Shown here: piece after piece, positions 1 to 46,772 of the stretch
How positions within the stretch are numbered: the first letter of the stretch is position 1
How the letters are laid out: each line of letters begins with the position of its first letter
Source: Ignavibacteriales bacterium CG18_big_fil_WC_8_21_14_2_50_31_20
GTDB lineage: Bacteria > Bacteroidota > Ignavibacteria > Ignavibacteriales > Melioribacteraceae
Direction of reading: 5' to 3'
Assembly: GCA_002786785.1 (NCBI GenBank)
Contig: PCUD01000142.1
Location: 655-47,426, forward strand
DNA length: 46,772 bases
The notes under the pieces: model-generated
What the model was told of the DNA's origin: nothing
The model's input: the letters and a program-made list of their open reading frames with translations, nothing else
The model's database searches: none
Program-made: the position numbers and the translations under genes

Positions 1-374
<374 letters not shown>

Positions 375-444
375 TTAATTTTTTTTATTAAAACATTTTG
401 TTGGCTCAGAACACTCTTCAATATTCAATTTTTATGTAAAAGTT

Positions 445-562
445 TTCTGGTGGTTATAGCCAAGGTGAAACACCTCTTCCCTTTCCGAACAGAGAAGTTA
501 AGACCTTGAACGCCGATGGTACTGCATGGGCAACTGTGTGGGAGAGTAGGTAGCTGCCAGGA
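445..562 (+). rRNA. rrf: 5S ribosomal RNA
   Basis: About 117 nt with the usual 5S landmarks: the CCGAACAGAGAAGTTAAG block of loops B/C and the GCCGATGGTACTGC and GGGAGAGTAGGT blocks. The ends were set by helix I pairing: CTGGTGG at 447-453 pairs with CTGCCAG at 554-560 (one G-U step at each end of the inner pairs), extended by one or two pairs outside. It lies about 70 nt after the 23S gene and directly before an intrinsic terminator, so it is the last gene of the operon. Confidence 0.96.
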
Positions 563-570
563 TTTAATTT

Positions 571-607
571 AAAAACCCTAATCGATTTTCGTTTAGGGTT
601 TTTTTAT
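571..607 (+). terminator. Intrinsic terminator of the rRNA operon
   Basis: AAAAACCCTAA (571-581) and TTAGGGTTTTT (593 on) form a stem of about 11 bp around a loop of about 11 nt, followed by a run of T. It begins nine bases after the 5S gene, the expected place for rRNA operon termination. Confidence 0.9.
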
Positions 608-689
608 TTTAAATAAAATATAATTAGCATAGAATTATTTTACTTGTTATTATTGTTAAAATATTTTAATTCATTTCGTAGAGGTAAAA

Positions 690-1304
690 ATGTCATTTCC
701 TAAATCTTTTTATAGATGGCGCCCGCATCCTTGGCATGGGTTGGAGGTAGGGGAAAATGCTCCTGAATTTGTAAATGCATATATAGAAATAACGCCATTT
801 GATTTAGTTAAATATGAAGTAGATAAATATACTGGATTTATGCATGTAGATCGTCCTCAGAGAAGTTCATCGCATCCCCCTGCATTGTACGGTTTTATTC
901 CTAGAACATATTGTGGTGAGCATACAAGCCAGTTAAATCCGATTGCTGATAAGGGTGATAGAGATCCATTGGATATTTGTGTTATTAGCGAAAGACCCAT
1001 TAGTAGAGGTGAAATTATTTTGCGTGCAAAAGTTGTTGGCGTTATTCAGGGTATTGACAATGGTGAAGCTGACGATAAAATTGTTGCAGTATTAAAAAAC
1101 GATAATATATATGGTGCTATTAGTGATATTACCGAATTACCAACTGTAATTGTTGAACGCTTAAGGCATTATTTTTTAACGTATAAATTGATTCCAGGGG
1201 AAGAAAGCAAATTTACAATTGCAAAAGTACTTGGCAAGGATGATGCTTTCAAAGTAATAGAAGCTGCAATGAAAGATTATGATGATGTTTATGGTGGTTA
1301 TTAA
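690..1304 (+). CDS. ppa: Inorganic pyrophosphatase, family I
   Basis: Soluble cytoplasmic enzyme that hydrolyses pyrophosphate to two phosphates and pulls biosynthetic reactions forward. The family I active-site residues are all visible: K41 and E43 in KYEVDK, R55 in VDRPQ, Y67 in ALYGF, and the metal-binding aspartates D90, D92 and D95 in GDRDPLD. It is longer (204 aa) than the E. coli enzyme (about 176 aa) because of an N-terminal segment with the HPWHGLEVG motif, which I associate with plant/chlamydial/chlorobial-like forms. The ATG at 690 has GAGG eight bases upstream. It is a single gene between the rRNA terminator and the convergent dnaX, whose stop is only four bases away, with no terminator between them. 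Confidence 0.95.
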
Positions 1305-1308
1305 ATAT

Positions 1309-2652
1309 TTATTTATATTCTTTACCTCCAAGTTCATTAATAACTGCATTAATTAAAGAATTTTCTTCTTCTGATAAATTGGTATCTACGTTAGAAAATT
1401 GGTTATTTAGTTTCTCTTGCTTATTTGGTAACTGATCTTTGCTTACTTTTTTTAGTGGAATAGGTTTATCATTTATTTCAGTTTTTGGAATTGGTTTATT
1501 AGTATTTTCTTCTTTTGGAAATATTCCCTTCTGAATATTTTCCAATAATTGGGATATTGTTGTAGTTGACTCTAATCCAATAAGATGGCTTAAAGCAATT
1601 TCTATAAATAATTTTTGATTTTGGGAATTTCTTAAATCTTTTTCCACCCTGCTTAAATATGTTAAAATTCTTAATACGTCAGATTCTGAAAAACTCCCAA
1701 TATAATTTGAATATAATAATTTTATTTGCTCAGATGATTCTACAAATGTAGTATCTTTTTTTAGAATAGTCGTTAAAATATTTCTAAAGTGTTCAACTAA
1801 TCCAGTCGTAAAATCTATATAATTCCATCCATTATCATAAACCACTTTTGATATTTCAAACGCTTGAATAAAATCTTTATTCAAAATTGAATCTGAAATT
1901 TTAAAATATAGCTCTTCATCAATAAGATTTAACATTTGTGCAACAATAGCTGCGTCAATATTTTTTCCACCAAATGAAATTACTTGGTCAAAAAGTGATT
2001 GTGCATCTCTTAAAGCTCCATCGGCTTTTTTAGCAATAAATGTTAGTGCTTGGTCATCAATTACAATTTCATCAGAAGCAGCAATTTTACTGAGCTGAAC
2101 TTTAATAGCATTTAATTCAATTCTTCGGAAATCAAATCTTTGGCAGCGAGATATTATAGTTAGTGGAACTTTATGTACATCTGTCGTTGCAAAAATAAAA
2201 ATGGCATGGGCTGGTGGTTCTTCCAAAGTTTTTAACAGAGCGTTAAATGATTCTGTGGTTAACATGTGAACTTCGTCAATGATAAAAATTTTATAGCTGC
2301 CAGAAGTTGGGGAATATTTTACAGCTTCACGCAGCGAACGAATTTCCTCAATTCGTCTGTTTGAGGCTCCATCAATTTCAATTATATCAAGTGATTGTGA
2401 GGAATTAAATGAATTACACGTTTCACAATTATTGCAAGGTTCACCATTTATACTGTTTTTACAGTTAAGTGCTTTTGCAAGTATGCGTGCAGTAGTAGTT
2501 TTACCAATACCGCGTGGACCCGCAAACAAATATGCATGAGCAATTCTATTATTAACAATTGCGTTTTTTATTGTTTTTGATATGTGTTCTTGTCCAACAA
2601 CTTCTTCAAATTTTTGTGGACGCCATTTTCTTGCAGATACAACATAATTCAT
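1309..2652 (-). CDS. dnaX: DNA polymerase III subunit gamma/tau
   Basis: Clamp-loader ATPase of the replicative polymerase. The AAA+ core is clear: Walker A GPRGIGKT at residues 45-52, zinc-module cysteines C64, C73, C76 and C79, Walker B around IIDEVHML, and the SRCQRF sensor/arginine-finger region. At 447 aa it is much shorter than E. coli tau (643 aa), so the C-terminal part that contacts helicase and polymerase is reduced or absent; the last 80 residues are low-complexity and charged. A run of seven A in the coding strand (plus-strand T7 at 1447-1453, codons 400-402) is a possible frameshift site and is listed as a finding. The msrC stop lies about 20 bases upstream, so it is probably co-transcribed with lon and msrC. 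Confidence 0.96.
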   Translation of the reverse strand: MNYVVSARKWRPQKFEEVVGQEHISKTIKNAIVNNRIAHAYLFAGPRGIGKTTTARILAKALNCKNSINGEPCNNCETCNSFNSSQSLDIIEIDGASNRRIEEIRSLREAVKYSPTSGSYKIFIIDEVHMLTTESFNALLKTLEEPPAHAIFIFATTDVHKVPLTIISRCQRFDFRRIELNAIKVQLSKIAASDEIVIDDQALTFIAKKADGALRDAQSLFDQVISFGGKNIDAAIVAQMLNLIDEELYFKISDSILNKDFIQAFEISKVVYDNGWNYIDFTTGLVEHFRNILTTILKKDTTFVESSEQIKLLYSNYIGSFSESDVLRILTYLSRVEKDLRNSQNQKLFIEIALSHLIGLESTTTISQLLENIQKGIFPKEENTNKPIPKTEINDKPIPLKKVSKDQLPNKQEKLNNQFSNVDTNLSEEENSLINAVINELGGKEYK

Positions 2653-2673
2653 TTATTATCCAATCTAATTTGT

Positions 2674-3180
2674 CTATCTTAATATAAATTTAGTAAAATC
2701 TAATGTTGCTATTAAAAAATCAATTTGTTTTTCTAAAAATAATTTGTCTATTTCTGTGAAAGAATTTTTGGAATTACTATCAATATCAAGTACACCCCAA
2801 ATTTGATTGTTTATTATTATTGGAACAACTATTTCGGACTTAGAGTTTGAATCGCAAGCAATATGACCAGGAAATTCATTTACGTCCTCAACAATAATAG
2901 TTTCTCTTTTAATAGCAGAAGTTCCACAAACACCCTTTCCAATTAAAATTTCGGTGCATGCAACATTGCCTTGAAATGGACCAAGTAATAATTTGTCATT
3001 TTCAATTATGTAAAAACCAATCCAACTTATTTTAGCAAATGATTGTTTCAAAAAGGCAATATAATTTGACATGTTACTAATTAGTTTGTCCGTTTTAATT
3101 ATTAAATGTTCCAAAATAGCTAAGCAATCTTCATATATTTCAATTTCTGATTTATTATTATTTAGTTTTATATCAATCAT
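2674..3180 (-). CDS. msrC: Free methionine-(R)-sulfoxide reductase, GAF domain
   Basis: A single-GAF-domain protein (168 aa) that reduces free methionine-R-sulfoxide in the cytoplasm. The three diagnostic cysteines of the YebR/fRMsr family are present: C75 in ACTEI, C85 in GVCGT and C109 in GHIACD, with the family phrase FPGHIACDSNSKSEI. Other GAF proteins lack this trio, so I prefer this call over a signalling GAF protein. The ATG overlaps the lon stop codon as TAATG, which suggests translational coupling between the protease and this oxidative-repair enzyme. Confidence 0.9.
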   Translation of the reverse strand: MIDIKLNNNKSEIEIYEDCLAILEHLIIKTDKLISNMSNYIAFLKQSFAKISWIGFYIIENDKLLLGPFQGNVACTEILIGKGVCGTSAIKRETIIVEDVNEFPGHIACDSNSKSEIVVPIIINNQIWGVLDIDSNSKNSFTEIDKLFLEKQIDFLIATLDFTKFILR

Positions 3181-5588
3181 TATGTCATTGCCTTTTTTTT
3201 AGAATTCAAAATATTTCCAAAAACATAAGGAAAAGCTTGTTTAATAGATGAAACAGGAATTATTTTCATTCCTTCTTTTACTTCAGCTTTAATTTCCACC
3301 AAATCTTTTTCATTTTCTGCTGGAATAAGAACTGTTTTAATTCCCCCTCTTTGTGCAGCTAATAATTTTTCATTTAGTCCACCAATTGGTAAAACTTCAC
3401 CCAAAAGAGTAATTTCGCCAGTCATTGCTACATTTGGTTTTGGTGCTTTCTTCTTAAATGCAGAATAAAGTGCCATTGTTAATGTAATTCCCGCAGATGG
3501 ACCGTCCTTTGGAATAGCACCTTCAGCTAAATGAATATGAATTTCTTTTCCTTTATGGAAATTTGGAGCCAAACCAAATTCTTTTGAATTTGTGCGCAAA
3601 TAACTAAGTGCAGCTTGTGCAGATTCCTTCATAACATCGCCAATTTGGCCAGTAAGATTTAATTTTTCGGTTCCACTCATTACTGTTGCATCAACTCTAA
3701 GTAACTCACCACCAACATTTGTCCAAGCCAAACCAGTTATACTTCCAACATTGGTTTTTGAACTTGAGTTATTCCTTTTAAATTTCTGAACCCCAAGAAA
3801 TTTTTCAATTATTGTTTCATCAAGGTTATATACCATTTTTGATTTATTGGACTTTCGCGATTTAATATCTTTAAGAACTAAGTTTCGTGCTGTTTTTCTA
3901 AAAAGTTTTGCAATTTCGCGTTCAAGATTTCTAACACCAGCTTCTCTTGTATATTCAGAAACTATTTTTTGAATTGCGTTATCAGTTAAACTAATTGAAC
4001 AATTTTTTAAACCATGTTCCTTTAATTGTTTTGGAATTATAAAGTGTTTTGCAATTTGTACTTTCTCAAAATCCAAATAACCTTGTAGTTCAATTATTTC
4101 CATCCTATCAAGCAAGGGTAGTGGAATATTATATTTAACATTTGCAGTTGTAATAAACATTACCTGAGATAAATCGTAATCCATATCAAGATAGTGATCA
4201 TTAAAAGAATGGTTTTGTTCAGGATCCAAAACTTCAAGCATTGCCGAAGAAGGGTCGCCACGAAAATCAGTACTCATTTTATCAATTTCATCTAACAAAA
4301 TCAAAGGATTTACAACACCAGCTTTTTTCATGGATTGAATAATTTTACCTGGCATTGAACCAATGTAAGTACGTCTGTGTCCTCTTATTTCAGCTTCGTC
4401 GCGTACACCACCTAAACTAATGCGAATAAAATTTCGATTTAAAGCGCGGGCAATTGATTTTCCAAGCGAAGTTTTTCCAACTCCAGGAGGTCCTACAAAA
4501 CAAAGAATTTGTCCACGCATTTGCTTAACAAGGTTTAATACTGCAATATGTTCAACAATTCGTTCTTTTGGATGCTCTAATCCAAAATGGTCTTCATCTA
4601 AAATTGCTCTAACATTATCAACATCCAAATTGTCTTTTGTCCTTTTACTCCAAGGTACATCAATTATCCAATCGAGAAAATTTCGAATAACAGTTGATTC
4701 TGGGGAGCTTGGTGGAATTTTTCGTAATTTATTAAACTCCTCGTTAGCTTTATCACGAACTGCTTTTGGAATTTTTAATTTATCTAATTTCTCTTTTAGC
4801 TTAATTAAATCTGGAGAGCCAGAATCCTCATCGCCCAATTCATCTTGTAAAATACGAATTTGCTCTTGGATAATAAACTTACGTTGTGATTTTGAAATAT
4901 TTTCTTGAACTTTGGATTCAATTTCTTTTTCAATTTTTAATATATCTACTTCGGAAAGTAAAATTTTTATAATTTCATAAATTTGGTCTCTAATAGTAAA
5001 TTTTTGCAAAATTGCTTGTTTTACTTCTATTGATTGATTTATGTTAGCAGCCACATAAAATAATTTTCTATCTGGTTCGTCAATATTTGCATAAGCATTA
5101 ATTGCTTCTGCCGGTATTGAGCGATTTATTTTTACATATTCCTTAAAAAGATTCGTCATTTGCCTAATAAGGGCTTTCATCTCCCTATGCTCATGATCGT
5201 TTGGAATTATTAAAGAAACTTCGGCTTCAAAAAAATCTTTATTTTCAGTAAACTTATTTATTTTGCCATGAATTATTCCATCTACCAATATTTTCATTAA
5301 TCCATTTGGAAGTTTCAATATTTGAATAATCTTTGCAATTGTACCTTCTTCGTAAATATCTTTAATCGTTGGATCTTCAACATTTCCTTTTTTTTGAGCA
5401 GCAAGGAATATATACTTTGAACTTTCCAAAGAAAAATTGGCAGCCCTTATTGATTGTTCTCTTCCAATAAGAACCGGAAAAATCATATAAGGAAATATTA
5501 CATTATCTCTTAAAGGTAAAACTGGTAATATTTTTGGAATTTCATCAACTATTGATTCATCTACTGTACTATTTGACAATTCAGCCAT
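3180..5588 (-). CDS. lon: ATP-dependent protease La
   Basis: Cytoplasmic AAA+ serine protease that degrades damaged and regulatory proteins. Domains in order: N-terminal LON substrate-binding domain (residues about 20-210), coiled-coil linker (about 220-300), AAA+ module with Walker A GPPGVGKT at 366-373 and Walker B LILLDEID near 429-436, and the C-terminal protease with catalytic S698 in KDGPSAG and K741 in GGLNEK. Length (802 aa) is typical of LonA. It is the first gene of the lon-msrC-dnaX run, and a Bacteroidetes-like -7 element lies about 40 bases upstream. The open frame on the opposite strand at 4420-4908 is a shadow of this gene. Confidence 0.97.
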   Translation of the reverse strand: MAELSNSTVDESIVDEIPKILPVLPLRDNVIFPYMIFPVLIGREQSIRAANFSLESSKYIFLAAQKKGNVEDPTIKDIYEEGTIAKIIQILKLPNGLMKILVDGIIHGKINKFTENKDFFEAEVSLIIPNDHEHREMKALIRQMTNLFKEYVKINRSIPAEAINAYANIDEPDRKLFYVAANINQSIEVKQAILQKFTIRDQIYEIIKILLSEVDILKIEKEIESKVQENISKSQRKFIIQEQIRILQDELGDEDSGSPDLIKLKEKLDKLKIPKAVRDKANEEFNKLRKIPPSSPESTVIRNFLDWIIDVPWSKRTKDNLDVDNVRAILDEDHFGLEHPKERIVEHIAVLNLVKQMRGQILCFVGPPGVGKTSLGKSIARALNRNFIRISLGGVRDEAEIRGHRRTYIGSMPGKIIQSMKKAGVVNPLILLDEIDKMSTDFRGDPSSAMLEVLDPEQNHSFNDHYLDMDYDLSQVMFITTANVKYNIPLPLLDRMEIIELQGYLDFEKVQIAKHFIIPKQLKEHGLKNCSISLTDNAIQKIVSEYTREAGVRNLEREIAKLFRKTARNLVLKDIKSRKSNKSKMVYNLDETIIEKFLGVQKFKRNNSSSKTNVGSITGLAWTNVGGELLRVDATVMSGTEKLNLTGQIGDVMKESAQAALSYLRTNSKEFGLAPNFHKGKEIHIHLAEGAIPKDGPSAGITLTMALYSAFKKKAPKPNVAMTGEITLLGEVLPIGGLNEKLLAAQRGGIKTVLIPAENEKDLVEIKAEVKEGMKIIPVSSIKQAFPYVFGNILNSKKKAMT

Positions 5589-5898
5589 CTATTTAAATTT
5601 CTCCATTCATAATAAATTTAGGGACTACAAAAATAGTAAAAATTCATTTCAAAGTTTATTAATAGTGAATGTTTATTTGTAAATGTATATCATGAATAAA
5701 TGAAAAAAGCAATTAGAAATAGATAACGTCTGTAATTATAAGCCAAAAGAGTGTGGTAGAAAAGTTGGTGACAAATTTACTAATTTGAAATAAACTAATC
5801 ATTTCAATAAAAATAATAAACCTAATTATTAATAGTCAGAAAACAAAAGTTTTGGTATTTTTTATTATTAATTGTTTTAAAATGTTTAAAGGAATTAT
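5589..5898. other. Divergent intergenic region between lon and the inositol monophosphatase gene
   Basis: 310 bases, very AT-rich, with no ORF above a few codons and no tRNA. It should hold the promoters of both flanking genes. Visible structure: a TAnnTTTG match for lon (5628-5635, minus strand) and a perfect 7-bp inverted repeat TTGAAAT/ATTTCAA at 5785-5791 and 5801-5807 with a 9-bp spacer, possibly an operator. The stretch at about 5722-5772 is richer in G than its surroundings and could be a decayed repeat; I cannot identify it. Confidence 0.5.
5628..5635 (-). promoter_or_regulatory. Candidate -7 element for lon
   Basis: On the minus strand this reads TATTTTTG, an exact match to the Bacteroidetes -7 consensus TAnnTTTG, about 40 nt before the lon ATG. 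A TTTG lies upstream but with only about 14 bp of spacing, shorter than usual, so the -33 partner is not convincing. Confidence 0.3.
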
Positions 5899-6666
5899 AT
5901 GATAAATAAAATTATGGGAATATCCCGTGAAGCCGGCGAAATAGTTAGAGAAGGTTTTGGGAAAAAATTGCAATTAGAATATAAAACAAATATTTCTGAT
6001 TTTGTAACAAATGTTGATAAAGCTTCAGAAAGTAAAATTATTGATTTTATAAAAAAGGAATATCCAAAACACAACATATTGGCGGAAGAGAGTGGCTCAG
6101 ATATACTAGATTCTGAATATACTTGGGTAATTGATCCACTTGATGGAACAATGAATTTTGCACATGGACTTCCAATATTTTCAGTTTCGATAGGACTAAT
6201 GAAGGAAAATGAAATTATTGCTGGTGTCGTTTATGATGTAATGAATAATATTATGTTTTCATCTGAAAAAGGTGGAGGAGCATTTCAAAATGGAAATAGA
6301 ATTCATGTAAATGGGAATTATGATTTGGAAAAATCGTTGTTAGTAACCGGATTTCCATATAATATTAAACAAAATCCTGATAATGCAATTGAGAAATTTA
6401 ACCGATTTGTTCTAAACTCACGAGGTGTTAGAAGGTTGGGCTCTGCCGCAATTGATTTATGCTATGTTGCAAATGGTATTTTCGATGGTTTTTGGGAAGT
6501 AAATTTACATCCTTGGGATATGGCTGCTGGTATGTTGCTTGTAAAAGAAGCTGGTGGAAAAATTACAGATTTTATGAATAATAAAAATTCTATTTTTTCT
6601 AAACAATTATTGGCAACAAATGGAAAAGTGCATAAAAAAATGATAAAAATATTGAATATAAATTAG
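5899..6666 (+). CDS. Inositol monophosphatase family protein
   Basis: Mg-dependent sugar or inositol phosphate phosphatase of the IMPase/SuhB fold (255 aa). Metal-binding motifs are intact: E63 and E64 in LAEESG, D79 and D82 in WVIDPLDGTMNF, and the C-terminal WDMAAG aspartate followed by EAGG. The N-terminus is a little shorter than in E. coli SuhB, but the ATG at 5899 has an AAAGGA ribosome-binding site and no good upstream alternative. The family also contains fructose-1,6-bisphosphatases and histidinol phosphatases, so the substrate cannot be fixed from sequence. It appears to be a single-gene unit; an AT-rich hairpin follows at 6737-6759. Confidence 0.88.
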   Translation: MINKIMGISREAGEIVREGFGKKLQLEYKTNISDFVTNVDKASESKIIDFIKKEYPKHNILAEESGSDILDSEYTWVIDPLDGTMNFAHGLPIFSVSIGLMKENEIIAGVVYDVMNNIMFSSEKGGGAFQNGNRIHVNGNYDLEKSLLVTGFPYNIKQNPDNAIEKFNRFVLNSRGVRRLGSAAIDLCYVANGIFDGFWEVNLHPWDMAAGMLLVKEAGGKITDFMNNKNSIFSKQLLATNGKVHKKMIKILNIN

Positions 6667-6736
6667 TGATTGTTTTTGAGTCAAAATCATCGTTTCTAAA
6701 ATATTTTAAAATTAAAGCTTAAATTTACATGAATGT

Positions 6737-6759
6737 AAACCTTTATATTTTAAAGGTTT
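6737..6759 (+). terminator. Weak hairpin after the inositol monophosphatase gene
   Basis: AAACCTTTA (6737-6745) and TAAAGGTTT (6751-6759) make a perfect 9-bp stem with a 5-nt loop. It is AT-rich and the downstream T run is poor, so termination is possible but not certain. It also overlaps the palindrome TTTACATGAATGTAAA at 6724-6739. Confidence 0.35.
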
Positions 6760-6772
6760 ATGAAAATTTTTA

Positions 6773-6803
6773 TTGAAGAAAGTAAAAAGAATTAGTATTT
6801 TTG
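6773..6803 (+). promoter_or_regulatory. Bacteroidetes-type promoter of cmk (near-leaderless)
   Basis: TTG at 6773-6775 and TATTTTTG at 6796-6803 are separated by 20 bp and match the Bacteroidetes sigma consensus TTG-N17-23-TAnnTTTG. The likely start of transcription (about 6807-6810) coincides with the cmk ATG at 6810, implying a leaderless or almost leaderless message. This supports ATG 6810 over the in-frame TTG at 6801, which lies inside the promoter element. Confidence 0.5.
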
Positions 6804-6809
6804 CATCTT

Positions 6810-7502
6810 ATGTCAAAAATAATAATTGCAATCGATGGTCCTGCAGGTTCAGGAAAAAGCACCATAGCAAAGATGGTAGCAGAAAGATTAAATTTCACTT
6901 ATCTTGATACCGGAGCTATGTATCGAGCAATTACATATCTTGCACTTCAAAAAGGAATTATTGAAAACGAAGAAGCTGTTAATAAACTTGTAAAAGCACT
7001 TGAAGTTTCTCTAAAATATGAAAATGGAGTTACAAGAGTGTTTGTTAATAACGACGAAGTTACAGATTTTATTAGATCTCCTGAAGTAAATTCAAAAGTG
7101 AGTGAAATAGCAGCTATGCCACAAGTACGTAAGGAATTGGTAAGAATGCAACAACAAATGGGAAAAGTTGGTAATATTGTTGCCGAAGGAAGAGATACAA
7201 CAACAGTTGTTTTTCCTAATGCCGATTTGAAAATTTATTTGGATGCTTCTGTAGAAATTCGCTCTGAGAGAAGACATAAAGAATATCTTGAAAAAGGTGT
7301 TGAAATTGATATAGAAGAAGTAAAAAATAATATACGAAAAAGAGATAAAATTGATAGCAGCAGAAAGACAAGTCCACTAAAAAAAGCAATAAACGCAATT
7401 GAAGTTGACTCATCTCACTTATCTGTTGAAGAAGAATTTGAAATTTTATTTGAGAATATAAAAAAAAAAATCGAATTGATAAAAAGTCAGATAAATAAAT
7501 AA
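6810..7502 (+). CDS. cmk: Cytidylate kinase
   Basis: Phosphorylates CMP and dCMP with ATP in pyrimidine nucleotide synthesis. P-loop GPAGSGKS lies at residues 10-17, followed by YLDTGAMYRA (nucleoside-binding region), AEGRDTTTVVFPNA and the SSRKTSPLKKA segment typical of Cmk. I start at ATG 6810 (230 aa): the family begins directly before IIIAIDGPAG, and the in-frame upstream TTG at 6801 sits in the -7 promoter element. rpsA follows 83 bases later; the cmk-rpsA pairing is widely conserved in bacteria and supports both calls. Confidence 0.95.
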   Translation: MSKIIIAIDGPAGSGKSTIAKMVAERLNFTYLDTGAMYRAITYLALQKGIIENEEAVNKLVKALEVSLKYENGVTRVFVNNDEVTDFIRSPEVNSKVSEIAAMPQVRKELVRMQQQMGKVGNIVAEGRDTTTVVFPNADLKIYLDASVEIRSERRHKEYLEKGVEIDIEEVKNNIRKRDKIDSSRKTSPLKKAINAIEVDSSHLSVEEEFEILFENIKKKIELIKSQINK

Positions 7503-7585
7503 TGTTAAACTAAAAAAACAAATCATTCAACTTTTTTGCTGACTTTAGAAAGAAGAATGAAAATATAAGCTTTACAGGAGGCTAA

Positions 7586-9535
7586 ATGTCTGAATTTGAA
7601 AAAGATGTACAAGAAAAAACATCTAAACAGACTAAACAGAATGAAGTTGCTATTAATAGTAAGTTTATGAACCCAGATGATTATTCAGCAAGTGAATTGG
7701 AGGAAATGGAAAAGTTCTATCAAAATTCATTTAATGATATTAAAGAAGGGGAAATTGTTACTGGTAGAATAGTTGGAATATCTGATAACTACATTAATCT
7801 AGATGTTGGTTTCAAATCTGATGGACAAATTCTTAAAAATGAGTTTTCATCTACTGAAGAATTGGTCCTTGGTGGAATGGTTGACATTGTTATTGAAAGG
7901 GTTGAAGATGAAGATGGTAACCTAATTTTAAGTAAGAAAAGAGCTGACTTCCTAAAAATATGGGATAGAATTATGAAAGCCCATGATACTGAAGAAGTTA
8001 TTCAAGGTAAAATTCTTAAAAGAATCAAAGGTGGTATGGTTGTAGACCTTCTTGGTCTTGAAGCATTTTTACCGGGTTCACAAATTGATATTCGTCCAGT
8101 AAGAGACTTTGACGCTTTTGTTGGTCAAACAATGGATTTCAGAGTTGTAAAAGTAAATGTTCCAACAGAAAATGTTGTTGTTTCTCACAAAGTTCTTATT
8201 GAAGAAACAATTGCTGATCAACGTCTGGAAATTCTTGAAGGTCTTGAAAAAGGTCAAATACTTGAAGGAATTGTTAAAGCAATTACTGATTTTGGTGTTT
8301 TTGTCGATTTAGGCGGTGTTGATGGTTTAGTTCACATTACCGATTTAAGTTGGGGAAGAATTAACCATCCAAGTGAAGTTGTTAAATTGGATGCAAAAAT
8401 TAAGGTTGTTGTAACCGATTTTGATATTGAAAGGAAAAGGATTTCACTTAGTCTTAAACAATTACTTCCACACCCTTGGGAAACAATTGAAGAAAAATAT
8501 CATCTTAACGATAAAGTTTCAGGACGAGTTGTTTCTCTTACTGATTATGGTGCTTTTATAGAAATAGAAAAAGGAATTGAAGGACTAATTCATATTTCTG
8601 AAATGAGCTGGACTCAACATATTAGTCACCCATCTCAATTTGTTTCTATGGGACAAATTATTGAAGCTGTTATTCTTAGCTTAGATAAAAACAACAAGAA
8701 AATTTCTCTTGGAATGAAACAACTGACTCCAGATCCATGGGAAGAGTTAATGAAAAAATATCCAGTTGATTCAAGACATTCAGGAACTGCTCGTAACCTA
8801 ACTAACTTTGGAGTATTCGTTGAACTTGAGCCTGGTATTGATGGATTAGTTCATATTTCTGATTTATCATGGACAAAGAAAATTCGCCACCCCGGAGAAG
8901 TTGTTAAAAAAGGAGAACAATTAGATGTGATAGTTCTTTCTATTGATACTGACCAAAGAAAAATTTCACTGGGTCACAAACAAATTAGTGAAAATCCTTG
9001 GGACGTATTTGAAAGAGAATATCCAGTGGGTAAAATTATTACTGGAAAAGTTGTAAGAATTATCGAAAAAGGATTAATTGCCGAATTAGAACATGGTGTT
9101 GATGGATTTGTTCCTGGAACACTATTATCTACTTCAAAGATTAAAAACTTTGCATATTGTTTTCCAGTTGGTAACGAATTAGAATTAATGGTTATTGAAT
9201 TTGATAAGGAGAACAAAAAAATAGTTCTTTCTGCAATTGCTGCTATTAAAACTAAAAATGTTCAAGAAATTGAAAAATATATTGAAGAACATAAATTAGA
9301 AAAAGTATCTGTTGAAGATATTCAGAATGCTGAAGGTGGAAAATTTGACGCTGCGGACTTTAAAGTCTTTGATGATCAAATTAAAAAAGTTGAAACAGAG
9401 GAAGTTATTTCTGAAGCTAAAACTGAACCAGTTGTTTCTGTAACAGAAGAAAATGCTGTTGAAGAAAATACAATCAAAGAAGTTGAGAATGAAGCTACCG
9501 AAGAAACTCAAAATTCTGAGGAAACTGATAAATAA
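7586..9535 (+). CDS. rpsA: 30S ribosomal protein S1
   Basis: RNA-binding ribosomal protein that brings mRNA to the 30S subunit, 649 aa. Six S1 (OB-fold) repeats can be read, beginning near residues 54, 138, 225, 310, 397 and 484. Repeats 3-5 carry the classic G-x-F-V-x-L/I...GL(V/I)HISxxSW signature, repeats 1, 2 and 6 are more divergent, as in other S1 proteins. The tail after about residue 560 is acidic and Glu-rich. The start has a strong ACAGGAGG ribosome-binding site eight bases ahead of the ATG, one of the best in the window. cmk lies upstream and a strong terminator follows. Confidence 0.96.
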
Positions 9536-9553
9536 TTATTTGTGATTATTTTT

Positions 9554-9611
9554 GGGGCTGTTTCTATTTGCTTAATTGTTTAATTTTGCATTTGGACAGC
9601 CCCTTTTTTTT
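9554..9611 (+). terminator. Intrinsic terminator after rpsA
   Basis: GGGGCTGT (9554-9561) and ACAGCCCC (9596-9603) form a perfect 8-bp GC-rich stem followed by eight T. The loop is unusually long (34 nt) and contains TAATTTTG at 9581-9588, a match to the -7 promoter consensus. Confidence 0.85.
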
Positions 9612-9657
9612 GTAATTTTCTAAAAGGGATTAAAAGTTAGAAAGGAAGATATATTAA

Positions 9658-10953
9658 GTGTCATCAAAAGTTGCTTTTCATACATTAGGTTGTAAATTAA
9701 ATTTTGCAGAAACTTCAACAATTGGAAGCCAATTTGTAGAAAAAGGGTTTAGTGTTGTTGATTTTAATGCCGATGCTGATGTTTATGTTATTAATACTTG
9801 CACTGTAACTGACAATGCCGATAAGGAATGCAGGCAAATAGTTAGGCGTGCACTACGGACTAATCCGAATGCCTATATAATTGTTACTGGTTGCTATGCT
9901 CAACTTCAACATGAAGAAATTTCAAAAATTGATGGTGTTGATGCTATTCTTGGAAGTAATGAAAAATTTAATATTTTTTCTATTATTCCAGAATTTAGTA
10001 AAGATACACCTTCCTGTATTCAGGTTACTCCAACTGAAAAATTAGAAAAATTCAATTTTGCATATTCATCAGAAGCATTAGGCAGAACTCGAGCATTTTT
10101 TAAAATTCAGGATGGCTGTGATTATAAATGTACATTTTGTACAATTCCTAAGGCAAGAGGAAGGAGTAGAAGCACAAATCCAGAATTCGTCCTTGATGAA
10201 TTTAAAAAATTAATTGATAATGGATACAAAGAAATTATTCTTACAGGTGTTAATGTTGGCGATTATGGTAAACACATTAGAGAAAATTTATATAATTTAC
10301 TTACTAAAATGCTGGAAATAGATGCTGATTATAGAATTAGAATAAGCTCAATTGAACCAAATCTCTTAACGGATGATATTATTAATCTTACTGCCAATAG
10401 CTCTAAAATGGTAAATCATTTTCACATTCCTTTACAAAGTGGAAGTTCAAAAATATTATCTCTTATGCAACGTAGATATAATGTTGAATATTATAAAAAT
10501 TTAATACATAAAGTGAAAGAAAAAGTTGAAAATGTTGGAATTGGTGTTGATGTAATTGTTGGATTTCCCAATGAAACCAATTACGATTTTCTGGAAACTT
10601 ACAATTTTATTAAGGCTCTTCCAGTTTCATATTTGCATGTTTTTACATATTCTGAGCGACCAGATACTCCCGCTATTAAAATGGAAAACAGCGTTCCACT
10701 TGAAGAAAGAAAAAGAAGAAGCAATATGCTTAGAATGCTAAGTGAGAAAAAAAAGACAGAATACTACAACAGTATGTTGAATAAAAATGTTACTGTACTT
10801 TTTGAAGAAGAAAATCATAATGGAGTTATGTTTGGGTGGACAAGCAATTATGTAAGAGTAAAACAAGAATTCAATAAAAATTTAATAAATAAACTATCGC
10901 AAAATAAAATTTGTGGAATAGAAGATAATATTTGTATCTCAACTTTAATTTAA
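9658..10953 (+). CDS. mtaB: tRNA (N6-threonylcarbamoyladenosine(37)-C2)-methylthiotransferase
   Basis: Radical-SAM methylthiotransferase that converts t6A37 to ms2t6A in tRNAs reading ANN codons. The N-terminal UPF0004 domain has its three cluster cysteines, C12 (LGCK), C48 (NTCTV) and C79 (TGCYA). The radical-SAM cluster motif CxxxCxxC is C154, C158 and C161, followed by the family phrase IPKARGRSRS. A TRAM-like tail follows. HTLGCKLNFAE at the N-terminus separates MtaB from MiaB and RimO. It starts with GTG at 9658, with AAAGGAAG about ten bases upstream. The exported DUF5683-like gene follows by 13 bases. Confidence 0.93.
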   Translation: MSSKVAFHTLGCKLNFAETSTIGSQFVEKGFSVVDFNADADVYVINTCTVTDNADKECRQIVRRALRTNPNAYIIVTGCYAQLQHEEISKIDGVDAILGSNEKFNIFSIIPEFSKDTPSCIQVTPTEKLEKFNFAYSSEALGRTRAFFKIQDGCDYKCTFCTIPKARGRSRSTNPEFVLDEFKKLIDNGYKEIILTGVNVGDYGKHIRENLYNLLTKMLEIDADYRIRISSIEPNLLTDDIINLTANSSKMVNHFHIPLQSGSSKILSLMQRRYNVEYYKNLIHKVKEKVENVGIGVDVIVGFPNETNYDFLETYNFIKALPVSYLHVFTYSERPDTPAIKMENSVPLEERKRRSNMLRMLSEKKKTEYYNSMLNKNVTVLFEEENHNGVMFGWTSNYVRVKQEFNKNLINKLSQNKICGIEDNICISTLI

Positions 10954-10966
10954 CTAACGAGGTAAA

Positions 10967-11701
10967 ATGAAAAAGTTAATATTTGGTTTGTTACTTAGCA
11001 GTTCATTTATTTTTGCTCAAGGCAGGCAGGCAGAAAGTTTGGAAATTTTAAAATATCAACTTAATCAAAATATTAAAATAGAAGATGATTTGGTATTAAT
11101 GCAAAAATATAAAGAGCTAAAAAAGAAAAATGGTTTAGCAATTTTGCTATCGGCAGTTTTACCTGGAATGGGTGAACTCTATGCCGAAGGCTATTCTTCT
11201 GGCAAGTATTTTACAATAGCTGATGCTACATTGTGGGGTGGTTTAATTGGAGTTAAAACTTATGCCGATAACCAGGAAGAGAATTATAAAGCATTTGCAG
11301 AAACTTTTGGAAATGTTGAATTATCTGGCAAAGATGAAAAATATTTTGCTGATATTAGTAGTTATCTTGATGTTTATGAGTATAATCACATCCAAGAATT
11401 AGACAGAAATTTAACTGAAGTATATAATGAGCAATCACATTATTGGAAATGGAATAATCAATCAGAAAGGCGCGAATATAGAAGTATGTGGAAATCCAGC
11501 GAATTTGCTAATAATAGCACACGATTTATTGTTGGTGCTTTAATTCTAAATAGAATTGCTAGTGTTGTAAATGCAATCAGGCTTGTAAATAAATATAATA
11601 ATAATCTTAAAACAGAACTCGGTTGGGATGTTTCATTTAATTATTCTAGCTCATATTATGAACCAGAAAAGATAATAATGAATTTTAGAACAACATTTTA
11701 A
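10967..11701 (+). CDS. Exported DUF5683-like protein of unknown function
   Basis: 244 aa. A signal peptide is evident (MKK, hydrophobic core, then FAQG at residues 16-19), so it should be exported. A hydrophobic stretch with LPGMGELYAEGYSSGK (around residues 66-81) resembles the PGxGQ(x)Y motif of DUF5683/membrane-embedded proteins common in Bacteroidetes and Chlorobi. The middle is aromatic and charged, and a second apolar helix lies near residues 190-205. The terminal residues alternate polar and aromatic and end in phenylalanine (FRTTF), as in outer-membrane proteins, though I see no full barrel. Function is unknown. It lies between mtaB and truA, probably in one operon. Confidence 0.6.
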   Translation: MKKLIFGLLLSSSFIFAQGRQAESLEILKYQLNQNIKIEDDLVLMQKYKELKKKNGLAILLSAVLPGMGELYAEGYSSGKYFTIADATLWGGLIGVKTYADNQEENYKAFAETFGNVELSGKDEKYFADISSYLDVYEYNHIQELDRNLTEVYNEQSHYWKWNNQSERREYRSMWKSSEFANNSTRFIVGALILNRIASVVNAIRLVNKYNNNLKTELGWDVSFNYSSSYYEPEKIIMNFRTTF

Positions 11702-11712
11702 AAAAATTGAAA

Positions 11713-12447
11713 ATGAAAAACTATCGTTTGACAATTCAATATTCGGGTAAAAATTATTCAGGATGGCAAATTCAACCAAATGTTAAAACAGTGCAAGGTG
11801 AAATTGTTAAATCAATAAATACAATTACTGGTGTGGATGTAAATTTAATTGGTTCTGGGCGTACTGATTCCGGGGTTCATGCATTAGGACAAGTTGCAAA
11901 TTTTAAAATGAATGACGAATTAGATTTGTTAAAATTAAAACATTCGTTAAACTCACTGCTTCCAACTGATATTGCAATAATTGATATTTCAGAAGAGATG
12001 TTAGAATTCCACTCAAGGTTTGATGCGCAAAAGCGAAGCTACCTTTATCTTTTTACTCATGAAAAGTCTCCATTTTACAGTGATTATTCATATCACTACA
12101 AGAATATATTTAACATAGAAATTAGCAACTTAAACGAAATTAGTAAATTACTTGTTGGCGAATATGATTTCACTTCGTTTTCCAGAAAAAAAACAGACGC
12201 AGAAAATATGGTTTGTAATATCGCTTTTGCTAGATGGAAACGGGTAAAAAACTTTATTATTTTTAGAATAGACGCAAACCGATTTTTACACGGAATGGTT
12301 AGAACAATTGTTGGAACTGTTCTGCAAATAGCTGAGCAAAATTTACCATGCGAAAAAATTCTGGAAATCATAAATCAAAAATCACGGAATAGTGCTGGAA
12401 GAGCAGTATCTGCAAAAGGCTTATTTTTATTGAATGTTAAGTATTAA
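11713..12447 (+). CDS. truA: tRNA pseudouridine(38-40) synthase
   Basis: Makes pseudouridine at positions 38-40 of the tRNA anticodon arm. The catalytic aspartate sits in GSGRTDSGVHALGQ, and the RLTIQYSGKNYSGWQ start and the FLHGMVRTIVG motif are typical. I choose ATG 11713 (244 aa); an in-frame TTG six bases earlier is possible but has no better ribosome-binding site. The gap to the preceding stop is about 11 bases. It converges on recG with two bases between the stops and no terminator visible. Confidence 0.95.
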   Translation: MKNYRLTIQYSGKNYSGWQIQPNVKTVQGEIVKSINTITGVDVNLIGSGRTDSGVHALGQVANFKMNDELDLLKLKHSLNSLLPTDIAIIDISEEMLEFHSRFDAQKRSYLYLFTHEKSPFYSDYSYHYKNIFNIEISNLNEISKLLVGEYDFTSFSRKKTDAENMVCNIAFARWKRVKNFIIFRIDANRFLHGMVRTIVGTVLQIAEQNLPCEKILEIINQKSRNSAGRAVSAKGLFLLNVKY

Positions 12448-12449
12448 TC

Positions 12450-14627
12450 TTACGCAATATTAGAAAAAAACAGATTGTTTTTATAAAATTGTTTAATATT
12501 ATTTTTTATAACTTTATTTTCCTCTTTAGATAAATCTGGGTCATTTTCAATTATTTCAAAGGCAATATTTTTAGCCTTGCTTAAAATAGCTTGATCTTCT
12601 ACTAAGTCAGCATACTTAAAATCTGGAAGACCACTCTGTTTTATTCCATAAATATCTCCGGGTCCACGAAGTTTCATGTCAATTTCTGCAAGCCTGAAAC
12701 CACTTGTATGTGTAACTAATGCATTTAATCTAATAATAGTTTTATTCTTTTGAATCTGAGCATCGGATAAATAATCAAAACTAAACGTTGCATCAAATTG
12801 TTTCTTACTAAGTTCATCGGGAGTTACTAAAATACAATGTCCTTGCTCGGAACCACGACCAATTCTTCCACGGAGCTGATGCAGTTGTGAAAGTCCAAAT
12901 CTGTGAGCGTCATTAATAACCATTATATTCGCATTTGGAATATCAATCCCTACTTCAATAACAGTGGTTGATATTAAAATATTTAATTCTTTTTTTGCAA
13001 ATAAGTCCATAGCCTTTTGTTTTTCGTTCCACTGCATTTTACCATGAACTAATCCAACTTTGAAATTGCTAAAAACAGAATTTGCTAATTCCTCAAAATA
13101 AGATTGAGCGGCTTTTAATTCTATTTTATCTGATTCCTCAACAAGAGGATATACAATAAATGCTTGGGAACCCTTGTTAACATTTTCAGTTATAAACTTA
13201 TAAATATTATCCAAGTTTTTATCGCTGCGTAGATAGGTTTTAATTGGAATTCTATTTTTTGGCATTTCATCAATTATTGAAACATCCAAATCTCCATATA
13301 CAGTCATAGTTAAAGTTCGTGGAATTGGTGTAGCGGTCATAATAAGCACATCTGGAGAAATAGATTTGGTAATTAATTGCGAGCGTTGAGCAACTCCAAA
13401 ACGATGCTGTTCATCAATAATAACTAAACCAAGATTGCTAAAATTTGCTTTTAATTCAAGCAATGCATGTGTTCCAACATAAATTGCAGGGAAACCATTT
13501 CCCATTTTTTCATAAGCTAATTTTTTATCTTTTGGCTTTTGTCCACCAATAAGTAACTCAACAGAAATTGGAAAATCTATCAACATTTTTTTCAAATTAT
13601 GAAAATGCTGAATAGCCAAAATTTCTGTTGGAGCCATAAATGCAGCTTGCTTATTATTTGAGACAGCAATTAACAATGAAATTAAGGCAACAATAGTTTT
13701 ACCACTTCCAACATCACCTTGAATAAGTCTGTTCATTGGAATTTTGCTTTCCATGTCAAGTCTTATTTCGTGAAGTGTTTTTATTTGGGCATTTGTTAGC
13801 TCAAATGTAAGAGAGTTTAAAAATTGTTTAACTAAAGGGACATCAATTTTAAAAGTAATTCCATTTTGTTTAGCATGGTGTCTTTTTTTCTTTAGAGCAA
13901 TCAGAGATTCAATGTAAAAGAATTCTTCAAATTTTAATCTATTATTTGCTCTGTCTAAAACTCCAGTACTTTCTGGAAAATGTTTATTAATAATTGTGCT
14001 TTTAATGTTTAGTAAATTATTTTTGGAAATAACATTAGTTGGCAGTGTTTCAGTAATTTCGTTAATACAATGTTCAACAGCAGTTGAAATTAATCGCCGT
14101 AAACTTAAATCACCAAGATTTATATTTTTGAGCTGAGAAGGAATTTTATAGAAAGGAATAATTTTTCCAGTATTTAAAAAATCAAGCGATTCTTCGTTAG
14201 CAAGTTTATCAAAATCGGGATGGGCAAATTGCAAATGTCCATACTTAGTAATGACTGGTTTAGCAGAGATTGCAAAATAATCACCTTCCTTAAAACGATT
14301 GCGGAAGTATTTTATTCCTTTAAACCAAACGCATTCAAAAAATCCTTTATCATCTTTAAAAGAAACCTTATAAATATTTGTTTTACCATATCTGATTTCT
14401 TCTGATTCAACAACTTTGCCAATAATTGTAATTTCATTATTGTAGCCGGATGCAACAAATTTAAATGCTTTGTTTGAATCAAGAATTGTGGTGCGGTTTA
14501 AGTATCGAGTAGGAAAATAATATAATAAATCATGCACAGTTTTAATTCCTATTGTGGCAAGAATTTCAGCTCTCTTTGGCCCAATAGATTTTAAGTACTG
14601 AATTTGGCTGTTTAAAGTAATTTGCAT
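12450..14627 (-). CDS. recG: ATP-dependent DNA helicase RecG
   Basis: Branch-migration helicase that remodels stalled forks and Holliday junctions. It has the N-terminal wedge (OB) domain with a helix-hairpin-like GPKRAEILATIGI segment near residue 17, Walker A GDVGSGKT, the DEQH box in IIDEQHRFG, the MTATPIPRTL motif III, and the motif VI stretch QLRGRIGRG. Length 725 aa against about 693 in E. coli. The ATG is about 130 bases downstream of gpsA in transcription order; that gap is AT-rich with no clear terminator. Confidence 0.96.
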   Translation of the reverse strand: MQITLNSQIQYLKSIGPKRAEILATIGIKTVHDLLYYFPTRYLNRTTILDSNKAFKFVASGYNNEITIIGKVVESEEIRYGKTNIYKVSFKDDKGFFECVWFKGIKYFRNRFKEGDYFAISAKPVITKYGHLQFAHPDFDKLANEESLDFLNTGKIIPFYKIPSQLKNINLGDLSLRRLISTAVEHCINEITETLPTNVISKNNLLNIKSTIINKHFPESTGVLDRANNRLKFEEFFYIESLIALKKKRHHAKQNGITFKIDVPLVKQFLNSLTFELTNAQIKTLHEIRLDMESKIPMNRLIQGDVGSGKTIVALISLLIAVSNNKQAAFMAPTEILAIQHFHNLKKMLIDFPISVELLIGGQKPKDKKLAYEKMGNGFPAIYVGTHALLELKANFSNLGLVIIDEQHRFGVAQRSQLITKSISPDVLIMTATPIPRTLTMTVYGDLDVSIIDEMPKNRIPIKTYLRSDKNLDNIYKFITENVNKGSQAFIVYPLVEESDKIELKAAQSYFEELANSVFSNFKVGLVHGKMQWNEKQKAMDLFAKKELNILISTTVIEVGIDIPNANIMVINDAHRFGLSQLHQLRGRIGRGSEQGHCILVTPDELSKKQFDATFSFDYLSDAQIQKNKTIIRLNALVTHTSGFRLAEIDMKLRGPGDIYGIKQSGLPDFKYADLVEDQAILSKAKNIAFEIIENDPDLSKEENKVIKNNIKQFYKNNLFFSNIA

Positions 14628-14757
14628 TTAATTAAATCATGATTTTGAGTTCATAATATAATAAAGAGAATATTGAAAAGTAATGTAAAATAATATTATT
14701 TAGGTTTAATATTATTAAATAGAAGATGAATTATAAATGGATTCACTATCCCAAAAG

Positions 14758-15759
14758 CTAATATTCCAACTCTGATTTCATTCCGCGGGACATTAAATCG
14801 TATGTAACTTTTATTGGGTCCTTTTCGTTAAAGAGAATATTATAAACAGCATTTACAATTGGCACATCAATTTGATGTTTAGCAGCTAATTGATGAACAG
14901 ATTTACAAGTTTCCACCCCTTCGGCAACCATTTTCATTGATTTTAAAACTTCTGGAAGTTTTTTCCCCATTCCAATTTGTTCACCAACATAACGGTTTCT
15001 ACTGTGTCGGCTCATACACGTAACAATTAAATCACCCATACCAGAAAGTCCAGAAAATGTTTCGGGGCGTGCACCAAGATGAATTCCAAGTCTCGAAATT
15101 TCTGCAATACCTCTTGTCATAATTGCAGCTTTTGTGTTATCCCCAAATTTAGCTCCGTCAATAATTCCAGCTCCAACAGCAATTACGTTTTTTAAAGCTC
15201 CTCCAAGTTCTACCCCAATAATATCGGTGGATGAATAAACACGAAAATAAGAGTTGGCAAATGCAGCTTGAATTTCTTCGGCTGTTTCAATACTAGTTGA
15301 GGCAGCAACAACTGCAGTAGGAATTTTTCTGCTAACTTCTTCTGCGTGACTTGGTCCAGAAAGCACTCCAATTGAATCATCATCAACTTCAAGAACTTCA
15401 CTAATAATGTGATTTACGGTAAGTAACGTTTCCTTTTCAATACCTTTTGATACACTTACAAAAGTTGTATTTTTGAATGGGAATTTTTTCATTTGAACAA
15501 GAACACCTCTAATAAATTGTGTAGGGACTGCAATTACAATTAAATGTTTATTAAGTGATGCTTCTTTTAGCGAATTTGTAATTTCAATTTCTTTTGGTAT
15601 GCTAACTCCTGGTAGGAATACTTTATTTTCAGCAAATTTTTTTAGTTCTTTTACATATTGTTTATTGTATTCCCAAAGTGTTACTTCGTGTCCATTATTA
15701 AAAAGGATAATTGCGAGTGCAGTACCCCAACTTCCACCACCTAAAACTGTAACTTTCAT
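14758..15759 (-). CDS. gpsA: Glycerol-3-phosphate dehydrogenase [NAD(P)+]
   Basis: Makes sn-glycerol-3-phosphate from dihydroxyacetone phosphate for phospholipid synthesis. N-terminal Rossmann motif GGGSWGTALA, then SVSKGIE, GPSHAEEV, the catalytic-lysine region ELGGALKNVIAVGAG and the GLSGMGDLIVTC motif. ATG 15759 (333 aa) fits the family N-terminus; the frame extends six bases to a TTG directly after the plsY stop. Product GpsA and the adjacent PlsY act in consecutive steps, G3P formation and its acylation, which supports an operon. Confidence 0.95.
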   Translation of the reverse strand: MKVTVLGGGSWGTALAIILFNNGHEVTLWEYNKQYVKELKKFAENKVFLPGVSIPKEIEITNSLKEASLNKHLIVIAVPTQFIRGVLVQMKKFPFKNTTFVSVSKGIEKETLLTVNHIISEVLEVDDDSIGVLSGPSHAEEVSRKIPTAVVAASTSIETAEEIQAAFANSYFRVYSSTDIIGVELGGALKNVIAVGAGIIDGAKFGDNTKAAIMTRGIAEISRLGIHLGARPETFSGLSGMGDLIVTCMSRHSRNRYVGEQIGMGKKLPEVLKSMKMVAEGVETCKSVHQLAAKHQIDVPIVNAVYNILFNEKDPIKVTYDLMSRGMKSELEY

Positions 15760-15765
15760 ATTCAA

Positions 15766-16431
15766 TTAATTTTTCTTTTTTGAAAGGGAAATTTTATTTT
15801 CATTTCCACTAAAAATTCTGGTAAGATTAGCTTTGTGTGTGTACATAACTAAGAAAGCAAGAAAAATTGTAAAAGGAAGAATTGTGTGATATCCTGAAAT
15901 ATCAACCCCAAAAATATTTTCACGAATAATCATAAATAATGGGACAGAAACTGCGGCGGATAACGAGCCAAGTGAAATATATTTTGAAACGGCAACAACA
16001 ATTGCAAAAACAACTAAACCTAATAACATATCAATAGTTACAATTGAAACTAAAAATCCTAATCCAGTTGCAATTCCTTTTCCGCCTTTAAACCCTGCAA
16101 AAACTGTCCAAATATGACCAAGCACGGCAGCAATACCTGCAATAATTTGAACTAAAGTGAAATCATCAAAAGGAGTTGCATTTGGAAAAGGAAAACTACC
16201 AAAGTATAAACGCGAAACTAAAAGTACAGCAATTACACCTTTTAACGCATCCAATAAAATAACGAATAGACCATATTTCCAGCCTAGAATTCTGAAAACA
16301 TTTGAACCACCAGCATTTCCGCTGCCATGATGGCGTATATCTATTCCTTTAACCATTTTGCTAACAATTATACTTGTTGGAATTGAGCCAACCAAATACG
16401 ATAATATGACTACTACAATAAGATTTAACAT
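15766..16431 (-). CDS. plsY: Acyl-phosphate:glycerol-3-phosphate acyltransferase
   Basis: Integral membrane enzyme that moves an acyl group from acyl-phosphate to the sn-1 position of G3P, the first acylation of phospholipid synthesis. Conserved motifs: GSIPTSIIVSK near residues 16-26, DIRHHGSGNAGGSN near 31-44, and GHIWTVFAGFKGGKGIATG in the middle. Several hydrophobic helices span the 221 residues. It lies directly before gpsA, with stop and start separated by about six bases. The leader contains ACTGAAAGGAAA before the ATG. Confidence 0.94.
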   Translation of the reverse strand: MLNLIVVVILSYLVGSIPTSIIVSKMVKGIDIRHHGSGNAGGSNVFRILGWKYGLFVILLDALKGVIAVLLVSRLYFGSFPFPNATPFDDFTLVQIIAGIAAVLGHIWTVFAGFKGGKGIATGLGFLVSIVTIDMLLGLVVFAIVVAVSKYISLGSLSAAVSVPLFMIIRENIFGVDISGYHTILPFTIFLAFLVMYTHKANLTRIFSGNENKISLSKKKN

Positions 16432-16481
16432 AATTTCCTTTCAGTATTATTTAGAGTTACAGCAATTTATTAATTACTCAA

Positions 16482-17168
16482 TCAACGTTCTTTAATATCA
16501 CAAATATTAGTGAAAAGGTCAAGGTCTGCTTTAGAAGTAATTTTAAAATTATTAGGCGAACCTTCAACTATCTTTATTCTATTAGATGCTTTATAAAGCA
16601 GCATTGATTCATCGGTTCCAAAATATTTAATATTTTTAGCCAATTTCATAGCATCTAATAAAATTTTATACTTTGATATTTGTGGAGTTTGCACAAGATA
16701 AGTAGAATTTCGATCAATATATCCTTGCACAAATTGATTTCCAGAAACTAAAGTATCATTCGTTTTTATTGCGACAATTACATTATCGAAAGTTTTTGCT
16801 TGATTTATAGCGTTAGTTAAAATACTTTGGGAAAGAAGAGGACGGGCAGCGTCGTGAACTACAATTAAATCATCATCATTAGCGTTTGCAGATATTAAAG
16901 CATTAAAAACCGAATCCTGTCGTTCTTTGCCACCCTCAATTGTTTTATCTAGTTTGGAAATATGATACTTTTCCTTAATTACTTCCAATAAAGGAAAATA
17001 CTCTGATTGTGCAGCAACAATAATTTTATCAATCAATTCAGATTTTTGAAATATTTCTAAAGTATAGGCAATAAGCTCTTTACCCCTAATTTTTATATAT
17101 TGTTTGGGTAAAGAGCTATCTATCCTTTTTCCAATTCCACCAGAAGGAATTATTGCAAAAGTTGTCAT
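16482..17168 (-). CDS. ispD: 2-C-methyl-D-erythritol 4-phosphate cytidylyltransferase
   Basis: Third step of the MEP isoprenoid pathway: transfers CMP onto MEP. The N-terminal nucleotide-binding loop is present in variant form, IPSGGIGKRI followed by LPKQY, where most IspD have AAGxGxR. The VVHDAARPL and VQTPQ motifs follow as expected, and the length (228 aa) is normal. The gap to the upstream queA stop is only five bases, so the two are co-transcribed. Its presence implies isoprenoids are made by the non-mevalonate route. Confidence 0.92.
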   Translation of the reverse strand: MTTFAIIPSGGIGKRIDSSLPKQYIKIRGKELIAYTLEIFQKSELIDKIIVAAQSEYFPLLEVIKEKYHISKLDKTIEGGKERQDSVFNALISANANDDDLIVVHDAARPLLSQSILTNAINQAKTFDNVIVAIKTNDTLVSGNQFVQGYIDRNSTYLVQTPQISKYKILLDAMKLAKNIKYFGTDESMLLYKASNRIKIVEGSPNNFKITSKADLDLFTNICDIKER

Positions 17169-17173
17169 AATAA

Positions 17174-18211
17174 TTATAAAACTAACATTGCATCGCCATA
17201 ACTTAAGAAGCGATATTTTTCTTTTAGTGCTTTTCTGTAACCTTTCATCATTAAATCGTAGCCAGCAAAAGCAGCAGTTAACATTAATAAAGTTGATTCT
17301 GGTTGATGGAAATTAGTAATTAATTTATCAACAATTTTGAAATCATATTCAGGGAAGATAAATTTGTCAGTCCAACCAAAATCAGGTTTTACGAGCCCAT
17401 CAGCAGTAATACTTGTTTCTAACGCACGAGTTGCACTTGTGCCCACAACAAATATTTTCTTTTTAGCTCGCTTTGCTTCATTTATAATTTCACACGATCT
17501 TTCAGGGACTTCAAAATATTCAGAATCCATTCTGTGTTTTGTTAAATCTTCAACCTCAACGTGTCGAAAAGTTCCAAGACCTATGTGAAGAATTACAGTA
17601 GCAACTTTTATCCCTTTTTTCTTTATTTGTTTAACAAGCTCGGGAGTAAAATGTAAGCCTGCAGTAGGAGCAGCAACTGAGCCATCTTCACGAGCAAAAA
17701 CAGTTTGGTAATCTTCTCTATCAGCTTCAATTGATTCTCTTTTGATGTAAGGGGGCAGAGGAGTTGACCCTAATTTTTCAATTTCCTTAAAAATATCACC
17801 AGATTCGTCGTTAAAGCGTACAGTTCTTCCTCTTGAAGTTGTGTTATCAATAACTTCGCACCAAAGTTTATCGTTAAAATAAATTCTGTTTCCAATTCTT
17901 ACTTTTCTAGCAGGGTCAACAATTACATCCCAAATGTTTTCCTTTTTGTTTAATTCTCGCAATACAAATACTTCAATTATAGCATTTGTTCTTTCTTTCT
18001 TTCCAAAAAGCCTTGCTTGCATAACTTTTGTTTCGTTAACAACAAGTACATCACCTCTTGACATATAGTCAATGACATCGGAGAATTGTTTAGTTTCAAT
18101 ACTTTGATCAGCTCTATTAAGAACCATCATTTTAGAACTATCTCTTGGACTCACAGGATGTTTAGCAATTGCAGTTGCGGGTAGTGTGTATTTAAAATCA
18201 GTGAGTTTCAT
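17174..18211 (-). CDS. queA: S-adenosylmethionine:tRNA ribosyltransferase-isomerase
   Basis: Builds epoxyqueuosine in tRNA by transferring the ribosyl part of SAM to preQ1. 345 aa, with the family N-terminus (LTDFKYTLPATAIAKHP), the VAAPTAGLHFTPEL motif, HIGLGTFRHVEVEDLTKHRMDSE (read in parts) and VVGTSATRALE and NFHQPESTLLMLTAAFAG near the C-terminus. ispD follows after five bases. No preQ1-type riboswitch is visible in the short leader. Confidence 0.95.
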   Translation of the reverse strand: MKLTDFKYTLPATAIAKHPVSPRDSSKMMVLNRADQSIETKQFSDVIDYMSRGDVLVVNETKVMQARLFGKKERTNAIIEVFVLRELNKKENIWDVIVDPARKVRIGNRIYFNDKLWCEVIDNTTSRGRTVRFNDESGDIFKEIEKLGSTPLPPYIKRESIEADREDYQTVFAREDGSVAAPTAGLHFTPELVKQIKKKGIKVATVILHIGLGTFRHVEVEDLTKHRMDSEYFEVPERSCEIINEAKRAKKKIFVVGTSATRALETSITADGLVKPDFGWTDKFIFPEYDFKIVDKLITNFHQPESTLLMLTAAFAGYDLMMKGYRKALKEKYRFLSYGDAMLVL

Positions 18212-18256
18212 TTTTTACCTCAATTGTTCAAATTTATATGTTAAATTAAAAATAAA

Positions 18257-18286
18257 TTTTGCGGCTGAGAATAATCAGCCGCAAAA
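18257..18286 (-). terminator. Intrinsic terminator after ppdK
   Basis: TTTTGCGGCTGA (18257-18268) and TCAGCCGCAAAA (18275-18286) form a perfect 12-bp stem with a 6-nt loop. On the minus strand it begins five bases after the ppdK stop and is followed by an A/T-rich tail with a short T run. It ends the long leftward transcript that includes smc and the lpx genes. Confidence 0.85.
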
Positions 18287-18290
18287 CATT

Positions 18291-21011
18291 TTATTTTCTT
18301 GGATTTTTAATAGCTGCTTGAGCTGCTGCTAAACGAGCTATTGGAACTCGATATGGAGAACAACTTACATAATCCAATCCAGTTCTATGACAAAATTCAA
18401 CAGAAGAAGGCTCGCCACCATGTTCGCCGCAAATACCTAATTTGATATTTGGACGTGTTTCTCTTCCTTTTTTACAAGCCATTTCAACTAATTGGCCAAC
18501 ACCTTCTTGGTCAAGAACTTCAAATGGGTCATTTTTTAGTATTCCTTTTTCAATATAGATAGGTAGGAATTTACCTGCATCATCGCGTGAATAACCAAAA
18601 GTCATTTGCGTTAAATCGTTTGTTCCAAATGAGAAAAATTCAGCACTTTCAGCAATTTTATCAGCAGTTAAAGCTGCACGTGGAATTTCAATCATTGTTC
18701 CAACTAAATGCTTAATTGAATCATTTCTTTCAGCAAATATTTTTGCAATTGTATCTCTTACAATTGTTTCTTGCAATTTCATTTCTTCATATGTACCAGT
18801 TAATGGAATCATAATTTCTGGAATTGCAGTTATTCCTTTTGCTTTAAGATTAAGGGTAGCTTCAATAATTGCACGTGTTTGCATTTCGGTAATTTCTGGA
18901 TATGTATTTCCTAAACGACATCCACGGTGACCTAACATTGGATTAAATTCTGATAAATCTTCAACTTTTTCTTTAATTTGTTTAGCAGAAACGCCCATTA
19001 CATCAGCCATTTCTTGTTGACCTTTTTCATCATGAGGTACAAATTCATGTAAAGGTGGGTCTAACAAACGAACTGTTACAGGTAGATCGTGCATTGCTTC
19101 AAAAATACCTTCAAAATCTTTTCTTTGAATTGGAAGCAATCTATCCAATGCCGATCTACGTCCTGCCTCATCTTCGGCAAGTATCATTTCTCGCATAGCA
19201 ATAATTTTTTCGCCTTCAAAGAACATGTGTTCAGTTCTGCAAAGTCCAATACCTTTAGCACCAAAGTTACGAGCAACTTTGCTATCTTGAGGAGTATCCG
19301 CATTCGTACGAACGTACATGTTTGTATATTTATCAGTCAATTCCATAAGTTTACCAAAATCACCGCTAAGTTCTGGATCAATAGTTGCAATTTTATCTTG
19401 ATAAACTTCACCAGTAGAACCATTTAATGAAACCCAATCACCTTCATTAAAAGATTCACCTTTTATGGTTAAAACTCGTGTCCTATAATCAATTTTAATT
19501 TCGCCAGCGCCAGATACGCAACATTTTCCCATTCCACGAGCCACTACAGCAGCATGTGAAGTCATTCCACCACGTGCAGTAAGAATACCGTTTGCAATGT
19601 TCATACCTTCCAAATCTTCAGGTGATGTTTCAATGCGAGCTAAAATTGCATTAGGGTATTTTGCAGCTTCATCAGCAAAAAATACTAATTGTCCAGTTGC
19701 TGCACCAGGCGAAGCAGGCAATCCTTTTGTTAATACTTTAGCAGATTTCATTGCATCTTTATCAAACACAGGATGAAGAAGTTCATCAAGCTTATTTGGT
19801 TCAATTCTCATTAAAGCATCACTTTCAGAAATTTCACCATTTGCAAGCATTTCCATGGCAATGCGAACCATTGCTGCGCCAGTACGTTTTCCGTTACGAG
19901 TTTGCAATAACCACAATTTACCATCTTGAATAGTGAATTCTATATCCTGCATATCCTTATAATGGGCTTCAAGTTTGGTTTGAATTTCATCTAATTGTTT
20001 GTATACATTTGGCATAACTTCTTCTAAAGAAGGAAAGTTTTTTGCTCTTTCTTCTTCAGAAACACCTGCTAATTCTGCCCAACGCTTTGAACCTTCAAGA
20101 GTAATTTGTTGTGGAGTTCTTACACCAGCAACCACATCTTCGCCTTGAGCGTCAATTAAATATTCACCATTAAAAATGTCTTCTCCAGTTCCTGCATCAC
20201 GAGTAAAAGCAACACCAGTGCCAGAATTAGAACCCATATTTCCAAATACCATTGCTTGCACGTTAACCGCAGTTCCCCAATCTGAAGGGATTTTATTCAT
20301 TTTCCTATAGTAAATTGCTCTATCTGTCATCCAACTATCAAAAACAGCCATAACAGCACCCCATAGTTGCTCCCAAGGATTATCAGGAAAATCTTTACCA
20401 GTTTGCTTCTTTACTGCAGTTTTGAATTTAGGAACCAATTCTTTTAAGTCTTCAGTTGTTAAATCATTATCAACTTTAACACCTTTGGCTTTTTTTACTT
20501 CATCAAGAATTTCTTCAAATGGGTCAATATCTTCTTTACTTTCTGGTTTCATTCCAAGTACAACATCACCATACATTTGAACAAAACGGCGATATGAATC
20601 CCAAGCAAATCTTGGATTTCCAGATTTTTTTGCAATTCCTTCAACTGCAACATCGTTCAAACCCAGATTTAAAACTGTATCCATCATTCCTGGCATAGAA
20701 ACACGAGCACCAGAGCGAACTGAAACCAATAGAGGATTATTTGAATCACCAAATTTTGCGTCCATAATTTCTTCAAGATTATTAACTGCAACTTCAACTT
20801 CGGGTTTAATTAATTCTACGGCTTTTTCTTTACCTTCTTGATTATATAATGTGCACACTTCTGTAGTAATTGTAAAGCCAGCTGGAACAGGAACTCCAAT
20901 CAAACTCATCTCGGCCAGATTTGCACCTTTACCACCGAGAAGATTTTTCATCTCTGCTTTTCCATCACTTTTGTTACCTCCAAAGAAGTAAACATGTTTT
21001 TTGTCAGCCAT
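18291..21011 (-). CDS. ppdK: Pyruvate, phosphate dikinase
   Basis: Interconverts pyruvate + ATP + Pi and PEP + AMP + PPi in the cytoplasm, for glycolysis or gluconeogenesis. N-terminal ATP-grasp domain (GGKGANLAEMSLIG near the start), the swivelling phosphohistidine domain with catalytic H486 in GGMTSHAAVV, and the C-terminal PEP barrel with MIEIPRAAL and the CGEHGGEPSSVEFC motif. I start at ATG 21011 (906 aa): the upstream in-frame TTG at 21026 would put the GGAGG ribosome-binding site inside the coding sequence. lpxK ends 31 bases upstream. PPi made here can be removed by the ppa product. Confidence 0.96.
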   Translation of the reverse strand: MADKKHVYFFGGNKSDGKAEMKNLLGGKGANLAEMSLIGVPVPAGFTITTEVCTLYNQEGKEKAVELIKPEVEVAVNNLEEIMDAKFGDSNNPLLVSVRSGARVSMPGMMDTVLNLGLNDVAVEGIAKKSGNPRFAWDSYRRFVQMYGDVVLGMKPESKEDIDPFEEILDEVKKAKGVKVDNDLTTEDLKELVPKFKTAVKKQTGKDFPDNPWEQLWGAVMAVFDSWMTDRAIYYRKMNKIPSDWGTAVNVQAMVFGNMGSNSGTGVAFTRDAGTGEDIFNGEYLIDAQGEDVVAGVRTPQQITLEGSKRWAELAGVSEEERAKNFPSLEEVMPNVYKQLDEIQTKLEAHYKDMQDIEFTIQDGKLWLLQTRNGKRTGAAMVRIAMEMLANGEISESDALMRIEPNKLDELLHPVFDKDAMKSAKVLTKGLPASPGAATGQLVFFADEAAKYPNAILARIETSPEDLEGMNIANGILTARGGMTSHAAVVARGMGKCCVSGAGEIKIDYRTRVLTIKGESFNEGDWVSLNGSTGEVYQDKIATIDPELSGDFGKLMELTDKYTNMYVRTNADTPQDSKVARNFGAKGIGLCRTEHMFFEGEKIIAMREMILAEDEAGRRSALDRLLPIQRKDFEGIFEAMHDLPVTVRLLDPPLHEFVPHDEKGQQEMADVMGVSAKQIKEKVEDLSEFNPMLGHRGCRLGNTYPEITEMQTRAIIEATLNLKAKGITAIPEIMIPLTGTYEEMKLQETIVRDTIAKIFAERNDSIKHLVGTMIEIPRAALTADKIAESAEFFSFGTNDLTQMTFGYSRDDAGKFLPIYIEKGILKNDPFEVLDQEGVGQLVEMACKKGRETRPNIKLGICGEHGGEPSSVEFCHRTGLDYVSCSPYRVPIARLAAAQAAIKNPRK

Positions 21012-21042
21012 TTGTTTTTCCTCCAAATGAATTATTGTTTAT

Positions 21043-22101
21043 TTAATTAATAACATTTAAAATCTCTTTATTAAACTCATCAGCATTCTCAATTTGTAGT
21101 TCTATTTTTAAATAATAAATATCAATATCATCTAATTCTTTAGTAAATTCTTTTAATTTCACAAAATCCTTTTCGGTTGTAATTACTGAAAAAGAATTAG
21201 TTTCATAAAATTTTTTTCTAATTTGTTGAATTTCTTTTATGTTATATTCTTTATGATCCTGAAAAAGCATTCTATTTTGAATATTAATTTTACTATCTTC
21301 CAAAATTTTTAGAAATGAAAATGGGCGAGCAATACCGCAAACCACAAGACTTTTCTGTCCTTCGAATTCATTAATACTATAAAAATGTTGGTTCTTTACA
21401 TCAATTAAACCCGAAGATGCATAGTTACTAAAAAACACTTTTTTACCAACCATTAATTCTCTAAAATTATTTGCAAGCTGTCTTTTTTCATAAAATTTTC
21501 TATTTATCAAAATAATGTCAGCTCTATTTATTGAAGAAAATGATTCACGCATTCTACCAAGCGGTAATACTTTTTGTTCAATGCTATTACGTTTCATTAA
21601 AAAACGTTGATCGAAAACTAAAATATTCAAATCACGTGCAATCCATCTATGTTGATAAGCATCGTCCAATACAATTGCTTTTACTCCAGTTTCGGCAATA
21701 AGCCTCTTTGCTCCTAAAATTCGTTTCTCAGCAACAGCAGCCGGCACTTTACATTCTTCAGCAACTTGAACAATTTCATCACCACTTTCACTTACCGAAA
21801 GTAATAATTTATTGCCATCAGAAACTAATTTAAATCCTTTGGAATTTCTTCCATAACCTCGGCTTAAAACACCTACATTTATATCATTTTTTTTCAAAAG
21901 TTTAAGTATATAAATTACCGTTGGAGTTTTACCAGAGCCACCAACAGTTAAATTTCCCACCGAAATAATTTTAGCTTTAACAATTTGCTCTCGGAAAATT
22001 CCTTTATTAAAAAGAAAATTTCTAAAAGAAATAATAGCAGAATATAATACCGCCAATGGAGAAAGAATTACTAATAAATATTTAAGATATTTCTTGGGCA
22101 T
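21043..22101 (-). CDS. lpxK: Tetraacyldisaccharide 4'-kinase
   Basis: Inner-membrane-associated kinase that phosphorylates the 4' position of the lipid A precursor to give lipid IVA. An N-terminal hydrophobic segment (residues about 6-26) is followed by the P-loop ISVGNLTVGGSGKTP (residues 46-60), LSRGYGR, the DDAYQHRWIARD motif and a C-terminal GIARPFSF segment. The start overlaps the end of the DUF374 acyltransferase gene by 20 bases, pointing to coupled translation. It sits in a lipid A cluster with lpxB and the acyltransferase. Confidence 0.94.
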   Translation of the reverse strand: MPKKYLKYLLVILSPLAVLYSAIISFRNFLFNKGIFREQIVKAKIISVGNLTVGGSGKTPTVIYILKLLKKNDINVGVLSRGYGRNSKGFKLVSDGNKLLLSVSESGDEIVQVAEECKVPAAVAEKRILGAKRLIAETGVKAIVLDDAYQHRWIARDLNILVFDQRFLMKRNSIEQKVLPLGRMRESFSSINRADIILINRKFYEKRQLANNFRELMVGKKVFFSNYASSGLIDVKNQHFYSINEFEGQKSLVVCGIARPFSFLKILEDSKINIQNRMLFQDHKEYNIKEIQQIRKKFYETNSFSVITTEKDFVKLKEFTKELDDIDIYYLKIELQIENADEFNKEILNVIN

Positions 22102-22741
22102 CTTTTTGTAATTGGTTTAACAAAACATCACAGTTATTTATAATTATTGAAGTATCTTCTCTTGTCAATTCTGCATCAATATAAATTGGTTCAGAATATT
22201 TCAAAACTACTTCACTAAAAAATTTTGGGACTTCAAATTTGTCCCAACTATTGAAAACATATTTTTTTTTGTGTGCAACTCCACATAATATAAGAGGAAT
22301 GTTGGCACGTTGTGCTGTTATTACAGCACCAGCTTTCATTTGTTTTGGTGGTCCAGTTGGTCCATCTGGTGTAATTGCAACCGAAAATTTGTTCCTACTA
22401 TTCTCAAGTAAGGTATTTAAAGCTTCCTTTCCACCTATATGACTTGAACCTCTTTCAACTTTATAACCCCATTTAATTAAAGTGTTTGCTAACAATGAAC
22501 CATCTTTACTTAAACTAACTAAAGCAGAAAAATTTTGGTTTTTATGAACAAACCAAGGCATTAGCATTGTTCCATGCCAAAAGGCTAGAACAAAATTCTG
22601 ATTTAGGTTTAGCAAGTTCTCAACTTTATTGGAATTAATTTTTTTAATTTTCACAGTTTTACAAAGAGCATTTACAATGCTATGAAGAAAAATATTTCCA
22701 AGATTTTGTAACAATTTTTGTTTTATTATTTTAATCTTCAT
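22082..22741 (-). CDS. DUF374 lysophospholipid acyltransferase family protein
   Basis: 219 aa with the DUF374 family pattern: AFWHGTMLM, the SKDGSLLANTLIKWGY stretch, RGSSHIGGKEAL and TPDGPTGPPKQMKAG. DUF374 proteins belong to the LPLAT acyltransferase superfamily; the WHG histidine stands where the HX4D catalytic histidine is found in relatives. Overlap with lpxB (11 bases) and lpxK (20 bases) suggests that it acts on lipid A, possibly in place of LpxL/LpxM as late acyltransferase. That role is inference from context. The N-terminus has an apolar region that could attach to the membrane. Confidence 0.85.
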   Translation of the reverse strand: MKIKIIKQKLLQNLGNIFLHSIVNALCKTVKIKKINSNKVENLLNLNQNFVLAFWHGTMLMPWFVHKNQNFSALVSLSKDGSLLANTLIKWGYKVERGSSHIGGKEALNTLLENSRNKFSVAITPDGPTGPPKQMKAGAVITAQRANIPLILCGVAHKKKYVFNSWDKFEVPKFFSEVVLKYSEPIYIDAELTREDTSIIINNCDVLLNQLQKDAQEIS

Positions 22742-23870
22742 TAAGCATTTTATTAATTATTTGGGCAGCATTTTTTGATGCTCCGCTATTACCAAGTTTA
22801 TTTTTAATAATTTCTAACTCGTCTTTTAAGCTTTCTATTGCTGAACTATCATTAAGTAAAGATTGAATAAAATCTGAAATTAATGTAGAATTAACATCAT
22901 TTTGAATAAATTCGTGAACAACACTTTTACCAGCAATAATATTGGGCATTGCTATGTAATCAATTTTCACCAATCGCTTACCAAGTTCGTAAGTTAATTT
23001 ATTTGTTGAGTAAACGACAACAAACGGAAGCCCAATAATTGCTGCTTCTAAAGTTGATGTCCCAGATTTGATAATTCCAAATGTTGAGTTCTTCAATAAA
23101 TTGTAAGTATTACCTTTCACAATTTTCACATTATTATCAGAAAAAAAATTCTGAAGATATTCCACATCCAAATTTTCTGAACAAGCTACTACAGTTTGCA
23201 AATTATTATTATCACTAATAATTTGTGCGGTTTTAATTAATTCAGAAAGATGTTCTTCAATCTCGTGCTTTCTACTTCCTGGCAAAATTAGTAGAATCTC
23301 TTTATCAATTTGTAGCTCATCAAATAATTCTTTTTTTGACTTAAAATTAAATTCTTCAATTCGCTCAACAAGCGGATGTCCAACATATTCGACTTGAACA
23401 TTGCCTTTTTCATAAAATTGTTTCTCAAATGGGAAAACAACAAGCATTTTATCAACACGACTTTTTATCTTTTTTATTCGGCTTTGATGCCAAGCCCATA
23501 TTTGGGGTGAAATATAGTAAGCAATTTTAACACCAAGTGCTTTTAGCTTTTTTGCAATTCTTAAATTAAAACCTGGATAATCAACAAGAATTGCAAATTT
23601 TATTTTATTCAGTCTTACATGTTCAATTATTGCCTTTTCTACTTTTAAGATAAATGGAAGATGTTTTATTACCTCTACAAATCCTAAAAATGACATTTCC
23701 TTTATATGGAAAAGAGCTTCAACGCCACTATTTATCATATTGTTGCCAGCAATACCAGAAAACTGAAATTTAGCATTTAAGCTAAATAAAGAAGTAACTA
23801 ACGCTGAAGCATGCAAATCACCTGATGCCTCACCAGCTAAAATCAATATTTTATTGTTGAAATTATCCAT
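22731..23870 (-). CDS. lpxB: Lipid-A-disaccharide synthase
   Basis: Glycosyltransferase (GT19) that condenses UDP-2,3-diacylglucosamine with lipid X in lipid A synthesis. Family motifs: LAGEASGDLHASAL at the N-terminus, YYISPQIWAWHQSRI in the middle, VEYVGHPLVERI, LLILPGSRKHEIEEHL and the donor-binding KSGTSTLEAAIIGLPFVVVY. Length 379 aa is typical. The ATG follows the HAD phosphatase stop by 14 bases, and the stop overlaps the DUF374 gene. Confidence 0.95.
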   Translation of the reverse strand: MDNFNNKILILAGEASGDLHASALVTSLFSLNAKFQFSGIAGNNMINSGVEALFHIKEMSFLGFVEVIKHLPFILKVEKAIIEHVRLNKIKFAILVDYPGFNLRIAKKLKALGVKIAYYISPQIWAWHQSRIKKIKSRVDKMLVVFPFEKQFYEKGNVQVEYVGHPLVERIEEFNFKSKKELFDELQIDKEILLILPGSRKHEIEEHLSELIKTAQIISDNNNLQTVVACSENLDVEYLQNFFSDNNVKIVKGNTYNLLKNSTFGIIKSGTSTLEAAIIGLPFVVVYSTNKLTYELGKRLVKIDYIAMPNIIAGKSVVHEFIQNDVNSTLISDFIQSLLNDSSAIESLKDELEIIKNKLGNSGASKNAAQIINKMLNED

Positions 23871-23884
23871 AGTTACTAAAAATA

Positions 23885-24604
23885 TTATCCTTGAGCATAA
23901 ACTACTTTTCTTTTAAGTTCAGCTTGATGTCTTTTTTTTATTTTACCGTTTTCTAATAAATTGCCAATGCGAGCAATTATGTCTTTGAAATTTTTGAAAG
24001 GTAAGTAGGAAATCCTTTCTTTTTCACAGAATTTTAACAGTGTTTTTTGCGCAAAAATATAATCGACATATTGAATTGGACAAGTATCAGAGTACCCATC
24101 ACCAATATAAATTGTAATATCACTATCGCTACTATTTTCAATAATGTGGTTACGTTTACAATTTGCACATTCTTTACATTCTTCATCTGTGTATGGAAAT
24201 GTAACAGTATGACCATTTCTGTTGAAAATTAGACTGTTTGCAAAATACTTTAAATTATTCAGATTATTATTAGCAAAGATCTTTTTTATATAATAATCCA
24301 TTCCATCACTTAGGATAGTTAGTTCAATCATATTATCTTCACAAAATTGGACAAATTCTACAAAACCATATCTAATCTCTATTGTTGAAAGGAATTTATT
24401 AAAATCAGTTTCTTTTAAATCTTTAACTAAACCAAGAAGTTCAGTCCATTCTTGTGCAGAATTAATCTCTTTACGAACCCAACGATTAAAAATATTATAT
24501 GCCTTATCGGAATCACCAAATTCCAAAAACATATTTTCACCAACATCTTTGGTTGTAATAGTTCCATCAAAGTCACAAAATATTTTTATTTGATCTTTTT
24601 TCAT
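23885..24604 (-). CDS. MtnX-like HAD-IB family phosphatase
   Basis: A haloacid dehalogenase superfamily phosphatase, 239 aa. Motif I is DFDGTIT with nucleophile D11 and general acid D13; motif II lies in ILSDGMDYY; motifs III/IV in YIGDGYSDTCPI. A cysteine cluster, ECKECANCKRN, resembles the Cys-x2-Cys pair of MtnX-type phosphatases and may bind a metal. MtnX acts in methionine salvage, but no other salvage gene is present and the substrate here is unknown. Its ATG overlaps the smc stop (ATGA), and lpxB follows, so a role in phospho-sugar or lipid A metabolism is equally possible. Confidence 0.8.
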   Translation of the reverse strand: MKKDQIKIFCDFDGTITTKDVGENMFLEFGDSDKAYNIFNRWVRKEINSAQEWTELLGLVKDLKETDFNKFLSTIEIRYGFVEFVQFCEDNMIELTILSDGMDYYIKKIFANNNLNNLKYFANSLIFNRNGHTVTFPYTDEECKECANCKRNHIIENSSDSDITIYIGDGYSDTCPIQYVDYIFAQKTLLKFCEKERISYLPFKNFKDIIARIGNLLENGKIKKRHQAELKRKVVYAQG

Positions 24605-27600
24605 ACTTCAATCTCATCAGTGAATCTTACACCAGCAAGTTTTGAAACTCCCTCTTCCTGCATTGTAACGCCGTACATAGTTTCGGCAGAATTCATTGTC
24701 CTTTTATTATGAGTAACAATAATAAATTGTGTATTACCACTAAAATCTTGCAATAGATTGGCAAAGCGGTCTATATTCGCATCATCAAGAGGTGCATCAA
24801 CTTCGTCCATAATACAGAAGGGAGATGGTTTTACAAGATAAATTGCAAACAATAATGCGGTAGCTGTCAAAGTCTTTTCACCACCAGAAAGCTGCTCAAT
24901 TGATGATGGACGTTTACCCTTTGGCTTTGCCGTAATTTCAATTTTAGCTTCAAGTGGGTCTACACCATCTTCAAGCAATAAATCAGCTTCATCTCCATCA
25001 TCAAATAATGATCTAAAAATTCTTTGAAAATTTAGTCTAATTTGTTCAAACGTTTCAGTAAACAAATTTTTGGCTGCTTCATTAATTTCATCAATTGTTT
25101 TAATTAAATCTTTTTCTGATTCAATTAAATCATTTCGTTGAGTAGTTAAAAATTCTAACCGTTCGCGCTCTTCTTCGTATTCGGAATATGCAAGTAAATT
25201 AACTGGTCCAAGGTTTTTTAATTGCTGTTTAAAAGAATGAACTTCGGCAGCAACCTCTTTAAAATTAAATTCAGCATTATCAAATTCTTTAAATTCAAGC
25301 GAAATGGAATATTCCTCACTAATATGTTGAACAAGATTTTCAACTCGTAAATTATATTCACTAATTTTAATATCGTTGGAATAAATTCTATCCGAAATTT
25401 GCTGTCTGTCAATTCTATATTTACTTAAAGAACTTTCTAATTGAGTAGATTTTTCTTTAATCTCATTTAATCGCAATTTAATTTCATTTTCTTCTCCAAC
25501 TAAATTGTCACGCACAGAATTTAAGTCGTCATATTCAATTTGATTTTCATCAATAATTGCTTGTAATGAATATAGTTCATCCTCAGTCTTTTCAATATCA
25601 AGCACGCGTTTAGCAATAGAATTTTTAATAATTTCGCGTTGCTCTTCTCCGCGTTTAATACTTTCTTTAGCGTTTACTAATTTTCCACGGGTTCGTTCCA
25701 AATCAATTTTCGTTTGGTTGTATTCTGCAAAAAATGAATTGTAGCTTTTCTCTTTTTCGCGCTGTTCATTCTCCTTTACTTCAAATTGAATTTTTGCTTT
25801 TTCAAAATCGACTTTAACTGCATCAATATTATTTTTTAAATCATCAATGTTTTTTGAAAATCTATTTGCCTCAGAAACAAGTTCATTAATTTTGTCTTGC
25901 GTATTTTCAATTTCGTCGTTCGCTCGCTCTTTTTTGAATTCAATTTGTGCAATCTGTTTTTCAATATTTGTCTGTTCATTTAATAAAGTTTTACCCTTAT
26001 CAGATAAATCTTTTAAATCAATTCTGGAAATTTGTGTTTTTGCTAACGCAATTTCGTTAGCAATTTCTTCTAATTTTGATTCATATTTTGGAAAATCTTT
26101 TTTGAGATTTTCAAGATGTTGTTTACGTCCAAATAGAGTTTCATCAAGTTGTGGAAGTGACCCGCCTTCAATAATTCCATCACTTTTAACAATATCACCT
26201 TCAAGAGTTACAAAAGAAAATTTATTGTATTTAGCACGAAGTTCAAGAGCAGATGATAAATCTTTTGTAACAACAATATTTGAAAGCAATTTATCAAAAT
26301 ATGGCTTCCATTTTTTTTCTGAAATAATTAGTTCGTTTGCCCAATTAATAAATAAATTTTCTGAAGCTAACTTTTTTGCTTTTCTTTTTTTATCAAATTT
26401 AACCAGTTTATTAAGCAAACCCTTTTCGTTTGGGGTATCAAGCAAATAAAATGATGCTTTTCCTAATTCATTCTTTTTTAGATAACTAATTGCTTTGTTT
26501 AATTCATCAATTTGTTCAATAAATAGATTGTTCAAAACATCTTTAAGTGCAGCATTTAATGCTAACCGAAATTCATCTTTTGCATCACCTGCATCGGCAA
26601 CAATTGTACTTTCACCATTAGACCAGCTCCCGTTTTCTAATAGGATTTTTGAACCTTTTGAAATTCCTTCCAAATTTGAGATTAGTGATTGCAGTAATTC
26701 CATTTTATTCTGAATTCCAGCAATTATGCTTTTCTCTTCCATTTCTTTAGTAAAAAGATTGGATAAATTTTTCTCGAGCTCTTCTTTCTCTAATTCCTTT
26801 TGAATAAACTCAGAATCAGATTCAATTATTCTTCTATCAACTTCTTCTTTTTCTTGCGTAAGTTCTTCTAAATAACCAACAGTTTTTGCAATATCGGAAG
26901 TAGTTTTTTGTATTATTTCTTCAAACTTTGATATTTCTCTATTTGTTCGTTCAAGTGATGATTTTGAATTGTTCAGTTGGTTTTCAATTTGTGAAATTTC
27001 TTTTTCGATTGAACCTACTTTTTCACCTTCCAATTTTACAATATTTCTGTAATTATCTAACTCATCGCGTTTATTTACAAGCGACTCCTGGTTTTCTTCA
27101 AGTATAACTTCTTTCTCTAAAACTATTTCTTCAAAACCTAAAAGCTCGTCTTGGTTTTTAAAAATCCTTTCTTCGTTTTCAGTTTTTTGTTCATCTAATT
27201 CAGAGAGTTCATTTTTATAATTATATAAATTTCGTTGTAGAACTTTATCGCGTTCCTGAGTAACTGAAATTTTACGCTGTCTTTCATGAAGTTCATTAGT
27301 GTTTTCCGATAGTTCGCGTCTTTTTATATTCCATTCGTCTTCTATTCCAGAAATTTTATCACGAAATTCAACTAATTCTGTTTCAATGTTTCTGGTATCT
27401 AAATCAATTTTTTCTCTTTGTAATTCATTTAATGATTTTGATTGTTTTAACTCATTTATTTGCAAAGTAAATTGAGAAAATTCTCTTTCAGCTAGGTCAA
27501 TTTCTTTCTCACGAAGCACTGATGTTATTTGATTATGTTTATCTGCTTTTTTAGCTTGACGCGAAAGGGAAGTAACGACTTTATCCACTTCGCTAACAAT

Positions 27601-28179
27601 ATCGTTTACTCGCACTAAATCAACCTTTACATCTTCAAGACGTTTTAGGGTTAATCTTCTGCGTAATTTATATTTGTTTACCCCGGCAGCTTCCTCAAAC
27701 ATGTGTCTTCGTTCATCTGCTTTACTACTAAGAATAGTTTCAATCATTTTTAATTCAATAACAGAATAAGCATTTGTGCCCATTCCAGTATCCATAAAAA
27801 GATTAGTAATATCTTTTAGGCGACAGATATTTTTATTGAGCAAATATTCACTTTCACCAGAACGAAAAATACGACGCGTAATTGTTACTTCGGAGTATTC
27901 GGTCGGAAGAATTCCTTTATCATTTACTAAAGTTAGCGAAGCTTCGCACATTCCCATAGGCTTTTTTTTGCGGGTGCCATTGAAAATTACGTTTTCCATC
28001 TTGTCACTTCTTAGTGTACTGCTCTTCTGTTCGCCTAAAACCCAACGAATTGCATCAATAATATTTGTTTTCCCACAACCATTTGGTCCAACAATTCCAG
28101 TAATTCCACGATTGAAATTCACAACAGTTTTGTTTGCGAATGATTTGAATCCAAATATCTCAAGTTTTGATAGATACAA
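24601..28179 (-). CDS. smc: Chromosome segregation protein SMC
   Basis: Condensin ATPase that compacts and segregates the chromosome, 1192 aa. N-terminal head with Walker A GPNGCGKTNIIDAIRWVLG, a first long coiled coil (about 170-500), hinge (about 500-680), a second coiled coil (about 690-1020), and the C-terminal head with signature LSGGEKTLTA and Walker B FCIMDEVDAPLDD. The start is TTG at 28179, chosen because YLSKLEIFGFKSF is the exact family N-terminus and AGGA lies about nine bases upstream. No scpA or scpB is adjacent. Plus-strand frames within this span are shadows of the coiled-coil coding sequence. Confidence 0.97.
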   Translation of the reverse strand: MYLSKLEIFGFKSFANKTVVNFNRGITGIVGPNGCGKTNIIDAIRWVLGEQKSSTLRSDKMENVIFNGTRKKKPMGMCEASLTLVNDKGILPTEYSEVTITRRIFRSGESEYLLNKNICRLKDITNLFMDTGMGTNAYSVIELKMIETILSSKADERRHMFEEAAGVNKYKLRRRLTLKRLEDVKVDLVRVNDIVSEVDKVVTSLSRQAKKADKHNQITSVLREKEIDLAEREFSQFTLQINELKQSKSLNELQREKIDLDTRNIETELVEFRDKISGIEDEWNIKRRELSENTNELHERQRKISVTQERDKVLQRNLYNYKNELSELDEQKTENEERIFKNQDELLGFEEIVLEKEVILEENQESLVNKRDELDNYRNIVKLEGEKVGSIEKEISQIENQLNNSKSSLERTNREISKFEEIIQKTTSDIAKTVGYLEELTQEKEEVDRRIIESDSEFIQKELEKEELEKNLSNLFTKEMEEKSIIAGIQNKMELLQSLISNLEGISKGSKILLENGSWSNGESTIVADAGDAKDEFRLALNAALKDVLNNLFIEQIDELNKAISYLKKNELGKASFYLLDTPNEKGLLNKLVKFDKKRKAKKLASENLFINWANELIISEKKWKPYFDKLLSNIVVTKDLSSALELRAKYNKFSFVTLEGDIVKSDGIIEGGSLPQLDETLFGRKQHLENLKKDFPKYESKLEEIANEIALAKTQISRIDLKDLSDKGKTLLNEQTNIEKQIAQIEFKKERANDEIENTQDKINELVSEANRFSKNIDDLKNNIDAVKVDFEKAKIQFEVKENEQREKEKSYNSFFAEYNQTKIDLERTRGKLVNAKESIKRGEEQREIIKNSIAKRVLDIEKTEDELYSLQAIIDENQIEYDDLNSVRDNLVGEENEIKLRLNEIKEKSTQLESSLSKYRIDRQQISDRIYSNDIKISEYNLRVENLVQHISEEYSISLEFKEFDNAEFNFKEVAAEVHSFKQQLKNLGPVNLLAYSEYEEERERLEFLTTQRNDLIESEKDLIKTIDEINEAAKNLFTETFEQIRLNFQRIFRSLFDDGDEADLLLEDGVDPLEAKIEITAKPKGKRPSSIEQLSGGEKTLTATALLFAIYLVKPSPFCIMDEVDAPLDDANIDRFANLLQDFSGNTQFIIVTHNKRTMNSAETMYGVTMQEEGVSKLAGVRFTDEIEV

Positions 28180-28187
28180 TATTTTTC

Positions 28188-30713
28188 CTAAATCAAGTTT
28201 GCTTGGTTAAAAACACAAATTAAATAATAAATTGTTGAGTAACTAATTTGAAAGTAGAGTAAAAACCCAGCTAATAATATTATTAAACTAAAAAAAGTAA
28301 ACAGAAATGCTTTCCCAGCACTTATATCAAAGATAACGTAAATACCTTTGACCACTCTGTTTGCAATCCATAACAAATAAACTAATAGAAAAATGTAAAT
28401 ATATCCATTAATTACATCTGCACTCAAAACTCTATATAAAACCATTTTAATTGGCAGCAATAATGCTAAAGGTAAAACTGCCCAAACGACGGTAAAAAAT
28501 ATACTTGTAAAATAAATTTTAATTTTTACAAAAAATGAAATCAGTAAGATGATTGCACTAACAAATAAAAACAATAATACACTAAACATAAAAAAGAAAA
28601 AGAAAGCCTCTACAGGATTCCAAGCAAAATAGTTTAGGCTTGAAATAAACGAGGGATTTCCAAATGAAAGCAAAACTTTTTCAAATAGAATACCGTTTCT
28701 AAAATAATAAAGAATATTTATAATCAATAGCGAATGAGCGCCAGCTAAAATTAACATTAAAAACACTGTTGCAACCCCAGATATAATTCTATGGTCGCGA
28801 ATGTCTGCAAAGAAGTTATAAGATCTAATAAGAGCACGCGTTGCATCTTCTCTCAATTTTTTCTTTGAATTAACTAAAACTCCCATCAAAATTGAAAGTA
28901 TTAGGCCAACAACAATAAAAAACATGGGTGAATCGTCCTTAGTACTTCCTATTGGAATTGTGATTCTTTGGGAGTTTGTAATTTTGGCTTTTATTACATT
29001 ATAACTTGTTCTGTTTACATTTTTATCAACCCCTAAAATTCCAATGCTGTATAAATTATCCTCATCATATTTTGTATAGAGTGAACTAAAATCACCATAA
29101 AAATCAAACATTGTGTTTAAGAAGAATCCACCAGTATTTTTAGAATTGGAAAAGTCAATAATATTTTCGAAATATCTTGCTTGAGCTTCAAATGAAAATG
29201 GATTTAAATATCCATTTGTGCTTCCGTTATAATTTGGATAGGTAGCTTCGCTAATAAAAATATCTGCAGGATTAATATTAGAAGTTGAAATAACATTTTC
29301 AAATGGTTCAATTTTATCAAATATTTCAATTCCATATAAATCTAAATCATCAATTTTGTTTTGGGGAACCCCATTAAAAGATGCAAAAGTAATTATATTC
29401 CCAAATTTATGGACAGCCTTACTTAGTTTTTCAATTAAACCAAATTCAATATTAGAATCATGTAAATATCCACTTCCCACACCAATAACCATAGAGGTTG
29501 AATAGTTGGAATAAGATTTTACAAATTCATCAATAAATCTTTCAACACGAAAAGAAAAATTTTCATCCATAAAAATTAATTTTGGAGGTGAGTTTAATGG
29601 AATTTCGATAAATGGGATTAATCCAATTTCGGAACATATTTCAAGAGCAAAAGGATGTGGAGTTGATTTTGCAAAACGAACACTGTTAATTCCCATCCCT
29701 TTAATAATTTGCAAATCTTTTTTTAATTCAGAATATGAAATTAATTCACCAAATTTTTTATCAGAAGGAATATAAGTTACTCCCTTAATATCAAATTTGT
29801 TATTATTCAGAAAAATTCCATCAGAGCGTTTTTCAAATTTTACAATTCTTATTTCCTTTTTACTTAAGTCAACTAAAGAATCATTTTTGAACAATTTGAA
29901 TTCTGCTAAGTATTTATTTGGATCATCAATAGTCCAAATTTTTGGATTTGAGATATTAATATTAATTGAGCTATTTTTTAATTCAGTATTAAATAGAGCT
30001 TGATTTACATTAGCGATAGATTTACTGCTATCACTTATGGAAACTTCAATTTTATATTTTGTGTTTTCAGAAGTAGAACCAAGTTGAGTTTTTAATTGAA
30101 AATTTAATAGGGCAGATTTAAAGTTATCATCAATCTTGGATGTATATTTTTCTATCTGAACATTTTCTTTTGGAATTATTTGAAGAAAGACATCTCTAGT
30201 TATTCCACTTGAATTTATTGGAAAAAGGAATCTTTGAAAAAGGGGAATACTAATTTGAGAATCCAATTCTCCTTCAACAACTACTTTGAGAATGTTTTTA
30301 TTATCTGTTGAAATTAAATCGTTTGGTATTTCAACAAAAAAAGGAATGCTGCCACCAGCTTTTTTGAAAATAATGATATCATTAAATAAAATATCAGCTG
30401 AATAAGAAATACCTAAAAAATGAATTGTAAATTTGTTGTTTTTAATATTGAAACTAGAAAAATCTACTGCTTTTTGGAAAATAACATCTTTTCTTGAATT
30501 ATATGTTGCAGGAACATTAAGTGCTACACCATCTTTCTCAGAATCTAATAATTTAAAAGACCAATTTTGGTTAAAAGGAATAATTTGTCGTGTAATTGTA
30601 TTTGAATAATTTGGTGAGTTAGGTCGTAGATTTGAATCAATTTCTTTAATTCTTATTTGAGAGAGACAATTAAAATTTAGTAATATCAACAAAGCAAATA
30701 AGAATTTTTTCAT
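28188..30713 (-). CDS. GH2-like exported protein fused to a multi-pass membrane domain
   Basis: 841 aa from ATG 30713, chosen because MKKFLFALLILLNFNCLSQ is a signal peptide; the frame upstream is unsupported. Residues about 35-170 look like the GH2 sugar-binding jelly roll (WSFKLLDSEKDG, FLGISYSADILFND), 180-300 like the GH2 Ig-like domain, and 300-570 like the TIM barrel (GVTYIPSD, MGINSVRFAKSTPHP). The usual Asn-Glu acid/base motif is not visible after the MVIGVGSGY strand, though a later ISEATYP could supply the nucleophile, so catalysis is doubtful. About six transmembrane helices follow (residues about 590-841), somewhat Yip1-like. The stop lies nine bases before smc. Function unknown; cell-envelope glycan binding or processing is a guess. 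Confidence 0.65.
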   Translation of the reverse strand: MKKFLFALLILLNFNCLSQIRIKEIDSNLRPNSPNYSNTITRQIIPFNQNWSFKLLDSEKDGVALNVPATYNSRKDVIFQKAVDFSSFNIKNNKFTIHFLGISYSADILFNDIIIFKKAGGSIPFFVEIPNDLISTDNKNILKVVVEGELDSQISIPLFQRFLFPINSSGITRDVFLQIIPKENVQIEKYTSKIDDNFKSALLNFQLKTQLGSTSENTKYKIEVSISDSSKSIANVNQALFNTELKNSSININISNPKIWTIDDPNKYLAEFKLFKNDSLVDLSKKEIRIVKFEKRSDGIFLNNNKFDIKGVTYIPSDKKFGELISYSELKKDLQIIKGMGINSVRFAKSTPHPFALEICSEIGLIPFIEIPLNSPPKLIFMDENFSFRVERFIDEFVKSYSNYSTSMVIGVGSGYLHDSNIEFGLIEKLSKAVHKFGNIITFASFNGVPQNKIDDLDLYGIEIFDKIEPFENVISTSNINPADIFISEATYPNYNGSTNGYLNPFSFEAQARYFENIIDFSNSKNTGGFFLNTMFDFYGDFSSLYTKYDEDNLYSIGILGVDKNVNRTSYNVIKAKITNSQRITIPIGSTKDDSPMFFIVVGLILSILMGVLVNSKKKLREDATRALIRSYNFFADIRDHRIISGVATVFLMLILAGAHSLLIINILYYFRNGILFEKVLLSFGNPSFISSLNYFAWNPVEAFFFFFMFSVLLFLFVSAIILLISFFVKIKIYFTSIFFTVVWAVLPLALLLPIKMVLYRVLSADVINGYIYIFLLVYLLWIANRVVKGIYVIFDISAGKAFLFTFFSLIILLAGFLLYFQISYSTIYYLICVFNQANLI

Positions 30714-30810
30714 ATTATATATTATAATTTCCTGATTAATAAAATAATTAAAGCAGATACAATTAAGTTGCAATAAACTCAAAATTTAACTAAACAATAT
30801 ACTAATAAAA

Positions 30811-30852
30811 ATGGGCTAAATCAATGTAAAAATGGGCTAATTTAATGTAAAA
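30811..30852. repeat. 21-bp tandem direct repeat upstream of the GH2-like gene
   Basis: Two copies of a 21-bp unit, ATGGGCTAAATCAATGTAAA(A), at 30811-30831 and 30832-30852, differing at two positions. The unit length is two helical turns, so both copies face the same side of the DNA, as for a direct-repeat protein-binding site. It lies about 100-140 bases upstream of the GH2-like start and just past the tpiA terminator. Confidence 0.6.
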
Positions 30853-30874
30853 TAAGAAGTTACGATAAGTTACT

Positions 30875-30941
30875 GAAGGATTTTTTTAGAATCATTATTC
30901 TAAAAAAATCCTTCGAGGAATTAAAAAATCCTCGAAGGATT
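30875..30941 (-). terminator. Intrinsic terminator after tpiA, with overlapping alternative hairpins
   Basis: Read on the minus strand, AATCCTTCGAGGA (30941-30929) pairs with TCCTCGAAGGATT (30919-30907), a perfect 13-bp stem whose last T residues continue into a run of seven T (30887-30881). That is a good terminator ten bases after the tpiA stop. A second perfect inverted repeat of 18 bp (30875-30892 with 30897-30914) shares an arm with it, so the two hairpins exclude each other. Confidence 0.85.
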
Positions 30942-30950
30942 AAAGATTAT

Positions 30951-31703
30951 TCAAGCATTTTTTACAATATTTGCAAAAGAATCAGCTTTTAAACAAGCAC
31001 CACCCACTAAAGCTCCATCAATATCTAATTGTCCCATTAGTTCGCCAGCATTTTCTGGTTTTACACTTCCACCATATTGAATTATTGTGCTTTCAGATAA
31101 ACTTTCGGAATACATCTCTTTTAGCAATTTTCGAATAAAAGCATGTACTTCTTGAGCTTGTTCAGGAGTTGCTGTTTTTCCTGTGCCAATTGCCCAAACT
31201 GGTTCGTAAGCAACTATTGTACCTTCAAAATTTTCAGGCGAAATTTCTTTTAAACCTTTTTTAATTTGTTTTTTTATAACTTTTTTCATTTTGCCTGATT
31301 CTCTTTCTTCAAGAGTTTCGCCAATACAAAAAATTGGAATTAGACCTTCGGAGATTGCTTTTTTAAATTTTTTATTAATATCGCTATTTGTTTCACCAAA
31401 AAGTGTTCTTCGTTCTGAATGACCTAAAATTACATATTCACATCCAACACTTTTCAGCATTTTTGCAGAAATAGCACCTGTAAAAGCTCCAGAATCTTCG
31501 TAACACATATTTTGTGCGCTAAGACCGATATTTGTTCCACTTAACAATTGTGAAACTCTATCTAAAGCAGTAAAAGGTGGTGCAACTATTACTTTTACAT
31601 CTTCACGGTTAAGTAGAATTTTTTTTATTTCATTAACTAATTCAATTGACTCATTTAAGTCATTGTTCATTTTCCAATTACCAGCTACAATTTTTTTTCT
31701 CAT
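30951..31703 (-). CDS. tpiA: Triosephosphate isomerase
   Basis: Interconverts dihydroxyacetone phosphate and glyceraldehyde 3-phosphate in glycolysis. Catalytic residues are present: K11 in GNWKMN, H95 in LGHSERR and E167 in VAYEPVWAIGTGK; the phosphate-binding GGSVKPENA and the C-terminal GALVGGACL follow. Length 250 aa is normal. It follows the NifU-like gene by 15 bases and ends at a clear terminator. Confidence 0.97.
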   Translation of the reverse strand: MRKKIVAGNWKMNNDLNESIELVNEIKKILLNREDVKVIVAPPFTALDRVSQLLSGTNIGLSAQNMCYEDSGAFTGAISAKMLKSVGCEYVILGHSERRTLFGETNSDINKKFKKAISEGLIPIFCIGETLEERESGKMKKVIKKQIKKGLKEISPENFEGTIVAYEPVWAIGTGKTATPEQAQEVHAFIRKLLKEMYSESLSESTIIQYGGSVKPENAGELMGQLDIDGALVGGACLKADSFANIVKNA

Positions 31704-31718
31704 TTTCTTCCTTATATT

Positions 31719-31955
31719 TTATTCTACCGCTTCAACTCTTTTAATTTCTGGAATATCTCTCATTAAAGCTCGTTCAATTCCAGCTCTTAATGTCATTAAC
31801 GACATTGGGCATCCAACACATGCGCCTGTTAGCCGAACTTCCACAATTCCATCTTCACTAACTGATACAAATTCAACATCGCCACCATCTGCAACTAAAT
31901 AAGGACGTACACTTTGCAATGCTTGCTCAATCTTTTCTCTAATAATTTCAGACAT
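31719..31955 (-). CDS. NifU-like iron-sulfur scaffold protein
   Basis: A 78-residue protein consisting only of the NifU C-terminal (Nfu) domain, which assembles or carries Fe-S clusters. The CxxC cluster site is C46 and C49 in GACVGCPMS, preceded by RPYLVADGGDVEFV, which is diagnostic. It sits 29 bases downstream of mrp, another Fe-S carrier/scaffold ATPase, which fits a small Fe-S maturation unit. Confidence 0.93.
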   Translation of the reverse strand: MSEIIREKIEQALQSVRPYLVADGGDVEFVSVSEDGIVEVRLTGACVGCPMSLMTLRAGIERALMRDIPEIKRVEAVE

Positions 31956-31984
31956 TATAACTCCACCTATATGTTTGTTAAAAT

Positions 31985-33079
31985 TTATAATTGAATTTCA
32001 ACATCGCTCAATTTATCATTAGCATTTTTAATACTAATTTGAGCAGCAAGATTTCTTGCAATTTCAGTAATTATTTTTGCATTTTCAGAATCAGGTAGTG
32101 ATACAACAATCGGAAGTCCACTATCACCGCCTTCTCTAATTCGTGAATCGATTGGAATTGAACCTAACAGTTTAGAATTCAATTTTACTGCCAATTTTTC
32201 TCCACCACCAGAGCCAAAGATGTCATATTTTTTCCCAGTATCTGGAGCAATAAAATAGCTCATGTTTTCTATTATTCCAAAAATTGGAACATTAACTCGC
32301 TCAAACATCTTAAATCCTTTTTTTGCATCAATTAATGATACTTCTTGAGGAGTTGTAACAATAACTGCCCCAGTTAGTGGAATTGTTTGAACTAAAGTTA
32401 GTTGAATATCACCAGTTCCTGGAGGTAAATCATAAATTAAATAATCCAAATTTCCCCAGCTAACATCAGTCATAAATTGTTTTAACGCTCCACTTGCCAT
32501 GGGTCCCCGCCAAATAACAGGATTATCGTCATCAATCATAAAACCAATTGACATAATTTTAATTCCATGGCTTTCAAGTGGTGCAAGTTTTTTTGTTTCA
32601 GGGTCTTGAATTAAGCCAAATTTATTGCCAAGACCTAACATTAATGGCATAGACGGTCCATAGATATCAGCATCAATAATTCCTACTTTGGCTCCATCTT
32701 TTGCAAGAGCAATTGCAAGATTAACTGCAACAGTGCTTTTTCCCACTCCACCTTTTCCACTGGCTACTGCAATTGTATTTTTAACACCAGGCATAATAGC
32801 ATTTTTGGATTGATTTAAATGTTCACTAACATTTGAACTCATGTCAATAATTATTTCTGTTGCCTCTGGAATTTCTGCTTTAATTGCAATAACACAATTA
32901 TTTTTTATTGTGTCTTTTAATGGGCATGCAGGAGTAGTTAATTCAATATTTGCAGTGATTTTTTTACCTTCAATTATAATATCTTTCACCATTTTTAAGG
33001 TTACTAAATCACGCTTTAAGTCTGGGTCATCAACTTTACTAAGTGCTTTTAAAACATTTTCTTTATTTATTTGAGACAT
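31985..33079 (-). CDS. mrp: Mrp/ApbC family iron-sulfur carrier ATPase
   Basis: P-loop ATPase of the Mrp/NBP35 family (364 aa) that helps load Fe-S clusters. N-terminal MIP18/DUF59 domain with TPACPLKD (C52), then the deviant Walker A SGKGGVGKST at 107-116, DADIYGPSMP, and YDLPPGTGD. The C-terminal CxxC that binds the bridging cluster in ApbC is absent: after IENMSYF the sequence reads IAPDTGKKYDIFG with no cysteine. Many Mrp orthologues lack it, so this is a variant and not necessarily a defect. The leader has TAATTTTG (-7-like) and a 14-bp palindrome. Confidence 0.93.
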   Translation of the reverse strand: MSQINKENVLKALSKVDDPDLKRDLVTLKMVKDIIIEGKKITANIELTTPACPLKDTIKNNCVIAIKAEIPEATEIIIDMSSNVSEHLNQSKNAIMPGVKNTIAVASGKGGVGKSTVAVNLAIALAKDGAKVGIIDADIYGPSMPLMLGLGNKFGLIQDPETKKLAPLESHGIKIMSIGFMIDDDNPVIWRGPMASGALKQFMTDVSWGNLDYLIYDLPPGTGDIQLTLVQTIPLTGAVIVTTPQEVSLIDAKKGFKMFERVNVPIFGIIENMSYFIAPDTGKKYDIFGSGGGEKLAVKLNSKLLGSIPIDSRIREGGDSGLPIVVSLPDSENAKIITEIARNLAAQISIKNANDKLSDVEIQL

Positions 33080-33108
33080 TTGTTTTTATTTCCTTTCAGT
33101 TAAAATTA

Positions 33109-33130
33109 TACTTTTAAAAGTACAAAATTA
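33109..33130 (-). promoter_or_regulatory. Candidate promoter and palindromic operator of mrp
   Basis: On the minus strand TAATTTTG (33130-33123) matches the TAnnTTTG -7 consensus. Directly downstream is the perfect 14-bp palindrome TACTTTTAAAAGTA (33109-33122), which would overlap the transcription start. No TTG -33 element is visible at the right spacing, so the call is tentative. Confidence 0.3.
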
Positions 33131-33186
33131 TATTATAAAAATTATGAAATGTGTATAATTATTTAGATTAAATATAAATTATTATT

Positions 33187-35322
33187 TCACTTTTTAAGTT
33201 TCTTTTTCTTCTTTTCACTACTTTTTGCATAGTTCATTAACCATTCTTGCAAGTTAATTTCGTTCTGAAAATATACTTTATGATTAAAAACATATTTTCC
33301 AGTTGGAAGTAAAATTCTTGCTTTTTGGTTATCTTTCAGTGAAATATTTAATAGTGTTTCTTTAACGGTTTCCTTTATTTCTTTGTTTTCAATAGGAAAA
33401 ATTGTTTCAACTCTTCTATCAAGATTTCTTTCCATTATGTCAGCGCTACCCATAAAAATTTCATCTTGCCCATCGTTATAAAAGTAATAAACTCGTGAGT
33501 GCTCCAAAAATCTTCCAACAATGCTTCTTACAATAATATTATCGCTTAAACCAGGCATTTGTGGAACAAGGCAGCAAATGCCTCGAACAATTAAATCAAT
33601 TTTAACTCCATTTTGTGATGCTTCGTAAAGTGCTGCAATAATTACTGGATCAACCAAAGAGTTTAGTTTAAATGAAATATAACCCATTTTGCCTGCTTGA
33701 GAATTCTCAATTTCTCTTCCAATTAATTTTAGGAATTCTTTGCGAATATTTAATGGAGCAAGCCACATTTTTCGATAATTCTTTTGTTCAGAATACCCAG
33801 TAAGGAAATTGAAAATTTCGGCAACATCTTCACATAAATCTTTATCGCTTGTCATTAAACCATAATCAGTATAAAGTTTTGCAGAAGAGGCATTATAATT
33901 TCCAGTTCCAAGATGTATATAACGCTGAACTCCACCATTTTCTTTTCTAACAATTAATGTCATTTTGGAATGAGTTTTTAGTCCAACCAATCCATAAACA
34001 ACGTGAACCCCTACTTTTTCGAGAGCACGCGCCCAATAAATATTGTTTTCTTCATCAAATCTTGCTTTTAATTCTACCAGAACAGCCACTTGTTTATTAG
34101 CCTCAGCGGCTTGAATTAAATGCTTAACAATCGGTGAGTTTGGACCAATTCGGTATAAAGTTTGCTTAATTGCCAAAACATTAGGGTCACTTGCAGCTTC
34201 TTTTATTAAATCAATTACTGGTTCAAAAGAATCATAAGGATGGTGTAGTAAAATATCTTTTTGTTTAATAATGCTAAAAATTGAATCTCTTTCTTCATCA
34301 TCAAATGGGGCTGGAAGAACAGGGTAAAATGACTTTTCTTTCAAATGTGGTAATGGTAAATCGTATAATGACATTACACTACTTAATCCCATTGGTCCAT
34401 CAACAACTTGGGTTTCATAATCAGAAATTTCAAGATTTTCAGTTAAAATATTAATAAGAAATTCAGGCATATCCTTTTCAACAGCAAGACGCACAACAGA
34501 GCCAAACTTTCTTCGTTTAATATTTTCTTCAATTAGTGAAAGCAAATCGTCAGCTTCATCTTCCTGAATATTTAGGTCAGCATTTCGGGTAATTCTAAAT
34601 TTATGAGCACTAATTATTTCTAAACTAGGGAATAGTGGTTCAAGGTTGAATTTAATTAATTCATCAAGCCAAATAAGTCTAACAGAAAATCCATTATTGG
34701 AAGGAGATAAATCTTTGTCAAGAATACCATCTAAGTTTATAATTCGAGGCAAAATAGAAGGAATTTTAAGTCTAGCAAAATGTAATTGTCCATTCGATTT
34801 CATAACTTGTATAGCAAGCGATAAGCTAAGGTTTGAAATATAAGGAAATGGTCTGCCTGGATCAAAAGCTAAAGGAGTTAAAACGGGATATATTTCTTTG
34901 ATAAAATATTCGCTTAATCTTTCTTTTTCTTGATTGCTAAGTTTATTATATTGAACAAAATTTACATTATTTAGTGCTAATTCTGGAATAATTGTATTAT
35001 TCCAATATTTTAATAACAAGTCAACTTGTGGAAGTACATTTTGTTGAAGCAAATTTAATTCTTCTGCAGGATTTAAACCATCGATACCACGTTCAATAAT
35101 ATTTGCTCTTATTTGCTGTTTAATTCCAGAAACTCGAATCATATAAAATTCATCAAGATTTGTAAAAAAAATTGAAATAAACTTTATTCTTTCAAGCAAA
35201 GGAAGTTCGGAATTTGTTGCTTCTTCTAAAACGCGTCTATTAAATTCAACCCAGCTTAAGTCTCGTGAAAAAAAATTTTCTGTTTTAAAGTATTTTTCTA
35301 AATATTCTTTATTCAATTTCAT
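33187..35322 (-). CDS. ppk: Polyphosphate kinase 1
   Basis: Makes inorganic polyphosphate from ATP. 711 aa with the four PPK1 domains. The autophosphorylated histidine is H451 in GLKTHSKM, followed 19 residues later by the second conserved histidine, H470 in YIHLGTGNYN, matching the spacing in E. coli PPK; the C-terminal LEHSRVYYF histidine is also present. The N-terminal FFSRDLSWVEFNRRVLEEA is diagnostic. It follows the dCMP deaminase gene by about 30 bases and precedes mrp. Confidence 0.97.
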   Translation of the reverse strand: MKLNKEYLEKYFKTENFFSRDLSWVEFNRRVLEEATNSELPLLERIKFISIFFTNLDEFYMIRVSGIKQQIRANIIERGIDGLNPAEELNLLQQNVLPQVDLLLKYWNNTIIPELALNNVNFVQYNKLSNQEKERLSEYFIKEIYPVLTPLAFDPGRPFPYISNLSLSLAIQVMKSNGQLHFARLKIPSILPRIINLDGILDKDLSPSNNGFSVRLIWLDELIKFNLEPLFPSLEIISAHKFRITRNADLNIQEDEADDLLSLIEENIKRRKFGSVVRLAVEKDMPEFLINILTENLEISDYETQVVDGPMGLSSVMSLYDLPLPHLKEKSFYPVLPAPFDDEERDSIFSIIKQKDILLHHPYDSFEPVIDLIKEAASDPNVLAIKQTLYRIGPNSPIVKHLIQAAEANKQVAVLVELKARFDEENNIYWARALEKVGVHVVYGLVGLKTHSKMTLIVRKENGGVQRYIHLGTGNYNASSAKLYTDYGLMTSDKDLCEDVAEIFNFLTGYSEQKNYRKMWLAPLNIRKEFLKLIGREIENSQAGKMGYISFKLNSLVDPVIIAALYEASQNGVKIDLIVRGICCLVPQMPGLSDNIIVRSIVGRFLEHSRVYYFYNDGQDEIFMGSADIMERNLDRRVETIFPIENKEIKETVKETLLNISLKDNQKARILLPTGKYVFNHKVYFQNEINLQEWLMNYAKSSEKKKKKLKK

Positions 35323-35353
35323 ATTATTTCAGTTAAAAAAATTAAAAAACTTA

Positions 35354-35863
35354 TTATTTATTTTCATCTTCAAAATTGATTTTCTTTGCAGAAGAATAGT
35401 TGTCTAAATTATAATGAATTTCTCCATTTGGAATTGGTAGTTTTATAATAGGAACATTTGCTTTTCTGAAAAACTCAGTAGCTAAAGTATCGTGATAATC
35501 AGAAAAAACAATTATTTCTTTAATTCCAGCAGCAATTAATGCTTTAGAACAAGTAGTGCACGGCATATTTGTTACATAAGCTTTGGCTCCAGAAGTATTA
35601 ACGCCATGTGTTGCACACTGAGTAATTGCGTTTATTTCGGCATGATTTGTTCTAACACAATGATTATCAACAATTATGCAGCCTTCATCCTCACAATGTG
35701 CATCACCCGGAATCGAACCATTGTAACCAGTTGCTAAAATTTGTTTATCTTTAACTAAAACACATCCAACATGCATTCTTGGACAAGTAGCTCGCTCAGA
35801 TACAAGCATAGCAACTTTTAAAAAATATTCATCCCAAGATGGTCTTTTTTTATTTTCTACCAT
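35354..35863 (-). CDS. Deoxycytidylate deaminase family protein
   Basis: Zinc-dependent deaminase, 169 aa, most similar to dCMP deaminase/ComEB, converting dCMP to dUMP for dTMP synthesis. The zinc ligands are H74 with catalytic E76 (NHAEINAI) and C102 and C105 (PCTTC). The GYNGSIPGDAHCEDEGC insertion with extra Cys/His is typical of dCMP deaminases and separates it from cytidine deaminase and TadA. ppk follows about 30 bases downstream. The hairpin repeats at 35957-36153 lie in its upstream region and might belong to its leader. Confidence 0.9.
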   Translation of the reverse strand: MVENKKRPSWDEYFLKVAMLVSERATCPRMHVGCVLVKDKQILATGYNGSIPGDAHCEDEGCIIVDNHCVRTNHAEINAITQCATHGVNTSGAKAYVTNMPCTTCSKALIAAGIKEIIVFSDYHDTLATEFFRKANVPIIKLPIPNGEIHYNLDNYSSAKKINFEDENK

Positions 35864-35956
35864 TAAAATAATCTCAAAATATTTAATAATGACAGCTAAT
35901 ATAGTTAATATTAAAATAATTTGATAAGAATTTGAAAAAAGAGATTCTTTAAAAGA

Positions 35957-36041
35957 GGGAAGGCTACCAAGGTAGAGGGCACAACCTTAGTAGCCTGATT
36001 TTATAACAAAAAGATACAAGACCTTTTTGCTACAAACTTAC
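35957..36041. repeat. Hairpin-rich tandem repeat, copy 1
   Basis: 85 nt, nearly identical to the copy at 36069-36153 (start-to-start period 112). Each unit holds two stem-loops. Hairpin A (35961-35996) pairs AGGCTAC+AAGGT with ACCTT+GTAGCCT, with one C/A mismatch and the ten-base loop AGAGGGCACA. Hairpin B (36007-36029) pairs CAAAAAG with CTTTTTG around ATACAAGAC. On the minus strand, hairpin A is followed by TCCCTCTTTT, terminator-like, and TAAGTTTG (36040-36033) matches the -7 promoter consensus just ahead of hairpin B. It could be a small RNA, a terminator pair or a structured leader; I do not recognise the family. Confidence 0.85.
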
Positions 36042-36068
36042 ATTATATTAAAATTTATTGTGAAAAAA

Positions 36069-36153
36069 GGGAAGGCTACCAAGGTAGAGGGCACAACCTT
36101 AGTAGCCTGATGTATAACAAAAAGATACAAGACCTTTTTGCTATAAACTTTAC
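36069..36153. repeat. Hairpin-rich tandem repeat, copy 2
   Basis: Second copy of the unit. The first 42 bases are identical to copy 1, then three or four bases differ between the hairpins, then about 30 bases are identical again. Hairpin A is at 36073-36108 (loop 36086-36095) and hairpin B at 36118-36140. On the minus strand hairpin A is followed by TCCCTTTTTT, a good terminator tail, about 150 bases after the histidine kinase stop. The 27-base spacer between copies (36042-36068) is AT-rich and the rest of 35864-36222 contains no ORF. Confidence 0.85.
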
Positions 36154-36222
36154 AATAAATATTATGAACAAAAATCTATGGTGTAATAATAGTCAAGGTC
36201 TTCAATTAATGCAAGAATAAAA

Positions 36223-37446
36223 TTATTGTTTTTTATCTTTTTTTAAAATAATTTGAAAAACAGTGCCTTCTCCTAAAATAGTACTTTTCACAAAAATTTT
36301 CCCTTTATGGTAATCTTCAATAATTCTTTTTACAAGTGATAGTCCAAGCCCCCAACCTCTATTTTTTGTGCTATATCCAGGTCTAAAAACATCTTTTCTG
36401 TTTTTTAGGTCTATTCCTTTACCATTATCAGAAACATCGATAATTATATTATTCTCTTCTTCTTTTATTTCAAAAGTAATTAATCCATTTTTTGACTCAA
36501 TAGCATCTAAAGCATTTTTTATCAAATTTTCAATAACCCATTCAAAAAGGGATCTGTTTAAAGGAAGTGATACATTAGCAGAATTTATAATTCTAATTTT
36601 AGTTTTTTTACTCGAGATTGGTAGACGCCTATTAAAATAATCAATTACAGACTGAATAACTTCGGTAATTTCAGTTGGAACTAGTTTTGGTTTTGAGCCA
36701 ATTTTTGAAAAACGATCGGCTATTTTATTTAATCTTTGTAAATCGTTACTTATTTCAGCGCTTATATCTTCAACTTTATCTGGATTAGATTTATTGATTT
36801 TTAATATTTCATTCCATCCCATGAGGCTTGAAATTGGAGTACCTAATTGATGAGCCGTTTCCTTTGCCAAGCCAACCCAAATATTACTTTGTTCATTCTT
36901 TTTTAAGTAACTAAAACTAAAGTAAGCAATAATAATAAACATCATCGCAAAAATAATTTGCAAATAAGGGTAATATCTAAGTTGGGTTATTAATACAGAA
37001 TTTCCATAATAAATTTTATTTAGCACTAAACTATCTTGGCTGTATACAAAAATAGGATTATTGAATTTACTAAATTCTTCAATTTTGGTTTGAATAAACT
37101 GAATTTTTTGATCTTCTGTAAGAAGGGAATCAATTCCTAAATTTCTAATTCCACCAGTCATTCCATCTAGCGAAACATTATTTTTAGAATCTGTTAAGAT
37201 TAATGGGAAATCAATTCGTTTAATAACATCGAGTAAAAATGTAAAATCTTTATCTGAAGCATCTAATTTAGCAACTTGTTGCAAACTTGAAGCGAACAAT
37301 TCTGCAACCTGCTTTTCCCTAACTTCAATTTGTGATATTAAAGCTTGAGTATAAATAAAGGTGGCTAAAGCAATAATTGTTGCAAAAACTAAAAGTATTA
37401 TTTTAATTTGAATTGAGCCAGGTCCACCAGACATTTTGCTATTCAT
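36223..37446 (-). CDS. Membrane-bound sensor histidine kinase
   Basis: 407 aa. Two transmembrane helices (residues about 15-36 and 163-181) flank an extracytoplasmic sensor of about 125 residues with no recognisable fold. The H-box is KETAHQLGTP with phospho-acceptor H199; the catalytic domain shows the N-box NLIKNALDAI, DNGKGI and GWGLGLSLVKRI. The short interval between membrane and H-box leaves no room for a full HAMP or PAS domain. No response regulator is adjacent, so this is an orphan kinase. It follows purA by about 40 bases. Confidence 0.9.
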   Translation of the reverse strand: MNSKMSGGPGSIQIKIILLVFATIIALATFIYTQALISQIEVREKQVAELFASSLQQVAKLDASDKDFTFLLDVIKRIDFPLILTDSKNNVSLDGMTGGIRNLGIDSLLTEDQKIQFIQTKIEEFSKFNNPIFVYSQDSLVLNKIYYGNSVLITQLRYYPYLQIIFAMMFIIIAYFSFSYLKKNEQSNIWVGLAKETAHQLGTPISSLMGWNEILKINKSNPDKVEDISAEISNDLQRLNKIADRFSKIGSKPKLVPTEITEVIQSVIDYFNRRLPISSKKTKIRIINSANVSLPLNRSLFEWVIENLIKNALDAIESKNGLITFEIKEEENNIIIDVSDNGKGIDLKNRKDVFRPGYSTKNRGWGLGLSLVKRIIEDYHKGKIFVKSTILGEGTVFQIILKKDKKQ

Positions 37447-37485
37447 ATAATTTTCAATCTAAAACTATAAATTTTTTTAAAAAAT

Positions 37486-38763
<1,278 letters not shown>

Positions 38764-38785
38764 TTAATTTATTTCAGTTAAAAAC

Positions 38786-39133
38786 TTAATCATTAGCTTT
38801 AAAACTATTAGCAGCTTCATCAACTGAATTAAAGTTTTCAAAAATAGTAATTAGTTTTGTAATAACTAATAAGCTGTTTATTTTATCGGTAGCGTTAGCA
38901 AGTTTTAAAACTCCACCTTTATTTTTTACAGAAGTATATCCACTTATTAACATACCCAAACCGGTGCTATTCATAAATTTAACACTTCCCAAATCTATTA
39001 TTATATTGGATTTTTTTTCATCTAAAAGACTACCTAAAAGATCGTGAAATTCTTGGGCTTCTGGACCACCCATAACGTTGCCTTTTAATGTTATTACAAC
39101 TGCACCATATTTTTCGCTTGATTTAATACGCAT
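38786..39133 (-). CDS. STAS domain anti-sigma factor antagonist
   Basis: A 115-residue single STAS-domain protein of the SpoIIAA/RsbV type. These bind an RsbW-like kinase when unphosphorylated and release its sigma partner. The phosphorylation loop reads MNSTGLGM, so S56 (or T57) stands where SpoIIAA S58 is phosphorylated. Transcription is leftward toward purA, divergent from the ECF sigma gene, with a good TTG-N21-TATATTTG promoter and AAGGTG ribosome-binding site. With the plus-strand phosphatase and kinase genes next door it is probably a second input to that switch. Confidence 0.88.
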   Translation of the reverse strand: MRIKSSEKYGAVVITLKGNVMGGPEAQEFHDLLGSLLDEKKSNIIIDLGSVKFMNSTGLGMLISGYTSVKNKGGVLKLANATDKINSLLVITKLITIFENFNSVDEAANSFKAND

Positions 39134-39190
39134 ATTAGCACCTTATAATTATTTTTTGAAATTATGTTGATAAACTTAGTAAAAAGATAA

Positions 39191-39222
39191 CAAATATAAT
39201 TAGATTATTTTGTAACTTACAA
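39191..39222 (-). promoter_or_regulatory. Bacteroidetes-type promoter of the minus-strand STAS gene
   Basis: On the minus strand, TTG (39222-39220), a 21-bp spacer, then TATATTTG (39198-39191), an exact TAnnTTTG -7 element. The leader would be about 50 nt. Confidence 0.45.
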
Positions 39223-39301
39223 AAAAGAGTTTGTAAAAAAAGGTTAAAAAATTGTTTTTTTTTATAGTTAACAAATTTAATATTGGAACATAGTTTGTCT
39301 T

Positions 39302-39904
39302 ATGTCGTCTAAAATTCCCGTAGTAAATAGTAGCTTGTCAGATAATGATTTAGAAATTGAGGATCAAGATTTTATTCTGATTAGAGAGTATATAAATGGT
39401 AACGAAAAAGCCTTTGAACGATTAATGATTCAGCATAAGGATAAAGTTCGTAACCTTATTTTTCTTACATTAAATGATTCTGAATTTGTGGATGATATTT
39501 CGCAAGATGTTTTTATCAGCGTTTATCACAAATTGTCTGAATTTAGATTTGAGTCGAAATTTACTACTTGGCTCTATAGAATTACTGTCAATAAATGTCG
39601 TGATTATTTGAGGAAGAAAAGAGTAAGAAGCATTTTTGTCCCAATTGCAGATGCCCACGAAAATGTTTTTTCAACAGGAATTCATGAAGACATTGATATA
39701 CCTGGTTTAGTTAGAAAAGCGATTAATAGATTGCCCGAAAAATTAAAAATTCCTCTTGTTTATAGAGATATTGATGGATTAAGTTATAACGAAATTGCGG
39801 AAAAATTAGATTGCGAAGTTGGAACTATAAAATCAAGAATTTTTAGAGCTCGTGAAAGTTTAAAAGCAATGCTTGAACCTTACCAAAAAGAAATGAATAG
39901 ATAA
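39302..39904 (+). CDS. ECF-type RNA polymerase sigma factor
   Basis: 200 aa with sigma-70 region 2 (residues about 38-105; DISQDVFISVYHKLSEFR, FTTWLYRITVNKCRDYLR) and region 4 (about 138-190; LPEKLKIPLVYRDIDGLSYNEIAEKL, then GTIKSRIFRAR helix-turn-helix). There is no region 1.1 or 3, so it is of the ECF group. A short acidic N-terminal extension of about 25 residues precedes region 2. The downstream neighbour is not a zinc-finger anti-sigma factor, as would be usual; instead partner-switching genes follow. Upstream, TAGTTTG (39291-39297) lies five bases before the ATG, so the message may be nearly leaderless. Confidence 0.93.
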   Translation: MSSKIPVVNSSLSDNDLEIEDQDFILIREYINGNEKAFERLMIQHKDKVRNLIFLTLNDSEFVDDISQDVFISVYHKLSEFRFESKFTTWLYRITVNKCRDYLRKKRVRSIFVPIADAHENVFSTGIHEDIDIPGLVRKAINRLPEKLKIPLVYRDIDGLSYNEIAEKLDCEVGTIKSRIFRARESLKAMLEPYQKEMNR

Positions 39905-39954
39905 TTTTTATTTGCAGTGTTTAACAATATTTTGCAATTTTAGAAAAAAATAAA

Positions 39955-41076
39955 ATGAATTTACCCTTAAAATTACGCCAAAATATTTTTGCAGTTTCAA
40001 TTGTTATTTTAACTGTAATTCTACTTGTTATTTTTAAAGTACAACAATCGGATGAATTAAATTTCAAAAATGGTGATGTTATTGACCAATTCTATTCCGA
40101 GACAATTAAGCCTATTTTCACATCTGAATCATTTGATAAAAAAGAAGTTATAAATTTTGCCTTAAAAGGTGATTTAGTTCTTGATGAAAAGGCAAAAAAA
40201 GTGCTTCAACTAAGAAGCGATTTTAATGGCAAAGAAGTTGTAGGGATAAAGAATGAAAAATTATTATCAGTGAATAATAATTATGATAAAGTTGTAAACG
40301 GTCTTGAACTTAGTGAAAAACGAAAAATTGAATTAGATTCAATTTTAGAAAATTATTCCCAAATTTTATCACAATCAATTTACAAGGATGAAAATAATTC
40401 TTTTGCAATTGACCCAAATATTGGATTGGTGAGATTATCGTTGAATAAAGACCTTTCAAATTTTGTTTCTCAAAGTAAAAACCATGAAAATATGAATTTA
40501 ACGGTTCTTAATGAATTATTAAAAGGCAAACAGAAAAATCAAAGCAATGGCTATTTGGTATTTACACCCGATACAGTTTTTTATAGTGAATATGAAAAAG
40601 TTGAAAAGATAAATGAAAATATTACGAAAAATAAAAAAATAATTGAACTCAAAAAGTTGAATTTAGAAAATGAAAAAGCATCAAATCTTAGTAAATCAAA
40701 TCCAAATATTTATATCGATTCAAACATAGTGAATATTACTTTAGATAATTTATTAAACATTGACAGTTTTAAAGAACTCAATTTTTTTAATAAAACTATT
40801 GATAGCACTAATAAAAACATTAAACTTTCGTTTGAATTTTCTGACGATACGACCAACAACATATTCTTAAAATTTAGTTATTTGGATAGTGCAAATAATA
40901 AAATTAACTACGAAATGAATTCAGATGATATTGGGAATTCTGTTTCAAATTCCATGAAAATCTTTAGTGGCAAAAATCTTAACGAATGGATAGAATACGG
41001 AATTAAAATGGATTCAATTTCAAGAAAAATTGAACAAACAAAAGCTTCAAATGAAATTAAAAAGGACGGCTTTTGA
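39955..41076 (+). CDS. Single-pass membrane-anchored protein of unknown function
   Basis: 373 aa. A short basic N-terminus, one transmembrane helix (residues about 12-28), then a long, polar, Asn/Lys/Ser-rich extracytoplasmic part. Residues about 117-140 (LSEKRKIELDSILENYSQI) and 220-245 look helical or coiled coil. I find no enzymatic motif, zinc site or known fold. With fewer than a dozen residues inside the cell it cannot carry a standard anti-sigma domain, although it sits directly after the sigma gene where an anti-sigma factor is often found. Its stop overlaps the next start, so it is translated together with the phosphatase. It may sense an envelope signal. Confidence 0.75.
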   Translation: MNLPLKLRQNIFAVSIVILTVILLVIFKVQQSDELNFKNGDVIDQFYSETIKPIFTSESFDKKEVINFALKGDLVLDEKAKKVLQLRSDFNGKEVVGIKNEKLLSVNNNYDKVVNGLELSEKRKIELDSILENYSQILSQSIYKDENNSFAIDPNIGLVRLSLNKDLSNFVSQSKNHENMNLTVLNELLKGKQKNQSNGYLVFTPDTVFYSEYEKVEKINENITKNKKIIELKKLNLENEKASNLSKSNPNIYIDSNIVNITLDNLLNIDSFKELNFFNKTIDSTNKNIKLSFEFSDDTTNNIFLKFSYLDSANNKINYEMNSDDIGNSVSNSMKIFSGKNLNEWIEYGIKMDSISRKIEQTKASNEIKKDGF

Positions 41077-43160
41077 AATCTCTAATAAGCAAAATTTTAG
41101 ATGGGAATAAAAAAAACAAATTAGAAAAATTTCTTTTTTCAATAGTTATTTTAGTACTTTTTAAAATTTTCTTTCCTTTGATTAATGCAACAATTTTAGT
41201 TCTTATTAACGAAATTTTAATTTTCAGTTCACTAAGTTTAGCATTTCTTTATTTTGTAGAAATAACCTCTACTAAAAGCGATAACCCAATTTCTTTAACA
41301 TTAAATATTGGAGTTTTAAGTGCAGTTTTATTCTTTATAATATCACTTTCATCTGCAATATTTGATACAATTGAAAACATTGAGGATGTGAATGGTGTTA
41401 TTTACACATTTTCTTCAGTTATAATAACACAATTATTTATACTTTTTGCTGTTTATATTCTATCCTCTTTTCAAACGTTTTATTCAATGCGACAAAAAAG
41501 AGATAAAGAAAACTATTTTAACTACCTTCTAATAGCAATTCTTTTGTCATCTTTTTCTGGAACAATTAGTGGAATTTATCCTGAGCTTCAATTTGTTGAA
41601 AAAACATTCTTTTTTATCGCCATCGTTCTGGTGGTTTTTAACTCTTTTCGTGTTTCTTGGATTGCTTTTTTAACCAAAAAACAAAAAATAGTAATCCTTT
41701 TAACTTCAATTATTGTTTCTACATTGTTCGGGCTCAATTTTGCAATGTTTTTTGAAAATAATATAATTGAGCAAATTGTATCCAATTTTTCACCAGGCGT
41801 TAGAGTTTCTTATAGATTAATTATGCTTTACGGAAATATCTACTTTGGAATTATTTTCTTTACCACACTTTTCCATTTACCAACAGCAGGAGCTTTTGAC
41901 CAAAAATCGGAAGAAATAACTTCGCTGATTGATTTAAGCAAGCTAATGACTCAAGTCCTTGACTTTAAAGAACTTGCTGATAGTTTAACAGATGCAACAA
42001 ATAAAGTATGTAATTCTGATTCAGCCTGGTTAGTAACAATTGAAAATAACGAAAGGAGTTTAGTTTCTGTTAATAATATTGGCTATTTAGAAGCCCAGAA
42101 TATTTCGGATGAGTTACTTTCCGAATTTAATGGTCAGTTGACTGATATTATATCAATGAATAAAAAACTTATTAAAATTAAACTTAAAGGCGATGTTCGC
42201 ACATACGTTTTTCAAGCAATTATTGTTGCCCCATTAAAAGTGCATGGAAAAACTAATGGATATTTATTTGCTGCAAAACGTCAAAAATATAAATTTGAGC
42301 AAGATGAAAAAAAAGCTGTTGGTGCATTTGCCGATTATGCTGCCATCGCTTTGGAAAATGCTAAATTATTCAAAGAATCTGTTGAAAAAGAGAGAATGGA
42401 AAATGAGCTTGAAGTAGCTCGAAATATTCAATCAAGAATTTTACCAAGCGAAAATCCTAAAAATGACAGATTAGAAGTTGATGCTTTGTTTGTTCCAGCC
42501 TTTGAAGTTGGCGGCGATTATTATGATTATTTCCAGTTAGGGAATAATAAATTAGGTTTTGTTATTGCCGATGTATCAGGCAAAGGTGTAGTTGCATCTT
42601 ATGTTATGGCAGAAGTTAAAGGAATTTTTGAATCACTTTCTCGAGTAATTCACAATCCAAAAAAACTTTTAATTGAGACTAACGACATCTTAAAACGTAG
42701 TTTAAGTAAAAATAGTTTTGTTACAGCTCTTTATGGAATAATTGATATTGAAAACGGAAAACTAAACTTTGCTCGTGCTGGACACATGCCTCTGTTAATT
42801 TGTTCCGAAGGGAAAATTAAGGAATATTTACCAAAAGGAATTGGTTTGGGATTAGATTTTGGAACAATATTTAGTTCCAATATAGATAATATGGAAATTG
42901 AGTTAAATAATAACGATATTTTAATGCTATATACTGATGGTGTTACCGAATCACGAAATTCTGCAAATGAGGAATTTGGATTTGATAGACTGATTCATGT
43001 TTTTGAATCAAATTATAACGGTGAGTTATCTAATATTACAAGAAGTATTTTTGAAGAAGTTTCAATTTTTTCAAAAGAAGAACAGCAACATGATGATATT
43101 ACATTAGTACTTTTTAAGTGGAAAAATTTAAAAAAATCATTGGAGAAGCTTAATGGCTGA
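41073..43160 (+). CDS. Membrane GAF-SpoIIE (PP2C) serine phosphatase
   Basis: 695 aa. About eight transmembrane helices (residues about 18-270), then a GAF domain (about 290-440), a short helical linker (MENELEVARNIQSRIL) and a SpoIIE/PP2C phosphatase (about 465-690). Metal-binding aspartates are present: D482 in GGDYYD, D500 in ADVSGKG, YTDGVTE, and D674/D675 in QHDDIT. Such RsbU-like enzymes dephosphorylate STAS antagonists. The start is TTG, supported by AAGGA eight bases upstream and by overlap with the previous stop. The stop overlaps the STAS gene by eight bases, which suggests that this STAS protein is its substrate. Confidence 0.9.
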   Translation: MKSLISKILDGNKKNKLEKFLFSIVILVLFKIFFPLINATILVLINEILIFSSLSLAFLYFVEITSTKSDNPISLTLNIGVLSAVLFFIISLSSAIFDTIENIEDVNGVIYTFSSVIITQLFILFAVYILSSFQTFYSMRQKRDKENYFNYLLIAILLSSFSGTISGIYPELQFVEKTFFFIAIVLVVFNSFRVSWIAFLTKKQKIVILLTSIIVSTLFGLNFAMFFENNIIEQIVSNFSPGVRVSYRLIMLYGNIYFGIIFFTTLFHLPTAGAFDQKSEEITSLIDLSKLMTQVLDFKELADSLTDATNKVCNSDSAWLVTIENNERSLVSVNNIGYLEAQNISDELLSEFNGQLTDIISMNKKLIKIKLKGDVRTYVFQAIIVAPLKVHGKTNGYLFAAKRQKYKFEQDEKKAVGAFADYAAIALENAKLFKESVEKERMENELEVARNIQSRILPSENPKNDRLEVDALFVPAFEVGGDYYDYFQLGNNKLGFVIADVSGKGVVASYVMAEVKGIFESLSRVIHNPKKLLIETNDILKRSLSKNSFVTALYGIIDIENGKLNFARAGHMPLLICSEGKIKEYLPKGIGLGLDFGTIFSSNIDNMEIELNNNDILMLYTDGVTESRNSANEEFGFDRLIHVFESNYNGELSNITRSIFEEVSIFSKEEQQHDDITLVLFKWKNLKKSLEKLNG

Positions 43161-43497
43161 TTTTAATGTTTCATCAAGAATTGATGGAGACGTAAATCTA
43201 ATAGATGTAAAAGGATATTTGGACGCACATACTGCACCAGATCTCGAAAATGAATTCAATAAGTTGATTGAAAGAAAGCGATTCAAAGTAGTTGTCAATT
43301 TCAGTGAACTGAACTATATAAGCAGTGCTGGTCTTGGGGTTTTTATGGCTTATGTAGAAACAATGCGTGAGCAGAGCGGTGACATTAAATTTTCGAATTT
43401 AAAAGACGATGTTTATAGTATTTTCGACTTGCTCGGTTTTCCAGTTTTGTACGAGTTTTATAAAGAAGAAAAAGAAGCTATTCAAAAGTTTAGATAA
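43153..43497 (+). CDS. STAS domain anti-sigma factor antagonist
   Basis: 114-residue STAS protein. The loop NYISSAGLGVF places S58 at the phosphorylation position of SpoIIAA/RsbV (DSSGLG in the models). It lies between the membrane phosphatase (overlapping) and the RsbW-like kinase (about 10 bases away), the standard order of a partner switch: the kinase inactivates it by phosphorylation and the phosphatases reactivate it. Confidence 0.92.
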   Translation: MADFNVSSRIDGDVNLIDVKGYLDAHTAPDLENEFNKLIERKRFKVVVNFSELNYISSAGLGVFMAYVETMREQSGDIKFSNLKDDVYSIFDLLGFPVLYEFYKEEKEAIQKFR

Positions 43498-43506
43498 TTC
43501 AAAATA

Positions 43507-43938
43507 GTGAAACCAATGTTGAACATATTAAAAAATGAACTTACACTTGAAAGTTCTACAGATCATCTTTCTGAAGTTAGAAACTTTGTTGAGGTCAATG
43601 GAATAAAAGTGGGTTTAAATAAGCAAACAATAGCTCATATTTCTTTAGCTGTTGATGAAGCTTGTACAAATATTATAAAACATGCTTATAGCAACGATTT
43701 AACTAAAAAAATTAAAATAAAGATTAAAACCTCAGAAAATAAATTTACTGTTATAATTACCGACAGCGGAAAGCATTTTGACCCAAATAAAGTGCCTGAG
43801 CCAAATATTGAAAAAATTCAAAAAATGAAAAAAGGCGGAGGTTTGGGTATGTTCTTAATGAAAAAACTAATGGATGAGGTGCATTATAATCCCAAAGCAA
43901 ATGGTAACGAACTAATTTTAATAAAAAATTATAATTAG
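43507..43938 (+). CDS. RsbW/SpoIIAB-like anti-sigma factor serine kinase (HATPase)
   Basis: 143 aa made of one GHKL ATPase domain. N-box VDEACTNIIKHAY (E51, N55), DSGKHFDP in the G1 position and a glycine-rich GGGLGMFLMKKLMDEV. There is no H-box, so it is not a two-component kinase. The start is GTG at 43507, with ATG at 43516 as alternative. By family it should phosphorylate STAS proteins and bind a sigma factor or another partner; the ECF sigma at 39302 is the obvious candidate in this locus, but that is inference. Stop and next start are four bases apart. Confidence 0.9.
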   Translation: MKPMLNILKNELTLESSTDHLSEVRNFVEVNGIKVGLNKQTIAHISLAVDEACTNIIKHAYSNDLTKKIKIKIKTSENKFTVIITDSGKHFDPNKVPEPNIEKIQKMKKGGGLGMFLMKKLMDEVHYNPKANGNELILIKNYN

Positions 43939-43942
43939 TGTT

Positions 43943-45622
43943 ATGGAAAATGCAATAAATAAAAGTACCTTACGAAACTTATCTGCTCTTGTCGATTTTG
44001 GAAACCTAATAAATTCCTCACTTGATACAAAATTTATATTAAATAATTTGCTCCTAACATGTTTTGGAAAATTTCATACAACTAAAGGACTTTTTGCAAC
44101 ATGTTACAACAACAAATTACAATTTTCAATTAGTAAAGGTTTGGGTGGAAATTACAAAGAGGAATTTCCAGAAACCGAAATTGATGATTATCTAAACTCT
44201 ACAAATCTTAAAGAATATTTAATTAAGAATAAATTAGTTCACTCACAAGAAGTTTATTCGGCTAATAAATTAATTGGAGTGTTGTTCCTTGGTGAACGTT
44301 TAAGTGGTGATAAATATTTTGATGAAGATATAAAATTTTTGCAGACTTTTTTAAATATTACAGCTACGGCTTTAGAAAATTCGATAAGTATTACACAATT
44401 AAAAGAAGTTAACAGAAATCTTGATAACAAAGTGCACCAACTAAGTTCACTTTTTGATTTAAGTAAAGAGTTTGGGGGAATTCTTGAAATTCCGTTGGTC
44501 AGCAAGCTTTTAGGTTTTTCAATTATTGGCCAATTGTTAGTAACAAAATATGCTATTATAATTTTCCGTGATAACAAGCATGAAATTATTGAGTCAAGAT
44601 TTGATATTGAAGTTTTAGAACAAATTATTACTTTATTAAAAGCTGAAGATATTACTAAACCCGTTATTTGTAATTCAAAATTAAATGCTTCACAACACCT
44701 TCTTTTTTCGATGGGAATTGAACTAATTGTACCCATGCAAATTAAACAAAAGACAAAAGGCTTAATTTTATTAGGAAGGCGAAACACTGGTGAAAGTTTT
44801 ACAAAATCCGATATCGAATTTGTATCATCTGTTGGCGGATTGGCAATAATCTCAATTGAAAATAGTATTTTGTTCAAAGAAACGTTGGAAAAACAAAAGC
44901 TTGAAAAAGATTTAGAAATTGCAAAAAAAATACAAAGAAATCTTCTACCAAATAAACTTCCTAAAATGAATAATTTTGAAATAGCAGCTTTTAATAATGC
45001 CGCAAAGCAAGTTGGTGGAGATTACTACGATGCAATTAAATTAGCCGATGGAAGAATATTAATTGCAATTGCCGATGTTTCTGGAAAGGGAGTTCAAGCC
45101 GCATTATTAATGGCTAATCTTCAAGCTTTTTTGCAGGCAATTAGCAAACAAAACAAAGAACTTATAGAAGCGTCTAACTTGTTAAATGATTTAGTTAGCG
45201 AAAATACATCTGATGGAAGATTTATTACATTCTTTTGGGGAATTTTAAATGATGAAAATCTTCAATTTGAAAGCGTTAATATGGGTCATAATCCTCCGTT
45301 AATTATCCGTAATGGAGAAATAATAAAATTAAGAATAGGTGGAATGTTAATGGGAGTAATGCCAACAATAACTCCTTACAAAAAGGAAACTACTCAATTA
45401 GTTAAGAATGATTTATTAATTTTGTTTACTGACGGAATAACGGAAGCAATGGATGAAAAACAAAATGAGTTTTCAGATGAAAAATTAGAGGAACTTTCAC
45501 TTAAATTAAAAAGCAATTCAGCCGAAAATTCACTTAATAAAATTTTGAATGAAGTTAATAAACATACCAAAGGTACTGAGCAATCAGACGATATTACGTG
45601 TATTGTAATAAAAGTAAAGTGA
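43943..45622 (+). CDS. Soluble two-GAF SpoIIE (PP2C) serine phosphatase
   Basis: 559 aa, with no transmembrane helix. GAF-like domain 1 (residues about 12-145), GAF domain 2 (about 165-310), then a SpoIIE/PP2C domain (about 340-558) with D360 in GGDYYD, D378 in ADVSGKG, GHNPP, FTDGITEA and D549/D550 in QSDDIT. It would be a cytosolic counterpart to the membrane phosphatase, giving the same switch a second signal input. It follows the kinase gene by four bases. Confidence 0.9.
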   Translation: MENAINKSTLRNLSALVDFGNLINSSLDTKFILNNLLLTCFGKFHTTKGLFATCYNNKLQFSISKGLGGNYKEEFPETEIDDYLNSTNLKEYLIKNKLVHSQEVYSANKLIGVLFLGERLSGDKYFDEDIKFLQTFLNITATALENSISITQLKEVNRNLDNKVHQLSSLFDLSKEFGGILEIPLVSKLLGFSIIGQLLVTKYAIIIFRDNKHEIIESRFDIEVLEQIITLLKAEDITKPVICNSKLNASQHLLFSMGIELIVPMQIKQKTKGLILLGRRNTGESFTKSDIEFVSSVGGLAIISIENSILFKETLEKQKLEKDLEIAKKIQRNLLPNKLPKMNNFEIAAFNNAAKQVGGDYYDAIKLADGRILIAIADVSGKGVQAALLMANLQAFLQAISKQNKELIEASNLLNDLVSENTSDGRFITFFWGILNDENLQFESVNMGHNPPLIIRNGEIIKLRIGGMLMGVMPTITPYKKETTQLVKNDLLILFTDGITEAMDEKQNEFSDEKLEELSLKLKSNSAENSLNKILNEVNKHTKGTEQSDDITCIVIKVK

Positions 45623-45628
45623 GAAATT

Positions 45629-46772
45629 TTGAATAGATTAGAAAACATATTTCCAAAATATAGAAGCAAAATTATTGCTCCTCTTGTTTTATTACTTTCT
45701 GTTCTAGTTCTAATTCAATTCTATTTTATTTTTGAAATTACTCCTCAACCTAACGATGAATGTTTGTGGATTGAGCAAGAGGTTTCAAAAGATAGCATTG
45801 GCTATTTTTTTGATGAAGTTAAATTTAATGGTGTAACTTGGAATGCCGGAATTAGAGACGGCGACCAACTATTAAAAATAAGTAATAAACCAATTCGTAC
45901 ACTTTCTGAAGCAAGTTATATTTTAAATTCTATGTCTATAGCTGATTCAGCTATTTACACTGTTTCGCGAGATGGTGAAATTTTTGAAACTAAAGTTGAA
46001 GTTAAAAAACTTATTCAATTTGGTGGGCTTTCATTTGCCTTGCTTGGTCTAATTTGGTTAATTGTTGGATTTATTGTTATTAAATCAAAAGAAAATGGTG
46101 AAACTCATATTATCTTTTTTGGAATTGGAATTGCTTTTGTCTTTTTTGCATCTTTTAATTTATTAATTTCCTCAAATATTAAAAATCCTTTGTTTAATAT
46201 TCCCATTCTCATCCAAATTGTTGATCATCTTTGGACAATTGGAATTTTATTTTTACCATTTCTAATTGTAAAATTTTTCTGGATTTTTCCTAACAAAATT
46301 GAAAGATATAACAAAGTATGGCTTAATAAAGCACTATATGCCATTCCATCTTTCATGTTCGCAATTCTTGTTTATGTTAAATATAAATTTGTTTATCCCG
46401 GGGCTATTAATTCAATATATTTTTATTCTATTATTTCTGCGACTTCAATTATTTTGGTTTTCGTTGCTGCAGTAATCGGGTTCATTTCTCTGTTTAGTAA
46501 TTATTTGAGAATTGAAAACAAAAAAGATAGAAAACCAATATTTCTTATTTTAGTTGCTTATGCAATAGGAATTTTAGCAGCTATTTATTCTTTTATTTTA
46601 GTAAAAACTGGCTCACCGGCAATGATGTACAATCAACCAGAATTTTTTATGCCAATTATTCTAGTTGCTTTGCTTCCAATTGCGTTTGCTTATTCAATTT
46701 TCAAATACTCTTTATTAGATGTTTCAGATGTTGTTAAAACTACTTTACTTTATGGATTAGCAACGGTTAGCA
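45629..46772 (+). CDS. PDZ-domain membrane sensor, 3' truncated by window end
   Basis: Open frame from TTG 45629, six bases after the preceding stop, running off the window (381 codons visible). One N-terminal transmembrane helix (residues about 16-36), then a periplasmic PDZ-like domain of about 100 residues (NAGIRDGDQLLKISNKPI), then seven or so hydrophobic helices. The last visible part, KYSLLDVSDVVK, resembles the membrane-proximal segment that precedes a GAF plus PP2C or histidine kinase catalytic region in multi-TM sensors. The output domain lies beyond the window. The start could also be a later codon, but no better one is seen. Confidence 0.7.
   Translation, partial: MNRLENIFPKYRSKIIAPLVLLLSVLVLIQFYFIFEITPQPNDECLWIEQEVSKDSIGYFFDEVKFNGVTWNAGIRDGDQLLKISNKPIRTLSEASYILNSMSIADSAIYTVSRDGEIFETKVEVKKLIQFGGLSFALLGLIWLIVGFIVIKSKENGETHIIFFGIGIAFVFFASFNLLISSNIKNPLFNIPILIQIVDHLWTIGILFLPFLIVKFFWIFPNKIERYNKVWLNKALYAIPSFMFAILVYVKYKFVYPGAINSIYFYSIISATSIILVFVAAVIGFISLFSNYLRIENKKDRKPIFLILVAYAIGILAAIYSFILVKTGSPAMMYNQPEFFMPIILVALLPIAFAYSIFKYSLLDVSDVVKTTLLYGLATVS

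Follow-up and report, generated by a model that had tools for sequence, protein, structure and literature searches.

What restrains an ECF sigma factor that probably activates its own transcription, when no anti-sigma domain is encoded beside it? The question is raised by one end of the window, the whole stretch of 46,772 nucleotides that was analysed, where the gene of an RpoE-like ECF sigma factor (SIG) lies next to those of a kinase-phosphatase switch. The neighbouring gene has lost its inhibitory part and the switch may have taken over that job. In the papers examined, which do not include the ECF classification of Casas-Pastor 2021, no description of such a pairing was found. The loci form a natural series that leads from an ECF/anti-sigma pair to the pair with a switch and on to an ECF sigma factor with a switch and without the anti-sigma domain (ASD). 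With this series one can test by what route a self-activating sigma factor is handed from one inhibitor to another while the cell stays in control of it, and the sister families serve as matched controls. If the proposal is true, a regulator swap has been caught with its intermediate and its end state both extant. In the following, f2 and f25 denote sister families of the Melioribacteraceae (f1), G000 is the genome of the window, and other G and L numbers denote genomes and loci.

Gene content of the island

The gene order is STAS1, SIG, a 373-residue one-TM protein (U373, or U in relatives) and a tight set of SpoIIE, STAS2, RsbW, SpoIIE and PDZ genes, in which SpoE1, STAS2, RSBW and SpoE2 make up a four-gene switch. 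STAS1 (38786..39133, minus strand, 115 residues) is divergent from SIG and resembles an anti-sigma antagonist (Pfam STAS, 54.5 bits, over the cut-off). Its loop reads MNSTGLG, and the serine of NS[ST]GLG is kept in 83/83 aligned relatives. The second antagonist, STAS2 (43153..43497, plus strand; 55.5 bits, over the cut-off), overlaps SpoE1 and has the loop ISSAGLG with a serine at the phosphoserine position in all 82 relatives. We take both conserved loop serines to be phosphosites. RSBW (43507..43938, plus strand; HATPase_c_2, 108.9 bits) is an RsbW/SpoIIAB-like serine kinase and a candidate anti-sigma factor. It matches RsbW and SpoIIAB structures, and its residues E51, N55, D86, G88, G111, G112 and G114, each more than 93% conserved in 84 relatives, presumably represent the ATP-binding motifs of HATPase_c_2 kinases.

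The phosphatase SpoE1 (41073..43160, plus strand) combines several TM segments, a GAF domain below the cut-off and a SpoIIE domain of 149.8 bits, and overlaps the U373 gene by 4 bp. SpoE2 (43943..45622, plus strand, 559 residues; SpoIIE, 151.4 bits) carries a sensor in which Pfam supports a single GAF region at about residues 239-307, where the sequence-only reading had two. That reading had also counted two phosphatases, which are both present at about 150 bits each, and a separate PDZ-multi-TM sensor. The PDZ and TM part was found (45629..46772, plus strand; PDZ_6 below the cut-off), running off the contig end without its C-terminal portion. An intact relative (L080:16319-18883) has a weak PDZ match and ends in GAF and SpoIIE domains (136 bits), so this protein is a third phosphatase of the island. 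The island thus has the components of the RsbW/SpoIIAB type, i.e. a kinase with intact ATP-binding motifs, STAS proteins with the serine and SpoIIE phosphatases. Every gene named in the earlier reading was recovered, with the two STAS proteins, the RsbW-like ATPase and the ECF sigma factor placed by Pfam where it had put them; the U373 gene (39955..41076, plus strand), a key piece, had been overlooked.

Promoter and partner gene of the sigma factor

SIG (39302..39904, plus strand, 200 residues as called) showed Pfam sigma regions 2 and 4 (r2 and r4_2) and no region 3, and scored 138 bits against the RpoE model, below the equivalog cut-off. A motif search found an ECF-type promoter, GGAAC-N16-CGTCTAA, at 39285..39312 on the plus strand. 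The called start overlaps its -10 element and an in-frame TTG follows at 39335, so the true start may lie downstream. The pattern GGAACN{15,18}CGTC has this single match in the window, with 0.04 expected, and GGAAC-N14..18-CGTC precedes the sigma gene in 49/63 f1, 21/23 f2, 5/5 f25 and 18/21 other-family loci. The 14 f1 loci without a match mostly have a CGTCT -10 element with a variant -35, as judged by eye. The script left seven further matches without a SIG assignment. Judging from the distance of 544-632 bp to the next gene, six of them fall within sigma genes that were called too long, and one is a remnant promoter in L259. The same search gave 0 or 1 matches for each other island gene and 1/37 for stand-alone switches. 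It covered 400 bp in front of the sigma genes and the first 90 bp within them, and 300 or 150 bp for the other island genes, which makes the controls shorter. The conservation of GGAAC-N16/17-CGTC upstream of the sigma gene across the class suggests that the sigma factor probably transcribes itself together with the switch. The strict form GGAACN{16,17}CGTCTA occurs once in the whole of G000, compared with four matches of the reversed control pattern. This weakens the case for the sigma factor as the output, and it may serve only its own cluster.

In f2 and other families, the gene that follows the sigma gene codes for a membrane anti-sigma factor. In f2, the anti-sigma model A1 matched over its full length in 73/80 genomes and in two more split over contig ends, and the remaining five had neither an ASD nor a SIG match. 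In 21/21 other-family loci the protein has a single TM, which a hydropathy script places at residue 82-125, leaving room for an ASD. Pfam zf-HC2 was over the cut-off for L053, and zf-HC2 or RseA_N was found below the cut-off in five other N-termini. The ASD is missing in every f1 match listed (61/79 genomes) and in 5/5 f25. No stop-free match in f1 or f25 begins before column 64 of the model, where the TM lies near column 86, and in the f1 U proteins examined the hydropathy window starts at residue 10-28. U373 aligns with A1, a model of 176 columns, no earlier than column 70. It had no significant Pfam match, as had two f1 U proteins that were scanned, and its low-confidence fold model (pLDDT 66) found no PDB match at E <= 0.001. 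On this alignment evidence, U373 is a remnant of a membrane anti-sigma factor without its cytoplasmic ASD. Since a tree of 67 loci separated f1 and f25 from f2, parsimony points to a single loss.

The remnant itself is missing in places. The whole U gene is gone and the sigma gene kept in 12/72 informative f1 loci. Together with f25 this makes 12/77 loci versus 0/73 f2 genomes with sigma (Fisher 0.0003, a test that ignores relatedness and sets loci against genomes). In the U-less genomes measured, the gap between sigma and SpoE1 is 1-29 bp in 8/9 and 151 bp in the other. L125, which has a 382-residue one-TM protein at the U position, was left out of these losses.

A replacement was sought in G000. 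No zinc-finger anti-sigma gene adjoins SIG, as had been noted before, and the genome yielded no orphan zf-HC2 anti-sigma factor and nothing else that matched the ASD model; its sole zf-HC2 match (E <= 0.01, below the cut-off) directly follows another ECF gene. The ASD-contact positions of the sigma factor showed no significant relaxation in ASD-less genomes (p = 0.35). Residues 43, 44 and 47 (window numbering) look relaxed, and selecting them after the fact would be special pleading.

Coupling of the sigma factor and the switch

Among genomes with both genes on one contig, SIG and SpoE2 lie 2-5.5 kb apart on the same strand in 60/60 f1, 5/5 f25 and 47/50 f2 genomes (4/154 SIG and 2/148 SpoE2 genomes had no position among the matches listed and were left out), so the arrangement of the island is not due to chance. 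The co-occurrence of sigma factor and RsbW, which the sequence-only reading had proposed as a check, was seen in 72/72 informative Melioribacteraceae loci, in which the switch genes accompany the sigma gene. It did not extend beyond the order, where 21/21 loci, some on short contigs, have a sigma relative and no nearby switch genes. Orthologues consistently found without the switch had been named as evidence against the proposed circuit. Half of such evidence is present, in the loci outside the order and not in the informative Melioribacteraceae loci.

Where the ASD is present the two units can be separated, and where it is absent no separation was seen. They were uncoupled in 8/58 informative f2 loci versus 0/77 ASD-less loci of f1 and f25 (Fisher 0.0009, ignoring relatedness). 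The eight cases comprise three switches without an intact sigma gene, two sigma pairs without an adjacent switch and three insertions. On one-contig pairs alone the count was 7/54 versus 0/65. The full count adds 12 coupled f1 loci (including G281) and four f2 genomes, i.e. the uncoupled G151 and the coupled G155, G216 and G222, the last with only U and SpoE1 labelled. Outside the count were 22 f2 genomes and the f1 genomes G226, G227, G243, G255, G272, G278 and G287, these seven because a contig end interrupts the locus or because both genes are absent. In the f2 genomes G208, G210 and G212 the switch is kept and the sigma gene is gone or broken. G208 has also lost the anti-sigma gene and its sigma gene is a broken remnant, which is what one would expect if a self-activating sigma factor does harm once nothing restrains it.

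The four-gene switch also occurs alone across the class, including genomes without a close SIG copy; among 149 genomes, RSBW was found at E<=1e-15 in 115 and SIG at E<=1e-30 in 64. Together with the f2 genomes that lack an intact sigma gene, this indicates that the switch is the older unit. Of 40 stand-alone regions, 12 had no RsbW ORF in the ORF calls, partly because of longer overlapping frames, and all 12 have SpoE1 at least. In L195 a remote ECF gene (55 bits) lies a few genes downstream, and no SIG-like gene was found near the other 27 stand-alone loci among those listed. Besides RSBW, four further stand-alone RsbW-like ATPases are encoded in G000, a point against the takeover proposed below.

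Rate covariation between SIG and RSBW was weak. In ASD-less genomes RSBW was the top partner of SIG (0.26 over 79 branches), compared with -0.06 for purA and 0.07 for HK, while SpoE2 was as high (0.24) and the presumably unrelated pair purA-HK was higher (0.41). In f2 the value was -0.13 over 17 branches.

Proposed history, alternatives and known systems

We propose, with a rough probability of 0.47, that two older units merged, that the ASD was lost once and that RsbW took over the ECF sigma factor. One unit would be an autoregulated sigma factor paired with a membrane anti-sigma factor of the classical kind, the other a four-gene switch that stood alone, and the two would have come to lie side by side in the Ignavibacteriales. 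The anti-sigma gene would then have lost its cytoplasmic ASD in the common ancestor of the Melioribacteraceae and f25 and left a membrane stump, which was sometimes deleted. The sigma factor would now most likely be held by the RsbW-like kinase. Each SpoIIE phosphatase would dephosphorylate STAS2 on the cue of its own sensor (TM/GAF, GAF or PDZ/TM/GAF), and RsbW would be drawn away from the sigma factor by STAS2 in its unphosphorylated form, perhaps by STAS1 as well. The freed sigma factor would use the promoter to transcribe sigma and switch genes together as an operon. The earlier reading of a circuit on an ECF sigma factor agrees with the missing ASD and the missing group-3 sigma factor and had not seen the history of the lost domain. 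SpoIIAB binds region 3 of sigma-F, and the lack of this region in SIG counts against the takeover. A new binding mode would be needed, and that an RsbW-family kinase has in this way come to inhibit the ECF sigma factor in place of a membrane anti-sigma factor of class I is a tentative conclusion, to which we give slightly less than an even chance. The same guarded credence applies to f2, with both systems, as the intermediate and to the deleted anti-sigma gene as the end state.

Alternatively, the switch could act on an older target and the sigma factor be an amplifier that places it under a self-activating promoter, with its own activity limited because its promoter is weak, because it is degraded or because an unlinked anti-sigma factor holds it. 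We consider this a serious, though doubtful, explanation. The stand-alone switches of the class, the retention of the switch in G208, G210 and G212 and the strict promoter found in G000 only at the sigma factor's own cluster all fit it. It leaves the coupling in 77/77 informative ASD-less loci unexplained and gives no account of how a self-activating sigma factor is shut off, and the unlinked inhibitor that it invokes has no candidate among the ASD-model and zf-HC2 matches of G000; another class of anti-sigma factor encoded elsewhere in this genome may hold the sigma factor.

A residual role of the U373 stump in restraining or localising the sigma factor, exerted through its short cytoplasmic tail or TM helix, is highly improbable. 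U directly follows sigma in most f1 and 5/5 f25 loci and can still be recognised by its extracytoplasmic part, but the few residues before the TM are too short for a class I domain, described in PMC7406223 as four-helical, and the gene is gone in 12/72 informative f1 loci with an intact sigma gene. The least probable account is that the genes are neighbours without a functional link, kept in order only by synteny of the purA, HK and STAS1 stretch. The genes purA and HK are indeed conserved beside the island, yet the cluster holds together in L058 and L108, where the left flank differs, and both the short sigma-SpoE1 gaps of U-less genomes and the sigma-type promoter before the cluster speak against it.

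The takeover by RsbW can be compared with four known systems. With RsbU/V/W-sigmaB and SpoIIE/AA/AB-sigmaF of Bacillus the island shares an RsbW-family serine kinase, phosphoserine STAS proteins and SpoIIE phosphatases in one cluster. It differs by its three phosphatases, by a switch that occurs elsewhere without SIG and by an adjacent ECF sigma factor without region 3; no sigma-B/F-type group-3 sigma factor was found in G000, whose two region-3 sigma factors look RpoD-like by eye. Group-3 sigma factors are the setting in which RsbW-type kinases are best known (PMC4598750). The alphaproteobacterial EcfG-NepR-PhyR system resembles the partner switching on an ECF sigma factor proposed here and uses different protein families; a Pfam scan of the island found no NepR- or PhyR-like protein. 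The Bordetella btr locus likewise has an ECF sigma gene (BtrS) and an RsbU/V/W-like set (BtrU/V/W) together with BtrA. According to PMC7498569, BtrA is the proposed ECF anti-sigma factor there, although it is contested whether it binds BtrS. Secretion depends on each of BtrU, BtrV and BtrW, and none of the three is a negative regulator. The RpoE-RseA type (class I, ASDI) shares the RpoE-like sigma factor, the GGAAC-type promoter and the one-TM gene directly downstream. It is complete in f2, whereas the Melioribacteraceae have kept the sigma factor without the ASD and have sometimes deleted the partner gene.

Gene content of the island

The final 8 kb of the window contain STAS1, an anti-sigma-antagonist-like gene on the minus strand, divergent from a gene row for the RpoE-like ECF sigma factor SIG, U373, the SpoIIE phosphatase SpoE1, the antagonist-like STAS2, the RsbW-like kinase RSBW, the phosphatase SpoE2 and a PDZ-multi-TM protein. 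U373 (39955-41076) encodes 373 residues with one N-terminal TM helix, and from this gene onward each neighbouring pair overlaps or lies at most 10 bp apart. The PDZ-multi-TM gene runs off the contig end. Its intact relative in locus L080 carries GAF and then SpoIIE, and the system therefore counts three phosphatases. The genes named in the sequence-only reading were present as claimed, with corrections such as this third phosphatase and the addition of U373. Residues 60-172 or so of U373 are extracytoplasmic and were predicted with fair-to-high confidence; a PDB comparison gave no significant match. In many loci of the order, STAS1 has beside it a sensor-kinase-like gene (HisKA weak, HATPase; 36223-37446 in the window) and purA (37486-38754), and it may belong with these two or with the switch.

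The genome (99% complete, 3.81 Mb) encodes ten SpoIIE domains, and five RsbW-like ATPases stand alone in it, their open frames 137-153 residues long. Sigma region 3 matched only twice, both RpoD-like by eye. The other four ATPases are on contigs C108, C12, C121 and C151 (L152-L155), and no adjoining sigma gene was read in these short loci; C12 additionally has one STAS gene and four SpoIIE domains.

Loss of the anti-sigma domain and of its stump

Among other families of the class, SIG is followed by a gene for a protein with a single TM, whose start a hydropathy script puts at residue 82-125 in 21/21 loci. The N-terminal part of this protein resembles a class I anti-sigma domain. When six such N-termini were scanned with Pfam, that of L053 scored above the zf-HC2 cut-off and five stayed below the cut-off for zf-HC2 or RseA_N; two f1 U proteins in the same scan had no significant match.

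The order was sampled with 164 genomes from three families, 79 of f1, 80 of f2 and 5 of f25, and SIG was present in 154 (E <= 1e-35). Family f1 is taken to be Melioribacteraceae from the labels of its closest named relatives, mostly Melioribacteraceae, Melioribacter, Ignavibacteria or Bacteroidetes. A model of anti-sigma domain, TM and sensor start (A1), built from five f2 proteins and one other-family protein, was run across the order. It matched 75 of the 80 f2 genomes, 73 at full length and two (G203, G209) split across contig ends; the remaining five likewise gave no match to SIG. The domain was missing from every f1 match listed (61/79 genomes) and from 5/5 f25; the other 18 f1 genomes had no match among those listed, or none at all. 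Stop-free f1 and f25 matches start no earlier than model column 64 (TM near column 86); matches that start further left pass through stop codons. Since f2 and the outgroup families have the domain, and the purA+SpoE2 tree (67 loci) separates f1+f25 from f2, a single loss is the simplest history.

The remaining stump U is dispensable. It is gone in nine f1 genomes that have SIG and SpoE2 on one contig; there SpoE1 comes next after SIG, at a distance of 1-29 bp in eight genomes and of 151 bp in the ninth. U is also missing from G229, G249 and G285, on shorter contigs, which makes 12 of 72 informative f1 loci; on the tree, which covers a subset of loci, U was lost at three or more points. The domain-bearing U was kept in 73/73 f2 genomes with SIG. 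With SIG kept, U was thus absent in 12/77 f1+f25 loci vs 0/73 f2 genomes (Fisher p = 0.0003, kinship ignored, loci compared with genomes).

Promoter and coupling of sigma factor and switch

The motif GGAAC-N14..18-CGTC was searched from 400 bp before to 90 bp inside the called sigma gene, and was found in 49/63 f1, 21/23 f2, 5/5 f25 and 18/21 other-family loci. The spacer was 16 in 81 of 94 matches and 17 in 12. At each other island gene, in shorter stretches of 300 or 150 bp, it occurred in 0 or 1 of 67-90, and before the stand-alone SpoE1 in 1/37, there without the CGTCTAA ending. The start codon lies a few bases past the -10 in most printed loci outside the window's genus, suggesting that the sigma transcripts may be leaderless. 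The called sigma ATG overlaps the promoter -10 in the window (39285-39335) and in L080-L083, where the overlapping ATG is shared; an in-frame TTG lies at window 39335, and the true start may be later. Because the strict form GGAACN{16,17}CGTCTA has one site in the whole genome, before SIG, the sigma factor may have its own cluster as sole target, or looser targets besides.

The switch (SpoE1-STAS2-RSBW-SpoE2) is older than its union with SIG. Among 149 genomes of the class, RSBW was found in 115 (E <= 1e-15) and SIG in 64 (E <= 1e-30), and in other families the four switch genes form a stand-alone cluster. RSBW was seen in 28 of 40 fetched stand-alone regions (ORF calls), one of which, L195, has a distantly related ECF gene close by. 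A MATE-like transporter gene is often upstream (L199, L200, L203, L208 and others) and a leucyl-tRNA-synthetase-like gene sometimes downstream, both named by eye.

In f2 the sigma factor and the switch can still separate. G208, G210 and G212 (99%, 98% and 78% complete) retain the switch and lack an intact sigma gene; the G208 remnant (L259, 4961-5676) has kept the promoter and recognisably only about the first 100 sigma residues, in two frames, and its U gene is gone. SIG-U stands beside STAS1 without an adjoining switch in G192 and G151, and a SpoE2 search of G192 (99% complete) at E <= 1e-100 found none. In G211, G214 and G215 an insertion has put other genes between U and SpoE1. The short gap in six f2 genomes fits a loss of SpoE1, the direct look being limited to G135 (L057). 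The co-occurrence of sigma and RsbW-like genes expected from the sequence-only reading held in f1+f25, where 0/77 loci were uncoupled, vs 8/58 informative f2 loci (Fisher p = 0.0009, kinship ignored); it did not extend to the other families with their stand-alone switch. The 77 loci are one-contig pairs (60 f1, 5 f25) and 12 f1 loci in which SIG or its tail reaches U and/or SpoE1 before the contig end; 7 f1 and 22 f2 genomes are outside the count.

A candidate inhibitor of the sigma factor and known systems

A self-activating sigma factor without its anti-sigma domain would require a different brake, and RSBW is the only anti-sigma-like protein in the cluster of SIG. For these reasons we propose that RSBW may bind SIG and act as its brake in place of the lost domain, with a probability just under one half (about 0.47). 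The ATP-binding residues of RSBW and the serines of its STAS partners are conserved. In the main rival, to which we give a somewhat smaller chance, the target of the switch is still an older one, and the sigma factor serves to amplify the switch. This reading is favoured by the occurrence of stand-alone switches, by the retention of the switch in three f2 genomes that lack an intact sigma factor, and by the single strict promoter site. Relaxed constraint at the anti-sigma contact sites of SIG, taken from Table 2 of PMC7406223, was not detected (p = 0.35). In rate covariation across the genomes without the domain, the top partner of SIG was RSBW (0.26), barely above SpoE2 (0.24) and below the 0.41 of purA and the sensor-kinase-like gene (HK), a presumably unrelated pair; f2 has too few branches. 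The earlier proposal that an RsbW-like kinase sequesters the ECF sigma factor, or some other partner, is supported in part; the stand-alone occurrence of the switch counts against it.

Within the literature open to our searches, which took in neither the 2021 ECF classification nor the bulk of the subscription papers, no report of an RsbW-ECF pair was listed. RsbW homologues served elsewhere as a negative control for ECF interaction (PMC7406223), EcfG is named for ECF partner switching (PMC8999054, PMC8103513), and the sigma partner of Rhodobacter RbaW was not identified (PMC3999984). The Bordetella btr locus resembles the island in joining an ECF sigma factor with BtrU/V/W, but differs in that its proposed anti-sigma factor is BtrA (PMC7498569).
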